DNA from: Roseovarius sp. TE539
Lineage (GTDB): Bacteria > Pseudomonadota > Alphaproteobacteria > Rhodobacterales > Rhodobacteraceae
Length of the DNA stretch: 64,000 nt
Reading direction: 5' to 3'
Assembly (NCBI RefSeq): GCF_003298505.1
Contig: NZ_QNGB01000004.1
Coordinates: 1-64,000 of the forward strand
Shown here: positions 1 through 64,000 of the stretch, piece by piece
Layout: each line of letters opens with the position of its first letter
Numbering within the stretch: the stretch's first letter is position 1
Translations under genes and position numbers: made by a program
Notes under the pieces: generated by a model
Told to the model about the DNA's origin: nothing
The model's database searches: none
Seen by the model: the letters and a program-made list of their open reading frames with translations, nothing else

Positions 1-127
1 CAACCAGCAGCTCCCGCAATCAGCCCTGGGCAGCAAGACGCCCTTGCAGGCGATGAAAGACTGGCACAAACTCAAGCCCGACCTGTTCAGGAAACGGCCA
101 TACTACCTTCCGGGATCCGACAACTAG
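1..127 (+). mobile_element. 3' end of an IS481-family transposase gene (partial)
   Basis: The frame beginning at base 2 reads 41 codons and stops at 125-127. Its text (NQQLPQSALG near the start, LKPDLFRKRPYYLPG near the end) matches the C-terminal tail of IS481-type transposases, which belong to the DDE/rve integrase superfamily. The catalytic part lies outside the window. Recognisable methyltransferase sequence in another frame begins within a few bases of the stop, so the element end must lie at or very near the transposase stop codon. I could not define the terminal inverted repeat. Confidence 0.75.
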
Positions 128-990
128 ATGCAGAAGGACGCATCGGATACACGTCAACAGGAACTCCAAGATTCAAGCGTTTTTTGGATGAAATGCCGGG
201 TGTGCCTGTTCAGAATGATTGGTCAGATATTACACAGGCAAGCAAGAAAGAACGCCTCGGCTACCCCACGCAGAAACCCGTCGCCCTGCTCGAACGCATC
301 GTCGCCGCCTCCTCGAACCCCGGCGACGTGGTGCTCGATCCGTTCTGCGGCTGCGGCACCACCGTGCACGCCGCCGAGAAACTCAGGCGCAAATGGATCG
401 GCATCGACGTGACCCACCTCGCCATCGGGCTGATCGAGAAACGCCTGCGCGACGCTTTCCCGAAGGTGGAATTCACCACCCAAGGTGTGCCGCAGGACAT
501 CGCGGGCGCGCGCGACCTCGCCAATCGCGGGCGGGAGGACAAGAATTACTATTTCGAGTTCGAGAAATGGGCGCTGTCGCTGATCGCCGCACAACCCGGC
601 AACCTTGGCAAGAAGGGCGCCGACAAGGGGATCGACGGCAATATCTATTTCGGCAAGACCGACCGCGCCATCGTCAGCGTCAAGGCGGGCGAGAATATCG
701 GCGTCGGCATGATCCGTGACCTGCGCGGCGTGATCGAACGGGAAAAGGCGGGCATCGGGATATTCCTCACCCTGACGGAACCGAAAAAGACCATGGTGGC
801 CGAGGCGGCGGCGGCCGGACAATTCGAGATGGAGGGGTTCGAGCCCGTCCCCCGCATCCAGATCGTCACCATCGAGCAGGCGCTGCAATTGCGCGACCGC
901 GCCGTGCGCCTGCCCGCCCGGCGCGACGACGCCTTCAAGCGCGCCGCCCGCGAGGAGGACGCGCGCGCGCAGGGGTCGCTCGATCTCTGA
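121..990 (+). pseudogene. 5'-truncated DNA methyltransferase fused to a Mrr-like restriction endonuclease domain
   Basis: The frame is open from base 1, but methyltransferase homology begins only around base 121 (DAEGRIGYTSTG, then RFLDEMPGVP), as in site-specific N4/N6-adenine or cytosine methylases. The SAM-binding motif DPFCGCGT is at 350-373. In this permuted (beta-type) order the catalytic DPPY motif lies upstream, and it is missing here because IS481 DNA replaces the N-terminus. After the methylase end (about base 500), residues encoded by 540-870 look like a PD-(D/E)xK nuclease of the Mrr type: FEFEKWAL, GADKGIDG, then IVSVKAG and IRDLRGV. No ATG, GTG or TTG precedes TTG at 184 in this frame. 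The methylase is probably dead; the nuclease half appears intact but may not be expressed. Confidence 0.75.
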
Positions 991-1054
991 CCGCCCGGCG
1001 CGGCGAGGCCGATTGACGCCTTTTCACCGCGCCGTGCCGCGCTAGAATTGCGAC

Positions 1055-1555
1055 ATGCCTTACGAATGGTCCACTCCCCCGGGCGATGATGGCGGAACGC
1101 GGCTGTCGCTGCGCCCGCACCGGTCGCTGCCGCGCCGTGGCTTCGCCGCCTTCATCCTGGCCACCTTCACGCTTATCACCATCCCGCTCTACCCGCTTCT
1201 GGGCACTGTCCTTCTCTGGGGGCTGCTGCCGTTCATCCTCCTGGCTGTCGGCGGGGTCTGGTGGGGGCTGGAGCACTCCTACCGGCAGGCCGAGGGGCTC
1301 AGCGAGGTGCTCACCATCGACCCGGCCGAGGTGCACCTCACCCGCACGGATCCCGGCGGCGCGGTGCGGCACTGGGATTGCAACAGCTACTGGGCGCGGG
1401 TGGCGATGCATCCAACCGGCGGGCCGGTGGCGCATTACCTCACCCTCAAGGGCAAGGGCCGCGAGGTCGAGATCGGGGCGTTCCTGAGCGAGGAGGAGCG
1501 CCTGGCGCTTTACGGTGAGCTGAACGATGCACTGCGGACCGCGCGGGCCGGCTGA
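1055..1555 (+). CDS. DUF2244 family membrane protein
   Basis: 166 residues. Two closely spaced hydrophobic segments (about residues 29-50 and 52-72, ending in VGGVWWGLEH) are followed by a soluble C-terminal half. This is the plan of DUF2244 proteins, common near cytochrome oxidase genes in alphaproteobacteria but of unknown function. The gene starts 65 bp after the broken methyltransferase and stands alone here; the next gene is convergent. There is no clear Shine-Dalgarno sequence before the ATG. Membrane location is inferred from hydrophobicity. Confidence 0.7.
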   Translation: MPYEWSTPPGDDGGTRLSLRPHRSLPRRGFAAFILATFTLITIPLYPLLGTVLLWGLLPFILLAVGGVWWGLEHSYRQAEGLSEVLTIDPAEVHLTRTDPGGAVRHWDCNSYWARVAMHPTGGPVAHYLTLKGKGREVEIGAFLSEEERLALYGELNDALRTARAG

Positions 1556-1663
1556 ACGGGCGGTTGGACACCAATTGCCCCGAGGTGCCGGATTTCGGTT
1601 CAAGCCCCCGGTTCCGGGCCTTCGGACCGTTCAATCCCGGTTCCGCGCGGGCGCCCGGCCCGG

Positions 1664-2122
1664 TCAGCTCAGCCGGGTCTTGACCATCGGCCCGACGGCG
1701 CCGAAATCCATCTGCCCGGCATGGCGTTCCTTGAGCTTGCCCATGACCTTGCCCATGTCCCGGATCGAGGACGCGCCGGTGTCGGCAATGGCCTTGTCGA
1801 TCGCCGCCCCGGTTTCCGCCTCGTCCAGTTGGCGGGGCAGGAACTCCTCGATCACCGCGATCTCTTCGCGCTCCCGCTCGGCCAGGTCAAGCCGCCCGCC
1901 CTCCTCGTAGGCGCGCACGCTCTCCTGCCGCTGCTTGGTCATTTTCCCAAGGATCGCGAGGATTTCACGGTCGCTCACGCCGTTGTCTCCATCGGCGCTC
2001 CGGGCCGCGATGTCCTGGTCCTTGATGGCCGCATTGATCAGGCGAAGCGTTGCAAGCCGCGACGTCGCCTTGTCTCTCATGGCCTGTTTCAGGGCCGTGT
2101 TGACCTGCTCGCGCAAGCTCAT
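1664..2122 (-). CDS. yqeY: GatB/YqeY domain protein
   Basis: 152 residues from the ATG at 2122 (MSLREQVNTALKQAMR), the usual length of the family; the frame stays open further upstream but that part has no homology. The protein is helical and charged, with the typical EFLPRQLDEAE motif and the C-terminal MGKVMGKLKERHAGQMD block shared with the tail of GatB, which binds tRNA in the transamidosome. The role of the stand-alone protein is not settled. It is divergent from carA with about 150 bp between starts, a carA-yqeY pairing often seen in alphaproteobacteria. Confidence 0.9.
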   Translation of the reverse strand: MSLREQVNTALKQAMRDKATSRLATLRLINAAIKDQDIAARSADGDNGVSDREILAILGKMTKQRQESVRAYEEGGRLDLAEREREEIAVIEEFLPRQLDEAETGAAIDKAIADTGASSIRDMGKVMGKLKERHAGQMDFGAVGPMVKTRLS

Positions 2123-2270
2123 GCCGTTCCATCCCCATGGTTTGGTCACAAGCCCCGGACAATATCCAAATCCTCCGACACTCGCAACCGCCGCAGCGTG
2201 CCGCGGGCTCTTGACGCTATTCGCCGCCGGCCCTAGTTTCGCGCAAATTTCCGCCCCGGAGCCTCCAGAC

Positions 2271-3419
2271 ATGACCAGATCCGCCCCCCAGCACCCGACC
2301 GCCTGCCTGGCCCTCGCCGACGGCACGGTTTTGATGGGGCGCGGGTTCGGGGCGACGGGGGAAACCACGGCCGAGCTGTGCTTCAACACCGCCATGACCG
2401 GCTATCAGGAAATCATGACCGACCCGTCATATGCCGGGCAGATCGTGACTTTCACCTTCCCGCATATCGGCAATGTCGGTGTCAATGACGAGGATGACGA
2501 GGCCGCCGACCCGGTTGCTGAAGGCATGGTCGTCAAATGGGATCCGACCGAGCCAAGCAACTGGCGTGCAATGGAAAACCTGTCCGAATGGTTGGCACGC
2601 CGCGGACGGATCGCGATCGGTGGCGTGGACACGCGCAGGCTGACGCGCGCCATCCGCCAGCAGGGCGCGCCGCATGTGGCGTTGGCCCATGACCCGGCCG
2701 GCAATTTCGATACGGCGGCCCTTGTCGCCAAGGCGCGCGGGTTCGCCGGGCTGGAAGGAATGGACCTTGCGCGCGATGTCACCTGTGCACAGTCCTACCG
2801 CTGGGACGAAATGCGTTGGGCTTGGCCTGGCGGTTTTGCCCGGCAAACCGAAGCGCGCCACAAGGTCGTTGCCGTGGATTTCGGCGCCAAGCGCAATATC
2901 CTCCGGTGTCTTGCCTCGGCGGGCTGCGATGTCACGGTGATGCCTGCCACTGCCACCGCCGACGATATCCTGGCACTTGAACCCGACGGCGTGTTCCTGT
3001 CGAACGGTCCGGGCGACCCCGCGGCAACCGGGAATTACGCGGTGCCGATGATCCGCGGTATACTGGCCGCTGAGGTGCCGGTGTTCGGCATTTGCCTTGG
3101 GCATCAGATGCTTGCGCTGGCCCTGGGTGCCGAGACGGTGAAAATGAACCATGGCCATCACGGTGCCAATCATCCGGTCAAGGAAATCGAGACCGGAAAG
3201 GTGGAGGTGACATCGATGAATCATGGCTTTGCAGTCGATGCCCAATCCCTGCCGGAGAACTTGGTGGAAACGCATGTGTCGTTGTTCGACGGCTCGAATT
3301 GCGGCATCCGCATGCGCGACCGCCCGGTTTTTTCCGTGCAGCATCACCCGGAGGCGAGCCCGGGGCCACAGGACAGTTTTTACCTGTTCGAACGGTTCGC
3401 AGCCGCTATGGCCGACTGA
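2271..3419 (+). CDS. carA: carbamoyl-phosphate synthase small (glutaminase) subunit
   Basis: 382 residues, normal for CarA. It hydrolyses glutamine and passes ammonia to CarB to make carbamoyl phosphate for arginine and pyrimidine synthesis. The N-terminal CPSase domain runs to about residue 190; the class I glutaminase domain follows, with nucleophile Cys275 in FGICLGHQM and the His359/Glu361 pair in VQHHPEAS. The ATG at 2271 is chosen because the family begins there (TACLALADGTVLMG); the longer open frame upstream crosses the divergent promoter region and lacks homology. carB is not adjacent in this window. Confidence 0.96.
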   Translation: MTRSAPQHPTACLALADGTVLMGRGFGATGETTAELCFNTAMTGYQEIMTDPSYAGQIVTFTFPHIGNVGVNDEDDEAADPVAEGMVVKWDPTEPSNWRAMENLSEWLARRGRIAIGGVDTRRLTRAIRQQGAPHVALAHDPAGNFDTAALVAKARGFAGLEGMDLARDVTCAQSYRWDEMRWAWPGGFARQTEARHKVVAVDFGAKRNILRCLASAGCDVTVMPATATADDILALEPDGVFLSNGPGDPAATGNYAVPMIRGILAAEVPVFGICLGHQMLALALGAETVKMNHGHHGANHPVKEIETGKVEVTSMNHGFAVDAQSLPENLVETHVSLFDGSNCGIRMRDRPVFSVQHHPEASPGPQDSFYLFERFAAAMAD

Positions 3420-3518
3420 GCCCCGGATCTGCGTTAACACCTTGTTACGTATTTGTTTACGGTCCATTAACTGATTTGGTCAAAACTCTCTGCGAGGATT
3501 TGCGGCAGGGAGCCAATC

Positions 3519-5471
3519 ATGGGCATTTCAGAACTTCGTCAATTGGATCTGCCGGCTGAAGACCTGGCGGACAGGCCGGCCGAGCTTGAGGAGGCACTCG
3601 TTGAGTCGGGTTCCATTACACGTGCCGACGCGTCGCTGGCACTGATGGTTCAGAGGTACTGCGCCGCCCCGCTTGACCGTGTGCTCGAGGCCGAGGGGCT
3701 GGCCAGCGAGGCCGAGGTACTCGATGCACAGGCCACGGCTCGGAGGGCCCTGCGTCTGGATGAAGCGGGGCTCGCCGCGGCATCCACTTGGCCGGTGGAG
3801 GTTGATCCGCGTGATCTTCTCCGCCACGGGATGCTGCCCTTGGCCGGGGCCGAAGGGCGGGCCCGCCTTGCCACAGCGCGACCTTCGGAAACCGGCCCGC
3901 TTCGTACCCGGCTTCCGCGTGAGGTGGCCGATGCCCCGCCTGTCATCGCGCCGCGCGCTGCCATACAGGCACGTATCGCGCGCGATCACCGTGACACCCT
4001 GACCGAAGCCGCACAGGCGCGGGTGCCCGAGTCGGAAAGCTGCCGAAGCTGGCTTGGCCCGATAAGGGGACGGCTCGTCGTGACATTCGTCCTGCTGGGG
4101 CTGTGTGTCGGGTTCACGCTGATGTTTCCCGCCGGGGTCTTCACCATGTTCGCCGTATGGGCCGGTATTACGCTGGTCGTTTCTGCGGCGTTGAAGATGG
4201 CTGCCTTCATTGCGAGCGTCACGGCGCCGGAACCGGACACAATGCCAGATCCGGGGGTGAAGGACGGCAGGCTTCCGAAGGTTTCCATCCTGGTGCCCTT
4301 GTTCCGCGAAACCGAGATCGCGCATGCGCTGATCGCGCGCCTCAGCCGCCTCACGTATCCCAAATGCCTTCTTGATGTGGTTCTGGTGCTCGAGGAAAAG
4401 GACGCGTTGACCCAACAGACCCTCGCCTCGATCGACCTGCCGCCATGGATGCGTGCCGTCGTGGTGCCGGATGGGCAGCCCCGCACCAAGCCGCGGGCGA
4501 TGAATTATGCCCTGGATTTCTGCGAAGGCGACATCGTCGGGATCTTCGATGCGGAGGACGCACCGGATCCGGACCAGATCACCCGTGTCGCCCGGCGATT
4601 TCAGACTGCCCCGCCGGATCTGGTGTGCCTGCAGGGCATCCTCGATTACTACAACCCGAGACAGAACTGGTTGGCGCGCTGCTTCACCATTGAATACGCC
4701 ACCTGGTTCCGTGTGATGTTACCAGGAATGTCTCGGCTGGGCCTCGCAATCCCGCTTGGCGGCACGACACTTTATTTCCGGCGCCACGTTCTGGAGGAGC
4801 TGGGTGGTTGGGACGCGCACAACGTGACCGAGGATGCGGATCTGGGCTTTCGGCTGGCGCGTCACGGCTACCGGACCGAGATGATCAACACGGTGACTGC
4901 CGAGGAGGCGAATTGCCGGGCCTGGCCCTGGATCCGGCAGCGTTCGCGCTGGCTCAAGGGGTACATGACCACCTATCTGGTGCACATGAGGAACCCCCGG
5001 CTACTGTTCCGGCAGTTGGGGCCGCGAAAATTCTGGGGTTTCCAGGCACATTTCGTTTCGGCGCTGTCCCAGTTCATTCTCGCGCCGTTCCTGTGGTCTT
5101 TCTGGCTGTTGATCTTCGGTTTGCCGCACCCTCTGGATCCGTATGTGGCGCGCAGCACGCTCGTGACCGTCGGTGTGCTTTTCCTGTTGATCGAGGTTTT
5201 CAATGTCGTGCTGCACATGACCGCGGTTTCGGGACGCGAACACAGGCACCTGATGGCCTGGGCGCCGACGATGCATTTCTATGCGCCGCTCGGCGCGGTG
5301 GCGGCCTACAAGGCCCTCTACGAGATGGTTTTCGCCCCTTTCTTCTGGGACAAGACACGACACGGCCATTCCCTGCCGCTGCTCAAGCGGATGCAGGGCC
5401 CCGGGCAACCATCAGATAAGGGTGTCGACTTCCCCGGAATCAAGCTTGAGCCTCGTCACGAAAGCCTTTGA
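3519..5471 (+). CDS. GT2-family glycosyltransferase with N-terminal MshEN/GspE-N-like domain
   Basis: 650 residues. Residues about 1-130 resemble the MshEN / type II secretion ATPase N-terminal domain, a fold that binds cyclic di-GMP in some proteins. Two membrane segments (about 186-235) precede a family 2 glycosyltransferase domain with DAEDAPDP near residue 344 (metal-binding DxD region), TEDADLG near 437 and QRSRWLKG near 472, the pattern of processive or polysaccharide-type GT2 enzymes. Several more membrane helices follow (about 510-600). The sugar donor and product cannot be told. Its last 60 bp overlap the 3' end of the convergent GntR gene. Confidence 0.85.
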   Translation: MGISELRQLDLPAEDLADRPAELEEALVESGSITRADASLALMVQRYCAAPLDRVLEAEGLASEAEVLDAQATARRALRLDEAGLAAASTWPVEVDPRDLLRHGMLPLAGAEGRARLATARPSETGPLRTRLPREVADAPPVIAPRAAIQARIARDHRDTLTEAAQARVPESESCRSWLGPIRGRLVVTFVLLGLCVGFTLMFPAGVFTMFAVWAGITLVVSAALKMAAFIASVTAPEPDTMPDPGVKDGRLPKVSILVPLFRETEIAHALIARLSRLTYPKCLLDVVLVLEEKDALTQQTLASIDLPPWMRAVVVPDGQPRTKPRAMNYALDFCEGDIVGIFDAEDAPDPDQITRVARRFQTAPPDLVCLQGILDYYNPRQNWLARCFTIEYATWFRVMLPGMSRLGLAIPLGGTTLYFRRHVLEELGGWDAHNVTEDADLGFRLARHGYRTEMINTVTAEEANCRAWPWIRQRSRWLKGYMTTYLVHMRNPRLLFRQLGPRKFWGFQAHFVSALSQFILAPFLWSFWLLIFGLPHPLDPYVARSTLVTVGVLFLLIEVFNVVLHMTAVSGREHRHLMAWAPTMHFYAPLGAVAAYKALYEMVFAPFFWDKTRHGHSLPLLKRMQGPGQPSDKGVDFPGIKLEPRHESL

Positions 5472-6056
5472 GATATGCGCTTTCAGAGCTTCACCGGCGG
5501 CCTGCGCATCCCGTGCCTCGATCGCACTCACGATGGCGTCGTGTTCCTTGAGCGCGTCCCGGTCGCGGCCGACGGCGGCAAGTGACGTGGTCGCCATGAG
5601 CGCCATGGAGCGGTGTACAAGATCAAGCTGCTGAACAAGAAACCGGTTATGGGAGGCAAGATGAACCTGCTTGTGAAACCGCCGGTTGGCGCGGGCCATG
5701 GCGGCAGGATCGCCCAGAAGCTGATGGTCGTCCTCGACCATGTCGCGCAACACACGCACCTCCTCATCGGTGGCATGGCGCGCGGCCAACTCGGCTGCCA
5801 GGGCCTCGAGTTCGGCACGCACCACGTACAGCTCGGCCAGCTGGTTGTGATCCAGCGATGACACGATCAGGCTGCGTCCGTCCCGCATCAGCAGGCTTTG
5901 CGTCTCGAGCCGTTGCAGCGCCTCGCGGATCGGTGTGCGCGAAACACCGAACCGCTCGGCAAGATCGCTTTCGACCAGGCGGTCGCCGGGCTTGTAGATG
6001 CCCATGTCGATCGCTTCGAGGATCAGCGTGTAGGCATCTTTTTGGGGTGGTTTCAT
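5412..6056 (-). CDS. GntR-family transcriptional regulator, FCD subfamily
   Basis: 214 residues. An N-terminal winged helix (about 1-70, with KPGDRLVESDLAERFGVSRTPIREAL, the classic GntR recognition region) is followed by an all-helical FCD domain carrying the spaced Asp/His residues that often bind a metal and an organic acid ligand (for example RRFHKQVHLASHN). Such regulators usually control catabolism of organic acids or amino acids and repress until ligand binds. The target is not obvious: the divergent neighbour is a HAD phosphatase, and the downstream end overlaps a convergent glycosyltransferase gene. Confidence 0.9.
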   Translation of the reverse strand: MKPPQKDAYTLILEAIDMGIYKPGDRLVESDLAERFGVSRTPIREALQRLETQSLLMRDGRSLIVSSLDHNQLAELYVVRAELEALAAELAARHATDEEVRVLRDMVEDDHQLLGDPAAMARANRRFHKQVHLASHNRFLVQQLDLVHRSMALMATTSLAAVGRDRDALKEHDAIVSAIEARDAQAAGEALKAHISKAFVTRLKLDSGEVDTLI

Positions 6057-6168
6057 GAAGGATGTATTCCGTTTGCCGGGATCTGTTTCTGTACCCTATC
6101 TTTGGCATACAGTGGGGATCAAGCCTGCGGGCATTGCGCGGATTGCCGCGCCGCCCTAGAACCGGGGC

Positions 6169-6813
6169 ATGCCAAAGCAGAATTTCACACATGTCTCGAC
6201 ATGGGTCTTCGACCTCGACAACACGCTTTACCCGCCGCAGGCCCGGCTTTTCGATCAGATCGAGGTGCGGATGACCGCCTATGTGATGGAGGCGCTCGGG
6301 GTTGCCCGTGCCGAGGCGGACCGTCTGCGGATCAAATACTGGCACGAGCACGGTACGACACTGGCCGGCCTGATGCGTGAACACGACGTCGATCCGGGCC
6401 CGTACCTGACCCACGTGCATGAGATCTCGCTTGAGGGTCTCGACGAGGATCCCGAGCTGGGTGCGCGGATCGCGGACCTGCCGGGTCGCAAGATCGTATA
6501 TACCAATGGCAGCGCGCCCTATGCCGAACGCGTGATTGATCGCCGCGGGCTCAACGGTTGCTTTGACGCGGTGTACGGCGTCGAAGATGCGGGGTTCCAT
6601 CCCAAACCCGACCCGGCCGCGTTCGAGGCGGTTTTCCGGCGTGATGGGCTGAACGCGAGTCTGGCCGCGATGTTTGAGGACGATCCGCGCAATCTTGCTG
6701 TTCCGCATGTCATGGGGATGCGTACCGTCCATGTCGCGCCCGAGCCCGCACCGGCCGATCACATTCATCATCATACCGATGACCTGAGCGGTTTTCTGGC
6801 AAGGCTGATGTGA
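6169..6813 (+). CDS. HAD-superfamily pyrimidine 5'-nucleotidase
   Basis: 214 residues. HAD motif I is WVFDLDNTLYPPQ, with nucleophile Asp15 and acid/base Asp17; motif II is YTNGSAPYAERV; the conserved Lys is in FHPKPDPAAF; motif IV is FEDDPRNL. This arrangement, with a helical cap between motifs I and II, is that of the SDT1/pyrimidine 5'-nucleotidase group, which dephosphorylates nucleoside monophosphates or small phosphate esters in the cytosol. The ATG at 6169 fits the family start. The gene is divergent from the GntR regulator. Confidence 0.88.
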   Translation: MPKQNFTHVSTWVFDLDNTLYPPQARLFDQIEVRMTAYVMEALGVARAEADRLRIKYWHEHGTTLAGLMREHDVDPGPYLTHVHEISLEGLDEDPELGARIADLPGRKIVYTNGSAPYAERVIDRRGLNGCFDAVYGVEDAGFHPKPDPAAFEAVFRRDGLNASLAAMFEDDPRNLAVPHVMGMRTVHVAPEPAPADHIHHHTDDLSGFLARLM

Positions 6814-6877
6814 CAGGCTGCCGCTTGGACCGATGGCCGTACCGCACCTATCTGTAGGAAAACGGAAGGATGACCGG

Positions 6878-8080
6878 ATGCGCGGCTTCGACCATGACAT
6901 AGTTATATCGGGCGGCGGGGTTGCCGGGCTGACGGCAGCTGCCGCGTTCGGTGCCGCCGGTTTTTCGGTGCTCTGCGTGGACCCCGCCGCGCCGGTCACC
7001 GAACGCGAGGCAGAGGGCGCAGACCTGCGCAGCACCGCCTTCCTGCAACCGGCGCAGGCGTTGCTCGAGCAGGCGGGCCTGTGGGCCCGGCTTGAGGGGC
7101 ATGCCAGCGAATTGCGGGTCATGCGGATTGTCGATGCCGGTGGACCAGAGCCCGAAGTCCGCGTTACCCGCGATTTCAATTCGGCGGATATTTCGGACCT
7201 CCCGTTTGGCTGGAACCTGCCGAACTGGCTTTTGCGCCGGGAAATGGTTGCACATCTGCAGGAACTGGACAGTGTCGAATTCTGGACCGGAACGGCGACG
7301 CGATCCCTTTTCACGCGTGAGGGCGAAGCGCGGGTGGGCCTGAGCGATGGCACAACCGTGCGGGCGCGGCTGGTGATCGCCGCCGATGGCCGCAATTCAC
7401 CGATCCGCGAAGCGGCCGGCGTTGGTGTGCACACAATCCGTTACGGTCAGAAAGCATTGGCTTTCGCTGTCACCCATCCGCTTCCGCATCAAAACGTGTC
7501 CACCGAGATTCACCGGTCGGGCGGCCCCTTCACGTTGGTGCCGTTGCCTGATCACGAGGGGCTGCCATCCTCGGCGATCGTCTGGATGGAAGACGGGCCC
7601 GAGGCCGTGCGTCTCGCGGGTCTTGGCATTCCCGACTTCGAGGCCGCAATGACCGAACGCTCCTGTGGCCTTTTCGGGCCGCTCAAGCTGGCTTCGCGGA
7701 TGACTATCTGGCCGATCATAAGCCAGGTTGCGGACCGCATGTGGGCCGAACGCGTGGCATTGGTGGCCGAGGCGGCACACGTCGTGCCCCCGATCGGCGC
7801 GCAGGGCCTCAACATGTCCCTTGGAGACATGCGGGTTCTGCTCGCGTTGGCGCTGGAGTCGCCCGACACACTCGGGGATGCGAAAATGCTTGAGGCGTAT
7901 CACCGGCGCCGTCATCGGGAGGTGGCGTTGAGGTTGGCCGGGATCGACGCGCTCAACCGTGCCTCCATGATGCATTTCCAGCCCTTGCGAGACTGTCGCG
8001 CACTGGGTGTGGATACCATATACGCGCTTGCGCCGGTGCGGCGCCTGCTGATGCAGATGGGGCTGGGCGCAAGGGGATGA
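6878..8080 (+). CDS. UbiH/UbiF-family FAD-dependent hydroxylase
   Basis: 400 residues from the ATG at 6878, which has an SD-like ACGGAAGGA 7 bases upstream; the open frame extends to 6833 but without homology. The N-terminal FAD dinucleotide fold is ISGGGVAGLTAAAAF, DLRSTAFL follows, and the second FAD motif appears as EAAHVVPPIGAQGLNM near residue 305. The family hydroxylates the ubiquinone ring precursor. Which position it modifies cannot be read from sequence. It lies 65 bp after the HAD gene and may share its transcript. Confidence 0.85.
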   Translation: MRGFDHDIVISGGGVAGLTAAAAFGAAGFSVLCVDPAAPVTEREAEGADLRSTAFLQPAQALLEQAGLWARLEGHASELRVMRIVDAGGPEPEVRVTRDFNSADISDLPFGWNLPNWLLRREMVAHLQELDSVEFWTGTATRSLFTREGEARVGLSDGTTVRARLVIAADGRNSPIREAAGVGVHTIRYGQKALAFAVTHPLPHQNVSTEIHRSGGPFTLVPLPDHEGLPSSAIVWMEDGPEAVRLAGLGIPDFEAAMTERSCGLFGPLKLASRMTIWPIISQVADRMWAERVALVAEAAHVVPPIGAQGLNMSLGDMRVLLALALESPDTLGDAKMLEAYHRRRHREVALRLAGIDALNRASMMHFQPLRDCRALGVDTIYALAPVRRLLMQMGLGARG

Positions 8081-8122
8081 TGCGCCTTCGGCCCTTTCGC
8101 GTACCGGAAGTGGTTCTGATCG

Positions 8123-8581
8123 CTATCCGATCGGGCCGGGGCGCCGTTCTTCGCTCAGAAGAACGTTGGCTTCAACATCACCGACACCCGGAAGCATCAT
8201 GATCCGGCGACGCAACACGCGTTCGAAGTCAGGGATGTCCCGGGCAACGACACGCAGACGGTAGTCGTAGAGGCCGAGGATATGTTCCACGGTCTGAACT
8301 TCCGGGATCGCCGAAACCGCACGTTCGAAATCATCCAGGCTGACGCGGCCCTTGGTTGCCAGTTTCACGCCAAGAAAGACCGTGACGCCGAAACCGAGCC
8401 TTTCTGCGTCAAGATCCAGGCGCTGACCAAGGATGATCCCGTTTTCATGCAAGCGTTTGATGCGCCGCCAGACCGCTGATTGCGATACGCCCAGAACGCG
8501 GCCAAGGGCGCTGGCGCTTTGGGTTGCGTCCCTTGCCATCGCGCGCAGAATGCGGCGGTCCATGGTGTCCAGTTCGATCAA
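8123..8581 (-). CDS. Lrp/AsnC-family transcriptional regulator (second of a tandem pair)
   Basis: 152 residues: an N-terminal helix-turn-helix (about 4-60; ILRAMARDATQSASALGRV, SQSAVWRRIKRL) and a C-terminal RAM ligand-binding domain (about 70-140; VFLGVKLATKGR, YDYRLRVVARD). Its start overlaps the stop of the upstream regulator by 4 bp (ATGA), so the two are translationally coupled. Lrp-type proteins form octamers that bind amino acids. The divergent ilvC makes branched-chain amino acid control a reasonable inference but not proof. Confidence 0.9.
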   Translation of the reverse strand: MIELDTMDRRILRAMARDATQSASALGRVLGVSQSAVWRRIKRLHENGIILGQRLDLDAERLGFGVTVFLGVKLATKGRVSLDDFERAVSAIPEVQTVEHILGLYDYRLRVVARDIPDFERVLRRRIMMLPGVGDVEANVLLSEERRPGPIG

Positions 8582-9033
8582 AGCGGCAGCACCTCGTCGG
8601 ATTTGATCCGCGCCACATGCATCAGCGCCTCGATGTCCGCGATATGGGGAAGCGTAAGGATCGCGGTTCGATAGACTTGCTGGTAATGTGCCATGTCCCG
8701 CGCGATGACCGAAAGGCGCACATCCACACGGCCGAGGAACGTCTGGATCTCGACCACGTCGGGCACCTCGCGGGCGGCGGCGAGGAATTCATCGAAGGCC
8801 CGGGGCTGTGTCTTGTCCAGGGCGATGCGCAGGGACACCTCGACCTCCCGGCCAAGTGCGCGCCAGTTGATGACGGCATGATTTCCCCGGATCACACCTT
8901 CCTGTCGCATTTTTTCGATCCTGCGGGTGCATGTCGCGGCTGTCACGCCTGCGCGTTCAGCCAGTTCAGCGAAGCCTGTCGTCGGGTTGTGCTGATAGTG
9001 CCTGAGAATGCGCTTGTCCGTATCGTCCAGCAT
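8578..9033 (-). CDS. Lrp/AsnC-family transcriptional regulator (first of a tandem pair)
   Basis: 151 residues with the same build as its neighbour: helix-turn-helix (MLDDTDKRILRHYQHNP, TAATCTRRIEKMRQ) followed by a RAM domain (VSLRIALDK, GRVDVRLSVIARDM). The two differ throughout, so this is an old paralogous pair, not a recent duplication; the pair may form mixed oligomers. The gene is divergent from ilvC with 145 bp between, and that AT-rich gap holds a palindrome suited to an Lrp-type operator. Confidence 0.9.
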   Translation of the reverse strand: MLDDTDKRILRHYQHNPTTGFAELAERAGVTAATCTRRIEKMRQEGVIRGNHAVINWRALGREVEVSLRIALDKTQPRAFDEFLAAAREVPDVVEIQTFLGRVDVRLSVIARDMAHYQQVYRTAILTLPHIADIEALMHVARIKSDEVLPL

Positions 9034-9067
9034 GAAAATCCCTACGATATTCGATTACGCGCATCAT

Positions 9068-9080
9068 ATTTTCGCAAAAT
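9068..9080. promoter_or_regulatory. AT-rich palindrome in the lrp/ilvC intergenic region, candidate operator
   Basis: ATTTT-CGC-AAAAT is a perfect 5+5 bp inverted repeat in the 145 bp gap between the divergent regulator and ilvC. The surrounding 50 bases are far richer in A and T than the genes on either side. Lrp/AsnC proteins favour such sites. Binding is inferred. Confidence 0.4.
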
Positions 9081-9157
9081 GTAAAAATGAAGTGCTTTTT
9101 GCCATCATTCTTGTGGCTGCAAGAGTAGGATACTGACGACCTGACTGAACGGCATGA

Positions 9158-10201
<1,044 letters not shown>

Positions 10202-10220
10202 ACCCGTCTTCGGAAACCGC

Positions 10221-10253
10221 GACAGGGGCGCGCCTGCCAAGGGTGCCCCTGTC
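10221..10253 (+). terminator. hairpin after ilvC, possible terminator
   Basis: GACAGGGGC at 10221-10229 pairs with GCCCCTGTC at 10245-10253, leaving a 15-base loop, 20 bp after the ilvC stop. There is no U-run after the stem, so it may act as a 3' stabiliser or weak terminator. Confidence 0.4.
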
Positions 10254-10273
10254 TGCACGGAAAGATAGAGCGA

Positions 10274-11200
10274 ATGCAGGATATCGCCCCCGTCAACTGG
10301 CTCAGGATCGGGTTCCTCGGGGTTGTCTGGGGCGCAAGCTTCATGTTCATGACCCTGGCACTCGGCAGTGTCGGGCCATTGCTGCTGGCGGCAATGCGCA
10401 TCGCGCTAGGGGCGGTGTTCCTTGTTGGGCTTGCCCATGCCATGGGGATCGGTTTGCCGCCGCGTCGTGGTCCTGATGCGGGGCGCATCTGGCTTTTCGC
10501 CCTGGCTATGGCCCTGTTTTCCAATGCGGTTCCCTTTACACTGCTGGGCTGGGGGCAGCAGGTGGTCGCCTCGGGATTTGCCGGCGTTTGCATGTCGGCG
10601 GTACCGCTCCTGATCTTGCCACTGGCACACATTTTCGTGCCGGGGGAACATCTGACATGGCGGCGCCTGGCGGGATTTGTACTGGGAACAGGCGGTGTGG
10701 TCGTCCTGATCGGGCCGGGCGCCTTCGCATCGACCGGCAAGGATTTGGAGCTGCTGGCCAAGCTCGCTTGCGTGGCGGCCGCCGGATGTTATGCGACGGG
10801 CACGATTTTCACCCGGCTTTGCCCGGATGTTGACCGGGTGTCACTCTCGGCGGCCGTGTTGCTTCTGGCCAGCATGATTCTGCTGCCTGTCGCGCTGATT
10901 GTCGAAGGTCTGCCGGAGGATCTGGACATGATCGGGGTCATCGCGGTCGTGTACCTCGGGATCCTGCCCACAGGTGTGGCGCAGATTGTGCTTGTTCAGG
11001 TCAATCGCGAAGCCGGCCCGTCGTTCTTCGGGTTGGTGAACTACATGGTCCCGGTCTGGTCGGTGATATTCGGGGCGCTCATTCTGTCCGAGCCGGTGCC
11101 ACCAAGCCTGTTGAGTGGTCTGGCATTGATCCTTTTCGGTGTCGCGATCAGCCAGGCGGCGGCGCTCAGGCGTTTGTTCGGCCGCCGTGCGACGGGCTGA
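10274..11200 (+). CDS. DMT-superfamily (EamA) transporter
   Basis: 308 residues with about ten hydrophobic segments and the repeated EamA layout: WGASFMFMTLALGSVGP near the start and a second half with GLVNYMVPVWSVIFGALILSE. Members export amino acids or other metabolites across the inner membrane; the substrate here is unknown. The gene starts 72 bp after ilvC, and its last 35 bp overlap the end of convergent folP. Confidence 0.85.
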   Translation: MQDIAPVNWLRIGFLGVVWGASFMFMTLALGSVGPLLLAAMRIALGAVFLVGLAHAMGIGLPPRRGPDAGRIWLFALAMALFSNAVPFTLLGWGQQVVASGFAGVCMSAVPLLILPLAHIFVPGEHLTWRRLAGFVLGTGGVVVLIGPGAFASTGKDLELLAKLACVAAAGCYATGTIFTRLCPDVDRVSLSAAVLLLASMILLPVALIVEGLPEDLDMIGVIAVVYLGILPTGVAQIVLVQVNREAGPSFFGLVNYMVPVWSVIFGALILSEPVPPSLLSGLALILFGVAISQAAALRRLFGRRATG

Positions 11201-12221
11201 CATCCGCTTTGTCCGCTTGTCCCCGATGGATCGCGCTCCACAGATCAAGGGCCGATCGCGTCGCCTTGACATCATGTACGCGCAGGATCTGCACCCCCTG
11301 CATGACACCGGCCAGCGCCACGGAAACCGATCCCGGCACGCGGTCGCCCGGTTGTGGTGCCTTGCCAATATCGGCGATGAAACGTTTGCGTGAAGCGCCC
11401 AGAAGCAGCGCGCACCCCAGGCCGTGGAAAATCGACATGTTGCGCAGGAGGGTCAGGTTGTGTTCCTGTGTCTTGCCAAAACCGATACCGGGATCAACGA
11501 TGATCCGGTGCCTCTCGATGCCGATGCCGATGAGCGCGTTCACCCGCTCGGCCAGGAAATCGTAGACATCGAGAACCACGTCATCATAGCGGGGATCAAC
11601 CTGCATGGTCTGCGGGTCGCCCTGGGCATGCATTATACAGACCGGCAGGTTCTTTTCGGCGCAAAGCGGGGCCAGCTCCTTGTCGAAGGTGAAGCCTGCC
11701 ACATCGTTGACCAGTCCCGCGCCGGCATCGTGCGCAGCGCGGGCCACGGCGGCCTTGCGCGTGTCAATCGAGACGGGAACACGCCCGTCTTTCCGGATTT
11801 GGCGTATTACGGGTATGACGCGCGCGCTTTCTTCCCGCGCGGGCACTTCTGTGGCGCCGGGGCGGGTGGATTCTCCGCCGACATCCACGATCGCCGCACC
11901 CTGGTCCGCCATGTCGCGCGCGTGCTGGAGCGCGACATCGTGGGCATAGTGTTCGCCACCATCCGAAAAGCTGTCGGGCGTGACATTCAGAATCCCCATC
12001 AGCCGTGGTGCCGCGAAGTCCAGCCCGCAGATGGGTGCCCGTTGTGACGTGAGGCGATCCAGTGTTTCGGACGGCACCTCGCTGACGGGTAGCATGACAG
12101 GCGACGCATCGCGTTGGCGCAATTCCACGGTATCAAACCAGGTCCAGCCGTCGGCCAGCGTCAGCGCAGTCTCGGGGCGGGCATCGTCGTGACGGAGAAG
12201 GGGACGGAAATAGTGTGTCAT
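11166..12221 (-). CDS. folP: dihydropteroate synthase
   Basis: 351 residues from the ATG at 12221. It joins p-aminobenzoate to the pterin pyrophosphate in folate synthesis. The pterin-binding TIM barrel begins near residue 70 with GILNVTPDSFSDGG; VDVGGESTRPGA, VSIDTRKAAVA, LVNDVAGF, DPGIGFGKT and LGASRKRFI follow in the expected order. A 65-residue N-terminal region (LTLADGWTWFDTVEL) precedes the barrel, longer than in E. coli but common in this family of bacteria. folB lies 40 bp upstream on the same strand. Confidence 0.95.
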   Translation of the reverse strand: MTHYFRPLLRHDDARPETALTLADGWTWFDTVELRQRDASPVMLPVSEVPSETLDRLTSQRAPICGLDFAAPRLMGILNVTPDSFSDGGEHYAHDVALQHARDMADQGAAIVDVGGESTRPGATEVPAREESARVIPVIRQIRKDGRVPVSIDTRKAAVARAAHDAGAGLVNDVAGFTFDKELAPLCAEKNLPVCIMHAQGDPQTMQVDPRYDDVVLDVYDFLAERVNALIGIGIERHRIIVDPGIGFGKTQEHNLTLLRNMSIFHGLGCALLLGASRKRFIADIGKAPQPGDRVPGSVSVALAGVMQGVQILRVHDVKATRSALDLWSAIHRGQADKADVSPSHGGRTNA

Positions 12222-12261
12222 GGTTGGTGCATGGCGCAGGTGGCCTGGCTTGACAAGCAGG

Positions 12262-13194
12262 TCACAGGCCCGATTGCGCCATGTCCTGAACCAGCACCGG
12301 CACATTCGCGCCGTCTTCGGGTGGCGTGGCGCCGATCAGAAGCAGGTCCGAGGCTTCAATGTGATCCGCGAACCAAGCCGCCAGTGCGACAGCATCGCCC
12401 GGTTCGGTGGTCGGGCCGTCGATCGCGTCCAGAACGATCTTGGACGGCGCCCAGACACTGATCTGACCGTTCTTCATCGCCCAGTCGAGTTCGGTGCGTG
12501 TGCCGATCACCACGCACCGATCGTCACGCCCCGCAAGGACCCAGGCATTCTGTTCGATCTCCAGCAGGGCGATGCGGCGCTGCGCCATACGGTGGCGGGC
12601 ATCCGGCTGTGTGGCATCCGCCGCCCCGACGCAAAGGATCACAGGCTCGGTACGGTTCTGCAACTGGTCCAGCCAGTGCCCGAGGTTGGGTGACATGATG
12701 GCCCGGTTGCTCAGGAATACCACATGGGGGCGCGGGCGCGCGTCCGCCTGCAATGCCACCGGCTTTGTTGCCACGTCCTGCATTGAGCGCACGATCTCGA
12801 CACCAAGGGCACCTGGCCCGCGATCAAGTTTCTCGATCCGGACGAAACAGCGCACTGCCTGTGGTTCCGCAAGAATTCTTTCCGCGATCCGTTCGGCGAG
12901 CGTTTCGAGAAGGTTCAACCTCTCTTCGGCCAGTTCTGCGCCAATCGCCTCGGTTACCCGATCATAGGACAGGATGCGATCCACATCGTCATCCAAAGGC
13001 TCGGTGACCGGGCGCACCTCGACGACAACATTGAAACATACCCTCTGGGTTGTGCCACGTTCCGCCTGAAACGCACCGATTTCCACTTCGACCACGTGGT
13101 CGCGCAGTGAAATGCGGTCAAGCGGACCGTCGGGGGCCGTGGCGTCGGCGCGTGCCGCCGGATGCTCGAATGCCAGTCTGATTTCATTGCTCAT
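12262..13194 (-). CDS. folB: dihydroneopterin aldolase fused to an amino-acid-kinase-like domain
   Basis: 310 residues from the ATG at 13194 (MSNEIRLAFE). Residues about 26-137 are a dihydroneopterin aldolase: RISLRDHVVEVEIGAF, then LLETLAERIAERIL and the catalytic-lysine block FVRIEKLDRGPGALGVE (Lys122). FolB proteins are usually near 120 residues; this one has about 170 more. The tail (PHVVFLSNRAIM, then WAPSKIVLDAI, DAVALAAWFADHIEASDLLLIG) resembles the nucleotide-binding core of the aspartate/glutamate/uridylate kinase fold. The tail's function is unknown. Upstream neighbour of folP, likely the same transcript. Confidence 0.88.
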   Translation of the reverse strand: MSNEIRLAFEHPAARADATAPDGPLDRISLRDHVVEVEIGAFQAERGTTQRVCFNVVVEVRPVTEPLDDDVDRILSYDRVTEAIGAELAEERLNLLETLAERIAERILAEPQAVRCFVRIEKLDRGPGALGVEIVRSMQDVATKPVALQADARPRPHVVFLSNRAIMSPNLGHWLDQLQNRTEPVILCVGAADATQPDARHRMAQRRIALLEIEQNAWVLAGRDDRCVVIGTRTELDWAMKNGQISVWAPSKIVLDAIDGPTTEPGDAVALAAWFADHIEASDLLLIGATPPEDGANVPVLVQDMAQSGL

Positions 13195-13292
13195 AGGACG
13201 CTCCGGAAAGGGTGGGCGCAGCCTAGAGGCATCGAAACGGTCGGCATGCGCAAATGCGGCAGGCAACGCCCGTTTTGCGCCGGTCGCGCGCT

Positions 13293-13901
13293 TCAGTTCT
13301 GTGAAAGGCGGGTCGTCAGCCTGTAGAAGTGATGGACCCCTATCGTGGCCGTCCGGGGAAAGACGCGCGACCAGTCCGGTGACACCTGGCGGGTATGATA
13401 ATGTGTCGCTCCGTCAGTCAGGGGGCGATCGGCGCCACCGGTCATGAGCTTGGCAATCTTGCTGACCCTGCGATAGGCGCGTTGCTCGCTGATGACTTCT
13501 TTCTTGCCATCGCAAGTATAGGTGAACTGACAGGCGAACTTGCGTCCCGTACCCTGATTTATCACACCGCAGACAGACCCCGGGAAGCGCGGATTATCGA
13601 CACGGTTCATGATCACTTCGGCGACCGCAAACTGTCCCTTGACGCTTTCGCCACGGGCCTCGAAGTAAAGGGCTTCGGCCAGGCACTTCCAACCATCACC
13701 GAATTTGCGCGGTTTCTGAACGTCCAGCCAATCCCGCGTATAGCGAATGCCGATGCCGACTTCCTCAAGGTATCCGGCGAGGCGGGACTCCGGGATCGTG
13801 TTCAACGCCCGCCGTTCATCATTGACCAGCCGGTCGACCTTCGTGTCGGCCAAGGCCATGCCTGAAAACGCCAGAATGAATGCCAGGGCGATGCGTGTCA
13901 T
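13293..13901 (-). CDS. SleB/CwlJ-type cell wall hydrolase, secreted
   Basis: 202 residues from the ATG at 13901, which gives a clean signal peptide (MTRIALAFILAFSGMALA, cleavage after residue 18). The longer open frame has no signal and no homology. The Hydrolase_2 domain contains CLAEALYFEARGE, with the presumed catalytic Glu, then AVAEVIMNRV and the paired cysteines around SVCGVINQG and FACQFTYTC. Spore-forming bacteria use relatives in germination; in Gram-negatives they act as muramidases in envelope turnover. It is probably periplasmic. Confidence 0.88.
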   Translation of the reverse strand: MTRIALAFILAFSGMALADTKVDRLVNDERRALNTIPESRLAGYLEEVGIGIRYTRDWLDVQKPRKFGDGWKCLAEALYFEARGESVKGQFAVAEVIMNRVDNPRFPGSVCGVINQGTGRKFACQFTYTCDGKKEVISEQRAYRRVSKIAKLMTGGADRPLTDGATHYHTRQVSPDWSRVFPRTATIGVHHFYRLTTRLSQN

Positions 13902-14146
13902 GCCAACCTCCAGGTTCCTTGCCGGACCAGATCCGTGCAAATACCGGCGCCTCTTACCGAATTTCTGCCCTGCCGTCCAGCTTGGCCCCGGTGAGCCCGG
14001 GCTCGACGGGTCAATCGGGGGCACGGATGGCCGCGTTCGCGCCATTCATTCGCAAACGCAACAGCACCGTCCAACCCGGCCAAATCGCCCTTTTAAAGGG
14101 GTTCCCGTTTCAAAACGGGCCTGCATCGCAGTGGGCCGCGCATCCC

Positions 14147-16687
14147 TCAGCCAGTCCTGTCGCGCACCGCGAGCTGTGCCGCGGCAAGCCGCGCGACCGG
14201 CACCCGGAAAGGCGAGCACGAGACGTAATCGAACCCCACGCGACGGCAAAAGGCAATCGATTCGGGGTTTCCGCCATGTTCACCGCAGATTGACAGCATG
14301 AGTCCGGGATGCGCCTTGCGGGCGCGATCCGCACCAATGCTGAGCAACTCCCCCACGCCTTCGACGTCAAGCGTGTGAAACGGATCCTCCGGATAAACCC
14401 CTTGTTGCACGTAATCGGACATGAACCGGCCGGCATCATCACGCGAAAGGCCATATGTCATTTGCGTGAGGTCGTTGGTGCCGAAACTCAGGAATTCGAC
14501 CAGCGGAGCAATCTCTCCGGCGCGAAGTGCCGCGCGGGGCGTCTCGACCATCACGCCCAGACGGTAGGTGAAGTCCCGGCCGGTCTCGTTACGCACTGCC
14601 GCAGCAACAGCGTCGATCCGCGTCTTGACAAGTTCCACCTCCCGGCGTGCCGAAACCAGTGGAATCATGATTTCGGGCACGACCGGTTCGCCTTCCCGGC
14701 TGCCTTGCAACGTGGCCTCGAAAATGGCCCGTGATTGCATGTCGTAGATTTCGGGCACGGTAATACCCAGGCGCACACCGCGCATCCCCAGCATCGGATT
14801 GTATTCGCCAAGTGCCTCGACACGGCGGGTCACATCCGACATCGGCAGATCCAGCGCCTCGGCCAGTTCCAGCATGCCCGAACGTTCGTGCGGCAGGAAT
14901 TCATGAAGAGGCGGATCGAAAAGCCGTATACATACAGGCTGTCCCTGCATGATCCGGAACAGATCGGTGAAATCCTCACGCTGCATCGGCAACAGCCGCT
15001 CCAGCGCCGCGGCGCGATCCTGGCTGCTGTCGGCGAAGATCATCTCGCGCATGACCGTGAGGCGGTCAGCTTCGAAAAACATGTGCTCTGTCCGGCACAG
15101 CCCGATTCCCTGAGCGCGAAAATTGCGGGCCAGCTCGGCATCGGCGGGTGTATCCGCATTGGCGCGCACCCCGATATCGCGGACTTCGTCGGTCCAGTCC
15201 ATGAGAACGCGAAGTGAGTCGTCGTGGCCCGCGTCCAGCAGAGGGGCCTTGCCCGCCAGAACCTCGCCATTGGAGCCGTCTATCGTGATCACGTCGCCTT
15301 CGGCAAAAACGCGCCCGTCGGGGGCGGTAAGCTGCTTGCGCCGGGTCTGGAAGCGAATGTCAGAGGCGCCCACCACGCATGGAAGGCCGATACCGCGCCC
15401 GATCACGGCGGCATGGCTGGTCATACCGCCACGTTCCGTCAGCACAGCCACAGCCGCATGCATGCCGCGTATGTCCTCGGGGCTGGTTTCCCGGCGTACA
15501 AGAATGCAGGGCTCGTCGCGCGCGGCGGCGGATTGTGCGGCATTCGCCGAAAACACGATCCGGCCCCACGCCGCGCCGGGGCTCGCGGCAACGCCGGTTG
15601 CCAGCACATCACGCTGAGCCTCGGGATCGACCTGCCGGTGCAGCATCTCGTTCAGCGCCCTCGGCTCGATCCGCATCAGTGCTTCTTCACGGTTGATGAT
15701 ACCGTCCTGAGCAAGCGCCACGGCAATGCTGACCGCCGCGCGGGCACTGCGTGCCACCCGGACCCCGTCGAGAATAAACAGCTTGCCGTTCTCGATGGTG
15801 AACTCGGCTTGCATTTCCTCGCGCAGCTTCTCACGCATCAGGGCGGTGTGCGCCTTCAGTTGCGCGAACGCGTCCGGTGCCAGCTCCTCAAGCGACGGTC
15901 CGCGGGGATCACGCTCCAGGTAAAGGGCGTCGGCCCCGCCGCTCAGCGCTTCGCGTCCCTGGGATTGCGACAGGTAGCGGCCGGTTATCTGGCGCGCTCC
16001 CGTCTGGCTGTTGACCAGCTGCATCACGCCCGATCCGCATTCTCCCTGCCCCAGCCCGAGCGCCATTTCCTGCACCACAAGGCCCAGCCCCGCATCCGCG
16101 GGGGCGCCCTTGGCCTGTCTCAGCAATCGCGCGGTGGTGCCTTCCCATGCCCGGGCCATCGAACGCAGAACTTCGGCCAGTTGAACCGAGGGATCCTGTG
16201 GAAATGCCTCTTCGGTCTCGTCCTCGTAGGCTTTCAGCGCTTCGGCAAGTCCGCGCGCGGGGTCGTCGCTCAGGTCGTCGAAGATGTCCGGATCCAGCCG
16301 CGACACATGGATCGCATAGGATTGCACGAACCGCATATAGAGTTCCGACGCGGCCCGCTCTCCGAGCCTTTCACAGAGATCGGCGTGGAGGGATGTATTC
16401 ATGCCGATGTTCAGAACGGCCCGGGGTCCGCCCCAGTCCGGATCCTCCGACGACGGCCTTACACAGAGAAGCGGCGCGGACCCGAACGGCCCCAGGAGCC
16501 GATCCATGTCAGGTATCTCTCCGGCGGCGATCGCATGGACCGCATCAAAAGACAATGCAACCGTGCGCGGAACCGGCAGGTCCAGCCTCAGGAGGCGTTG
16601 GAGACACTTTGCGCGGCCACCATGTGTATCCGTGCGCATCGGAACGTCCGGTGTGATCAGGGTTATGTCGGGGTCATTTTGCTGCAC
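14147..16687 (-). CDS. ppdK: PEP-utilising dikinase, divergent pyruvate phosphate dikinase
   Basis: 846 residues from a GTG at 16687, chosen because AAGGAAGG lies 7 bases before it. Middle phosphohistidine domain: TERGGMTSHAAVIGRG with His425. C-terminal PEP/pyruvate TIM barrel: GLCRTEHMFFE, NPMLGMRGVRLG, SFGTNDLTQMTYG, and the catalytic Cys801 in SICGEHGG. These match PPDK (ATP + phosphate + pyruvate to PEP). The nucleotide-binding N-domain is unusual: the conserved PPDK text around SMPGMMDT is replaced by SEDPDWGGPRAVLNIGMN, and the N-terminal GGKGA motif reads GGRAK. Function as a true PPDK is therefore likely but not certain. Confidence 0.8.
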   Translation of the reverse strand: MQQNDPDITLITPDVPMRTDTHGGRAKCLQRLLRLDLPVPRTVALSFDAVHAIAAGEIPDMDRLLGPFGSAPLLCVRPSSEDPDWGGPRAVLNIGMNTSLHADLCERLGERAASELYMRFVQSYAIHVSRLDPDIFDDLSDDPARGLAEALKAYEDETEEAFPQDPSVQLAEVLRSMARAWEGTTARLLRQAKGAPADAGLGLVVQEMALGLGQGECGSGVMQLVNSQTGARQITGRYLSQSQGREALSGGADALYLERDPRGPSLEELAPDAFAQLKAHTALMREKLREEMQAEFTIENGKLFILDGVRVARSARAAVSIAVALAQDGIINREEALMRIEPRALNEMLHRQVDPEAQRDVLATGVAASPGAAWGRIVFSANAAQSAAARDEPCILVRRETSPEDIRGMHAAVAVLTERGGMTSHAAVIGRGIGLPCVVGASDIRFQTRRKQLTAPDGRVFAEGDVITIDGSNGEVLAGKAPLLDAGHDDSLRVLMDWTDEVRDIGVRANADTPADAELARNFRAQGIGLCRTEHMFFEADRLTVMREMIFADSSQDRAAALERLLPMQREDFTDLFRIMQGQPVCIRLFDPPLHEFLPHERSGMLELAEALDLPMSDVTRRVEALGEYNPMLGMRGVRLGITVPEIYDMQSRAIFEATLQGSREGEPVVPEIMIPLVSARREVELVKTRIDAVAAAVRNETGRDFTYRLGVMVETPRAALRAGEIAPLVEFLSFGTNDLTQMTYGLSRDDAGRFMSDYVQQGVYPEDPFHTLDVEGVGELLSIGADRARKAHPGLMLSICGEHGGNPESIAFCRRVGFDYVSCSPFRVPVARLAAAQLAVRDRTG

Positions 16688-16758
16688 TGCGGCACCTTCC
16701 TTGGTTGGCGCAGCATACGCTTGGTGTCGAGCAAGGCAAGGCCCGGCTTGCGGTGGTC

Positions 16759-19035
16759 TCAGCCTTCGATTCGGGTCAGATCCGCGGCCTGCGTGCATAT
16801 CGTGCGGATCCGGTTGAGCAGGTTCAGGCGGTTGCGCCGCAACACCTGATTTCCGGTGTTGATCTGCACCGCCTCGAAGAACGCGTCGATAGGTCCGCGC
16901 AACGCCGCCATGGCAGACATGGCCGCGGCGTAATCCTCTGCTTTGAGGGCGGCGGCGATTTGCGGCTCTGCAGTGTCGAGCGCGGTGAAGAGCGCCTTTT
17001 CCTCGTCGGTCTCGGCGAATTTCACATCCGCGCCGAAGGAATATTCGACGCCGTCTTTTTCTTCGGCCTGTGTGAGGATGTTGTTGGCCCGCTTGAAGCC
17101 CTGCAACAGGTTCTCGCCATCCTCCGTGCTCAGGAACGCCCCAAGCGCGCGGGCGCGGTGGACGAGCAGGGTGAGATCGTCATTACCCTCCATCGCAAGG
17201 CAGGCGTCGATCACATCATGGCGGATACCCTCGTCCTTGAGATGGACCTTCAGGCGGTCGTGCAGGAAGGCGAGGAGGTCGATAGAATGATCGAAGATTC
17301 TGTAAGAATCTAGGATCGTATAGAAAATAAACTCTTGGATTACATCCCCATCGTTTTCTGGAGAGACATCTTCAGCAGTAAGAGAATGATCGAATGCACC
17401 GGTTTTCCAGCGATCAAAATGCTTGAAAAATTGCTCATTGCTTGAGCCACTTTCGGCTATTCTATCATACGCTTGTGTCCCACGTGCCGTTTCCAAATAA
17501 GCAAAAATAAAAATGGAAGTTTTTAAAAGAGCTTCCAAAGAGAGCCTATCACCATTCCCCAACACCAACCGGATAACCCCCAACGCCGCGCGGCGCAGCG
17601 CGTAGGGATCTTTCGAGCCGGTGGGCTTCTCGTCAATCGCCCAGAAGCCGGTCAGCGTGTCGATCTTGTCGGCGAGCGCCACGGCGACCGAGACAGGCGC
17701 GCTTGGCACGGCGTCGCCCGGCCCCAGCGGCTTGTAATGTTCTTCGCAGGCCTCGGGCACACCGTCGTCATGGCCTGCGGCCTGTGCGTAATAGCGGCCC
17801 ATCAGCCCCTGCAATTCGGGGAACTCGCCGACCATCTCGGATTGCAGGTCGGCCTTGCACACCCTTGCCGCCTCCGCGGCCAGATCGGGTTTGGCGTCCA
17901 CAAGGGGTGCGATCTCGCGCGCCAGTGCCGCGATGCGCTCCACACGGTCGGCCTGTGATCCCAGCTTGTTGTGGAAGGTCACGTCGCGCAACCCTTCGGC
18001 CATGCCTTCGAGGCCCTTTTCCCGCACCGTGCGCAGGTCATTCTCCCAGAAAAATTTCGCGTCGCCCAGCCGTGCCGCCAGCACCTTCTGGTTGCCGGCG
18101 AGGATGGTTTCGCCGTGATCGGAGGTCTCGCGGTTGGCGACAGTGACGAATTTCTCGATCCGGCCCGAGCCGGGGTTGCGGACGGAGAAGAATTTCTGAT
18201 GCTCCTTCATCGAGGTCTGGAGGACCTCCGGCGGCAGGTCGAGGAAGCCGGTGTCGATCCGGCCCATCAGAACCACCGGCCACTCCACGAGGCCGGCAAC
18301 TTCTGCCAGCAGCCCACGGTCCTCGACCACTTCAAGGCCCGCCGCGAAGGCCTGATTTGTGGCATCCTGCCAGATGTGCTCGGCCCGGGCATCCGCGTCC
18401 AGCATGACGAAATCGCGCGTCAGCCTTGTGCGGTAGTCGTCGAATGAACTGACGGCGAAGCGCCCATGCCCCATGAACCGGTGCCCTTCGGTCGTGTTGC
18501 CCGTGCGGATACCGTCGAGATCCATGTCCACGACCCGCGCTTCGCCCGCATCATCCGTCAATATGCACAGGATCGAATGCAGCGGCCGCACCCAGCGAAG
18601 CGGTGTTGCCCCCCACCGCATCGACTTGGGCCACGGGAAATCCCTGATCACCTGCTCCAGAACTTCGGCGATGATCACCGAGGCCGGGCGGCCGGGTTTC
18701 GTGATGGTTGCGAAATAGGCGCGGCCCTTCTTCTCATCGCGCAATTCAAGCGCCTCGCGGCCGATACCGGCGCCGCGCAAGAAACCCTCGATCGCCTTTT
18801 CCGGCGCGCCCTCGCGCGGGCCCTTGCGTTCTTCCGTGACGGTCGGGCTTGCATCCGGCAACCCCTGCACCGTCAAAGCCAGCCTCCGTGGCGTGGAGAA
18901 GGCAGCGGCCCCCGCATATGTCAGCCCCGCCTCGACGAGCCCGTCCGTCATGCGCTTTTTGAGATCACCCGCGGCCTTCGCCTGCATGCGTGCGGGGATT
19001 TCCTCGGAAAAGAGTTCGATCAGGATATCAGGCAT
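16759..19035 (-). CDS. glyS: glycyl-tRNA synthetase beta subunit
   Basis: 758 residues, longer than the roughly 690 of E. coli GlyS. It forms the alpha2-beta2 enzyme with GlyQ and charges tRNA-Gly. The start (MPDILIELFSEEIPARMQ) and blocks such as FPWPKSMRWG and GVPEACEEHYKPLG are typical, and the C-terminal anticodon-binding region is DRLKVHLKDEGIRHDVIDA onward. The extra length lies mainly between residues 485 and 585, where the DNA turns sharply AT-rich (see the patch at 17281-17580). The gene sits 4 bp after the small membrane-protein gene. Confidence 0.95.
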   Translation of the reverse strand: MPDILIELFSEEIPARMQAKAAGDLKKRMTDGLVEAGLTYAGAAAFSTPRRLALTVQGLPDASPTVTEERKGPREGAPEKAIEGFLRGAGIGREALELRDEKKGRAYFATITKPGRPASVIIAEVLEQVIRDFPWPKSMRWGATPLRWVRPLHSILCILTDDAGEARVVDMDLDGIRTGNTTEGHRFMGHGRFAVSSFDDYRTRLTRDFVMLDADARAEHIWQDATNQAFAAGLEVVEDRGLLAEVAGLVEWPVVLMGRIDTGFLDLPPEVLQTSMKEHQKFFSVRNPGSGRIEKFVTVANRETSDHGETILAGNQKVLAARLGDAKFFWENDLRTVREKGLEGMAEGLRDVTFHNKLGSQADRVERIAALAREIAPLVDAKPDLAAEAARVCKADLQSEMVGEFPELQGLMGRYYAQAAGHDDGVPEACEEHYKPLGPGDAVPSAPVSVAVALADKIDTLTGFWAIDEKPTGSKDPYALRRAALGVIRLVLGNGDRLSLEALLKTSIFIFAYLETARGTQAYDRIAESGSSNEQFFKHFDRWKTGAFDHSLTAEDVSPENDGDVIQEFIFYTILDSYRIFDHSIDLLAFLHDRLKVHLKDEGIRHDVIDACLAMEGNDDLTLLVHRARALGAFLSTEDGENLLQGFKRANNILTQAEEKDGVEYSFGADVKFAETDEEKALFTALDTAEPQIAAALKAEDYAAAMSAMAALRGPIDAFFEAVQINTGNQVLRRNRLNLLNRIRTICTQAADLTRIEG
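17281..17580. other. low-GC patch inside glyS
   Basis: My count gives 122 G+C in these 300 bases (about 41%), against clearly higher GC on both sides. It encodes residues about 485-585, including FIFAYLETARGTQAY and FIFYTILDSYRIFDHS, a stretch without counterpart in E. coli-type GlyS. The reading frame is intact across it. Confidence 0.8.
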
Positions 19036-19039
19036 GGTG

Positions 19040-19567
19040 TCAGTACCCTTCGGGCGGTTCCGGACAGTCTTCGGGCGCTGGACGTCCGTCGAAAACGACT
19101 TCGCCGCAGTGATTTATCTGGTGCCAGACATAGCCGCGACCGTCGGACATGACGGCGACGACCCTGTCGATTCCGTACTGGATGTTGCGCTGTCCCAGGA
19201 AGGCGAGCGCGTCCCCTTCTTCCAGTGCCATGCCGATCTCCTCCGCGTCGAAGCAATCGAACCAGCCGGGCGCGTTCAGTGGTTCCGCCGCTTCGTAGGG
19301 CACAAAGGTTTCGGTCAGGAGCGCATGACTTGTCGGTGTCGTGAAACAGGCCCGGTAGCGGATCGGGGAGCTGTCCGCATCGATGGCTTCGAACGCTTCG
19401 TACAGCACCGGTTCGGGCTTTCCGGAAACCAGCGAGGTCAGCCGCACATCGCCGTCGCCGGTCGCGCGGACGGGCTCGTAGAAATGATAGACCTGGAGGT
19501 AATAAAGGGCCGCCCCTGCCACCAGTGCCGCGATCACGATGATCACCGATAGGATTTTTCCCGTCAC
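19040..19567 (-). CDS. small single-pass membrane protein between glyQ and glyS (DUF6446-like)
   Basis: 175 residues from a GTG at 19567 that overlaps the glyQ stop (GTGA), so it is coupled to glyQ. One N-terminal membrane helix ([21 protein letters not shown]) leads to a periplasmic domain with three cysteines ([27 protein letters not shown]). I believe this is the family called DUF6446, found at this spot in Rhodobacteraceae; the family name is from memory. No function is known. Its place inside the glyQS operon is conserved context, not evidence of a synthetase role. Confidence 0.75.
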
Positions 19568-20493
19568 TTCGAATGCCCCCCGGCGGCGGTCCGGACATAC
19601 GCGTCTGCACATTGCCGGGCCAATGTCCGCACCCTCCCGATATAGGCCTGCCGCTCGGTCACGCTGATCACGCCGCGGGCGTCCAGAAGGTTGAAGATAT
19701 GGCTGGCCTTGATGCATTGATCATACGCGGGATGCGCCATCACGATACGCTGGCCGGTCCTCGGGTCCTGGTCGGGCTGGTTCAGGATCGCCGCACATTC
19801 GGCCTCGGCCTCTTCGAAATGGCGCAGCAGAACCTGCGTGTCGGCCACGTCGAAATTCCAGCGTGAATATTCCTGCTCCGTCTGGCGGAACACGTCTCCG
19901 TAGCTGAGCGGGATCGGCGCGGCGGGATCGTTGAAGGGCATTTCCATCACGTGATCCACGCCCAGCACGTACATCGCCAGCCGTTCCAGACCATAAGTCA
20001 GTTCGCCCGATACGGGATGACAGTCATGCCCGCCCACCTGCTGGAAATAGGTGAACTGGCTGACCTCCATGCCATCGCACCAAACTTCCCATCCAAGGCC
20101 CCAGGCGCCCAGTGTGGGGCTTTCCCAGTCATCTTCGACAAAGCGGATGTCATGGGTTTTCATGTTGATGCCGATCGCTTCGAGAGACCCGAGGTAAAGC
20201 TCCTGCAGGTCGGGCGGGCTGGGTTTGATCAGCACCTGGAACTGGTAGTAATGTTGCAGGCGGTTGGGATTTTCGCCGTAGCGGCCGTCGGTCGGACGCC
20301 GCGACGGCTGCACATAGGCCGCCGCCCAGGGCCGCGTACCAAGGCTTCTCAGCGTGGTGGCGGGATGAAAGGTGCCGGCCCCGACTTCCATGTCATACGG
20401 TTGCAGGATCACGCAGCCGCATCCGGCCCAATAGGCCTGAAGACGCAGGATGATATCCTGAAAACTGGTTGGTTTGCCGGAATTTTCGGCCAT
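19564..20493 (-). CDS. glyQ: glycyl-tRNA synthetase alpha subunit
   Basis: 309 residues from the ATG at 20493, which follows a GGGGGAAAAG ribosome site. The catalytic subunit starts [25 protein letters not shown] and has class II synthetase motifs ([58 protein letters not shown]). It makes glycyl-adenylate and pairs with GlyS. First gene of the operon glyQ / membrane protein / glyS. Confidence 0.97.
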
Positions 20494-20657
20494 CTTTTCC
20501 CCCGGACAGTGCCGCGAATTTCGCATGCTCTTCCTAGGGCCCCCGCAGGGGAGGGTCAATCACGCGGGGCGCCATATTTTAGGTGCATAGATGCGAGGAT
20601 TTGGTAAAACTCCCCGAAGTGCAACCAATTCCGGTAACGGCAAAGGTAACCCACGTG

Positions 20658-22493
20658 ATGACAAGATTCATTCTGGCCTCGGTACTATCGGTCCTTCTCG
20701 GTGTTCAGACGTTGCAGGCGCAACAGGAGTCGGATCCCGGCGGCGCTTTCTGGGTTCTGATAGAGGCGCAGCCGGGCCTGACGGAGATCACCAATTCCCT
20801 GAGAAGATATGACAACCGGCTCGAGGATGTGAACGGTTTCGATCACGGTTCAGGCTGGTACGGTGTTGCCCTGGGACCGTATTCAAGGGCCGATGCCGAA
20901 CGGGTTCTTGTCACCTATCGCAATCAGGGTCGGATACCGCGTGACAGCTACATCAGCAACGGATCGGACTTCCGGCGTCAGATATGGCCCGTCGGCGCCG
21001 AACAGCGCGATCCCGAGCTCGCCAATGCCCCGGCATCCGCGGCTGAAATCGACATCAGGGCGGATGATATTGCCGGAGAACAGTCCGCGGAAGTTGACGC
21101 CGCTGAAGCCGATCCCGGTCCCGTCGTGGCGGAGGCGCGCGAGCCTCAAGTCGTGAGGGAGGCCGAGTTGCCGGAAGAAACTCTCGCCGAGGCACGCGCC
21201 AGCGAACGCCGCCTGAACCGCGAGGAACGCATGCAGATTCAGATCGCGCTCAAGTGGGCGGGCTACTACGCAGGCCGGATCGACGCCGCGATCGGGCCCG
21301 GAACCCGCGCCGCCATGGCGGGGTGGCAGCGGGACAACGCTTTCGATCGCACCGGTGTGCTGACCTCACGGCAGAGGGCGGAACTCTTGCGGCAGTACAA
21401 CGCAGTTCTCGACGGTCTGGATCTGGCGCTTGTGCGTGACGAGAGGACCGGCATAGAAATGCAGATGCCCACAGCCGAAGTGGCCTTTGCCCGTTACGAG
21501 CCGCCTTTCGCACATTTCGATGCCCGCACCGATTTGGGGGCGCGTGTTCTTCTGATCAGTCAGGAGGGCGATCGTGATACGCTCTATGGGCTGTATGACA
21601 TCATGCAGACACTGGAAATCGTGCCGCAGGACGGCCCGCGATCACGCGAAGGAGACAGTTTCACGCTCGTTGGACGGAACGATCGGATCGTCTCGCATAC
21701 CGAAGCGACGCTGCGCAACGGTCGGATCAAGGGGTTCACGTTGATCTGGCCGGCCGGCGACGAAGAGCGGCGCACCCGCCTTCTGTCCGAGATGCAGGCC
21801 AGTTTCACCCGTCTCCGGGGTGTGCTCGACCCGGCACAGGGTTGGGATGACGATCAGAGTGTCGATCTTGTTTCGGGTCTGGAGATACGCAAGCCCCGCC
21901 TGTCGCGTTCGGGTTTTTACGTGGACCGGCGTGGGACAGTCGTGACCACGACCGAGGTTGTGGCGAATTGTGGCCGGATCACCATAAACCATGATTATGC
22001 GGCAGAGATCGCGACACGGAATGCCGAACTGGGCATCGCGGTCCTGCGCCCGCGCGAGGCGCTGGCCCCGATGAGCTTTGCCGATTTCCAGCAATCCGTA
22101 CCGCGACTCAAGTCCGGTGTTGCTGTCGCCGGGTATTCTTATGGAGGTGTCTTGAATGCACCGACGCTTACCTTCGGAAAACTGGCTGATTTGCGCGGCC
22201 TCAACGGAGAGGAGGACCTCAAGCGCCTCGCGCTCGCCGCGCTGGAAGGTGACGCCGGCGGGCCGGTGATGGATACCGGTGGCGCGGTTCTGGGCATGCT
22301 CCTGCCGGAGACGGGAGGAGAACGCAAACTGCCCGAGGATGTCAGTTTCGCCGCCGATTCCCGGGCTGTGCTGAAGGTTCTGCGAGAGGCGGGTGTTTCA
22401 CCGTCAGCGACCTCCGAGATAGACGACGTCGCACCGGCGGACCTGAGCGACCGCGCCAATGGCATGACAGTTCTGGTCAGCTGCTGGGATTGA
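20658..22493 (+). CDS. secreted SPOR-like / peptidoglycan-binding protein with an inactive trypsin-fold domain
   Basis: 611 residues. Signal peptide MTRFILASVLSVLLGVQTLQA. Residues about 29-100 look SPOR-like (FWVLIEAQPG, GWYGVALGPYSRADAERVL). A peptidoglycan-binding domain follows near 184-255 (IQIALKWAGYYAGRIDAAIGPGTRAAMAGWQ). The C-terminal third aligns with trypsin-like serine proteases, but the His position reads TTTEVVANC, the Asp position NAELGIAVL, and the GDSGGP serine is Ala533 (GDAGGPV). All three catalytic residues are therefore replaced. I infer a periplasmic, wall-associated binding or regulatory protein. Start ATG at 20658; the frame is open upstream. Confidence 0.8.
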   Translation: MTRFILASVLSVLLGVQTLQAQQESDPGGAFWVLIEAQPGLTEITNSLRRYDNRLEDVNGFDHGSGWYGVALGPYSRADAERVLVTYRNQGRIPRDSYISNGSDFRRQIWPVGAEQRDPELANAPASAAEIDIRADDIAGEQSAEVDAAEADPGPVVAEAREPQVVREAELPEETLAEARASERRLNREERMQIQIALKWAGYYAGRIDAAIGPGTRAAMAGWQRDNAFDRTGVLTSRQRAELLRQYNAVLDGLDLALVRDERTGIEMQMPTAEVAFARYEPPFAHFDARTDLGARVLLISQEGDRDTLYGLYDIMQTLEIVPQDGPRSREGDSFTLVGRNDRIVSHTEATLRNGRIKGFTLIWPAGDEERRTRLLSEMQASFTRLRGVLDPAQGWDDDQSVDLVSGLEIRKPRLSRSGFYVDRRGTVVTTTEVVANCGRITINHDYAAEIATRNAELGIAVLRPREALAPMSFADFQQSVPRLKSGVAVAGYSYGGVLNAPTLTFGKLADLRGLNGEEDLKRLALAALEGDAGGPVMDTGGAVLGMLLPETGGERKLPEDVSFAADSRAVLKVLREAGVSPSATSEIDDVAPADLSDRANGMTVLVSCWD

Positions 22494-22601
22494 TCGCCGG
22501 CCCGGTCGGGCGTGGCCCGGGCGGGGTTGAAGGAACGGGATGACCTTGCCGCAAGTTCCGGTTAAGAGCGGGCGACCACGTTCCCTTGGATCTGTCCGCA
22601 T

Positions 22602-24386
22602 ATGACCAAACGCCAGGCAAAAAAGCGCGCGCCGCTGTTTTCCGTCGAAGACCGCGACAACCTGAGCTGGCTGTGGGCGCATTATTTGCGCAAGCGCGCA
22701 CCGCTTCTTGGTCTGGTGCTGGCCATGATCCTCGTGCAGGGGCTCGTTTACCAGCAATTCCTGTCGCTTACGGAAACCGGCCTCCGGGTGATCTTCGAAA
22801 GTGGCGACGTTGCCGAACTGGCGTTGGTTTGCGTGGTGGTGTTTTTCCTTTTTGCCGTTCGCGGCCTGATGTCGTTCCTTGTGCCACTGGTCACCGTGCG
22901 GGTGAGCAACGCCGCGATCTACGAGATGCGGCGCGATCTGCTTGCACATTTGATGTCTCTCGACCTTGCCTTTTTCGAGCGCACCAAATCGGGCGAGATA
23001 ATCCAGAAATTCGTCACACAGACCCAACAGCTGGGTGTCTTCGTCGGCCAGGCCACGGCTGCGGCGGTGCGTGATGCTGTGACTGTTTTCATCGTGTCGG
23101 GCTACCTGATCTACAAGAATGCGATCCTGTTCGGTGCTGCCGTCGTGATCCTGCCCTTCATCATCTGGATCATGAATTATGTCTCGGATCGCATCAAGCA
23201 GGGTCAGACCGATGCCGAAGCGGCGCTTGGCGATTACATGAATGGTATCGAAGAGACGATGAACGGCATGCGAACCGTCAAGATCTCGAGCCAGGAAGAC
23301 ATGGAAACCTCGAGGCTGCTCAAGGGCACGGCATCCATCCGTGATCTTTTGACCCGTGTGCAGACAACCCAGGCATTGATGCTGCCGGCGATAGATCTGT
23401 CATCGGCTTTCGTCTATGTTCTGGTGATCGGCGGCGGGGGTTACATGGTTCTCAGCCCCGGTTTCGACATGGACGGCGCGGGCATCATCACCTTCCTGCT
23501 CGGCATGGTCATGATTTTCGATCCAGCGAGGCTGCTCGCGCAGTTCTTTGCCCAGCTTCAGGCCAATCTGGTCCTGTTGTCGCGGATCCGTGCGCTTTAC
23601 GACGAGGCCGCGACAATCAATGACGCCCCGGACGCGGTGGAAAGTTTCGATACCTCCGGAGACATCGTGCTGGAGGATGTGCATTTTTCCTACAGTCCCG
23701 ATCAGCCGCTTTTCGAGGGGCTCGACATGACCTTTGCGGGCGGGCGCGTTTCGGCGATCGTCGGTGCGACCGGATCCGGCAAGACAACGATCCTGTCACT
23801 TCTGTCACGGCTTTACGATGTCGGGTCCGGACGGATCACAATCGGGGGGCAACCCATTGATCAGCTGAAGGTTTCGGCCTTGCGGCGCGCTTTCTCGGTC
23901 GTGGCGCAGGATATCGTGATCTTCAACAATTCGATCTGGGAGAATATCCGCTACGTGAAGCCGGAGGCGAGCGAGGCAGAGATATGGGAGGCTGCTGAGA
24001 ATGCCGAGATCGCCGATTTGATCCGTCGGCGGGGCGATGCGCCGGTCGGTCCCAAGGGTGCGCAGCTTTCCGGCGGGCAGAAGCAGCGGATTGCCATTGC
24101 GCGTGCTTTTCTGCGCGATGCGCCTGTTCTGTTGCTGGACGAAGCGACGTCAGCCCTCGATCAGGCCACGGAGGCGCGGATCAAGTCCGCGCTTGGCCGG
24201 CTGACCAGGGGAAGAACCACGATCATAGTCGCGCACAGGCTGTCCTCGATCTCGGACGCCGACACCATTTTCGTGCTGGAAGCCGGGCAACTGGTCGAGA
24301 AGGGCCATCATGAGGACCTGCTTGACCAAGGCGGGCTTTATGCGCAACTCTACAGGGCCCAGAAACGCGGCTACGATGCGGCCTGA
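22602..24386 (+). CDS. ABC exporter, fused permease and ATPase (MsbA/LapB-like)
   Basis: 594 residues: an N-terminal six-helix exporter domain (about 25-330), then an ATPase with Walker A GATGSGKTT (about 387-395), Q-loop VVAQDIVIFNNSIWENI, signature LSGGQKQR (about 488) and Walker B LLLDEATSALD (about 509). It would act as a homodimer in the inner membrane, exporting lipid or drug-like substrates. No partner permease or adaptor lies beside it. The gene is 108 bp downstream of the inactive-protease gene on the same strand. Confidence 0.92.
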   Translation: MTKRQAKKRAPLFSVEDRDNLSWLWAHYLRKRAPLLGLVLAMILVQGLVYQQFLSLTETGLRVIFESGDVAELALVCVVVFFLFAVRGLMSFLVPLVTVRVSNAAIYEMRRDLLAHLMSLDLAFFERTKSGEIIQKFVTQTQQLGVFVGQATAAAVRDAVTVFIVSGYLIYKNAILFGAAVVILPFIIWIMNYVSDRIKQGQTDAEAALGDYMNGIEETMNGMRTVKISSQEDMETSRLLKGTASIRDLLTRVQTTQALMLPAIDLSSAFVYVLVIGGGGYMVLSPGFDMDGAGIITFLLGMVMIFDPARLLAQFFAQLQANLVLLSRIRALYDEAATINDAPDAVESFDTSGDIVLEDVHFSYSPDQPLFEGLDMTFAGGRVSAIVGATGSGKTTILSLLSRLYDVGSGRITIGGQPIDQLKVSALRRAFSVVAQDIVIFNNSIWENIRYVKPEASEAEIWEAAENAEIADLIRRRGDAPVGPKGAQLSGGQKQRIAIARAFLRDAPVLLLDEATSALDQATEARIKSALGRLTRGRTTIIVAHRLSSISDADTIFVLEAGQLVEKGHHEDLLDQGGLYAQLYRAQKRGYDAA

Positions 24387-24392
24387 CCGGCG

Positions 24393-24737
24393 CTAGTCCA
24401 CGGCTCGGATGAGCTTGCGCTCCAGAACCCGCAGTACGGTCTTCAGGTCATGACCGCGCTTCAGGATCTGTCCGTCCATGCCGATCACGGCATATTGTCC
24501 CTGACGGTTGCGCAGTTCGGGCCGTTTTTCGATCCGGTATAATGGATGTTCCGCCGTGCGCCGGAAAACCGAGAAGATGGCAACATGTTTCAAGCAGGAA
24601 ATCCCGTAGTCGCGCCATTCCCCGGCAGCCACCATGCGGCCGTACAAGGACAGGATCACCCCCAACTCACTGCGGTGAAAGGCAACCTCGGTTATCGCGT
24701 GGGGCGTCGGGACCGATGCGTGAGAATGGGTTGTCAT
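24393..24737 (-). CDS. DUF2794 family protein
   Basis: 114 residues from the ATG at 24737. The core (VAFHRSELGVILSLYGRMVAAGEWRDYGI, then IFSVFRRTAEHPLYRIEKRP) is the DUF2794 pattern, a small cytosolic alphaproteobacterial family of unknown role. The longer open frame upstream has no homology. It is convergent with the ABC transporter gene, 6 bp apart, and 113 bp downstream of imuB. Confidence 0.82.
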   Translation of the reverse strand: MTTHSHASVPTPHAITEVAFHRSELGVILSLYGRMVAAGEWRDYGISCLKHVAIFSVFRRTAEHPLYRIEKRPELRNRQGQYAVIGMDGQILKRGHDLKTVLRVLERKLIRAVD

Positions 24738-24850
24738 GCGCACAGACTTGCTGCAAGCAAAGCTGAAATCAAGCGAATTCAGCGCCACCCCCGGCCTGTT
24801 GGCAGGATCGGGCATCGGTTTTCGGTTGGGCTTGCAGCCCGTCGGGCCGG

Positions 24851-26509
24851 TCAGGCGAAGCGTCCCTGACAGAACCAGCCGGGGCTCATCGTGCCGCCGT
24901 GAGCGTAGAACAACCACAGACGCGTGCCATTGTCGGTCACCACCTGCCAGTAATCACGTACGCCGCTGCGCCAATTGACATCGTCCAGCCACCATTCCGG
25001 CGCTATCCGTTCGGGCCCCGTGGCGGCGCGGGCTTCATGCATGCGTCCGCGCCAACGAAACCGCGCCGGTGGGGCCGGGGTGTCGGGGGCATTCACCGGC
25101 TCGGGCCGCCACATCATCAGCGGTCGCGGCGCTGGCGGCGCGGGCCAGTGGCCGGGGGCCGGATCGGACCAGGCAGCGGCCAGGATCATCGCGGATTTTT
25201 CCGGGATGTGGCTGTTGGCAGGGTGACGCCGGGTAATTGCCTCCAGCCCGATCCGTGCCCCGATGCGGCCCATCAGCTCTTCGGTTCCGGCCTTGCGTGC
25301 CAGCCTGTCCTGCACGGCCTTCCCGGCCATGACATGCCCGGTTGGCGCGCGCTCGTGAACCGGTTCCACGCGTGTCGCTTCCAGGCGCAGCGTGTCGATA
25401 CCGAAACCGGCATCCATCCCGGCAATCTTCATTGCCAGCAGTGGCCGGATATGTTCGGGCCGGTCTGCGGCACGCGCCAGCCCCACCTCGACAGCCTGTA
25501 CCGTGTCGTCTGTGCGCAGGGCTTGCAGGCGAACTGCCCGCGCGCCCTGACCCTTGTCGCTCAGCAACTTGCAGAGCCGCGGGAGCAGCCGGTCCAGTGC
25601 CGCCAGGATATCATCACTGAGGCCGACAGGTTCGGGCAGGCTCAACCGCGTGACATAGCGCGGCTGCGGCTGTTCCGGCGAGATCGGCTCGGGCACCTGG
25701 CCAAGCGCCTGATCCAGACGAAGCACCAGATCACGCCCGAACCGCCGTGCCAGTGGTGCGCGCGGCTGTCCGATGAGATCTCCGATACGGCGCAATCCCA
25801 GCCGGGAAAGCTGCGCCACCACCTCCTTTTCCAGCCTCAGCGCGGCCACCGGCAGGCCGGCCAGCGCCCCATGGGTTTGTCCGGGCGGCGCGATACGCCT
25901 TGCGCCCCCTGACCCGTGAAACAGCGCGGGCTCCGTGTCACTTCGTTTCCGGTGGCGGTTCCTGGCGGCACGTGATCGGGTGGCCCGGGCTTCCTGGTCG
26001 ATGGCGTCCCCTGACCTGTCCGTCGTCGTGGCCGCGCCGGCGAACCTTGCCAGGGCCCAGGCCGCACCCGGCGTATCGGCAAGCCCGCAAATTGCGCTGA
26101 GCCCCATTTCCTCAGCATCATGCACCAGTCGTGTCATCAGCCCGGGTTCACCGCCGAAAAGGTGCGCGCAGCCGGTGATATCGAGCACCAGCCCCCCGGG
26201 GGCCTGGGCCGCCACCCAGGGCGAGAAACGCCCGGCCCACCGAACCAGCGCGCACATGAAGTCCGCTTCGGCCTGCGGATCCTGCAGCCAGGTCACCAGC
26301 TCCGGGCAGATCGCCTGCGCATCCCGAAGTGCCTGTCCCTGATGCAGCCCCGCCGCCATGGCGTCTTTCGACAACGAGGACAGGATTTGCGCCTGTCCGT
26401 CCTCGGCAACCACCGCAAAAGGAATGTCTGTGAGCTTGTCGAGGCGGCGCAAGAGGCGTTCAGCCCCGAGATATGGAAACCAGACGGAAAGGATGCGGCG
26501 GGCGTGCAT
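24851..26509 (-). CDS. imuB: ImuB-like Y-family polymerase homologue (mutasome protein)
   Basis: 552 residues from the ATG at 26509 (MHARRILSVWFPYLGAERLL). The fold is Y-family, with PFAVVAEDG, then a palm and helix-hairpin-helix region (LSRLGLRRIGDLIGQPRAPLA) and a little-finger-like part. The first catalytic Asp of true polymerases is missing, the start reading SVWFPYLGAER, as known for ImuB, a non-catalytic partner of DnaE2 and ImuA in damage-induced mutagenesis. A basic, low-complexity insert (RATRSRAARNRHRKRS) lies near residue 190. Neither imuA nor dnaE2 is next to it, which is unusual. Confidence 0.82.
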   Translation of the reverse strand: MHARRILSVWFPYLGAERLLRRLDKLTDIPFAVVAEDGQAQILSSLSKDAMAAGLHQGQALRDAQAICPELVTWLQDPQAEADFMCALVRWAGRFSPWVAAQAPGGLVLDITGCAHLFGGEPGLMTRLVHDAEEMGLSAICGLADTPGAAWALARFAGAATTTDRSGDAIDQEARATRSRAARNRHRKRSDTEPALFHGSGGARRIAPPGQTHGALAGLPVAALRLEKEVVAQLSRLGLRRIGDLIGQPRAPLARRFGRDLVLRLDQALGQVPEPISPEQPQPRYVTRLSLPEPVGLSDDILAALDRLLPRLCKLLSDKGQGARAVRLQALRTDDTVQAVEVGLARAADRPEHIRPLLAMKIAGMDAGFGIDTLRLEATRVEPVHERAPTGHVMAGKAVQDRLARKAGTEELMGRIGARIGLEAITRRHPANSHIPEKSAMILAAAWSDPAPGHWPAPPAPRPLMMWRPEPVNAPDTPAPPARFRWRGRMHEARAATGPERIAPEWWLDDVNWRSGVRDYWQVVTDNGTRLWLFYAHGGTMSPGWFCQGRFA

Positions 26510-26594
26510 GAAGGTATTTGTTCGCTGTTTGTTCCGAAGGTAGATCACCGCGTTGCCGGAGTCGAGTCGAGCGGTGATGGACCGTTCGGCGCAG

Positions 26595-26882
26595 TCAGCC
26601 GCACCAGATGCGCGTGATCCGCTGATTCTCGTCCACCGATAGGTTCAGCCGTTCGGGACGGTGATCCATCGTCCTCATGGCATTCGGCGGAAGAATACGG
26701 ACCGGTCCTTCACGCGCTCCCGGGTCGAATGCATCGCGCGGCTGGCCCACGAGATGCCGCAGTTCCGACGCGCCGCAGCGTCCGGTCTCGGCGGTGCTTG
26801 CGGAATCTGCCCCGCTCTGCGCCCCGGGCCGGCAGGCCGCGAGCATCAGCGCCCAGCAAAGCAAAAGTGTGATCCTTCGCAT
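26595..26882 (-). CDS. I78-family peptidase inhibitor lipoprotein
   Basis: 95 residues. Lipoprotein signal with lipobox ending at Cys17 (ALMLAAC), then GRCGASELRHLVGQPRDAF and TMDHRPERLNLSVDENQRITRIWCG, the full signature of inhibitor family I78 with its paired cysteines. Such proteins sit in the periplasm and inhibit serine peptidases. The gene is upstream of imuB, separated by 85 bp, where imuA is often found. Confidence 0.85.
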   Translation of the reverse strand: MRRITLLLCWALMLAACRPGAQSGADSASTAETGRCGASELRHLVGQPRDAFDPGAREGPVRILPPNAMRTMDHRPERLNLSVDENQRITRIWCG

Positions 26883-27025
26883 TCACGCGTTCCGGTCTGT
26901 CTATGCGTCAATCCGGGTGCAGCATCGTAATTTCGTCGTGCCCGCGCAAGCAGGGGTCGCGTGCGTATTGAAATGATGCAAGCTTTCGCTCACAGTTCGG
27001 CCAAACCAACGGGAGGACATCAGGA

Positions 27026-28138
<1,113 letters not shown>

Positions 28139-28182
28139 TATCGTGCAGGGGCAGGATCGCCCTACTCTCCGGCCGGTTTCCC

Positions 28183-28214
28183 GCGGGGGTGCACAGAAAT
28201 CTGTGCGCCCCCGC
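28183..28214 (+). terminator. long hairpin after the formaldehyde dehydrogenase gene
   Basis: A 15 bp stem (GCGGGGGTGCACAGA pairing with TCTGTGCGCCCCCGC, one G-U pair) with a 2-base loop, 45 bp after the stop. No clear U-run follows. It probably ends or stabilises the transcript. Confidence 0.5.
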
Positions 28215-28279
28215 ACCTTGTATCGCCCCCTCACCTGGTTACTTGTGTGCCGACTGCAATGCGATTCCGGAGGCTATAC

Positions 28280-29152
28280 ATGAGCAATGAAAATTATACC
28301 CCGCCAAAGGTCTGGACCTGGGAAGAGGAAAGCGGGGGAACCTTCGCCTCCACCAACCGGCCGGTGGCCGGCGCCACCCACGACAAGGATCTGCCGGTCG
28401 GCGAACACCCCTTTCAACTCTATTCGCTCGCCACGCCCAACGGCGTCAAGATCACGGTGATGTTCGAAGAGTTGCTGGCCGAAGGACATGATGCCGAGTA
28501 CGACGCCTGGCTGATCAGGATCGGAGACGGTGAACAGTTCGGCAGCGGTTTCGTGGAGATCAACCCCAACTCGAAGATCCCCGCCATGGTCGACCACACC
28601 GGTCCCGAGCCGCTGCGGGTCTTCGAAAGTGGTGCGATCCTGCTGCACCTGGCAGAGAAGTTCGGAGCGTTCCTGCCTGCAAGCGGACCGGGCCGGACCG
28701 AAGTGATCAACTGGCTGATGTGGCAGATGGGCAGCGCGCCCTATCTGGGTGGAGGCTTCGGGCATTTCTATGCCTATGCGCCCTGGAAGATGAAATACCC
28801 GATCGACCGCTTTGCGATGGAAACGAAACGACAACTCGACGTGCTGGACCGGGAACTTGCCGACAGGCCCTACATAGCCGGTGATGACTACAGCATCGCG
28901 GACATGGCGATCTGGCCCTGGTACGGCAATCTCGCGCTCGGCCGGGCCTACGGCGATGCGGCAACGTTTCTGGCCACGCATGAATACGAGAATGTGATGG
29001 CCTGGGCAAAGAGGATCGACGCCCGACCGGCGGTTCAGCGAGGTCGCAAGGTCAACAGGACGTTCGGCGAACCCCATGAACAGTTGCACGAGCGTCATTC
29101 GGCTGCCGATTTCGACACCAGGACACAGGACAAGATTGGCGATGAAGCCTGA
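28280..29152 (+). CDS. yghU: glutathione S-transferase family protein, YghU-like
   Basis: 290 residues from the ATG at 28280, with CCGGAGG just upstream. The long N-terminal extension (PPKVWTWEEESGGTFASTNRP, GATHDKDLPVGEHPFQLYS) before a thioredoxin-like domain (GVKITVMFEELL, NPNSKIPAMVD, FESGAILLHLAEKFG) is diagnostic of YghU/nu-class GSTs, which bind two glutathiones and act as disulfide reductases or peroxidases. A helical GST C-domain follows (YSIADMAIWPWYGN). Confidence 0.9.
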   Translation: MSNENYTPPKVWTWEEESGGTFASTNRPVAGATHDKDLPVGEHPFQLYSLATPNGVKITVMFEELLAEGHDAEYDAWLIRIGDGEQFGSGFVEINPNSKIPAMVDHTGPEPLRVFESGAILLHLAEKFGAFLPASGPGRTEVINWLMWQMGSAPYLGGGFGHFYAYAPWKMKYPIDRFAMETKRQLDVLDRELADRPYIAGDDYSIADMAIWPWYGNLALGRAYGDAATFLATHEYENVMAWAKRIDARPAVQRGRKVNRTFGEPHEQLHERHSAADFDTRTQDKIGDEA

Positions 29153-29208
29153 AAGGGTTTCTATGACCGCTGTGATCGGTCATCAATGTCTTGAGAGGGA
29201 AACCATTC

Positions 29209-29907
29209 ATGCCTGATCGTACTCCGCTCCTGGCTGTCTTGATCGATGCTGACAACACCTCGCCCAAGTGGACCCGCGCGGTTTTCGAGGAAATCGCGGC
29301 CATGGGGGAGGCAAGCGTGCGGCGGTGTTACGGTGATTTCTCTTCGCAACAGATGGCGGGATGGAACAAGGTCCAGGCCGAGTTCGGCCTGGTTCCGCAT
29401 CATCAGCCGGCAAACACAGTGGGCAAGAATGCAAGCGACATCGCCCTCGTGATCGACGCGATGGACCTGATGCATTCGGGCCGCTTCGACGGTTTTGTTC
29501 TGGTCAGTTCCGACAGTGATTTCACCCGTCTCGCCAGTCGCATCCGCGAACAGGGGCTCGAAGTTTACGGGATTGGCGCGCGCAAGACTCCCGAGGCATT
29601 CCGCAAGGCCTGCAAGCGTTTCATCTACCTGGAAAACCTGGGGGATGAGGCGCCCGAAAAGGCCAGTCCGCGGGGTGACAAGAACCTCAACGAGGCGCGT
29701 GACCTTCTTTTCAAGGCGATGGACAGCCTCGATCAGGACAGTGAATGGTTTGCACTGGGTCGGCTGGGTCAGCAAGTGACCGCAGCCAATCCCGATTTCG
29801 ACACGCGCAGTTACGGCCACAAGAAACTCAGCGATCTCGTGGGCGCCATCAGGGTTCTGGAAACCCGGCGCGAAGGCAATCAGCTCATGGTGCGGCGGGT
29901 GGATTGA
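29209..29907 (+). CDS. NYN-domain (LabA/PIN-like) nuclease with C-terminal OST-HTH/LOTUS domain
   Basis: 232 residues from the ATG at 29209, with GAGAGGGA 8 bases upstream. The NYN nuclease core has acidic clusters LIDADN (Asp13, Asp15), SDIALVIDAMD (about 77-87) and VSSDSDF (about 100-106), all intact, so RNase activity is likely. The C-terminal 70 residues (NEARDLLFKAMDSL, WFALGRLGQQVTAANPDFDTRSYGHKKLSDLV) match OST-HTH/LOTUS, a winged helix that binds RNA, including G-rich forms. The biological target is unknown. Confidence 0.88.
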   Translation: MPDRTPLLAVLIDADNTSPKWTRAVFEEIAAMGEASVRRCYGDFSSQQMAGWNKVQAEFGLVPHHQPANTVGKNASDIALVIDAMDLMHSGRFDGFVLVSSDSDFTRLASRIREQGLEVYGIGARKTPEAFRKACKRFIYLENLGDEAPEKASPRGDKNLNEARDLLFKAMDSLDQDSEWFALGRLGQQVTAANPDFDTRSYGHKKLSDLVGAIRVLETRREGNQLMVRRVD

Positions 29908-29926
29908 CCCCGTCCCATGACCCGTG

Positions 29927-30793
29927 TCAGCCCGCCTGGCGCTGCCGCCAGAGCGTGAACAGGCCCGCTCCGACGATCAGGCCCGCCCCGACTGCCACAT
30001 TGGTGCGGATCGCCTCGCTGAACACCAGAACGCCGATTGCACTGCCGAAAACCAGTTGAAGATAGGCAAAAGGCTGTACCGAGCTGGCCTCGGCGACCTC
30101 GTAGCACTTGATCAGGGTCCAGTGACCGAGGGCTCCGGTAAGGCAGAGGCCACCCATCCATGCCCAATCGGGGCCGGTCATCGGCTCCCAGAACCAGACA
30201 CCGACCGCCGTCATCGCCATCGCCCCCACGGTGCCGGTCCAGAAAAAGCTGGTCGCGGTGGTATCACGCCGGGCCGCATAGCGTGTCAGAAGCCCGTAGA
30301 GCGCGAACATCAGCGCCGCGATCAGAGGCACCACGGCCTGTGGCTTGAATACACCGAAGCCGGGCTGCAGGATGATCAGGACCCCGACAAATCCCACTGC
30401 GATCGCCGCCCAGCGGCGCCAGCCCACATGCTCGCCCAGGATCGGCCCCGACAGCGCGGCGATGAGCAACGGATAGCAGGTGAAGACCGCGTGGCTTTCC
30501 ACCAGCCCGAGAAGGGTAAAGCCCAGGACCATGACGCATATCTCGGATACCAGAAGCACCGCCCGAAACGCCTGCAGCAAGGGCTGTGTTGTGGCCGCCG
30601 CGGCACGGAGGCCGCCGGCCTTGCGCCCCGCCACGGTGATCACGAAGGCAGCAAAGAACCAGTAGCGGATCATCACCACCATGAAGACGTTGTATTCCCC
30701 CGCCAGATGGCGGGAAATACCATCCTGCATGGCAAAAACGAATGTTGTCGCCACCATCAGCAGGATTCCCAGACGGGTATTCTGTTCGGTCAT
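29927..30793 (-). CDS. DMT-superfamily transporter
   Basis: 288 residues from the ATG at 30793, whose first bases overlap the stop of the upstream mnmD-like gene (ATGA). About ten membrane segments in two EamA repeats (VATTFVFAMQDGISRHLAG; LVESHAVFTCYPLLIAALSGPILGE; second half AYLQLVFGSAIGVLVFSE). Likely an inner-membrane metabolite carrier of unknown substrate. Confidence 0.85.
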   Translation of the reverse strand: MTEQNTRLGILLMVATTFVFAMQDGISRHLAGEYNVFMVVMIRYWFFAAFVITVAGRKAGGLRAAAATTQPLLQAFRAVLLVSEICVMVLGFTLLGLVESHAVFTCYPLLIAALSGPILGEHVGWRRWAAIAVGFVGVLIILQPGFGVFKPQAVVPLIAALMFALYGLLTRYAARRDTTATSFFWTGTVGAMAMTAVGVWFWEPMTGPDWAWMGGLCLTGALGHWTLIKCYEVAEASSVQPFAYLQLVFGSAIGVLVFSEAIRTNVAVGAGLIVGAGLFTLWRQRQAG

Positions 30794-31470
30794 GTCCCGG
30801 GCTCCATCACCGCCCGGGTCATATGGCGTTTGCGCCCGAAGCCAGGCACGCGTTCGACCGAAAAACCGGCCTTGGCCAGTCCCCGGCGGACATGTCCCGC
30901 CGCGGTATAGGTGGCCACAGTGCCGCCCGGTGACGTGTGGTCCGCAACCGCGGCAAGAAGCGGTGTTTCCCACATTTCAGGATTCTTCGAGGGGGCAAAC
31001 CCGTCAAGGAACCATGCATCGGCGCGGCCGGTCCAGCCCGGGAGGCTGCGCCGTGCATCACCCGGCACGAGCCTGAATTCCAGATCACGAAGCGAGATCC
31101 GGCGCTTGTCCGCATGCCAGAATGGCGCCAGTTCCGCGATCAACTCGGCCAATTCCGGAAACCGGCTCTGGGCACGGATCATGTCCGTGGCCTTCATCGG
31201 AAAAGCCTCGAAGGCGGTGTAGGTCAAGCGCCCGGCCCGCCCCGAATGCCGCCAAGCCTGAATTGCCGTCAGCAGGTTCAGCCCTGTGCCAAAGCCGAGT
31301 TCGGCGATTCGGAACCCTTCGCGAAACCGCGCTGGCAGGTCATTACCGCCAAGAAATACATGCCGTGTTTCAGCCAACCCGTCGCCAAGGTTGTAGTAAG
31401 GATCGTCGAAGCGGGCCGAAACAGGTATGTCGCCCGCCCGCCATTCCAGTTCGATCCGCTGGTCCTGCAT
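30790..31470 (-). CDS. mnmD: MnmD-like tRNA (5-methylaminomethyl-2-thiouridine) methyltransferase
   Basis: 226 residues from the ATG at 31470 (MQDQRIELEWR). It has the features of the methyltransferase half of MnmC: DDPYYNLGDGLAETRHVFL, the SAM motif IAELGFGTGLNLLTA and AWFLDGFAPSKNPEMW, FGRKRHMTRAV. It would methylate nm5s2U at the wobble base to mnm5s2U. Here it is a separate gene; an FAD oxidoreductase resembling the other MnmC half starts 63 bp away on the opposite strand. Confidence 0.85.
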   Translation of the reverse strand: MQDQRIELEWRAGDIPVSARFDDPYYNLGDGLAETRHVFLGGNDLPARFREGFRIAELGFGTGLNLLTAIQAWRHSGRAGRLTYTAFEAFPMKATDMIRAQSRFPELAELIAELAPFWHADKRRISLRDLEFRLVPGDARRSLPGWTGRADAWFLDGFAPSKNPEMWETPLLAAVADHTSPGGTVATYTAAGHVRRGLAKAGFSVERVPGFGRKRHMTRAVMEPGT

Positions 31471-31533
31471 CGGCGCTTCCTCTAGGCTGTAACAGGGACG
31501 CGGCGACCATGCAGGCCGGCAAGGAGATTGGCA

Positions 31534-32565
31534 ATGGCGGATGTAACCGTGATGGGTGCGGGTATTTTCGGGCTTTCGATTGCCTGGTGCTGCCAGTCGC
31601 GGGGCGCCCGCGTGCAGGTGATCGACCCGGGCGGTCCCGGGGCTGGGGCGTCGGGTGGCGTCGTGGGCGCGCTTGCCCCGCACGTACCGGAAAACTGGAA
31701 TGAAAAGAAGGCGTTCCAGTTGGAAAGCCTGCTCATGGCCGAAGCATTCTGGATCGAGGTCGAGGCGGCCGGCGGTGTCTCACCCGGGTATGCGAGGCTG
31801 GGCCGGCTGCAACCCGTTCCCGACCTTCAGGCGTTGGACCTGGCGCAAAACAGGACACGGACCGCCGCCGACCTCTGGCAGGGGCGCGCAACCTGGGAAT
31901 TGCGGCGCGACGACGGGGAAACATGGGCGCCGGTGACACCGACGGGCTGGCTGATCCACGACACCCTGAGCGCACGCGTTCACCCGCGCCGCGGCTGTGC
32001 CGCGCTCGCGGCGGGGATCCGTGCCAGGGGCGGCCTGATCTCCACCACTGGCAAGCCGAAGGGCCGCATCGTCTGGGCGACGGGAGCGGCTGGCCTTGAA
32101 GTCCTTTCCGCCACGCGCGACCGGAGTGTTGGCGGGGCGGTGAAAGGACAGGCGGCACTGTTGCATTTCGATGCCTGCGACAAGCCACAGATCTTTTCTG
32201 ATGGCGTGCATGTCGTGCCCCATGCCGACGGAACGCTGGCCATCGGATCGACAAGCGAACGTGAATTCGATGACCCGGCCACCACCGACGAACAGCTTGA
32301 CGCGGTGATAGAGGCCGCGATGTCCGCCGTGCCGGTCCTGCATGGTGCGCGGGTCATTGAACGCTGGGCCGGGCTGCGGCCGCGCACGCGCTCCCGCGCG
32401 CCGATGCTGGGCGAGCACCCCTTTCGCCCGGACGAGTTCATCGCCAATGGCGGGTTCAAGATCGGTTTCGGGATGGCCCCGAAAATCGGAGAGGTCATGG
32501 CGGCCCTCGTTCTGGACGGCATCGATGACATCCCAGATGGTTTTCGCCCTGCCACTTGCCTGTAG
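31534..32565 (+). CDS. FAD-dependent oxidoreductase (DAO family), candidate MnmC oxidase half
   Basis: 343 residues from the ATG at 31534, with AAGGAG 7 bases upstream, preferred over the TTG at 31528. FAD motif VMGAGIFGLSIAW, then GAGASGGVVGALAPHVPE and the C-terminal RTRSRAPMLG / NGGFKIGFGMAP block typical of D-amino acid oxidase-like enzymes. MnmC oxidase removes the carboxymethyl group from cmnm5U in tRNA, and its divergent pairing with mnmD supports that role. A glycine or D-amino acid oxidase remains possible. Confidence 0.75.
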   Translation: MADVTVMGAGIFGLSIAWCCQSRGARVQVIDPGGPGAGASGGVVGALAPHVPENWNEKKAFQLESLLMAEAFWIEVEAAGGVSPGYARLGRLQPVPDLQALDLAQNRTRTAADLWQGRATWELRRDDGETWAPVTPTGWLIHDTLSARVHPRRGCAALAAGIRARGGLISTTGKPKGRIVWATGAAGLEVLSATRDRSVGGAVKGQAALLHFDACDKPQIFSDGVHVVPHADGTLAIGSTSEREFDDPATTDEQLDAVIEAAMSAVPVLHGARVIERWAGLRPRTRSRAPMLGEHPFRPDEFIANGGFKIGFGMAPKIGEVMAALVLDGIDDIPDGFRPATCL

Positions 32566-32805
32566 GTGTGTAAGCCCGGTGTTACAGGTTCACCCGGCCC
32601 CGGCCGCTGGACATTTCCGCCCGTCCGGGCCGCGCACCCATGCAGAGCCGTCGCTCCGGCACGGCACGGACATTTCGCATGCTGTCAGTGGCGCGGTCGG
32701 CCAACTGCATCACGGAACGATAAACAGCCACGTGTTCGTGGATAATGGCGATACGTTGTCATGTCGGGGCTTTCCCTGAACCGGGTGATGGGGCAGGAAT
32801 GGACC

Positions 32806-33303
32806 ATGAAACCGGATGATCTTGTCTTGACACCTACCGGGCTCCGCTTCCTCAACCGGCGCTATCCCTGTACTATCGGGCGCGGCGGGATCACCGGTGA
32901 CAAGCGCGAGGGGGACGGTGCCACGCCGATCGGGACGCACCGCATCGCCGGGCTACTTTTCAGGCCCGACCGGATGCGGCCGCCGGTATCCTGGGCCCGG
33001 CCCATTCGTCCCGGTGACCTTTGGTCCGACGATCCCGATTGCGCGCATTACAACCTCAAGGTCCGGGCGCCGTATCCCGGCAGCCATGAGGTTCTGCGGC
33101 GCGCGGATCCGCTTTACGATCTCATTCTCGTCACCGATTGGAACTGGCCGGTCGCGATGCCCGGGCGGGGATCGTGCATCTTCCTTCATCAGTGGCGCCG
33201 TCCCGGATACCCCACAGCGGGATGCATCGGGTTGAGGCCGGCTGATTTACGCCACATCGCGGCCCGCCTCACCCCTCGATCCCGCGTGATCGTCCACGGC
33301 TGA
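32806..33303 (+). CDS. YkuD-like L,D-transpeptidase-family protein
   Basis: 165 residues from the ATG at 32806; an in-frame ATG at 32761 is also possible. The C-terminal motif FLHQW (His128) with TAGCIGL (Cys140) matches the YkuD catalytic HX(n)-S/T-x-GC-x pattern, and GDGATPIGTHRI is also typical. No signal peptide is evident, so it may be one of the cytosolic or atypically exported members. Relatives cross-link peptidoglycan. The 240 bases upstream, after the oxidase gene, hold no gene I can support. Confidence 0.8.
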   Translation: MKPDDLVLTPTGLRFLNRRYPCTIGRGGITGDKREGDGATPIGTHRIAGLLFRPDRMRPPVSWARPIRPGDLWSDDPDCAHYNLKVRAPYPGSHEVLRRADPLYDLILVTDWNWPVAMPGRGSCIFLHQWRRPGYPTAGCIGLRPADLRHIAARLTPRSRVIVHG

Positions 33304-33323
33304 ACGATCGGTCCGGGATGGGC

Positions 33324-33977
33324 TCAGCCCTGATCGCGCGCCCCGAAAATTGCGCTGCCGACACGAATATGCGTGGCGCCGAGGGCGATCGCGTCCTCGA
33401 AATCGCCACTCATCCCCATCGACAACCCGGTCAGCCCGTTTCGTGCCGCGATCCTTGCCAGGAGCGCGAAATGCGGGCTTGGCGCCTCGTCGACCGGTGG
33501 AATGCACATCAAACCACGCACCGGAAGGTCCATGCTCAGGCAATCGGTGATGAATGCATCTGCCTCGGTGGGCATGATACCGGCTTTCTGCTCCTCCTCG
33601 CCCGTATTGACCTGAACGAAAAGTTCGGGGCAGTGCCCCTCTTCCTGTGCGATGCGCGCGATCGTTTTCGCAAGCTTGGACCGGTCGACGGAATGGATTG
33701 CATCCGCCAGCCCGAAGGCCTGCCGCACCTTGTTGGTTTGCAAGGGGCCGATGAGATGCAGAACGATGCCGTCGAAACGATCCCGGTAGTCGGGCCATTT
33801 CTCGGCCGCTTCCTGCACGCGGTTCTCCCCGAATATGCGATGTCCCTGCTCCAGTATGGCGGTCACGCGCGCTTCGGGCTGTTTTTTGGAAACGGCGATG
33901 AGCGAGATGTCCTCGCACGCGCGCCCGGCATCCATTGCGGCGGTGGTCACGCGCGCCTCTATGTCGGCAAGTGTCAC
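33324..33977 (-). CDS. yggS: YggS-family pyridoxal phosphate-binding protein
   Basis: 217 residues, full length. The PLP lysine is Lys31 in LIAVSKKQP; HRIFGENRVQEA, LHLIGPLQTNK, VQVNTGEEEQKAG and LSMGMSGDFEDAI follow in order. The family keeps vitamin B6 and amino acid pools balanced and has no known catalytic reaction. It is convergent with the YkuD gene. Confidence 0.95.
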   Translation of the reverse strand: MTLADIEARVTTAAMDAGRACEDISLIAVSKKQPEARVTAILEQGHRIFGENRVQEAAEKWPDYRDRFDGIVLHLIGPLQTNKVRQAFGLADAIHSVDRSKLAKTIARIAQEEGHCPELFVQVNTGEEEQKAGIMPTEADAFITDCLSMDLPVRGLMCIPPVDEAPSPHFALLARIAARNGLTGLSMGMSGDFEDAIALGATHIRVGSAIFGARDQG

Positions 33978-34133
33978 TCTGCTCCTCCTTTGTCGGCTGC
34001 TGTTTCCCGCATCTCGACACGATAGTAGCGCGCTGCTTCATTCGGTGCAGCGGCTAATTGCGCATGCCCGCAAACGGCTTGCCCCGGCCTGCCGCGTTGG
34101 ATAGTAGAGAGATGAACAAGATCGGAAGCCAGC

Positions 34134-34613
34134 ATGTTCCACTTTCCTGCGAAACAGGCCGCCGCGGCCATCGTCTGCGTTGCCATTCTTGCTGGCTGCG
34201 GCCAGTCCCGCGGAATAAGTGAGGACGCGACGACAGTAGCGTCCGGCCGTGAATCCAAGAGCGGTGTAACCGAGGGTGGCAGCCTGCTGGACTCGATCTT
34301 CGGCGATGGCGACGGAAACGTGAAGGTCAACCGCTATCTTTGGACCGCCTCTCTCGATGTGCTGAATTTCCTGCCTGTCGAATCGGCCGATCCGTTCACC
34401 GGTGTCATATCCACCGGTTACGGAACACCGCCGGGAGGTGGCCGGGCCTACCGCGCCACGATCCTGATCTCGGATCCTGCACTTGATGCGCGGTCGCTGA
34501 ACGTGGCCCTGCAAACGCGCCGTGGGCCGGTCGGTGCCGGGACGCAACGTGCCGTCGAAGACGCCATCCTCGGCCGCGCAAGGCAGCTTCGCATAAACGC
34601 GGAGCGGTACTAG
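34134..34613 (+). CDS. DUF3576 lipoprotein
   Basis: 159 residues with a lipoprotein signal whose lipobox ends at Cys22 (VAILAGC). The mature part (KVNRYLWTASLDVLNFLPVESADPFTGVISTGYG) is the DUF3576 signature. These alphaproteobacterial lipoproteins lie upstream of leuS-lptE, hinting at envelope work, but the function is unknown. Here a glycosyltransferase gene on the other strand separates it from leuS. Confidence 0.88.
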   Translation: MFHFPAKQAAAAIVCVAILAGCGQSRGISEDATTVASGRESKSGVTEGGSLLDSIFGDGDGNVKVNRYLWTASLDVLNFLPVESADPFTGVISTGYGTPPGGGRAYRATILISDPALDARSLNVALQTRRGPVGAGTQRAVEDAILGRARQLRINAERY

Positions 34614-34635
34614 CGTCCGCGTCCGCCGTTCCCTC

Positions 34636-35874
34636 TCAACCCTGCATAATCCTTTCCACCCACTGCAACTGAGCAGGCAGGCAGATTGTCTCGAGATCGT
34701 ACCGGGCCTGCATTTTCTTTCGCGCCGCAGCGCCCAGCTCCGCACGCGCACCAGCGTCGTCCAGCAGCGAACAGACGGTATCGACCATGCCCGCGCCATC
34801 GAAAAAATCCACCAGCCGCCCGGTTTTTCCGTCGTCGATGACCTCACGCACCGGGGTGGTGTCGCTTGCCACGATCGCCGCGCCACAGCTCATGGCTTCG
34901 AGCAGTGACCAACTCAGGACAAAAGGATAGGTCAGGTAGACGTGCACGCGGCTGATTTGCAGCAGGCGGGTGAACTTGTCATAGGGGATACGCCCCAGAA
35001 AATGCACCCGGTTCCAGTCCGGCTCGGGGATTTGACCGCGTACCTCGTCGATGAATATCTGCTTCCAGGTGCGTTTGCCCGGCGGGCGTGCGCCATAACT
35101 GACCCCGTCACCGCCGACAATCAGGATCCGGGCATCGGGCCGTTCCGCCAGGAGCCGGGGAAGTGCCCGCATGAATACGTGATACCCGCGGTAAGGCTCC
35201 AGGTTCCGGTTCACGAAGGTTATCACCTCATCGCTGCGGCTCAGGCGCCCGGCGCCTTCCACCTCCAGTGTCGCGATCGGATCGGGGCACGATGTCGTGG
35301 TGTCGATCCCGTCATGGATCACGGTGATATTGTCGCGAAATTCCGGTGGAAACGTATCCGCCTGAAACTGGGTCGGGCTGAGGCCCGCATGGGCGGTCGG
35401 GAAATGCAGGTGGTTGTTGAGGTTCTTCAACCTGATCCGCAATGGCTGCACGGTGGTGTCGGCGGTTTCGAATTCGGGATCGAAGCCCAGATGCGGCCAT
35501 TCCGCGTGGTGATAGAGTTCGCAGTACAGGCCGATCCGTGCTTCCGGCCAGAGATCACGAAGAAACATCGACTCGCCCCAGCCGGGATGAGCCAGGATCA
35601 GATCAGGAGAATATCCCTTGTGTGACAGTTTTCGGGCCGCCTGGAAACAGGCCTCGCCGCGGGTGACCTTGCTGTCCAGATCAACTAGCCAGGGATGCAC
35701 GTTCTGGCGGCCCCGGTCCGGCAGGCTGTAGGGCAGAATCTGCACACCCCTCCAGTTGCTTGCCTCCTTCACCCTCAGCGTCAGAGCCGTGCATTGATGC
35801 CCCCGCTGTGCCAGTGCAGGCGCAAGGTGCTTGAACTGTCCGGGAAAGTTCTGATGTATGAAAAGGATCTTCAT
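34636..35874 (-). CDS. GT4-family glycosyltransferase
   Basis: 412 residues with a GT-B fold: N-terminal [21 protein letters not shown]-terminal nucleotide-sugar half with [32 protein letters not shown], and the retaining-enzyme block [18 protein letters not shown]. No membrane segments, so it is cytosolic or peripheral. Acceptor and sugar unknown; likely exopolysaccharide or lipopolysaccharide assembly. It is convergent with the DUF3576 gene and divergent from leuS. Confidence 0.88.
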
Positions 35875-36026
35875 GTTTCGGTGCCACGCGGTTATCAGGC
35901 TCCGGGGTTATAGGCATGCAAACCGTCCCTGCAAAGGGCGGAATTTCCCTACCCGCCTCTGGACCGTGTGCCCGCTTGCGCCTATCACCCCAGCCAGGGA
36001 TGCAAGATAAGAAGGGTCCGCCGTAT

Positions 36027-38670
<2,644 letters not shown>

Positions 38671-38684
<14 letters not shown>

Positions 38685-39165
38685 TCGCCGTGCTTTCTGC
38701 ATCTCCGGGTTTGCCGCCGTTTCGGCCTGCGGGTTCCGGCCCGTCTATGGCCCGGGCGGCGGGGGAAACAGGCTCCGGGGGGCCGTCCGCCTGGAAGAGC
38801 CCGAAGGGCGTGACGCCTTTCTTTTCGCTCGCCGCACGGAGGAGCGTCTGGGCCGTGGCCCGGCGAGTGCGCGCTACGCGTTGTCCTATGCAATCTCCGT
38901 CCATGCGGAAGCCATCGCCATATCGCCCGACAACGTGACACAGCGTTTCAACCTTCGCGGGCGTGCGACCTATGCCTTGCGTGATACCACCACCGGTGCC
39001 GTGGTGCAGTCCGGCAAGGTGGAGAATTTCAACGGTTACTCCGCCTCCGGCTCCACGGTGGCCACTCAGGCCGCGGAGCGGGATGCCCGTGAACGGCTGA
39101 TGACGATTCTGTCTGACCAGATGATCGCGAGGCTTCTCGCGGCGGCCCCGGATCTGCCGGAATGA
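38671..39165 (+). CDS. lptE: LPS-assembly lipoprotein LptE
   Basis: 164 residues. Tat/Sec-like lipoprotein signal ([16 protein letters not shown], lipid-modified Cys20) and mature start [10 protein letters not shown], typical of alphaproteobacterial LptE. It plugs the LptD barrel in the outer membrane for lipopolysaccharide export. It overlaps leuS by 14 bp and holA by 4 bp, the standard leuS-lptE-holA order of the group. Confidence 0.9.
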
Positions 39166-40187
39166 AGCTGTCGCCGCGGGACGCGCCCGGTTATTTCGCC
39201 AATCCCGAGCCGCACCGGGCCGGGTTGTTGATCCATGGTGCCGATGCGATGCGCGTGGCGTTGCGCCGGCAGGAGGTCATATCGGCGCTGGTCGGACCGG
39301 AGGGTGAAGCCGAAATGCGCCTGTCCCGGATTCCGGCCGCCGACCTGCGCAAGGATCCGGCCATGCTATCGGATGCGGTCCGATCCCAGGGTTTCTTTCC
39401 GGGTCGGCGTGTCGCCTTCGTTGACGGGGCCGGTGACGGGCTGGCCGAGCAGATCGGCGCGGTCCTTGAAGACTGGCGCGAAGGCGATGCGCAGGTGATC
39501 GTGACGGCGGGTGCCCTCCGGGCGGGATCAAGACTGCGCAAGCTTTTCGAAGCTCACCCCAATGCCTATGCGGCGGCGATCTATGACGATCCCCCGTCAC
39601 GCTCGGAGGTCGAGGCGGCACTGGAGGCCGCGGGCCTGGGCAATGCAGGGTCCGACGCCAAGGCTGATCTGATGGCGCTTGCCCGTGCGCTGGACCCCGG
39701 TCATTTCCGCCAGACCCTGGAAAAGATATCGCTCTACAAGCTTGACGACAGCACGCCGCTTGCCGCGACGGATATCGCTGCCTGTGCGCCTGCCGCCACC
39801 GAGGCGGCGGTCGATGACATGGTGGATATCGTGGCGGAGGCGCGCACCGCCGAGATCGGGCCGATGATGGCACGGCTGCGGGCGCAGGGCGTGGCGCCAG
39901 TGACACTCTGCATCGGGGCGGCGCGCCATTTCAAAGCCTTGTACGTGGCCGCGGCCGATCCGGGCGGCGTGGCCCGTGGTATCGCCGCATTGCGCCCGCC
40001 CGTGTACGGTCCGAAACGTGACAGGATGCAGCGGCAGGCACAGCACTGGGGTGCTGCGCGTCTGGAACAGGCGCTGTCGATGATGACCGAGACCGATCTG
40101 GCCTTGCGGTCGGCCGGTCAGAGTGCGCCGGCCATGGCGCTTGTGGAACGCACGCTTATCCGTCTTGCGATGCTCGCAGCGCGCTGA
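39162..40187 (+). CDS. holA: DNA polymerase III delta subunit
   Basis: 341 residues, the family's usual length. It opens the sliding clamp as part of the clamp loader. Start overlaps lptE by ATGA. Recognisable segments are LLIHGADAMRVALRRQE, then LYKLDDSTPLAATDIAAC in the linker and the helical C-domain with LARALDPG. It lacks a functional ATP site, as expected for delta. Confidence 0.9.
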   Translation: MKLSPRDAPGYFANPEPHRAGLLIHGADAMRVALRRQEVISALVGPEGEAEMRLSRIPAADLRKDPAMLSDAVRSQGFFPGRRVAFVDGAGDGLAEQIGAVLEDWREGDAQVIVTAGALRAGSRLRKLFEAHPNAYAAAIYDDPPSRSEVEAALEAAGLGNAGSDAKADLMALARALDPGHFRQTLEKISLYKLDDSTPLAATDIAACAPAATEAAVDDMVDIVAEARTAEIGPMMARLRAQGVAPVTLCIGAARHFKALYVAAADPGGVARGIAALRPPVYGPKRDRMQRQAQHWGAARLEQALSMMTETDLALRSAGQSAPAMALVERTLIRLAMLAAR

Positions 40188-40236
40188 CATCCCTTCCGCC
40201 ATTCAACGCTGCCGAAAGGAATGCCGCACTTGAGGG

Positions 40237-40749
40237 TCATTCGGGGAACAGCCCATCTGGTGGATCTGCTACCATCCGTCCCCTTGCCGGATCAACCGTC
40301 GGAACCACGGCCTGCGTGAACGGCATGAGGACAGTGGCCGAAACACCGGGGCAGCGGATTTCAAGAATGTCTCCGGCCCCGTGATCATGCACGGCGGTGA
40401 CCTTGCCCAGGTAGGCCCCTCCGGTATCGAAGACCTCGAGGCCGATCAGGTCCGCATGGTAGTATACGTCATCGGGCAGCTCGGGCAGGCGGTCCCGTGG
40501 CGCGAAAAGGCGTGTCCCGCGCAATGCGTCCGCCGCTTCCTTGGTGTCGATGCCCGAGAGTCGGGCAATCAGCGAGCCCTTTGTCGTCTGGCCGGTAAGC
40601 CTGATCGTGAAACACTGCGCCCCGGTTTCGGTCTCCACGGGGCCGTAGGCCGCGATATCCTCAGGCGTGGCGGTGAAACTCTTGAGCCGCAGCTCACCCT
40701 TGACGCCGAAGGCACCTGCAACGGCGCCTATGCAGATGCGCTCAGTCAT
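40237..40749 (-). CDS. rimM: 16S rRNA processing / ribosome maturation factor RimM
   Basis: 170 residues from the ATG at 40749, with GGAG 6 bases upstream; ATG at 40764 is the longer alternative. The N-terminal barrel begins ICIGAVAGAFGVKGELRLKSFT; the PRC-barrel C-domain contains YYHADLIGLEVFD and LGKVTAVHDHGAGDILEI, then LMPFTQAVVPTVD. RimM binds ribosomal protein S19 in 30S maturation. The upstream small ORF overlaps its start by 8 bp. trmD, which commonly follows, is not downstream; holA converges instead. Confidence 0.93.
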   Translation of the reverse strand: MTERICIGAVAGAFGVKGELRLKSFTATPEDIAAYGPVETETGAQCFTIRLTGQTTKGSLIARLSGIDTKEAADALRGTRLFAPRDRLPELPDDVYYHADLIGLEVFDTGGAYLGKVTAVHDHGAGDILEIRCPGVSATVLMPFTQAVVPTVDPARGRMVADPPDGLFPE

Positions 40750-40888
40750 GTGTCGCTCCTTCACAGAATGACCCGCTCATCGTGCCGCCTGCCGCCGCGC
40801 AGGCGTCACTCTGTGACCGCCTTTCGAATAGCACGCCGGCGGTGAAGGCAATGAGACAGACGATCACCAGACGGACCGGGCGGAGCAT
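40742..40888 (-). CDS. 48-residue single-pass membrane protein between bluB and rimM
   Basis: ATG at 40888, stop at 40742-40744. The product begins MLRPVRLVIVCLIAFTAGVL, a clear membrane helix, followed by FERRSQSDAC and a short tail with a second cysteine (GSFCEG). The start lies one base after the bluB stop and the end overlaps rimM by 8 bp, which fits coupled translation; GAGG lies about 9 bases before the ATG. The hydrophobic start, Cys pair and tight fit argue for a real gene. No family assigned; function unknown. Confidence 0.65.
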   Translation of the reverse strand: MLRPVRLVIVCLIAFTAGVLFERRSQSDACAAAGGTMSGSFCEGATHD

Positions 40889-40889
40889 C

Positions 40890-41519
40890 TCAGCGCGCCT
40901 CGATCATCAGGGCACCGCGCCGATCTTCCCACCGGGCGGTCTCGAGTTCCGGATTTGTGCTCTCTTTTTCGGGCCAACCGATGCAGAGATACGCGACCAG
41001 CGTCCAGTCCGCAGGCACGTCAAGGTCGCGGGCCAAGCGCGCCGGATCCAGGATCGACACCCAGCCGACGCCCAGTCCCTCGGCGCGCGCCGCAAGCCAG
41101 AACTGCGTGATCGCGGCGACGACGGAGTAGCGGCGCATCTCGGGCATGCTGCGCGCACCAAGACCGGCGCCTTTTGTGGTCGATTCGTCACAATAGACCG
41201 CGATCTGAATCGGCGCGTCCTGCATGCCCGAAAGCTTGAGCTGACTGTAGAGCTGTGCACGTTCGCCATCGTAACCACCCAACGCTTCGGCATTGGCGTC
41301 GTTGAAATTGTCGAGTGCGGCGCGGCGTGCGCTCACCGTCTGAAGGCGAATGAGACGCCACGGCTCGCTCAACCCGACGGAAGGTGCGAGGAGGAAGGTG
41401 TCGAGGCAGCTGCGCAGCAGTGCCTCGTCCACCGGATCGGTGCGAAAGCGGCGCACGTCCCGCCGCCAGCGCATCAGATCGCCGAGTAGGTTCCGGAAGT
41501 CCGGTGAAAACCTATCCAT
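40890..41519 (-). CDS. bluB: 5,6-dimethylbenzimidazole synthase
   Basis: 209 residues. BluB breaks down reduced FMN with oxygen to make the lower ligand of vitamin B12. It has the nitroreductase-like fold with WRRDVRRFRTDPV, SVGLSEPWRLIRL and AAITQFWLAARAEGLGVGWVSILDP. The usual B12 genes are not near; it sits between rpsP (24 bp upstream) and the small ORF before rimM, an odd place that suggests co-transcription with ribosomal genes. Confidence 0.92.
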   Translation of the reverse strand: MDRFSPDFRNLLGDLMRWRRDVRRFRTDPVDEALLRSCLDTFLLAPSVGLSEPWRLIRLQTVSARRAALDNFNDANAEALGGYDGERAQLYSQLKLSGMQDAPIQIAVYCDESTTKGAGLGARSMPEMRRYSVVAAITQFWLAARAEGLGVGWVSILDPARLARDLDVPADWTLVAYLCIGWPEKESTNPELETARWEDRRGALMIEAR

Positions 41520-41543
41520 TCCAGCCCTTCACCTCCGAGCCCC

Positions 41544-41912
41544 TTACGCCTCGCCGGTCGCCTCTTCGCTGGCGGCGGCGGCTTTCTCCGCCTTTTCGGC
41601 AGCGCGTTCCTGCGCCTTCTTGCCGGGGGTTCCCTTGTTGGGGTTGCTGCGCTCTTTCCTGTTCAGAACGCCGGCGGCTTCAAGCATGCGGCTGATGCGG
41701 TCGGAGGGTTGTGCCCCCTTGTCAAGCCAGTGCTGGATGCGTTCGAGATCCATCTTGACGCGGTCCTCGCTGTCCTTTGGCAGAAGCGGGTTGTAGGTGC
41801 CGAGCTTCTCGATGAAGCGCCCGTCGCGCGGCATGCGGCTGTCGGCGGCGACGATGGAGTAGTGCGGGCGCTTCTTGGAGCCGCCGCGGGAAAGTCGGAT
41901 CTTCATGGCCAT
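41544..41912 (-). CDS. rpsP: 30S ribosomal protein S16
   Basis: 122 residues from the ATG at 41912 ([11 protein letters not shown]), 9 bases after AAAGGAG; ATG at 41918 is closer than normal to that site. The core [35 protein letters not shown] is near-universal. A lysine/alanine/glutamate-rich tail of about 40 residues extends beyond the compact S16, as is common in alphaproteobacteria. Confidence 0.96.
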
Positions 41913-41963
41913 TGTCATTTTCTCCTTTGAATGGCGGTGGAAAGGTGCGTGAAATCACGCATC

Positions 41964-42260
41964 CTACGATTGTTGTTTCCGGTGGTGCTGAATGACTTCA
42001 GCGATGATGAAATTGAGGAATTTCTTGGCGAATTCCGGGTCCAGGTCGGCCCGGTTCGCCAAGTCTTCAAGCCGCGCGATCTGTGCCGCTTCGCGATCGG
42101 GATCGGACGGGGGAAGGTCATGCTCGGCCTTGAGAAGGCCCACGGCCTGGGTGTGCTTGAACCGCTCGCCCAGTGTGTAGACCAGGATTGCATCGAGGCG
42201 ATCTATGCTTTCACGGTGCTCACGCAGGAGCGCGGCGGCGCGGGCGGTGGTATCGGTCAT
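41964..42260 (-). CDS. chorismate mutase (AroQ type)
   Basis: 98 residues, all helical. RESIDRLDAILVYTLGERFKHTQAVGLLKAEHDLPPSDPDREAAQ contains the conserved Arg, Lys and Glu residues of the AroQ fold, which rearranges chorismate to prephenate for phenylalanine and tyrosine. It is a single-domain enzyme without prephenate dehydratase. The gene is in the ffh-rpsP run, 51 bp before rpsP. Confidence 0.9.
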   Translation of the reverse strand: MTDTTARAAALLREHRESIDRLDAILVYTLGERFKHTQAVGLLKAEHDLPPSDPDREAAQIARLEDLANRADLDPEFAKKFLNFIIAEVIQHHRKQQS

Positions 42261-42341
42261 CGGTGGCCTCGCAAAACGATGTGACGGGCGGGTCGCAGGC
42301 CTGTCATGCCACCCGCGCCTGCGCGCATATGGAAGATGAAA

Positions 42342-42947
42342 TCAGTCAACCGGCATTCCCTTCGGCTTGAACAGGGGGTCGCAGTAATGACTGATCTCAA
42401 GTTCTATCCCGTCCAGAAGCTGCCCGGAGCGCAGCGTCTCCGGGGCGGGATGACGATACACGGCATCGTTGCCGTCGATCGTCGCGGCCTCCTTGTCCTT
42501 GACGCACCCCAGCCGTTCGGCCAGGCGGATGCTGTCGAGGTTCTTGGGATCGATGTAGCTGACGGCACCTTCCCAGCCGAGATCGTCGTAGAAATACCGG
42601 CGCACCGCGTGGGTGGCCTCAAGCGCGTAGCCATGGCCGGCCTCGTCGGGCCAGATGATCCAGGCGATCTCGCGTTCGGGCCAGCCGGCCGGATACCAGC
42701 CGCCGGTCATGCCGAGGGTCTTGTCGGTCTCGCGGTCGTGGATCATCCACATGCCATAGCCGCGGATCTCCCAGTGGCCGATCTCGGCGGCGTAGAGCAT
42801 CCAGGTCTCGTAGGGGTTGAGCGGCCCGCCCATGAAACGCGACCGGTAGGAGGCGAAGGTGGCCTTGAAGTTGGGATAATCGTCGGGTTCGGGGCCGCGC
42901 AGCACCAGGCGGCGGGTGTCCAGGACGGGAATGCGGGACGTGGGCAT
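42342..42947 (-). CDS. GNAT-family N-acetyltransferase (RimJ/RimL type), third of three
   Basis: 201 residues from the ATG at 42947. It begins PVLDTRRLVLRGPEPDDYPNF and has the acetyl-CoA region AWIIWPDEAGHGYALEATHAVRRYF and the C-terminal SYIDPKNLDSIRLAERLGCV typical of RimJ/L-type acetyltransferases. It starts one base before the stop of the upstream paralogue. Substrate unknown: possibly a protein N-terminus or small molecule. Confidence 0.88.
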   Translation of the reverse strand: MPTSRIPVLDTRRLVLRGPEPDDYPNFKATFASYRSRFMGGPLNPYETWMLYAAEIGHWEIRGYGMWMIHDRETDKTLGMTGGWYPAGWPEREIAWIIWPDEAGHGYALEATHAVRRYFYDDLGWEGAVSYIDPKNLDSIRLAERLGCVKDKEAATIDGNDAVYRHPAPETLRSGQLLDGIELEISHYCDPLFKPKGMPVD

Positions 42948-42948
42948 G

Positions 42949-43488
42949 TCAGGCGGCCTCCGGTGCGGGGTGACGGTAGACGATCGTGCCCGTCCAGCCG
43001 GGCAGGTCGGGAATAGCGGCACCCGCGTCCAGCGTGCAGCCCAGACGTTCGGCCAGAGCGATTGAGCGGGCGTTTTCCGGGTCGATGTAGCTGACCAGCG
43101 TGGACAGGCCGAATGTTCCGTAGGCATGGGCGCGCACGGCGCGGGCGGCTTCGCGGGCATACCCCCGGCCTTCCAGCGCGGGATCCCAGATGCCCCAGCC
43201 CAGCTCGATCTCGGGATAGCCGCCGGGCATCAGCAGCCCGCAATCCCCGATCGCCTGATCGTCGCCTTCAAGGCAGAGCACGAAGAGACCGAAGCCGTGG
43301 ATCGCCCAATGGCCGATCAGGCCGGCACAATGATCCCAGGCGGCGGCCCTGGAATACGGCCCGCCCATGTACACGGTGCGCACCTGCGTCAGGTAATTCA
43401 CGCCGCGCGCCACGTCGCGCGCATCGAAGGCGCGCAAGCGCAGTCGTTCGGTTTCCAGAACCGGGGTATCGGCATGGCGAAGCGTCAT
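42949..43488 (-). CDS. GNAT-family N-acetyltransferase (RimJ/RimL type), second of three
   Basis: 179 residues. PVLETERLRLRAFDARDV at the start, acetyl-CoA loop GIWDPALEGRGYAREAARAVRAHAY, and SYIDPENARSIALAERLGC near the end. Its start overlaps the previous gene's stop by 4 bp. Plainly a paralogue of both neighbours, at a level suggesting an old duplication. Confidence 0.88.
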   Translation of the reverse strand: MTLRHADTPVLETERLRLRAFDARDVARGVNYLTQVRTVYMGGPYSRAAAWDHCAGLIGHWAIHGFGLFVLCLEGDDQAIGDCGLLMPGGYPEIELGWGIWDPALEGRGYAREAARAVRAHAYGTFGLSTLVSYIDPENARSIALAERLGCTLDAGAAIPDLPGWTGTIVYRHPAPEAA

Positions 43489-44054
43489 GCGTAGGCCTCC
43501 GGGCTGCCGTCATTGTCCGCGCCGATCCCCAGGTCGGCGGGCGAAGGGTGGCGGTAAAGCCGTTCGGCGCCCATTTCGACATTGTCGTATTCGCGTTCGA
43601 ACCAGGCCCCAAGACGTTCGGCCAGTGCGACGGAGCGGTCGTTGCCCGGCACGATGTTCGAGGTCAGCGTGGCGAGGCCCAGCTCCTCATAGGCCCAGCG
43701 GCGGGCACGTTCGGCGCCCTCGAAGGCGATGCCGCGGCCCTCGAACCCGTCGAACACGACCCAGCCGATTTCGGGTTCGGGCCAGCCCTCCGGGTTCCAG
43801 ATGCCGGTGATGCCGCAGGGCTGGCCGGTTTCCTTCCACTGGATGGTGAAATAGCCATACCCGTGAAGCGCCCAGTGGCCGATATTGCAGGCGAACCAGC
43901 GCCACGCCTTGGCGCGGTCCCGCTCGGTCCCGAATCCCCAGGACCGCTCACGGTCCAGCAGGAAGGCGCAAAGCGGTTCGAAATCGTCGTGCTGCGGCCC
44001 GCGCAGCACCAGGCGGCCGGTTTCCAGCCGGGGTATGGTGAGGGTCAGGCTCAT
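43485..44054 (-). CDS. GNAT-family N-acetyltransferase (RimJ/RimL type), first of three
   Basis: 189 residues from the ATG at 44054 (MSLTLTIPRLETGRLVLRG). Same layout as the next two genes: VVFDGFEGRGIAFEGAERARRWAY and NIVPGNDRSVALAERLGAWF. It follows ffh by 64 bp on the same strand, so it heads the acetyltransferase trio inside the ffh-to-rimM run. Confidence 0.88.
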   Translation of the reverse strand: MSLTLTIPRLETGRLVLRGPQHDDFEPLCAFLLDRERSWGFGTERDRAKAWRWFACNIGHWALHGYGYFTIQWKETGQPCGITGIWNPEGWPEPEIGWVVFDGFEGRGIAFEGAERARRWAYEELGLATLTSNIVPGNDRSVALAERLGAWFEREYDNVEMGAERLYRHPSPADLGIGADNDGSPEAYA

Positions 44055-44118
44055 GCGCACGCCACCGCACCCGGACAATGCCGGCACTGGCTTTCCCGAC
44101 GTGACGAGGCCACCGCGA

Positions 44119-45612
44119 TCATTTCTTCTTGCCGAACCCGGAAAGGCCCGGGGGAAGCCCGGCGCCGCCGCCCGTGCCGGGCAGACCGCCTCGACCGCCG
44201 CCCAGTTGCCTTGCCGCCTGTTCCAGAGATTTCTGATCCATGCCCTGAAGATCCTCGGGGCCGGGGCCGCCCTTTCCGAACATGCCCTTCATCGCCTGTT
44301 TCAGGGCGCCGCCCTTGCCCATCTTCTTCATCATGTCGCCCATCTGGCGCTGCATCTTCAGAAGCTTGTTGAGTTCACTGACCTCTTGCCCGGCGCCTTT
44401 CGCGATGCGCTTCTTGCGGCTGGCCTGCAGGATCTTGGGGTTGGCGCGCTCCTTGCGGGTCATCGACTGGATGAGGGCGATCTGGCGGGTGATGACGCGG
44501 TCGTCGAAACCCGCCTCCTGCACCTGCTTGGCCATCTTTCCCATACCGGGCATCATGCCCATCATGCCTTCCATGCCGCCCATCTTCTGCATCTGTTCCA
44601 GCTGGGCCTTGAGGTCGTTCATGTTGAACTGACCCTTCTGGAAGCGCTTCATCATGCGCTCGGCCTGCTCGGCCTCCAGGGTTTCCTGCGCCTTTTCGAC
44701 CAGGCTGACGATGTCACCCATGCCCAGGATGCGCCCGGCGATGCGCTCGGGCTCGAAGGTTTCCAGGGCCTCCATCTTCTCGCCGGTGCCGACAAAGCGG
44801 ATCGGTTTGCCCGTCACGGCGCGCATCGAGAGCGCCGCGCCACCGCGCCCGTCACCGTCCATCCGGGTGAGCACCACGCCCGAAACACCGATGCGGGCGT
44901 CGAACTCGGTGGCGACGTTGACGGCGTCCTGCCCGGTGAGCCCGTCCACCACCAGCAGGGTTTCGCGCGGGTTGGCCACGTCGCGCACCGCCGCGGCCTG
45001 GGCAATGAGCTCGTCGTCGATATGGAGCCGCCCGGCGGTGTCGAGCATGTAGACGTCATAGCCCCCGAGGCTGGCCTGGGTCTTCGCGCGCCTGGCGATC
45101 GCAACCGGATCCTCGCCCTTGACGATGGGCAGGGTGTCGATCCCGATCTGCTGTCCGAGGATCTGGAGCTGCTCCATCGCGGCGGGGCGGTTCACGTCGA
45201 GCGAGGCCATCAGCACGCGCTTGCCGTCGCGGTCGCGCAGGCGCTTGGCCAGCTTGGCGGTCGTGGTGGTCTTGCCCGAGCCCTGCAGGCCGACCATCAG
45301 GATCGGCGCCGGCGGGGTGTCGATCTTGAGCGCGCCCGGCTCCTCCTCGCCGGTGAGCATCTCCACGAGCGCGTCATGGACGATCTTGATCACCTGCTGG
45401 CCGGGCGTGACCGACTTGGTGACCGCGGCGCCGGTGGCCTGTTTCTGGACCCGGCTGATGAAGTCGCGCGCCACGGGAAGGGATACGTCGGCCTCCAGCA
45501 GCGCGACGCGCACCTCGCGCAGGGCGGTCTTCACGTCCTCTTCGGAAAGCGCGCCCTGCCGTGTCAGGCGGTCGAGGACGCCTGAGAGGCGTTCGGAAAG
45601 ATTTTCAAACAT
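44119..45612 (-). CDS. ffh: signal recognition particle protein Ffh
   Basis: 497 residues. N-domain, then the GTPase G-domain with P-loop GLQGSGKTTTTAKLA (about 108-122), DTAGRLHIDDELI and TRMDGDGRGGAA; the methionine-rich M-domain (MQKMGGMEGMMGMMPGMGKM, RKKRIAKGAGQEVSELNKLLK) binds 4.5S RNA and signal peptides. The C-terminus is extended by a glycine-rich tail. It targets nascent membrane proteins to FtsY. First gene of a long minus-strand run ending with rimM. Confidence 0.96.
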   Translation of the reverse strand: MFENLSERLSGVLDRLTRQGALSEEDVKTALREVRVALLEADVSLPVARDFISRVQKQATGAAVTKSVTPGQQVIKIVHDALVEMLTGEEEPGALKIDTPPAPILMVGLQGSGKTTTTAKLAKRLRDRDGKRVLMASLDVNRPAAMEQLQILGQQIGIDTLPIVKGEDPVAIARRAKTQASLGGYDVYMLDTAGRLHIDDELIAQAAAVRDVANPRETLLVVDGLTGQDAVNVATEFDARIGVSGVVLTRMDGDGRGGAALSMRAVTGKPIRFVGTGEKMEALETFEPERIAGRILGMGDIVSLVEKAQETLEAEQAERMMKRFQKGQFNMNDLKAQLEQMQKMGGMEGMMGMMPGMGKMAKQVQEAGFDDRVITRQIALIQSMTRKERANPKILQASRKKRIAKGAGQEVSELNKLLKMQRQMGDMMKKMGKGGALKQAMKGMFGKGGPGPEDLQGMDQKSLEQAARQLGGGRGGLPGTGGGAGLPPGLSGFGKKK

Positions 45613-45957
45613 CGCCCTGGCCTCCTTCGCCGGTTGCTGCCGTGCCCTTCCCCAGATGGGGGCGGCGGTTCAATACACAAATGCCCCCACGGGCGAAACT
45701 CGCTGGTGGGGGGCGATCCCGGGCATTGCGCCGCAGGGACCGGAAGCGATGCGACTTCCGGAAATTTGGGATCGCGTATGCCGAAAGTTTGCGGAAGTCA
45801 AGGCCGGTGTTCTTCCTCGCCGCAGGTGCCCGCGGGATCCGGACAAAGGTGGGGCTGTATGATCTTCCCGGTCAAGCGCCGGACTTGTGCCCGGGTTGCC
45901 ATATCGCTACCAATTGCCGGAAAAGTGTTGGTATTCGCACAATGCTGCCGGGACACT
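45613..45957. other. 345 bp intergenic region between divergent ffh and lysR genes
   Basis: No credible gene on either strand. It must hold the promoters of ffh and of the LysR gene. GACTTCCG and CGGAAGTC form an inverted repeat about 40 bases apart (near 45750-45800), too far apart to be a simple operator. No terminator or riboswitch seen. Confidence 0.5.
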
Positions 45958-46839
45958 ATGGACAACTGGGACGAGATCAGGACCGCCTACAACGTGGCCC
46001 GTATCGGGACGGTGAGCGGCGCGGCTCAGGACATGGGCGTGCATCACGCCACCGTCATCCGCCATATCGACGCGCTGGAGGCGCGGCTGGGGGTGAAGCT
46101 GTTCCAACGCCATGCCCGCGGCTACACCCCGACCGAGGCCGGTGATGACCTGCTGCGCGTGGCGCAGGCCACCGACGACCAGTTGTCACAGCTCGAAGGG
46201 CGCTTGCGCGGGCGCGGCGACGCGGTGACCGGCGATCTGGTGGTGACCTCGGTCGGGGGGCTCAGTCATTTGCTGGTTCCGGTGCTGGCGGAATTTCAGG
46301 CCGAGTATCCCGATATCTTGGTGCGTTACCTGACCGGAGATCGCCTTTTCCGGCTGGAATACGGCGAAGCGCATGTGGCGGTGCGCGCAGGGCCGGCGCC
46401 CGAGGAGGCCGACAACGTCGTGCAACCGCTGCTGAAACAACGCATGGCGCTTTTCGCCAGCGAGGCATACATCGACCGGCACGGTCGGCCGGCAGGTGAG
46501 GCCGAGTTTTCGCGCCATCGGTTCGTCAGCGCCGATGACCCGGATTCGCGTGCGCCCTTCGCGCGCTGGTTGCGCGATGCCGTGCCAGAAGCTTGCATCA
46601 CCTTTCGCAGTGGTGACGTGCACGCACAGCGGCGCGCCATTGCGGAGGGGGCCGGTATCGGGTTCCTGTCGGAAATGCAGGCAGCCGAGATCGGTGGACT
46701 GGTGCGCATAACGGGTCCGCGCGACGAATGGTCGGCGCCGCTGTGGCTGGTCACGCACATGGACCTGCACCGTACCACGAAGGTTCAGGCGTTTCTTTCC
46801 TTCATCAAGATACGGTCGAAAACCTGGCAGGGCGCATGA
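45958..46839 (+). CDS. LysR-family transcriptional regulator
   Basis: 293 residues from the ATG at 45958 (MDNWDEIRTAYNVARIG). N-terminal helix-turn-helix (GTVSGAAQDMGVHHATVIRHIDALEARLGVKLFQRHARGYTPTEAG) and a periplasmic-binding-like effector domain. The 4 bp overlap with the following DMT transporter (ATGA) is unusual, as LysR genes are more often divergent from targets, and suggests the two are expressed together. Confidence 0.9.
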   Translation: MDNWDEIRTAYNVARIGTVSGAAQDMGVHHATVIRHIDALEARLGVKLFQRHARGYTPTEAGDDLLRVAQATDDQLSQLEGRLRGRGDAVTGDLVVTSVGGLSHLLVPVLAEFQAEYPDILVRYLTGDRLFRLEYGEAHVAVRAGPAPEEADNVVQPLLKQRMALFASEAYIDRHGRPAGEAEFSRHRFVSADDPDSRAPFARWLRDAVPEACITFRSGDVHAQRRAIAEGAGIGFLSEMQAAEIGGLVRITGPRDEWSAPLWLVTHMDLHRTTKVQAFLSFIKIRSKTWQGA

Positions 46840-47741
46840 CCGCCGGCGTCCGTGTGCCCATGACACAGCCGATGCGCGGGCATTTGGCGATGCTGGCCTT
46901 TTCGGCGCTGATCGCAGGGTCATTTGCACTCGGTTCGATGGCGGCGCCGCACGTGGCGCCAACTGCCCTCAACGCGGTGCGATTCGTTCTTGCGGCCTTG
47001 ATCGTCGGGGCCGCGGTTCAGGTGACCCACGGTTTTTCACGCGCCGCGTTCCGGGCGCCTTGGCGATATCTTCTGCTGGGCGGCGCGATGGGATTGTATT
47101 TCGTGCTCATGTTCGAAGGGCTCAAGACCGCTGCGCCGGTTTCGGCGGCGGCCGTGTTCACCCTTACGCCGATAGTGTCGGGCCTTGCGGGTTACGTGAT
47201 GCTGCGCCAGATCACCACGTCGCGAATGGCGCTGGCGCTTGCCATCGGGGCGACCGGGGCGCTGTGGGTGATCTTCGATGCCGATCCGGCCAAAATCGTG
47301 GCTTTCGCGCCCGGACGCGGGGAGGTGATCTATTTCTTCGGCTGCGTGGCGCATGCCGTCTATACCCCGATGGTGCGGTTGTTGAACCGCGGCGAACCGC
47401 CGGTGGTTTTCTCCTTCGGCGCCACGGTTGGGGCGGCGGTGCTGGTTGCGCTGGCAGGTTGGCGCGACATCGCCGCGACGGATTGGACCGCGCTGCCCGG
47501 GATCGTGTGGATCACGCTGGTCTATGTCGCCGTCTTCGCCACCGCGGCGAGCTTCGTGCTTTTGCAGTATGCGTCGCTCAGGCTGCCATCGGCCAAGGTC
47601 ATGGCCTATACCTATCTCACGCCTACATGGGTCATTTGCTGGGAAGCGGCCCTTGGGCATTCGCTGCCGCCGGTTATGATCATGGGAGGCGTGGGGTTGA
47701 CGGTGCTGGCATTGCTTGTGCTGCTCAAGGACGAGGGCTGA
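46836..47741 (+). CDS. DMT-superfamily (EamA) transporter
   Basis: 301 residues from the ATG at 46836 overlapping the LysR stop. Ten hydrophobic segments in two EamA repeats (ALIAGSFALGSMAAPHVAPTALNAVRF; MLRQITTSRM; second half LLQYASLRLPSAKVMAYTYLTPTWVICWEAALG). Likely effluxes a compound sensed by the coupled LysR protein; substrate unknown. Confidence 0.88.
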   Translation: MTAGVRVPMTQPMRGHLAMLAFSALIAGSFALGSMAAPHVAPTALNAVRFVLAALIVGAAVQVTHGFSRAAFRAPWRYLLLGGAMGLYFVLMFEGLKTAAPVSAAAVFTLTPIVSGLAGYVMLRQITTSRMALALAIGATGALWVIFDADPAKIVAFAPGRGEVIYFFGCVAHAVYTPMVRLLNRGEPPVVFSFGATVGAAVLVALAGWRDIAATDWTALPGIVWITLVYVAVFATAASFVLLQYASLRLPSAKVMAYTYLTPTWVICWEAALGHSLPPVMIMGGVGLTVLALLVLLKDEG

Positions 47742-47771
47742 GCCTGCGGTGACGACGGCAGGTCCGGCCGG

Positions 47772-48122
47772 TCACTCTTGCGGGGCAGAGCGGCCAGGGA
47801 ACTGTGCGAATTCGATTTCAAGGAATTTCTCGAAGGCGTCGAGGTTAACCGCTTCGAATTGTCCGAAGCCCTGCATCCAGACGCTGGCCTCGCGCAGCGC
47901 CCCGGGTTCGAGCTTGCACCACACCACCCGCCCGCGGCGTTCCTGGCTGATAAGGCCGGCACGGGACAGGATGCCAAGATGCTTGGAGATCGCGGCGAGG
48001 CTCATCTCGAACGGTTCTGCCACGTCGGTAACGGCCATGTCATCCTCCAGAAGAAGCGACAGGATCGCCCGACGGGTGGGATCGGCAAGGGCCGCGAAGA
48101 CGGTATCGAGGGTTGGCGCCAT
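47772..48122 (-). CDS. ArsR-family winged-helix regulator
   Basis: 116 residues from the ATG at 48122. DTVFAALADPTRRAILSLLLEDDMAVTDVAEPFEMSLAAISKHLGILSRAGLISQERRGRVVWCKL is the ArsR helix-turn-helix. No cysteine pair of the metal- or persulfide-sensing kind is present (only one Cys, in the wing), so it looks like the SdpR-like subgroup. Target unknown; no SRPBCC partner gene follows, as it converges on the DMT gene. Confidence 0.88.
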   Translation of the reverse strand: MAPTLDTVFAALADPTRRAILSLLLEDDMAVTDVAEPFEMSLAAISKHLGILSRAGLISQERRGRVVWCKLEPGALREASVWMQGFGQFEAVNLDAFEKFLEIEFAQFPGRSAPQE

Positions 48123-48352
48123 GCCTGCCAATACGCTCGACGGCTCAGGATCGTCAACCGTACGGTTGAATATGCGTCTTGTGCCCACGGACCGAGATAC
48201 CCGGCTTGTCAAAAGGTGCCTCGTCGGACGGAAGGGGTAAAAGTTGTTGGTTTTCAGAGTATTGAAAGTTTCTTGATACATTGCTGCGTGTGCTTGACTC
48301 GCGGGCGACCCCGGCTTAGCAAATAGCCAACCGTTCCGGAGGGCTATTTCGC

Positions 48353-48712
48353 GTGACCGACCCCGAGAAGAGCGAGCGCCTTGCGCGGCTTGACGCTCGG
48401 ATAAAGGCCCTGAAGGGCAAGGAAGCGCCGAAAGCCCATCAGGACGAGCACTACAGCCAGGCGCATCTTGCCTGGAGGATGGTGATAGAACTTGTTGTCG
48501 GTCTTCTGATCGGCTTTGGCATTGGGTATGGCCTGGATCGCCTTTTTGGCACTCTGCCGGTCTTCCTTGTGCTGTTCACTTTGCTGGGGCTGGCCGCGGG
48601 TATCAAGACCATGATGCGTAGCGCCAAGGAAATCCAGCGGGACAAATTGGCCGAAGAGGCCGAGCGAAAAGAGGCCCGCAAGGGCGGCGAGAGGACGAAA
48701 GATGGCGACTGA
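48353..48712 (+). CDS. atpI: F0F1 ATP synthase assembly protein AtpI
   Basis: 119 residues from a GTG at 48353 with CCGGAGG upstream. Two membrane helices ([24 protein letters not shown] and [20 protein letters not shown]) between charged ends match AtpI, which helps assemble the c-ring and handle Mg2+. It heads the F0 cluster; its end overlaps atpB by 11 bp. Confidence 0.9.
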
Positions 48713-49484
48713 AGCGAACACCGCCGACGACGGCGGACTGGTTTTTCACCCGATGGATCAGTTCATCGTGAAGCCCCTGTTCAGCGACGGGCCGGTCGGC
48801 ATGTTCACGATCACCAATGTGACGATGTGGATGGCCCTGACGGTGCTGGCAATCATCGCGCTGCTGGTGCTGGGCACATCGAAGAGATCCACGGTGCCGG
48901 GGCGCACCCAGTCGATCGCGGAATTGGCATACGGGTTCGTTTACAAGATGGTAGAAGACGTCGCCGGCAAGGATGGCGTGAAATTCTTCCCGTATATCAT
49001 GACGCTTTTCATGTTTATTGTGGTGTCCAACTTCCTCGGGCTTCTGCCGGCGGCATTTACCACCACAAGCCACATTGCCGTGACCGCGGTGATGGCGATG
49101 GCGGTGTTCATAGCGGTGACAGTCATCGGGTTCGTCAAGCACGGCGCCGGCTACTTGGGCCTGTTCTGGATCAGCGCCGCCCCGTTGCCGCTGCGTCCGA
49201 TCCTGGCGCTGATCGAGGTGATTTCCTACTTCGTGCGCCCGGTCAGCCATTCCATTCGTCTTGCCGGCAACATGATGGCCGGCCACGCGGTGATCAAGGT
49301 TTTCGCCGCGTTTGCGCCGATGATCACGATCTCGGTCGGGGTGGGGATCCTGGTGACGCCGCTGAGCATCCTGGCGATCACGGCAATCTATGCGCTGGAG
49401 GTTCTGGTGGCCTTCATTCAGGCGTATGTATTCGCGATCCTGACCTGTGTTTACCTGAAGGACGCGCTTCATCCGCATCACTGA
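48702..49484 (+). CDS. atpB: ATP synthase F0 subunit a
   Basis: 260 residues, polytopic. The stator arginine is Arg186 in [36 protein letters not shown] ends the proton half-channel region. Subunit a carries protons to and from the c-ring. It lies in an F0-only cluster, the alphaproteobacterial arrangement with F1 genes elsewhere. Confidence 0.96.
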
Positions 49485-49594
49485 TCACCGGGCGGGTAAC
49501 CGGCCAAGGGGCCGGTGCATGATGAAATCAACGGTGGGCTCGCCTGCCATACGGACAAACGAAACAACGCAATTCCAACGTAAGGAGAATCGAA

Positions 49595-49831
49595 ATGGAA
49601 GGCGACGTCGTACAAATGGGTGCATATATTGGTGCCGGTCTGGCCTGTACGGGCATGGGCGGGGCAGCCGTTGGTGTGGGCCACGTGGTTGGCAACTTCC
49701 TCTCGGGTGCACTTCGCAACCCCTCCGCCGCCGGCGGCCAAACAGCGACCATGTTCATCGGTATCGCGTTCTCGGAAGCTCTGGGGATCTTCTCGTTCCT
49801 CGTCGCGCTTCTGCTGATGTTCGCCGTCTGA
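49595..49831 (+). CDS. atpE: ATP synthase F0 subunit c
   Basis: 78 residues, two helices joined by the polar loop RNPSAAGG. The proton-carrying carboxylate is Glu61 in [13 protein letters not shown]. It forms the rotating ring, needed in about ten or more copies. A strong TAAGGAG ribosome site follows an A-rich leader, and a hairpin lies just after the gene; both may raise its expression over its neighbours. Confidence 0.97.
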
Positions 49832-49856
49832 GCCCACCGGAAGCTGATCCTTACGG

Positions 49857-49885
49857 CCGGGTGGCGGCACACGCCGACCACCCGG
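49857..49885 (+). promoter_or_regulatory. intercistronic hairpin after atpE
   Basis: CCGGGTGG at 49857-49864 pairs with CCACCCGG at 49878-49885 across a 13-base loop, between atpE and the b' gene, with no U-run after it. It could stabilise the upstream mRNA or partly terminate, helping supply more subunit c than b and b'. This is inferred from position. Confidence 0.45.
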
Positions 49886-49916
49886 TTCAAACGGAAAGTT
49901 CCCGAAGGAGGACGAC

Positions 49917-50447
49917 ATGGCAACCGACACCACCGCAGCAGCCGACGCCGCGTCGGGCGCAGGCATGCCGCAGCTGGATATAACCACCTACAGCAACCAG
50001 ATTTTCTGGTTGGTCGTGACCTTGGTGGTGATCTATTTCGTTCTGTCGCGTGTGGCGCTGCCGCGGATCGCGGCCGTTCTGGCCGAGCGTCAGGGAACGA
50101 TCACGAACGACATCGCTGCCGCCGAGGATCTGAAGGCCAAGGCAGCGGAAGCCGAAGAGGCGTACAACAAGGCGCTGGCCGATGCCCGTGCCGAGGCGCA
50201 GAAAATCATTGCCGAGACCAAGGCCGACATCAAGGCCGAGCTTGACGAGGCGGTGGCAAAGGCCGATGCCGAGATCGCCGCGAAGACGGCGGAAGGCGAC
50301 AAGAAGATCGCCGAGATCCGGGAAGGAGCGCTGGAGAGCGTCAAGGAAGTTGCCAAGGACACTGCACAGGAAGTCGTGGCAGCCATGGGCGGCAAGGCGG
50401 ACGCGCGCAGCGTGACGGCCGCGGTCAATGCACGGATGAAGGAATGA
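49917..50447 (+). CDS. atpF': ATP synthase F0 subunit b'
   Basis: 176 residues. A short N-terminal part, one membrane helix ([24 protein letters not shown]), then a long charged coiled coil rich in Ala/Glu/Lys. This is the b' form of the peripheral stalk found with b in phototrophic and related alphaproteobacteria. Its stop overlaps the atpF start (ATGA). A GAAGGAGGAC ribosome site precedes the ATG. Confidence 0.93.
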
Positions 50448-51013
50448 TCGCCATGAGAACGGTTCTGGCAACACTCGCGGCGCTTGCCCCGGCTGGTCCG
50501 GCGCTCGCAGCCTCCGGCCCCTTCATTTCGCTAAGCAATACCGATTTCGTGGTACTGCTGGCCTTCCTGATCTTTGTCGGTGTGCTTGTCTATTTCAAGG
50601 TGCCCTCGCTGGTGGGAGCGATGATCGACAAGCGCGCAGCAGGCATCAAGAGCGAACTTGACGAGGCCCGCGCGCTGCGTGAGGAGGCGCAGGCGCTTCT
50701 GGCCAGCTACGAGCGCAAGCAAAAGGAAGTGCAATCGCAGGCGGACAGGATCGTCGCGCACGCCAAAGCCGAGGCGGCCGCCGCCGCGGAACAGGCGCAG
50801 GAGGATCTCAAGGTGTCGATTGCGCGCCGGATGCAGGCCGCGGAGGACAGGATCGCGTCCGCACAGGCCAACGCTGTCAAGGAAGTGCGGGATCAGGCCG
50901 TCACCATAGCCATCGGAGCGGCCCGCGATGTCATCGCCAAGCAGATGACGGCTGCCGAAGGCAACAAGATGATCGAGGACGCCATCGGTGAGGTCGAGGC
51001 GAAGCTGCACTGA
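50444..51013 (+). CDS. atpF: ATP synthase F0 subunit b
   Basis: 189 residues, starting at 50444 or 50453. N-terminal hydrophobic stretch, then the helix [42 protein letters not shown] and a long coiled coil. Pairs with b' to form the heterodimeric stator. Last gene of the cluster, followed by a good terminator. Confidence 0.93.
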
Positions 51014-51042
51014 AAAGCGCGCAGACATCGCCCCTTCCATCG

Positions 51043-51072
51043 AAACCCCGGACCTGCGGTCCGGGGTTTTCT
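51043..51072 (+). terminator. Rho-independent terminator after the F0 cluster
   Basis: AAACCCCGGACC pairs with GGTCCGGGGTTT across a TGC loop, followed by a short T-run, 30 bp after the atpF stop. A textbook intrinsic terminator for the atpI-B-E-F'-F transcript. Confidence 0.9.
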
Positions 51073-51204
51073 GGTCCGGTCACCCTTGATTTGCCTACGC
51101 CGGTTCTCCGGGGTCCGGACATGAAAGGGGGCCGTTGAACCGGCCCCTCAATCACGCCTGCCACGATAGTCGTCTGGAGGTCTGCCTGTAATCCTTCGAT
51201 CTCG

Positions 51205-51831
51205 TTACTGTTCAGGAACCACGAGCCTCAGCCCGGGTTCGAGGGCACCGGAACCGGACAGAATGTCCCGATTTGCGTCGTGGATCTCGTCTTCATGGCC
51301 GGTCTGTCCGTAGAAACGATAAGAAATCGATTCCAGCGTATCGCCCGGCCGCACGATGTGATGACGGGCTCCGGGTGCGGGCGCATCCGCGTGCTGCCTG
51401 TTCGTGCCGAGCATCGCCAGCAACGGCGCTGTATCGACGCGACCATCTGCCGACATGAGGTTTTGCGGCACGTCGCCCCCGCCGGGCGCTGCCGCCCTGA
51501 TGGCCACTTCGTCAAGGTAAGCCTCGGGCTTGCCTTGCGCCAGCGCGGCGATGATGAGCTGTTCAAGTCGTGGCGGCGTGCCTGCCCCGCCGGCGCCGCT
51601 GTCGTCCCGAGGGAGCGCTGTATCATGGTCCGGGGCAGCGACCGGCACAGGATCGGGGCGGATCGCCTCGTCCCGAAATCCGTCCGGATCAAGCCCGGCT
51701 TGCATGCGCGTCACGCCGTCAATGCCTCCCGATTGGGCCACATCGCGCCGCGGACCATTGGCGGTCAGTACCAAGATCAGCGCGATGTTCACGGCAATGA
51801 AACCGGCCAGGACAAGCGCGATACGGATCAT
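51205..51831 (-). CDS. LysM-domain protein, membrane-anchored
   Basis: 208 residues from the ATG at 51831. An N-terminal helix (IRIALVLAGFIAVNIALILVL) anchors it in or sends it across the inner membrane. A Pro/Asp-rich linker leads to a single C-terminal LysM (HHIVRPGDTLESISYRFYGQTG), which binds peptidoglycan. No catalytic domain. Function unknown. Its promoter must lie in the 315 bp gap to its right. Confidence 0.85.
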   Translation of the reverse strand: MIRIALVLAGFIAVNIALILVLTANGPRRDVAQSGGIDGVTRMQAGLDPDGFRDEAIRPDPVPVAAPDHDTALPRDDSGAGGAGTPPRLEQLIIAALAQGKPEAYLDEVAIRAAAPGGGDVPQNLMSADGRVDTAPLLAMLGTNRQHADAPAPGARHHIVRPGDTLESISYRFYGQTGHEDEIHDANRDILSGSGALEPGLRLVVPEQ

Positions 51832-52146
51832 CGCATCCCCCCTGAGCGCCGGGCTTGAGCCCGCGCTTTTGTTCCGTGCTGTCGCGTCTTGTGCCGCGCG
51901 GCCAAAACGTATCCCCCGATATCGCCGTCCCGCTTCGAATGCGGGCTGACGCTTGCCTGATTTCACCCAGATATAGGCGAATCAATGCGAATCGGTCAAC
52001 ATAAAGTGATTCGGCATGTCGGAAATTCCCGCGCGCAGGTCACGTTCGGGCCGGTAAACAGGAGTTTTCACCGGACATTGCAAGAATTTCGCCGCAGCCG
52101 ATGCCCCGAACCTCCGCTACGGCATCCGGGGCCGTTCGCGGGATCA
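51832..52146. other. 315 bp intergenic region between LysM gene and folC
   Basis: No gene seen. It serves as the upstream region of the LysM gene (minus strand) and trails folC. CGAATCA at 51978-51984 and TGATTCG at 52007-52013 form a 7 bp inverted repeat in an AT-richer stretch, with a further GCGAATC copy at 51988-51994; this could be an operator. Confidence 0.4.
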
Positions 52147-53421
52147 TCAGGCGTTGTCACGCAGAATATGCCCCGCGAGGTAGAGCGACCCGCAAATCAG
52201 GACACGTGCCCGGGGCGTGTCCGCGACGATGTTTTCCAACGCACCCAAAGGAGTTGGCGCGGTAAAGGCCGACATGCCGGCACGTTCGGCCGCCGCCGCT
52301 GTATCGGCCGCCGGGAGTGTATTGGCCTCGCCCGGTATGGAGACGGCGGTAAGGCTTCCGGCCACCCCGGAGAGCGGCGTCAGGTAACCCGAGATGTCCT
52401 TGGTGTTGAGCATCCCGCAGATCAGGTGCGTGGGACGTGCCGGCAACGTGGCGAGGTGCTGCCCGAGCGCGCGGCCCGCGGCAGCGTTGTGTCCGCCGTC
52501 AAGCCAGAGTTCGGCCTCGGGGGCGGCTTTGACGAGCGGACCATGACGCAACCTTTGCATCCGGGCCGGCCATTGGGCGTTGCACATAGCCGCCTCGAAG
52601 GCGGTTTCGTCCGCCTCGAGATGGCGCAATGCCGCCAGTGCGATGCCGGCATTCTGAATCTGGTGGGCGCCGGGCAGCACCGGCAGCGGCAGGTCAAGCA
52701 ACCCGCGTTCATCCTGATAGGTAAGGCGGCCGCGTTCATCCTGCACGTGCCAGTGCTGCCCATGTGCGAGAACCGGTGCCCGGCAAAGGGCCGCGCGATC
52801 CTCGATCACCTCAAGGGCCGCGTCATCCTGTGGCCCGATGACGCATGTCACGCCACGCTTGACGATGCCTGCTTTTTCCTTGGCGATCGCGGTCAGCGTA
52901 TCACCAAGGAACTGTTCATGATCCATCGAAACCGGCGTGATGACCGTAAGGCGGGGGGTGTCGATCACGTTGGTGGCGTCCAGCCGGCCGCCCAGTCCCA
53001 CCTCGAGCAGCGTGTAATCGGCCCCGACCCGCGACATGGCCAGGATCGCGGCACAGGTCGTGATCTCGAAATATGTGATCGGGGCTTCTCCATTGGCGGC
53101 ATAACATTCATCCAGAACCTGCATGAGGTGGGGTTCCGAGATCAGATCGCCGGCCAACCTGATGCGTTCGTGAAACCGCGCCAGGTGAGGCGAGGTATAA
53201 GCATGACAGGTCTTGCCCGCCCCTTCGAGCCCGGCGCGGATCATCGCCAGGGCCGACCCCTTGCCGTTGGTTCCGGCGACATGAATGACAGGCGGAAGGG
53301 CGTCCTGCGGGTTGCCCAAGGCATCCAGAAGCCGCCAGACCCTGTCGAGTGTGAGGTCGATGATCTTTGGGTGCAGCGCCATCATCCGTTCAAGGATGAT
53401 GTCGGAATTCGGAGCCTTCAT
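52147..53421 (-). CDS. folC: bifunctional dihydrofolate synthase / folylpolyglutamate synthase
   Basis: 424 residues. Mur-ligase-like: P-loop HVAGTNGKGSALAMIRAGLEG, YTSPHLARFHERIRL, LLEVGLGGRLDATNV, and the C-domain with LDGGHNAAAGRALGQ. It adds glutamate to dihydropteroate and to folates. Its start overlaps the accD stop by 4 bp, the common accD-folC pair. Also third folate gene in the window after folP and folB. Confidence 0.95.
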   Translation of the reverse strand: MKAPNSDIILERMMALHPKIIDLTLDRVWRLLDALGNPQDALPPVIHVAGTNGKGSALAMIRAGLEGAGKTCHAYTSPHLARFHERIRLAGDLISEPHLMQVLDECYAANGEAPITYFEITTCAAILAMSRVGADYTLLEVGLGGRLDATNVIDTPRLTVITPVSMDHEQFLGDTLTAIAKEKAGIVKRGVTCVIGPQDDAALEVIEDRAALCRAPVLAHGQHWHVQDERGRLTYQDERGLLDLPLPVLPGAHQIQNAGIALAALRHLEADETAFEAAMCNAQWPARMQRLRHGPLVKAAPEAELWLDGGHNAAAGRALGQHLATLPARPTHLICGMLNTKDISGYLTPLSGVAGSLTAVSIPGEANTLPAADTAAAAERAGMSAFTAPTPLGALENIVADTPRARVLICGSLYLAGHILRDNA

Positions 53422-54365
53422 TCCCGGGATTGCCGATCGGTGGCGGGGGTTTCAGCCGCTGCCGGCTGCGTTGCCTCGGCCGGATCGGGCGGCGGCAGGT
53501 CACCGCGCACCGCCGGGGGCAGCCCCAGAAGCAGGCGCGTGATGGTGATCAGTTCCTCCCGCATCCGGGTGCGCGGCGTTACCCGGTCGAGCATTCCATG
53601 ATCCAGAAGGTATTCCGCACGCTGGAACCCCTCGGGCAGTTTTTCCCGAATTGTCTGTTCGATCACCCGCGGTCCCGCGAAACAGATAAGAGCGTTCGGT
53701 TCGGCTATATGCACGTCTCCCAGCATAGCGTAACTTGCCGTCACGCCGCCGGTTGTGGGGTGCGTGAGCACGACGATGTAGGGCAACCCGGACTCCTGCA
53801 GCATCTGCACGGCGACGGTTGTCCGCGGCATTTGCATCAGGCTGAGAATACCTTCCTGCATCCGGGCCCCGCCAGCAGCGGAAAAGAGAATGAGCGGGCG
53901 TTTGAGCTTCACGGCCTCCTGCGCTGCGGCGATGATGGCATTTCCAACATACATGCCCATCGACCCGCCCATGAAACTGAAGTCCTGGGCCGCCGCGACG
54001 ATGGGCGTGCGCCCGATCTCGCCGGTGGCCACGAGCATCGCCTCAACCTCGCCAGTGGATTTCTGCGCGGCGCGCATCCTGTCGGGATATTTTTTCTGGT
54101 CCCGGAAATGCAGGGGGTCGGGCTTGGGCGCGGGTACCGAGACCTGTGCAAAGGTGCCCCCGTCGAAAAGAGCCTGGAACCTGGCGCGCGGGGTGATCTG
54201 CATGTGATGGCCGCAACTGGTGCAGACATTCAGATTGTCACTCAATTCCCGGTGAAAGAGCATGGTGCCGCATTCGTCACACTTGGACCACAGGTTCTCG
54301 GGCATCTCGCGGCGCGAGAAGATCGAGTTGATCCGCGGACGCATGTAGTTGGTGATCCAGTTCAT
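53418..54365 (-). CDS. accD: acetyl-CoA carboxylase carboxyltransferase subunit beta
   Basis: 315 residues. N-terminal zinc ribbon LWSKCDECGTMLFH and NVCTSCGHHMQI, then the crotonase-fold carboxyltransferase (FMGGSMGMYVGNAIIAA, FSAAGGARMQEGILSLMQM, HPTTGGVTASYAMLGD). It works with AccA on the first step of fatty acid synthesis. The C-terminal 30 residues (PPDPAEATQPAAAE) are low-complexity. Confidence 0.96.
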   Translation of the reverse strand: MNWITNYMRPRINSIFSRREMPENLWSKCDECGTMLFHRELSDNLNVCTSCGHHMQITPRARFQALFDGGTFAQVSVPAPKPDPLHFRDQKKYPDRMRAAQKSTGEVEAMLVATGEIGRTPIVAAAQDFSFMGGSMGMYVGNAIIAAAQEAVKLKRPLILFSAAGGARMQEGILSLMQMPRTTVAVQMLQESGLPYIVVLTHPTTGGVTASYAMLGDVHIAEPNALICFAGPRVIEQTIREKLPEGFQRAEYLLDHGMLDRVTPRTRMREELITITRLLLGLPPAVRGDLPPPDPAEATQPAAAETPATDRQSRE

Positions 54366-54424
54366 GAAAGCGGTCCCTCAAGCGGTTTCGGCCCCGAGAT
54401 AAGCCGCCGACGCATGAAATGCAA

Positions 54425-55315
54425 TCAGCGTCGCAGGGCCAGCCGGGCCGTCAGCCAGCTGACCAGCAGCATTGCGAAATCCACCGGGATTGTCCGGCGC
54501 AGCATTTCGGCCGCCTGCGGCCCGTGCTCCACGACGAACAGCGCGAGGCCGGACATCGGACCGGGCAGGGCCGTCACGAGGATCGCGCCAAGGTTGTTGA
54601 AAAGGTGCAACCCGATGGCTGGCCCCAATGATCCGCTGCGCGCCGTGAGATCTGCGGCAGCCACACCGAACAATGCCGCCCAGAGCGCGATCAGCAGCGC
54701 GTTCTCTCCGTAGACGCCGGGCGCGAAATGCAACGCACCGAAAAGAAGCGAAGGGAGCCCTATCCAGGCCAGCGGGTTGGCGAAACGCGCACCCAGTTGT
54801 TGTTGCAGGTAGCCCCGGAAAAGCAACTCCTCAGACCCGACCTGCACAAGCACCGCCGGAATGGCCAGCGGCAACATCATCAACCAAGCCGTAACCGGCA
54901 GGTTCAGCTTGAGGTCATGCGCCGGGGTCCATGGCGGCAGCAGCGTCACGACCGCGTAAAGCAGCGCTAGGCCCACGAAGACGCGGGTGAAATCGCGCAC
55001 CGCGCGGGGCAGTGGCCCGAGCAGACCGCGGGCCGGTCGATTGTGCATGTGGGCGGTGACGATCATGACGGCCGCCCCGAGACAGCCGAAGCTGTAAAGT
55101 TGCACGAGGACAGCAAGAGGGGTTTCACCCTCGCGCACGACCTGCATGAAGTTCATGTAGGCCTCGTCACCGGCACCAAGGGCGACCAGAGCGAAAATGG
55201 CCCAGTTCAGACCATAATAAACCAGAACGCCCATCATCAGCCCGGCCGCCAGGCGCCAGAGTTCGCTGTTGGGTCTGGCCGGATCGGTCAATTCGCTGTG
55301 CGGATCATAATTCAT
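54425..55315 (-). CDS. CPBP-family intramembrane metalloprotease (CAAX-like)
   Basis: 296 residues with about seven membrane helices. The CPBP catalytic motifs are present: GSEELLFRGYL (EExxxR), FGALHFAP and HLFNNLGAI. These are membrane-embedded glutamate proteases related to Rce1; bacterial substrates are mostly unknown. Divergent from ilvD, 100 bp apart. Confidence 0.9.
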   Translation of the reverse strand: MNYDPHSELTDPARPNSELWRLAAGLMMGVLVYYGLNWAIFALVALGAGDEAYMNFMQVVREGETPLAVLVQLYSFGCLGAAVMIVTAHMHNRPARGLLGPLPRAVRDFTRVFVGLALLYAVVTLLPPWTPAHDLKLNLPVTAWLMMLPLAIPAVLVQVGSEELLFRGYLQQQLGARFANPLAWIGLPSLLFGALHFAPGVYGENALLIALWAALFGVAAADLTARSGSLGPAIGLHLFNNLGAILVTALPGPMSGLALFVVEHGPQAAEMLRRTIPVDFAMLLVSWLTARLALRR

Positions 55316-55415
55316 CCCGCTTATCTAGGTCGCGCCCGCGTCCCCTGCAATCGGCCTTGTGCCTGCAGGTGTGCTTGTTTAACCCTGTTGGCAAAAAGTT
55401 TTCAGGAAGGCCGCC

Positions 55416-57173
55416 ATGACCAAGTTCGACAAATCCAAGCTGCCCAGCCGATATGTGACCGAAGGGCCGGCGCGCGCACCTCACCGGTCCTATTACTACG
55501 CCATGGGCATGACAGAGCAGGAGATCCATCAGCCGCTCGTCGGAGTCGCGACATGCTGGAACGAGGCCGCGCCCTGCAACATCGCGCTGTCGCGTCAGGC
55601 CCAGGCGGTGAAGGGTGGTGTTAAGGAGGCGCACGGATCCCCGCGCGAGTTCACCACGATAACCGTGACCGACGGCATCGCGATGGGGCACGAGGGCATG
55701 CGTTCGTCCCTCGCCAGCCGCGAGGCCATCGCCGATACGGTGGAGCTGACGATGCGCGGCCATTGTTACGACGCGCTTGTCGGGCTCGCTGGCTGCGACA
55801 AGTCCCTGCCGGGGATGATGATGGCGATGGTACGGCTCAACGTGCCCTCGGTTTTCGTTTACGGCGGTTCGATCCTGCCGGGCAAGGCGCCGCAGGTGGA
55901 CGAGATCCCCGAAGATTTCCGCACCCGTGACCTGACGGTTCAGGACATGTTCGAAGCGGTGGGGCGAAACCAGAACGGCACCCTGTCGGATGCTGCGCTG
56001 GAGATGCTGGAGCGCGTGGCCTGCCCGAGCTCCGGGGCCTGCGGCGGGCAGTTCACAGCCAACACCATGGCCTGCGTGTCCGAGGCGATCGGCCTTGCGC
56101 TGATGAACTCCTCCGGGATGCCCGCACCGTATGAATCACGGGATCAGTATGGCGAGGCCAGCGGTGTCGCGGTGATGTCTCTGCTGGACAGGAACATCCG
56201 GGCCCGGGACGTGGTGACGCGGCAGAGCCTTGAGAACGCCGCGCGCGTGGTGGCCTGCACAGGCGGCTCCACCAATGCCGGGCTGCACCTGCCGGCGATC
56301 GCTCATGAGGCGGGAATCGAGTTCTATCTCGATGATGTCTGCGAGATCTTTCGCGACACGCCCTATTTCGTCGATCTGAAACCGGGTGGGCAATTCGTGG
56401 CCAAGGATCTTTTTGATGCCGGCGGTATCCCGGTGGTGATGAAGGAGCTGCGCAAGGCAGGGCTCATCCACGAGGACTGCATGACCGCGAGCGGCCGGTC
56501 CATCGGCGAGGAGCTTGAACTGATCGACCGCGAGGCCGACGGAAAGGTGATCCACCCCATCGACAAGCCCCTCACGGCCACTGGCGGCGTTGTCGGGCTC
56601 AAGGGCAACCTTGCGCCACAGGGGGCGATCGTGAAGGTGGCGGGGATCGCGCCCGAACACCAGGTATTCACCGGCCCTGCACGGGTCTTCGAGAGCGAGG
56701 AAGAGGCGTTCGAAGCGGTCAAGGCCCGGAGTTACGAGGAGGGCGAGGTGATCGTCATCCGCAACGAGGGGCCGGCCGGCGGCCCCGGCATGCGCGAAAT
56801 GCTGGCCACCACGGCCGCGCTTTCGGGTCAGGGCATGGGCAAGAAGGTTGCATTGATCACGGACGGCCGCTTTTCGGGGGCGACTCGCGGGTTCTGCGTG
56901 GGCCATGTCGGGCCCGAAGCGGCGCATGGCGGGCCGATTGCCCTGATCGCCACGGGCGACAGCATTACCATCGACGCGATCCGCGGCGAGCTGTCGGTCG
57001 ATCTCGACGACAAGGAGCTGGCCCGGCGCAAGGCTGCCTGGCCCGGCCCGCGCGAGACGATCTATGCGTCCGGCGCGATATGGAAATTTGCCAAGCTCGT
57101 GGGTGAGACCTACAAGGGTGCGGTGACACATCCGGGCGGTGCCGCGGAACGCCATGTCTACATGGATCTTTGA
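55416..57173 (+). CDS. ilvD: dihydroxy-acid dehydratase
   Basis: 585 residues. Iron-sulfur enzyme that dehydrates the IlvC products to keto acids of valine and isoleucine synthesis. Cluster cysteines appear in VATCWNEAAPC, LAGCDKSLPGMM and ACPSSGACGGQFTANTMAC; TDGRFSGATRGFCVGHVGPEA is also diagnostic. CAGGAAGG precedes the ATG. The next gene begins inside its 3' end. Confidence 0.96.
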   Translation: MTKFDKSKLPSRYVTEGPARAPHRSYYYAMGMTEQEIHQPLVGVATCWNEAAPCNIALSRQAQAVKGGVKEAHGSPREFTTITVTDGIAMGHEGMRSSLASREAIADTVELTMRGHCYDALVGLAGCDKSLPGMMMAMVRLNVPSVFVYGGSILPGKAPQVDEIPEDFRTRDLTVQDMFEAVGRNQNGTLSDAALEMLERVACPSSGACGGQFTANTMACVSEAIGLALMNSSGMPAPYESRDQYGEASGVAVMSLLDRNIRARDVVTRQSLENAARVVACTGGSTNAGLHLPAIAHEAGIEFYLDDVCEIFRDTPYFVDLKPGGQFVAKDLFDAGGIPVVMKELRKAGLIHEDCMTASGRSIGEELELIDREADGKVIHPIDKPLTATGGVVGLKGNLAPQGAIVKVAGIAPEHQVFTGPARVFESEEEAFEAVKARSYEEGEVIVIRNEGPAGGPGMREMLATTAALSGQGMGKKVALITDGRFSGATRGFCVGHVGPEAAHGGPIALIATGDSITIDAIRGELSVDLDDKELARRKAAWPGPRETIYASGAIWKFAKLVGETYKGAVTHPGGAAERHVYMDL

Positions 57174-57864
57174 AAGGGGTCCCCGGTTCTGGATGGCCCT
57201 GGCATCGGCCGTCGCAATGCTGGCGGTCGCGGGGTGTGTGTCCCCGGTCCGCGACTCGCGGCAAGTTCAGCGCACGGCCCTTTTCCAGGGCGGAGCGATC
57301 GTTGCCAGCCCCGCGGGATACTGTATAGACGAAAGCCATGTCCGGCGCCGTGACCAGGGAAGTTTCGTTCTCATGGCGGGCTGTGCCCACATTGACGGCG
57401 AAGGACCCATGGTGGACCCTGCGGTCATCACCGTATCGGTTCTGCCGGATGAGCCGGGCGTGCGCAATGCAACGGCCGAGGAGTTGGCCGAGAAGCTGTC
57501 GCCGAATGCCGCCCCTCTGGAAATGGTGAACGGGGAGGATCTCGCGCTGGTGCACCTTGCTTCCGGGGGCGACCAGGCGATGCCTGGCGGTGACCCGCGC
57601 CATTGGCGCGGTAGCATGGTACTCAATGGCCATCTGACCGGATTGGCAGTCTATGCGCCCCGCGATAGCAGGCTGGCAGGCGCCGCGGGACGGCGCCTTG
57701 TGACCGAACTGGCAGACACTTTGCGCAACGCCAACCCGCCCGCGCGCCTCGCGGAGGGTGGGCATGCCGATGACGCTCGCCAAGGCGGGTCGGACCAGGC
57801 ACAGGACCGGCCGCGTGGCGCTCTGGGAACGTTCCTTTCGGGATTGTTCGGAAATTCCTCGTAA
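57154..57864 (+). CDS. lipoprotein of unknown function after ilvD
   Basis: 236 residues from the ATG at 57154, 20 bp inside ilvD; ATG at 57193 is an alternative. A lipoprotein signal ends at Cys28 (MLAVAGC). The mature domain has two further cysteines (GYCIDESHVRR, LMAGCAHIDG) and a hydrophilic, low-complexity C-terminus. I recognise no family beyond similarity to other Rhodobacterales lipoproteins. Coupling to ilvD is probably positional. Confidence 0.75.
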   Translation: MSTWIFERGPRFWMALASAVAMLAVAGCVSPVRDSRQVQRTALFQGGAIVASPAGYCIDESHVRRRDQGSFVLMAGCAHIDGEGPMVDPAVITVSVLPDEPGVRNATAEELAEKLSPNAAPLEMVNGEDLALVHLASGGDQAMPGGDPRHWRGSMVLNGHLTGLAVYAPRDSRLAGAAGRRLVTELADTLRNANPPARLAEGGHADDARQGGSDQAQDRPRGALGTFLSGLFGNSS

Positions 57865-57900
57865 TCATCTGGAAGAAGAGGACCGGGCAGGATAGAACCC

Positions 57901-58695
57901 ATGCCGGAAGCAGGTGACCGAATGATCGAGTTTCGCAGTGTTCTCCTGGATTGGATGACCTATCGCCGGGGCTTGCGCCGCTGGGCACGGGCCGCTCGAA
58001 ATGCGCCGCGCATGAGCCTTGCCCAGCTTCGCACAGAGCGAAAACGCGCCCGAAGCCTGCTTTTTTGCCTCCATGAGTTCATGAAGGTCGCGGACAGCCG
58101 GCTTGCTCTGCCAGTGGAGGGGTCCGACGCCTTTCCCCGTCCGCACGGAACCGATTGGTCGTGGCGCCCGCGACTGTGGCGCGAAGTTCTGGAGCGCCCC
58201 GGAATTTCATCGGCACAAAGCAAATCGCGCATGGGCGATGAGGTGACGTTGTTCCACGATTGTGAACGATCCGAATTGACGCTGCGCCAACTGCGCAATA
58301 CCCGTGCAGCCGATCTGGCGCCTTACGGGCTGCGCATGGATGTTCTTGCTTTCGACGGTTCGTTCCTGTCGCTTGTCGTCGATCTTCCCCGGGAGGCCGT
58401 GGGGGGGCTGCGCCGCAATCACCTGGTCCGCATGGACACGATCGTGGAGATGGAAAAACCTCTGGAGATCTTTGCCCGCCTCAACATCCGCCACGGGCCC
58501 AACACCGAACAGATCGTGCGCGAGCTGCCACTGGACCACGACGAGATCATGGTGGAATTCGATCTGGCCTATTCAAAACTGAACGAAAAAAGGATCGAGC
58601 GCGCCTGGATCGACCTGATCTTCGAGAACCCTCAGATGAGCCAGGTCATCGTGCGGGATCTCACCTTCTCGCGTCGCCCGCGGGCCGCGCTCTGA
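57901..58695 (+). CDS. uncharacterised protein (possibly DUF6478)
   Basis: 264 residues from the ATG at 57901; 57922 is possible. Basic N-terminal third rich in Arg (RRGLRRWARAARNAPR), then a beta-rich part (TLFHDCERSELTLRQLRN, SFLSLVVDLPREAVGG, VEFDLAYSKLNEKRIERAWIDLIFENP). No signal peptide or membrane segment. I think this is the Rhodobacteraceae family DUF6478, but that is from memory. Lies 36 bp after the lipoprotein gene and 18 bp before the next gene, so likely an operon of three. Confidence 0.7.
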   Translation: MPEAGDRMIEFRSVLLDWMTYRRGLRRWARAARNAPRMSLAQLRTERKRARSLLFCLHEFMKVADSRLALPVEGSDAFPRPHGTDWSWRPRLWREVLERPGISSAQSKSRMGDEVTLFHDCERSELTLRQLRNTRAADLAPYGLRMDVLAFDGSFLSLVVDLPREAVGGLRRNHLVRMDTIVEMEKPLEIFARLNIRHGPNTEQIVRELPLDHDEIMVEFDLAYSKLNEKRIERAWIDLIFENPQMSQVIVRDLTFSRRPRAAL

Positions 58696-58713
58696 CTGTC
58701 CGGGAGAAACGGC

Positions 58714-59091
58714 ATGAGCGATCTCATACTGACCAAGACACGGCTTTCCGAAGGCGTCTGGGAAGGCCTGTTGACCCGCAAGAGCGGCGGCGTCGACGCT
58801 CCGCAGCTTGAGGTGACCCATCTTGAGACGCCGGTCGAGGGTGTCGAGGTTGCGGATACCGGCACGCCTGGACAATGGCGGGTGCGGGTTCCGATCCCGG
58901 TGCAAATGATCGCAGACGGCGTGCAGACATTCCTGATTCGGGATGTCGCCACGGGTGACATACTGGACAGTTTCGCGCTGATGTCGGGCCACGCCCTGAG
59001 CCATGACATACGCGCCGAACTTGACCTCCTGCGCGACGAACTGGATATGCTCAAACGCGCCTTCCGCCGGCATTGCCTTGAAACGATGTAG
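58714..59091 (+). CDS. small uncharacterised protein
   Basis: 125 residues. Beta-rich first part (WRVRVPIPVQMIADGVQTFLIRDVATGDILDSFALMSG) and a C-terminal amphipathic helix (DLLRDELDMLKRAFRRHCLE) that could form a coiled coil. No recognised family, signal or motif. A GGGAGAAACGGC ribosome site precedes the ATG. Confidence 0.65.
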   Translation: MSDLILTKTRLSEGVWEGLLTRKSGGVDAPQLEVTHLETPVEGVEVADTGTPGQWRVRVPIPVQMIADGVQTFLIRDVATGDILDSFALMSGHALSHDIRAELDLLRDELDMLKRAFRRHCLETM

Positions 59092-59222
59092 GCGCAAGGG
59101 CGCCACCGTCACAAGCACGTGACGTGCCCGGCACATTGCCTGCGGACCACCCCTCTTGACGCGGCGATCCACGGCACGAGACCCCGGGCCGGTTCCGGGC
59201 GGACGGGGTGCCCGTTTCATCT

Positions 59223-59276
59223 GGCCTGAAATACCTCGGGGGTTTGGGGGCAGCGCCCCCAAGGTCCGCGCGGCAG
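59223..59276. repeat. palindromic intergenic repeat typical of Rhodobacteraceae
   Basis: In the 231 bp gap before rmuC, GAAATACCTCGGGGG leads into the perfect palindrome TTGGGGGC-AGC-GCCCCCAA (59244-59262). I recall similar sequences dispersed between genes in Rhodobacteraceae, like REP elements. It lies between convergent genes, so it could also terminate both transcripts. No second copy was seen in this window. Confidence 0.55.
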
Positions 59277-59322
59277 ACCCGTGATCAGAAAACCAAGGCG
59301 CTGGACCGCGCGCGCCAGGCGC

Positions 59323-60492
59323 TCAGCGATCCTTGGGAAGCGGAACGATCCGGGCTTCGCCTTCGGGTGTAAGCTCCTCGAAATCGAAATTGTCCAGCCT
59401 CTTGGCACGGCGCCCGGCCTTGTCGGCGGAAATCTTGATGTCCGAGATGTCCTTGGCAGCCTGATGGAAATGCCGGTCCAGGTTCTCGACCCGGTTGCCC
59501 AGCCGGTCCACATCGGCAAAGAGCAAGCCGAGTTCGCGCCGGATAGCGCCGGCCTGTTCGCGCATCCGGGCATCCTTGAGGATCGCCCGCATGGTGTTGA
59601 GCGTGGCCATGCAGGTGGTTGGCGACACGATCCAGACCCGTGCCGCGAACCCCTCGCGTACCAGTTCGGGGAAATTGGCGTGCAGTTCGGCATAGACCGC
59701 CTCGGAGGGCAGAAACATAAGCGCCCCGTCGGCCGTCTCCCCGTCGAGGATGTATTTCTCGGCGATGTCCTTGATGTGCTTCTTGACGGATGTGCGCAGG
59801 AACCTGGCCGCCTCGCTCAATTCCCGGTCGGAGCCGGCCTTGCGCATGGCCTCGTAGGCTTCCAGCGGGAATTTGCTGTCGATGCAGATCGGCCCGGGTG
59901 GATTGGGCAGGTGAACCAGGCAATCGGCGCGCTTGCCGTTCGAAAGCGTGTGCTGGAGGCTGTAACTGTCGGAGGGCAGCGCCTTGGTCACGATATCGGT
60001 AAGCTGGATTTCACCGAAGGCTCCGCGCGTCTGCTTGTTGGAGAGGATATCCTGAAGGCTCAGCACGTCGCCCGACAGCTTGGTGATGTTGTCCTGCGCC
60101 TTGTCGATGGCCTGCAGGCGCTGCTGCAATTCGCCCAGCGATTGCGCGGTGCGCCGGGCCGAGCCTTGCAGGTTCTCGGTCATGTTCTCGGTCACCTGTG
60201 TCAGCCGCTTCTCCATCAGTTGCAGCATGTGCGATTGCGCCGAGGCCTGCGCCTCGGAAACGTGGTTGAGACCCCCGGCGAGCTGCTGCTGGCCCTCGCT
60301 CAGCCCCTGCACGCGCTGGCCCAGGTCGCCCATCTGGCGGACCAGGGGTTCGGTCATGCGTGCCGACCGGGCAGCGGCGCGGACGGCCATGATCAGCAGG
60401 ATGACGATCACAACCAGACCGCCGACAGCGATGAGAATGGCAGTGCCGACCGGATCTTCGAGTGAAACGGCGGTGTCCCCGATGGTAATCAT
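59323..60492 (-). CDS. rmuC: RmuC-family DNA recombination protein
   Basis: 389 residues from the ATG at 60492, overlapping the mutL stop. N-terminal membrane helix ([21 protein letters not shown]), coiled coil to about residue 150, then the RmuC nuclease-like core ([54 protein letters not shown]). It limits recombination between inverted repeats; the biochemistry is not established. Confidence 0.92.
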
Positions 60493-62369
60493 GTGCGCCC
60501 GAAAAGCCTTTCGATATCGGCAAGCGGCAGCTCCACATAGGTGGGCCGGCCATGGTTGCACTGGCCCGAATGGGGGGTCGCCTCCATCTCGCGTAGAAGC
60601 GCGTTCATCTCCGCCGCGGTCATCCGGCGGCCGGAGCGTACCGAGCCGTGACAGGCGATGCGCGACAGGACCGCGTCGATGCGCGTTTGCAATGTCCGGG
60701 TTTCACCTTGCTCTGCAAGTTCGTCAAGGATGTCGTGGATCATCGCGCGCGCGTCCACCGGGCCGAGAATGGCGGGCGTTTCGCGGACTGCGATGGTGCC
60801 GGGGCCAAAGTTCTCGACAACGAGTCCGAGGCGTTGCAGTTGCCCGGCGAAGTCCAGAATTCGTGTTGCATCTGCCTCGGACAGATCGACGATCTCGGGG
60901 ATCAGCAACGCTTGCGACGCTACGCCGGTACTGCCCGTCCGCGACTTGAGCCTTTCGTAGACAAGCCGTTCATGCGCGGCGTGCTGATCGACGATGACCA
61001 TGCCGGTTTCCGTCTGGGCGACGATGTAGTTTTCATGAATCTGGGCACAGGCTGCCCCCAGAGGAAGGGACTGCGGCGGTGTTTCGGGTGGCTCGTGCGT
61101 GTCGTCCGGGGCCGGGTCTGGTTCGCCTGCGGCAGGTTCTGTCCGGGCACTGTAAGCGGCCTGCATCTCGGCGAAGGCGGGGGCTTGGGCCTGGTATGCC
61201 GCGGCGCGCGCAGCGGGCGAGGGCCGGTCCATCTGGTAGACACGGGCGCCATCGGAGTCGGGGCGCATCGCACCCAGTGTGGCGCTCGCGATCGTGGAGG
61301 AGGCGCGGTGCCCGGCCTCGGCCAACGCGTGCCGCAGCCCCGAGACCACCAGACCGCGGGCAAGGCCGGGATCACGAAACCGCACCTCTGATTTCGCGGG
61401 GTGGACATTGATGTCAACCTGCCGCGGATCGCAGTCGATGAAGAGCGCGGCCGCGGGATGCCTGTCCCGGCTGAGCAGATCCTGATAGGCGGCCCGCAAC
61501 GCGCCGATCAGCATCCGGTCGCGTACCGGGCGCCCGTTCACGAAGAGGTACTGCGCCACCGCGGCGCCGCGCGAATAGGTGGGCAGCGCGGCAAACCCGG
61601 TCATGCGAAGCCCGTCGCGCTCGGCTTCTATCCGCAGCGCGTTTTCGGCAAAATCCGAGCCGAGGATCCGCGCCAGGCGACCGTGGAGAGCATTGAACAT
61701 GTCTCCTGTTTCGGCATCCGCGCGGAAGGTCACACGCCCGTCACCGCCGCCCGAGACATCGCGAAGCGTGAAGGATACGAACGGGGCGGCCATTGCCAAC
61801 CGCTTGACCGTATCGGTGATGGCCTGCGTCTCGGCCCGGTCGCTGCGCATGAACTTCAGCCGCGCCGGCGTGGCATGGAAGAGATCGCGCAGGGTCACAT
61901 CCGTGCCCACGTTGAGCGCGGCGGGCCTGACACGGCCCGGTGTTCCACCGGAGACACGGATTTCGGCGGCATCGTGGCCCTCGGCGCGCGAGGCGATCGT
62001 CAATCGGCCAACGGCCCCGAGCGACGGCAACGCCTCGCCGCGAAAGCCGAAGCTGTGGATATCCAGCAGATCCGAGCCGTCGATCTTGGAGGTGGCGTGC
62101 CTCGCAAGCGCCAGCGGCAGGTCTTCGGGCACGATTCCGCAACCGTCATCGGCTACACGGATCAGCGTCTTGCCGCCATCGGCCTGCGCGATTGCGATAT
62201 GACATGCACCTGCGTCCAGCGCATTCTCCACCAGTTCCTTGACGGCCGAAGCCGGCCGCTCCACTACTTCCCCGGCGGCGATCCGATTGATTGCCGCTTC
62301 ATCCAATTGCCGGATCATGGGACGCTTGACTTGTGTTCCGGGGCTTATTTGGGGGCTTTCATCATTCAT
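60489..62369 (-). CDS. mutL: DNA mismatch repair protein MutL
   Basis: 626 residues from the ATG at 62369; the ATG at 62318 is a shorter option. GHKL ATPase: [48 protein letters not shown]. The C-terminal dimer domain carries [12 protein letters not shown], the DQHA-x2-E-x4-E endonuclease motif of MutL proteins in bacteria without MutH. It is thus probably the nicking enzyme of mismatch repair here. Coupled to rmuC. Confidence 0.95.
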
Positions 62370-62473
62370 AACCCAACACCTAGCATGAGACGTAGCGATT
62401 CTGCCAGACGAGAACTTGGCCGCGCGGCGGTCACGCTGCCAAAATCCCGCGTGTGGGGTTGGTTCACAAATAC

Positions 62474-62489
62474 ATTCACTTAAATGAAT
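62474..62489. promoter_or_regulatory. SqrR-like operator (ATTC-N8-GAAT) before the persulfide dioxygenase operon
   Basis: ATTCACTTAAATGAAT fits the ATTC-N8-GAAT palindrome reported for the persulfide-sensing repressor SqrR of Rhodobacter capsulatus, and the arms extend one base each (CATTC/GAATG). It lies 24 bp before the ATG of a persulfide dioxygenase gene, well placed to block transcription or ribosome access. The regulator gene is not in the window. Confidence 0.7.
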
Positions 62490-62512
62490 GGGATCATAAG
62501 AAAGGAGTGACC

Positions 62513-63412
62513 ATGTTCCGCCGAAAAAGCCCTTCACAGGGATCCAGTTCGCCCGAAGTAACAGGTTTTCACGATCCTGCCTCGGGAAGCATACAATACG
62601 TCGTGGCTGACCCCGACACCGGAAAGGCCGCTCTGATAGACATCGTTCAGGATTTCCGGCCCGCCGAGGCCGCCGCATCCCATGACAGCGCCCGGGAGAT
62701 CGTGGATTTCGTCAACGCCGAGGGGCTGGAGGTGGAATGGATCCTCGACACCCATCCGCATGCCGATCACCTGATGGCCTCGGCGTGGTTGCGGCAGGAA
62801 CTGGAGGCACCGAATGCCATTGGCGCCAAGGTCCGCGACATCAGTGAAATCTGGGAAAAGCTGTATAACCTGAGCGGCGCGTTCGATCCCGACCGTGATT
62901 TCGACCGGCTGTTCGAGGATGGCGAGATCTTCAAGCTGGGCAATCTTGATGTGCGCGTCATGCTGTCGCCCGGTCATACGCTGGGGTCGGTCACCTACGT
63001 GGTTGGACAGGATGCGGCCTTCGTGCATGACACCTTCATGCATGTGGATGTTGGCACGTCCCGTGCCGATTTTCCCGGTGGATCGTCAAGTCAACTCTAT
63101 GACAGCCTGCAGGCCATCCTGGCCTTGCCCGAAGACACGCGTCTTTTCGTCGGGCATGATTATCCCCCTGTCGGTGACCGCAAGGAGCCGGCTTGGGAGG
63201 CGACCGTGGCCAGACACAAGCGCGACAATCCCCATGTCGGTGGCGGGGCCACCCGCGAGGCATTCATGACGCTGCGCGACGATCGCGATGCCACGCTGGG
63301 CCTGCCGGACCGGATTTTGTACGCGCTGCAGGTCAATTTGCGCGGCGGGCGCCTTCCCGAACCCGAGGATGACGGGCAAAGTTATTTCAAGATACCCGCG
63401 AACCGATTCTGA
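62513..63412 (+). CDS. metallo-beta-lactamase-fold persulfide dioxygenase (ETHE1/BLH type)
   Basis: 299 residues from the ATG at 62513, with AAAGGAG upstream. Metal-binding motif [10 protein letters not shown], then [19 protein letters not shown] and FVGHDYPPV: the single-iron sulfur dioxygenase pattern, which oxidises glutathione persulfide to sulfite. The region after about residue 225 ([13 protein letters not shown]) is shared with BLH proteins of BigR/SqrR regulons. Followed 25 bp later by a rhodanese gene, with which it would work. Confidence 0.92.
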
Positions 63413-63436
63413 AACGGCTGAAAAAGGACTGCAGAC

Positions 63437-63814
63437 ATGAAGACCGAAACCATTGACGGCGGCGAACTGGAAACCTGGAGCGTCGAGGAGGTGTCCGACG
63501 CCTGGGCGCGTGACGAAGTCGTGCTGATCGACGTCCGCACCCCGCAGGAGTACATGTTCGAACATGTTGAAGGGGCCCTGCTTCTGCCGATGCCGTTCTT
63601 CAACGCGCACAAGCTGCCGGGGCAGAGCGACAAGCGCATCGTCTTCATGTGTGGCTCTGGTGTCCGTAGCGAGAAGGTGGCGCGTGCCGCGCTGGAAGCC
63701 GGGATGAGCCGTATCGCTCATATGGAAGGGGGGTTCGCGGCGTGGAAGAAGGCGGCCAGCCCTTACATCGGAACCAATATGGCCACCGGCGCACCGCGGC
63801 GCGTCGAGGGCTGA
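63437..63814 (+). CDS. rhodanese-domain sulfurtransferase
   Basis: 125 residues, single domain. VLIDVRTPQEYMFEHVEGALLLPM and the active loop FMCGSGVRS with Cys72; EGGFAAWKKAASPY ends the fold. It moves sulfane sulfur between thiols and so pairs with the dioxygenase upstream in sulfide/persulfide oxidation. AAAAAGGA precedes the ATG. Confidence 0.93.
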   Translation: MKTETIDGGELETWSVEEVSDAWARDEVVLIDVRTPQEYMFEHVEGALLLPMPFFNAHKLPGQSDKRIVFMCGSGVRSEKVARAALEAGMSRIAHMEGGFAAWKKAASPYIGTNMATGAPRRVEG

Positions 63815-63854
63815 GCACGGGGTGGCGCCAGGGTTTCCGGCGCTGAAACGAAAA

Positions 63855-63878
63855 GACCCGGGCAGTCATGCCCGGGTC
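63855..63878 (-). terminator. Rho-independent terminator of the amt gene
   Basis: GACCCGGGCA and TGCCCGGGTC form a 10 bp stem with a 4-base loop. Read on the minus strand it is followed by TTTT, so it serves the ammonium transporter gene to its right; on the plus strand it may also stop rhodanese transcription. Confidence 0.85.
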
Positions 63879-63900
63879 CATCTCGTGGCGGCGGTTCTGA

Positions 63901-64000
63901 TCAGGTCTTGGAGAATTCGGGATAGGCTTCCATGCCCAGTTCCGACATGTCCAGCCCGTCGATCTCGGCTTCTTCCGAGACCCGCAGACCGACAACCGCC
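63901..64000 (-). CDS. amt: C-terminal end of an ammonium transporter (partial)
   Basis: The minus-strand frame from 63999 gives 32 residues ending at 63901: GLRVSEEAEIDGLDMSELGMEAYPEFSKT at the C-terminus. That is the cytosolic tail of Amt channels, where GlnK docks. The rest lies beyond the window. Confidence 0.85.
   Translation of the reverse strand, partial: AVVGLRVSEEAEIDGLDMSELGMEAYPEFSKT

Follow-up and report, generated by a model that had tools for sequence, protein, structure and literature searches.

The locus and its domain architecture

We analysed a 64,000-nucleotide stretch of the Roseovarius sp. TE539 genome (hereafter, the window) and identified a gene that encodes a trypsin-fold protein lacking a catalytic triad. 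The gene, its domains and its divergent neighbours are located as follows.

19040–19717, - strand: DUF6446 gene (Pfam), which overlaps glyQ and lies just upstream of glyS
19564–20559, - strand: glyQ (glycyl-tRNA synthetase alpha, PF02091), the divergent neighbour and a marker of the locus across the family
20658–22493, + strand: the whole pseudoprotease gene, 611 amino acids (open reading frame and orthologues)
20658–20720, + strand: signal peptide, residues 1–21, ending in TLQA before QQ (read by eye; helix at 2–16 in the AlphaFold2 model)
20748–20987, + strand: SPOR domain, residues ~31–110 (PF05036 in orthologues; order in the model)
21003–21182, + strand: linker, residues ~116–175, fast-evolving and partly disordered (omega, pLDDT)
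21219–21380, + strand: PG_binding_1 domain, residues 188–241 (Pfam E 3.8e-9, above the cut-off)
21417–21815, + strand: PsbP/Mog1/DcrB-like domain, residues ~254–386 (separate AlphaFold2 model, fold comparison)
21891–22490, + strand: trypsin-fold (Trypsin_2) domain without catalytic triad, residues ~412–611 (Pfam, AlphaFold2 model)

The encoded protein thus runs signal peptide – SPOR – linker – PG_binding_1 – PsbP-like domain – trypsin fold. An in-frame GTG at 20583 lies upstream of the ATG, and the ATG at 20658 begins the signal peptide. The protein contains no lipobox cysteine and is thus predicted to be soluble in the periplasm. A single copy of the gene was found in the window's genome.

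The N-terminal domain can be assigned as a SPOR domain at the level of the family. PF05036 was matched by 54 of 60 scanned orthologue N-termini (window included, out of 113 available; E≤0.5, best 4.4e-10), while Pfam returned no SPOR match in the window protein's own copy. In the AlphaFold2 model this region is arranged strand-helix-strand-strand-helix-strand. The linker that follows has pLDDT below 50 at residues 123–145, within a low-confidence stretch at ~111–150.

A preliminary description of this DNA had listed SPOR-like, peptidoglycan-binding and protease-fold parts, and these stand; it had missed the PsbP/Mog1/DcrB-like domain at ~254–386 and the invariant cysteines C438 and C609. Its suggestion that the protein is wall-bound is supported by domain homology (PG_binding_1 and SPOR).

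Predicted structure

The AlphaFold2 model of the window protein, built from 114 sequences, has a mean pLDDT of 90.6. Residues 411–581 adopt a chymotrypsin fold, as the preliminary description had expected of a structure prediction, and the nearest structure is DegS (3lgv; VIA-align Z 20.9, rmsd 2.2, 160 residues). Pfam matches Trypsin_2 at 418–547 (E 1.1e-12), scoring 49.3 bits where the cut-off is 27.6. Profile score and fold together place the domain in peptidase family S1 / Trypsin_2.

The nearest solved folds are the DegS/HtrA protease domains (3lgv, 2qf0) and Rv3671c (3k6y, Z 18.8), which share 18–25% identity with the window's trypsin domain over the aligned part. We take Rv3671c (3k6y) to be MarP; these proteins presumably all have an intact triad and PDZ or membrane parts. 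Pfam at E≤1 gave no PDZ match in the window protein, which terminates with the protease fold and thus lacks the PDZ domain of the HtrA/Deg proteins.

The middle domain is predicted to have a PsbP/Mog1/DcrB fold, a relation that rests on the predicted structure; the corresponding Pfam model was unmatched in the window protein at E≤1. Residues 246–412 were modelled alone with a pLDDT of 88.4. This model aligns with cyanobacterial PsbP (2xb3; Z 11.9, rmsd 3.7, 131 aligned residues), and also with 1eq6 (Z 10.1), DcrB (6e8a; Z 8.8) and LpqN (6e5d; Z 8.5), among many further structures of this type. Identity to these four PsbP/Mog1/DcrB/LpqN domains is 8–13%, and Foldseek matched the middle domain at E 1.8e-5.

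Loss of the catalytic triad across Rhodobacteraceae

Alignment with active relatives places the window's E433, G459 and A533 at the positions of His57, Asp102 and Ser195. The open reading frame, its coordinates and the three substitutions are as the preliminary description had given them, and the window protein lacks the His57-Asp102-Ser195 triad of an active S1 serine peptidase. The three positions are:

21954–21956, + strand: E433, catalytic His position (E or D in 91 of 124 readable family genomes)
22032–22034, + strand: G459, catalytic Asp position (G in 114 of 124)
22254–22256, + strand: A533, catalytic Ser position (A in 92 of 124, S in 3)

Rhodobacteraceae is a large, largely marine bacterial family. 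We sampled 149 of its genomes, one per genus, and identified matches in 125 at E≤1e-20. The loci of all 125 were retrieved, and 124 were readable at the triad; the remaining one (L074) is cut by a contig end ahead of the protease domain. Among the 124, the His position is occupied by E (66), D (25), A (14), Q (11) and others, and never by H. A single genome has D at the Asp position. The Ser position is held by A, V (11), T (6), I (4), S or others. An intact triad is found in none of the 124 readable genomes. It is likewise absent from all 153 distinct sequences of a wider set (family loci, named loci from the genome collection and two loci from a class-wide draw), 149–151 of which have a residue at each position. 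Triad loss is thus general among orthologues, the comparison that the preliminary description had named as its refuting test.

Within the window's genus, 40 of 40 genomes match, and none of the 29 further genomes read has a catalytic residue at any of the three positions. The recent decay of an active enzyme, with the gene a pseudogene in the making, would fit the fragmentation of some orthologues, such as L068, which lies in two open reading frames. Fixation of the loss across the family, the uniformity of the genus and the purifying selection described below make it so improbable that we rejected it.

A shift of catalysis onto other residues would leave the protein a protease. Three orthologues do carry Ser at position 533 and one carries Asp at 459, but these lack the other triad residues. 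Across the trypsin domain, no column has His in more than 18% of sequences or Lys in half of them. The lack of a conserved His argues against relocated catalysis, which we consider highly improbable and likewise rejected.

Origin and variant orthologues

We built a tree of 113 trypsin domains. Its 73 dead representatives fall on one side of a single branch (SH-aLRT 100), and the dead clade joins three active proteases, L189 (genome G023), L246 (G052) and L248 (G134), with a support of 95. All three have an intact His-Asp-Ser triad with the motif GNSGGP, unlike the dead family, and share with it a sister trypsin domain and the same two cysteines. A second tree, with 8 long-branch rows removed (68 dead representatives), supports the dead clade at 100/100, the joint group at 100/100 and the three sisters at 94/80, with bootstraps not fully settled. 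Removing columns within two of the triad gave supports of 100, 91 and 81, respectively. Several deep branches are long and their placement is unsure, both here and in the tree of the PG_binding and middle domains described below.

The dead domains form one clade whose sister group consists of three proteases with intact triads, and a single loss of catalysis is therefore probable. The simplest history is that catalysis was lost once, before the sampled genera diverged, and that long conservation followed.

The ancestor likely already had the whole architecture. A PG_binding-like stretch is matched by the family profile in L189 and was recognised by inspection in L246 and L248, as was a SPOR-like N-terminus in L246; the middle region of the active sisters was assigned as PsbP-like by position alone. 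Pfam at E≤0.5 matched neither PG_binding_1 nor SPOR in the three sisters, and matched PG_binding_2 in L248 (E 0.27).

Three further trypsin-like proteins outside the main clade, L258 (G063), L259 (G139) and L303 (G005), have broken triads. The active-relatives profile matches L258 and L259 over much of their length, and L303 is matched by L258. These apparently represent further losses of catalysis, one or several; the branches of L258 and L259 are too long to place, and L303 is known from reading its sequence.

Some orthologues depart from the common architecture. In G023, the orthologue beside glyQ (L212) encodes two SPOR-like stretches (family profile, inspection), PG_binding_1 (Pfam) and the middle domain, and its open reading frame stops ~40 residues past the PsbP-like domain. 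Pfam gave no trypsin match in L212. The trypsin profile likewise matched no other open reading frame of that stretch, though this profile also missed the protease part of L188 (G030), which is strongly degenerate, and a decayed remnant is thus possible. The active sister L189 lies elsewhere in the same genome. A tree of the PG_binding and middle domains places L212 inside the dead clade beside L188 and L070, with moderate support and long branches, so that its lack of a trypsin domain would be a secondary loss. Conversely, L062:5971-7212 (Rhodobacter xinxiangensis) has lost the PsbP-like domain and retains SPOR, PG_binding and the dead trypsin domain. Taken together, L212 and L062 show that single lineages can dispense with one or the other of these modules. 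The orthologue in G114 (L068) is split into two overlapping open reading frames that match residues 152–415 and 411–610.

Conservation and selection in the dead domain

We compared column conservation between 68 dead and 34 active sequences. Seventeen positions are conserved (≥0.8) in both groups, including G531, G534, G535, P536, C438 and C609. A further 22 are conserved in the dead group and have, in the active group, a different commonest letter or a gap; these include R523, D532, G459, P465 and L548. The cysteines and two of the positions specific to the dead group are:

21969–21971, + strand: C438, invariant, also in active relatives (column conservation)
22224–22226, + strand: R523 (Arg 0.96 of 68 representatives; Gln 0.85 of 34 active relatives)
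22251–22253, + strand: D532 (Asp 0.94 of 68 representatives; Asn 0.91 of 34 active relatives)
22482–22484, + strand: C609, invariant, in the C-terminal strand, also in active relatives (column conservation)

The loop residues around the former oxyanion hole (G531, G534, G535 and P536) are thus retained, with the position-193 glycine, G531, present in 138 of 149 sequences. C438 and C609 are the only conserved cysteines of the trypsin domain and presumably form a disulphide. A charged cluster made up of the acidic residues at 433 and 532 and Arg 523 may occupy the former active site.

Omega for the trypsin domain (Nei-Gojobori) is 0.038–0.249 in the 20 closest of the 33 pairs above 72% identity; these pairs share members and are non-independent. 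The SPOR, PG_binding and PsbP-like domains have similar values. Values for the linker range over 0.07–1.9; in 16 of the 19 computable, non-independent pairs they are above that of the trypsin domain. These ratios indicate that the dead trypsin domain is under purifying selection. The preliminary description had held that the fold is kept without catalysis. The structural model, the omega values and the tree support this, and the original observation, while right, was understated: the loss holds family-wide, and the dead domain evolves under selection.

The trypsin domain might instead be a passive structural relic, with function residing in the SPOR, PG_binding and PsbP-like domains. L212 shows that it was dispensable at least once, and it is strongly divergent in L188 and in some long-branch orthologues. 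Against this, 124 of the 125 matching family genomes encode a trypsin domain (the remaining one being cut by the contig end), it is constrained like the other folded domains and has new fixed residues, and the converse loss is seen in L062, which gave up its PsbP-like domain and kept the dead trypsin domain. We regard a passive relic as possible, though unlikely.

Genomic context and distribution

Of the 108 orthologue loci that extend over at least 9 kb, 106 contain a glyQ homologue, and glyQ is the adjacent divergent gene wherever it is present among the loci inspected singly. The DUF6446 gene (104 of 108) and glyS (102 of 108) are similarly widespread, both on the divergent side. The window's downstream neighbour, an ABC-transporter gene, has a homologue in 1 of the 108 loci. 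The downstream gene is thus not conserved and the genomic context offers no functional hint. Compared by homology to the window's own neighbours, the 108 loci yielded no conserved operon partner or adjoining protease gene.

We also identified a Cell Wall Hydrolase (Hydrolase_2) gene in the window (13293–14045, - strand), downstream of glyQ, glyS and a PEP-utilising-enzyme gene. We infer that it corresponds to RSP_1860, a Rhodobacter sphaeroides gene described as a Cell Wall Hydrolase and reported as a CenR target (PMC9275681). The motif given there for CenR, TGA-N8-TGA, occurs in 16 of 150 upstream stretches (from 153 sequences, measured back from the first position of the profile match), a weak excess over the 7.2 that mononucleotide shuffling predicts. 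Another reported CenR target (PMC9275681), the R. sphaeroides peptidoglycan-binding protein RSP_1880, co-precipitates with the divisome lipoprotein DalA (PMC10470522). RSP_1880 is probably not the orthologue of the window gene: it lies at 478.2 kb, and the orthologue in G051 lies at 450.5 kb. The available text of a Dinoroseobacter vesicle study (PMC7901474) names nothing recognisable as an orthologue.

In a class-wide draw, 53 of 289 genomes match at E≤1e-6. Full-length matches are confined to Rhodobacteraceae (the window's genome, G055, G170 and G399). Outside the family it is mostly the protease part that matches, at ~25–34% identity; 25 of the 26 extra-family open reading frames read have His, Asp and Ser, and in the other (L178) Glu stands in place of the Asp.

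A glyQ match is present in 20 of the 24 family genomes that gave no match to the protein at 1e-20. Two of these carry a divergent orthologue beside glyQ: G030 (L188) and G023 (L212). For the remaining 18, no member was recognised among the longest open reading frames beside glyQ (743 bases were visible in G008), and no long match occurs among the whole-genome profile matches listed. The orthologue of Pseudorhodobacter turbinis lies at NZ_CP039965.1:559600-561267, on a 1.58-Mb replicon in the plasmid collection.

The distribution of active relatives bears on whether the protein serves an active periplasmic protease as decoy or allosteric partner, by analogy with magnetotactic bacteria, for which repeated pairing of active and inactive proteases is reported (PMC4794232). 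The window's genome encodes four other Trypsin_2 matches; two are strong and fall in the tree with an HtrA-like sequence. The dead protein and a long active relative occur together in G052, G034 and G134 and, more distantly, in G072 and G014. However, long active relatives are not general, being found in at least five dead-protein genomes among the matches listed, and this makes a decoy of a dedicated close paralogue less likely. The closest active relatives also occur without an intact dead copy (G004, G130 and G023), and no protease gene was found conserved alongside, with neighbours compared by homology to the window's own. A decoy or allosteric role is, in our view, rather unlikely.

Comparison with known pseudoproteases

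The closest precedent in kind is MamO of magnetotactic Alphaproteobacteria, described as a trypsin-2 pseudoprotease that no longer catalyses but has come to bind metal, in a group where inactive protease copies evolved repeatedly (PMC4794232). As described, MamO resembles the window family in being a monophyletic bacterial trypsin-2-type pseudoprotease with an active ancestor and a non-catalytic role. The two differ in their residues: MamO retains His and Asp but has Thr in place of Ser, and Glu at 193, whereas the window family has lost all three and keeps Gly 193. They also differ in architecture. MamO uses two surface His to bind metal and carries a TauE domain at its C-terminus; the window family has no conserved His and is a SPOR/PG_binding/PsbP-like fusion. 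The window family descends from active enzymes, is conserved under selection and has lost the catalytic residues, which identifies it, from its sequences, as a trypsin-fold pseudoprotease. It has neither the surface di-His nor the non-glycine residue 193 of the MamO family.

By analogy with MamO, which shares the fold class and this kind of repurposing, the altered site could bind a metal or small ligand. We found no MamO-like di-His site, and no His column of the trypsin domain exceeds the 18% noted above; the lack of a conserved His argues against MamO-type metal binding. C438 and C609 are the only conserved cysteines and the position-193 glycine is kept, unlike in MamO as described, although acidic residues could still bind metal. 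A metal or small-ligand site is therefore quite improbable.

Dead serine proteases as such were already known, since a 2008 survey of prokaryotic serine proteases counted 42 putatively inactive homologues among 966 (PMC2605481). The terms 'peptidoglycan binding' and 'Rhodobacter' are absent from the main text of that survey (PMC2605481). Among the papers listed, from a collection without most subscription journals, we found no description of the Rhodobacteraceae pseudoprotease family; its absence from print does not follow.

Proposed function

The domain types suggest that the protein binds at the cell wall. SPOR domains prefer denuded, septal glycans. The window family shares a SPOR domain, and the predicted binding of denuded septal glycans, with FtsN, DedD and DamX, and is unlike them in being predicted to be soluble and in having a dead protease at its C-terminus. 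After export, SPOR and PG_binding_1 would fix the protein to peptidoglycan, consistent with the wall binding that these domains support.

On the sequence evidence, the trypsin domain descends from a protease that lost its three catalytic residues, and purifying selection has since preserved it along with a distinctive set of conserved residues. The domain thus probably works by binding something and not by cutting it. Together with the PsbP-like domain, and braced by the presumed C438–C609 disulphide, it may bind a protein or peptide partner, in which case the protein would act as an adaptor or sensor tethered at the wall; a scaffold role, which the preliminary description had named beside sensor and inhibitor decoy, is also conceivable. 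We lean towards this overall reading, of a non-catalytic binding module, tethered to the wall and possibly septal, whose role as adaptor or sensor would probably lie in maintaining the cell envelope or in division.

A more specific and doubtful proposal is that the dead trypsin cleft is a peptide reader. Anchored to septal peptidoglycan, it would capture peptides uncut and signal through the PsbP-like domain, as a Rhodobacteraceae-wide checkpoint of envelope or division that the other sampled Alphaproteobacteria did not show. Candidate ligands could include, for example, the ends of misassembled outer-membrane proteins and the stem peptides of the cell wall.

Few trypsin-fold pseudoproteases of bacteria seem to have an established role; MamO is the one we found. 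The pseudoprotease described here is encoded in most sampled Rhodobacteraceae genera, usually at the same locus. With its rare active sisters, one orthologue without a trypsin domain and one without a PsbP-like domain, the family offers a convenient system for studying the role of a dead protease at the cell wall. In Rhodobacteraceae genomes, moreover, a match to a trypsin-like profile does not by itself denote a protease.
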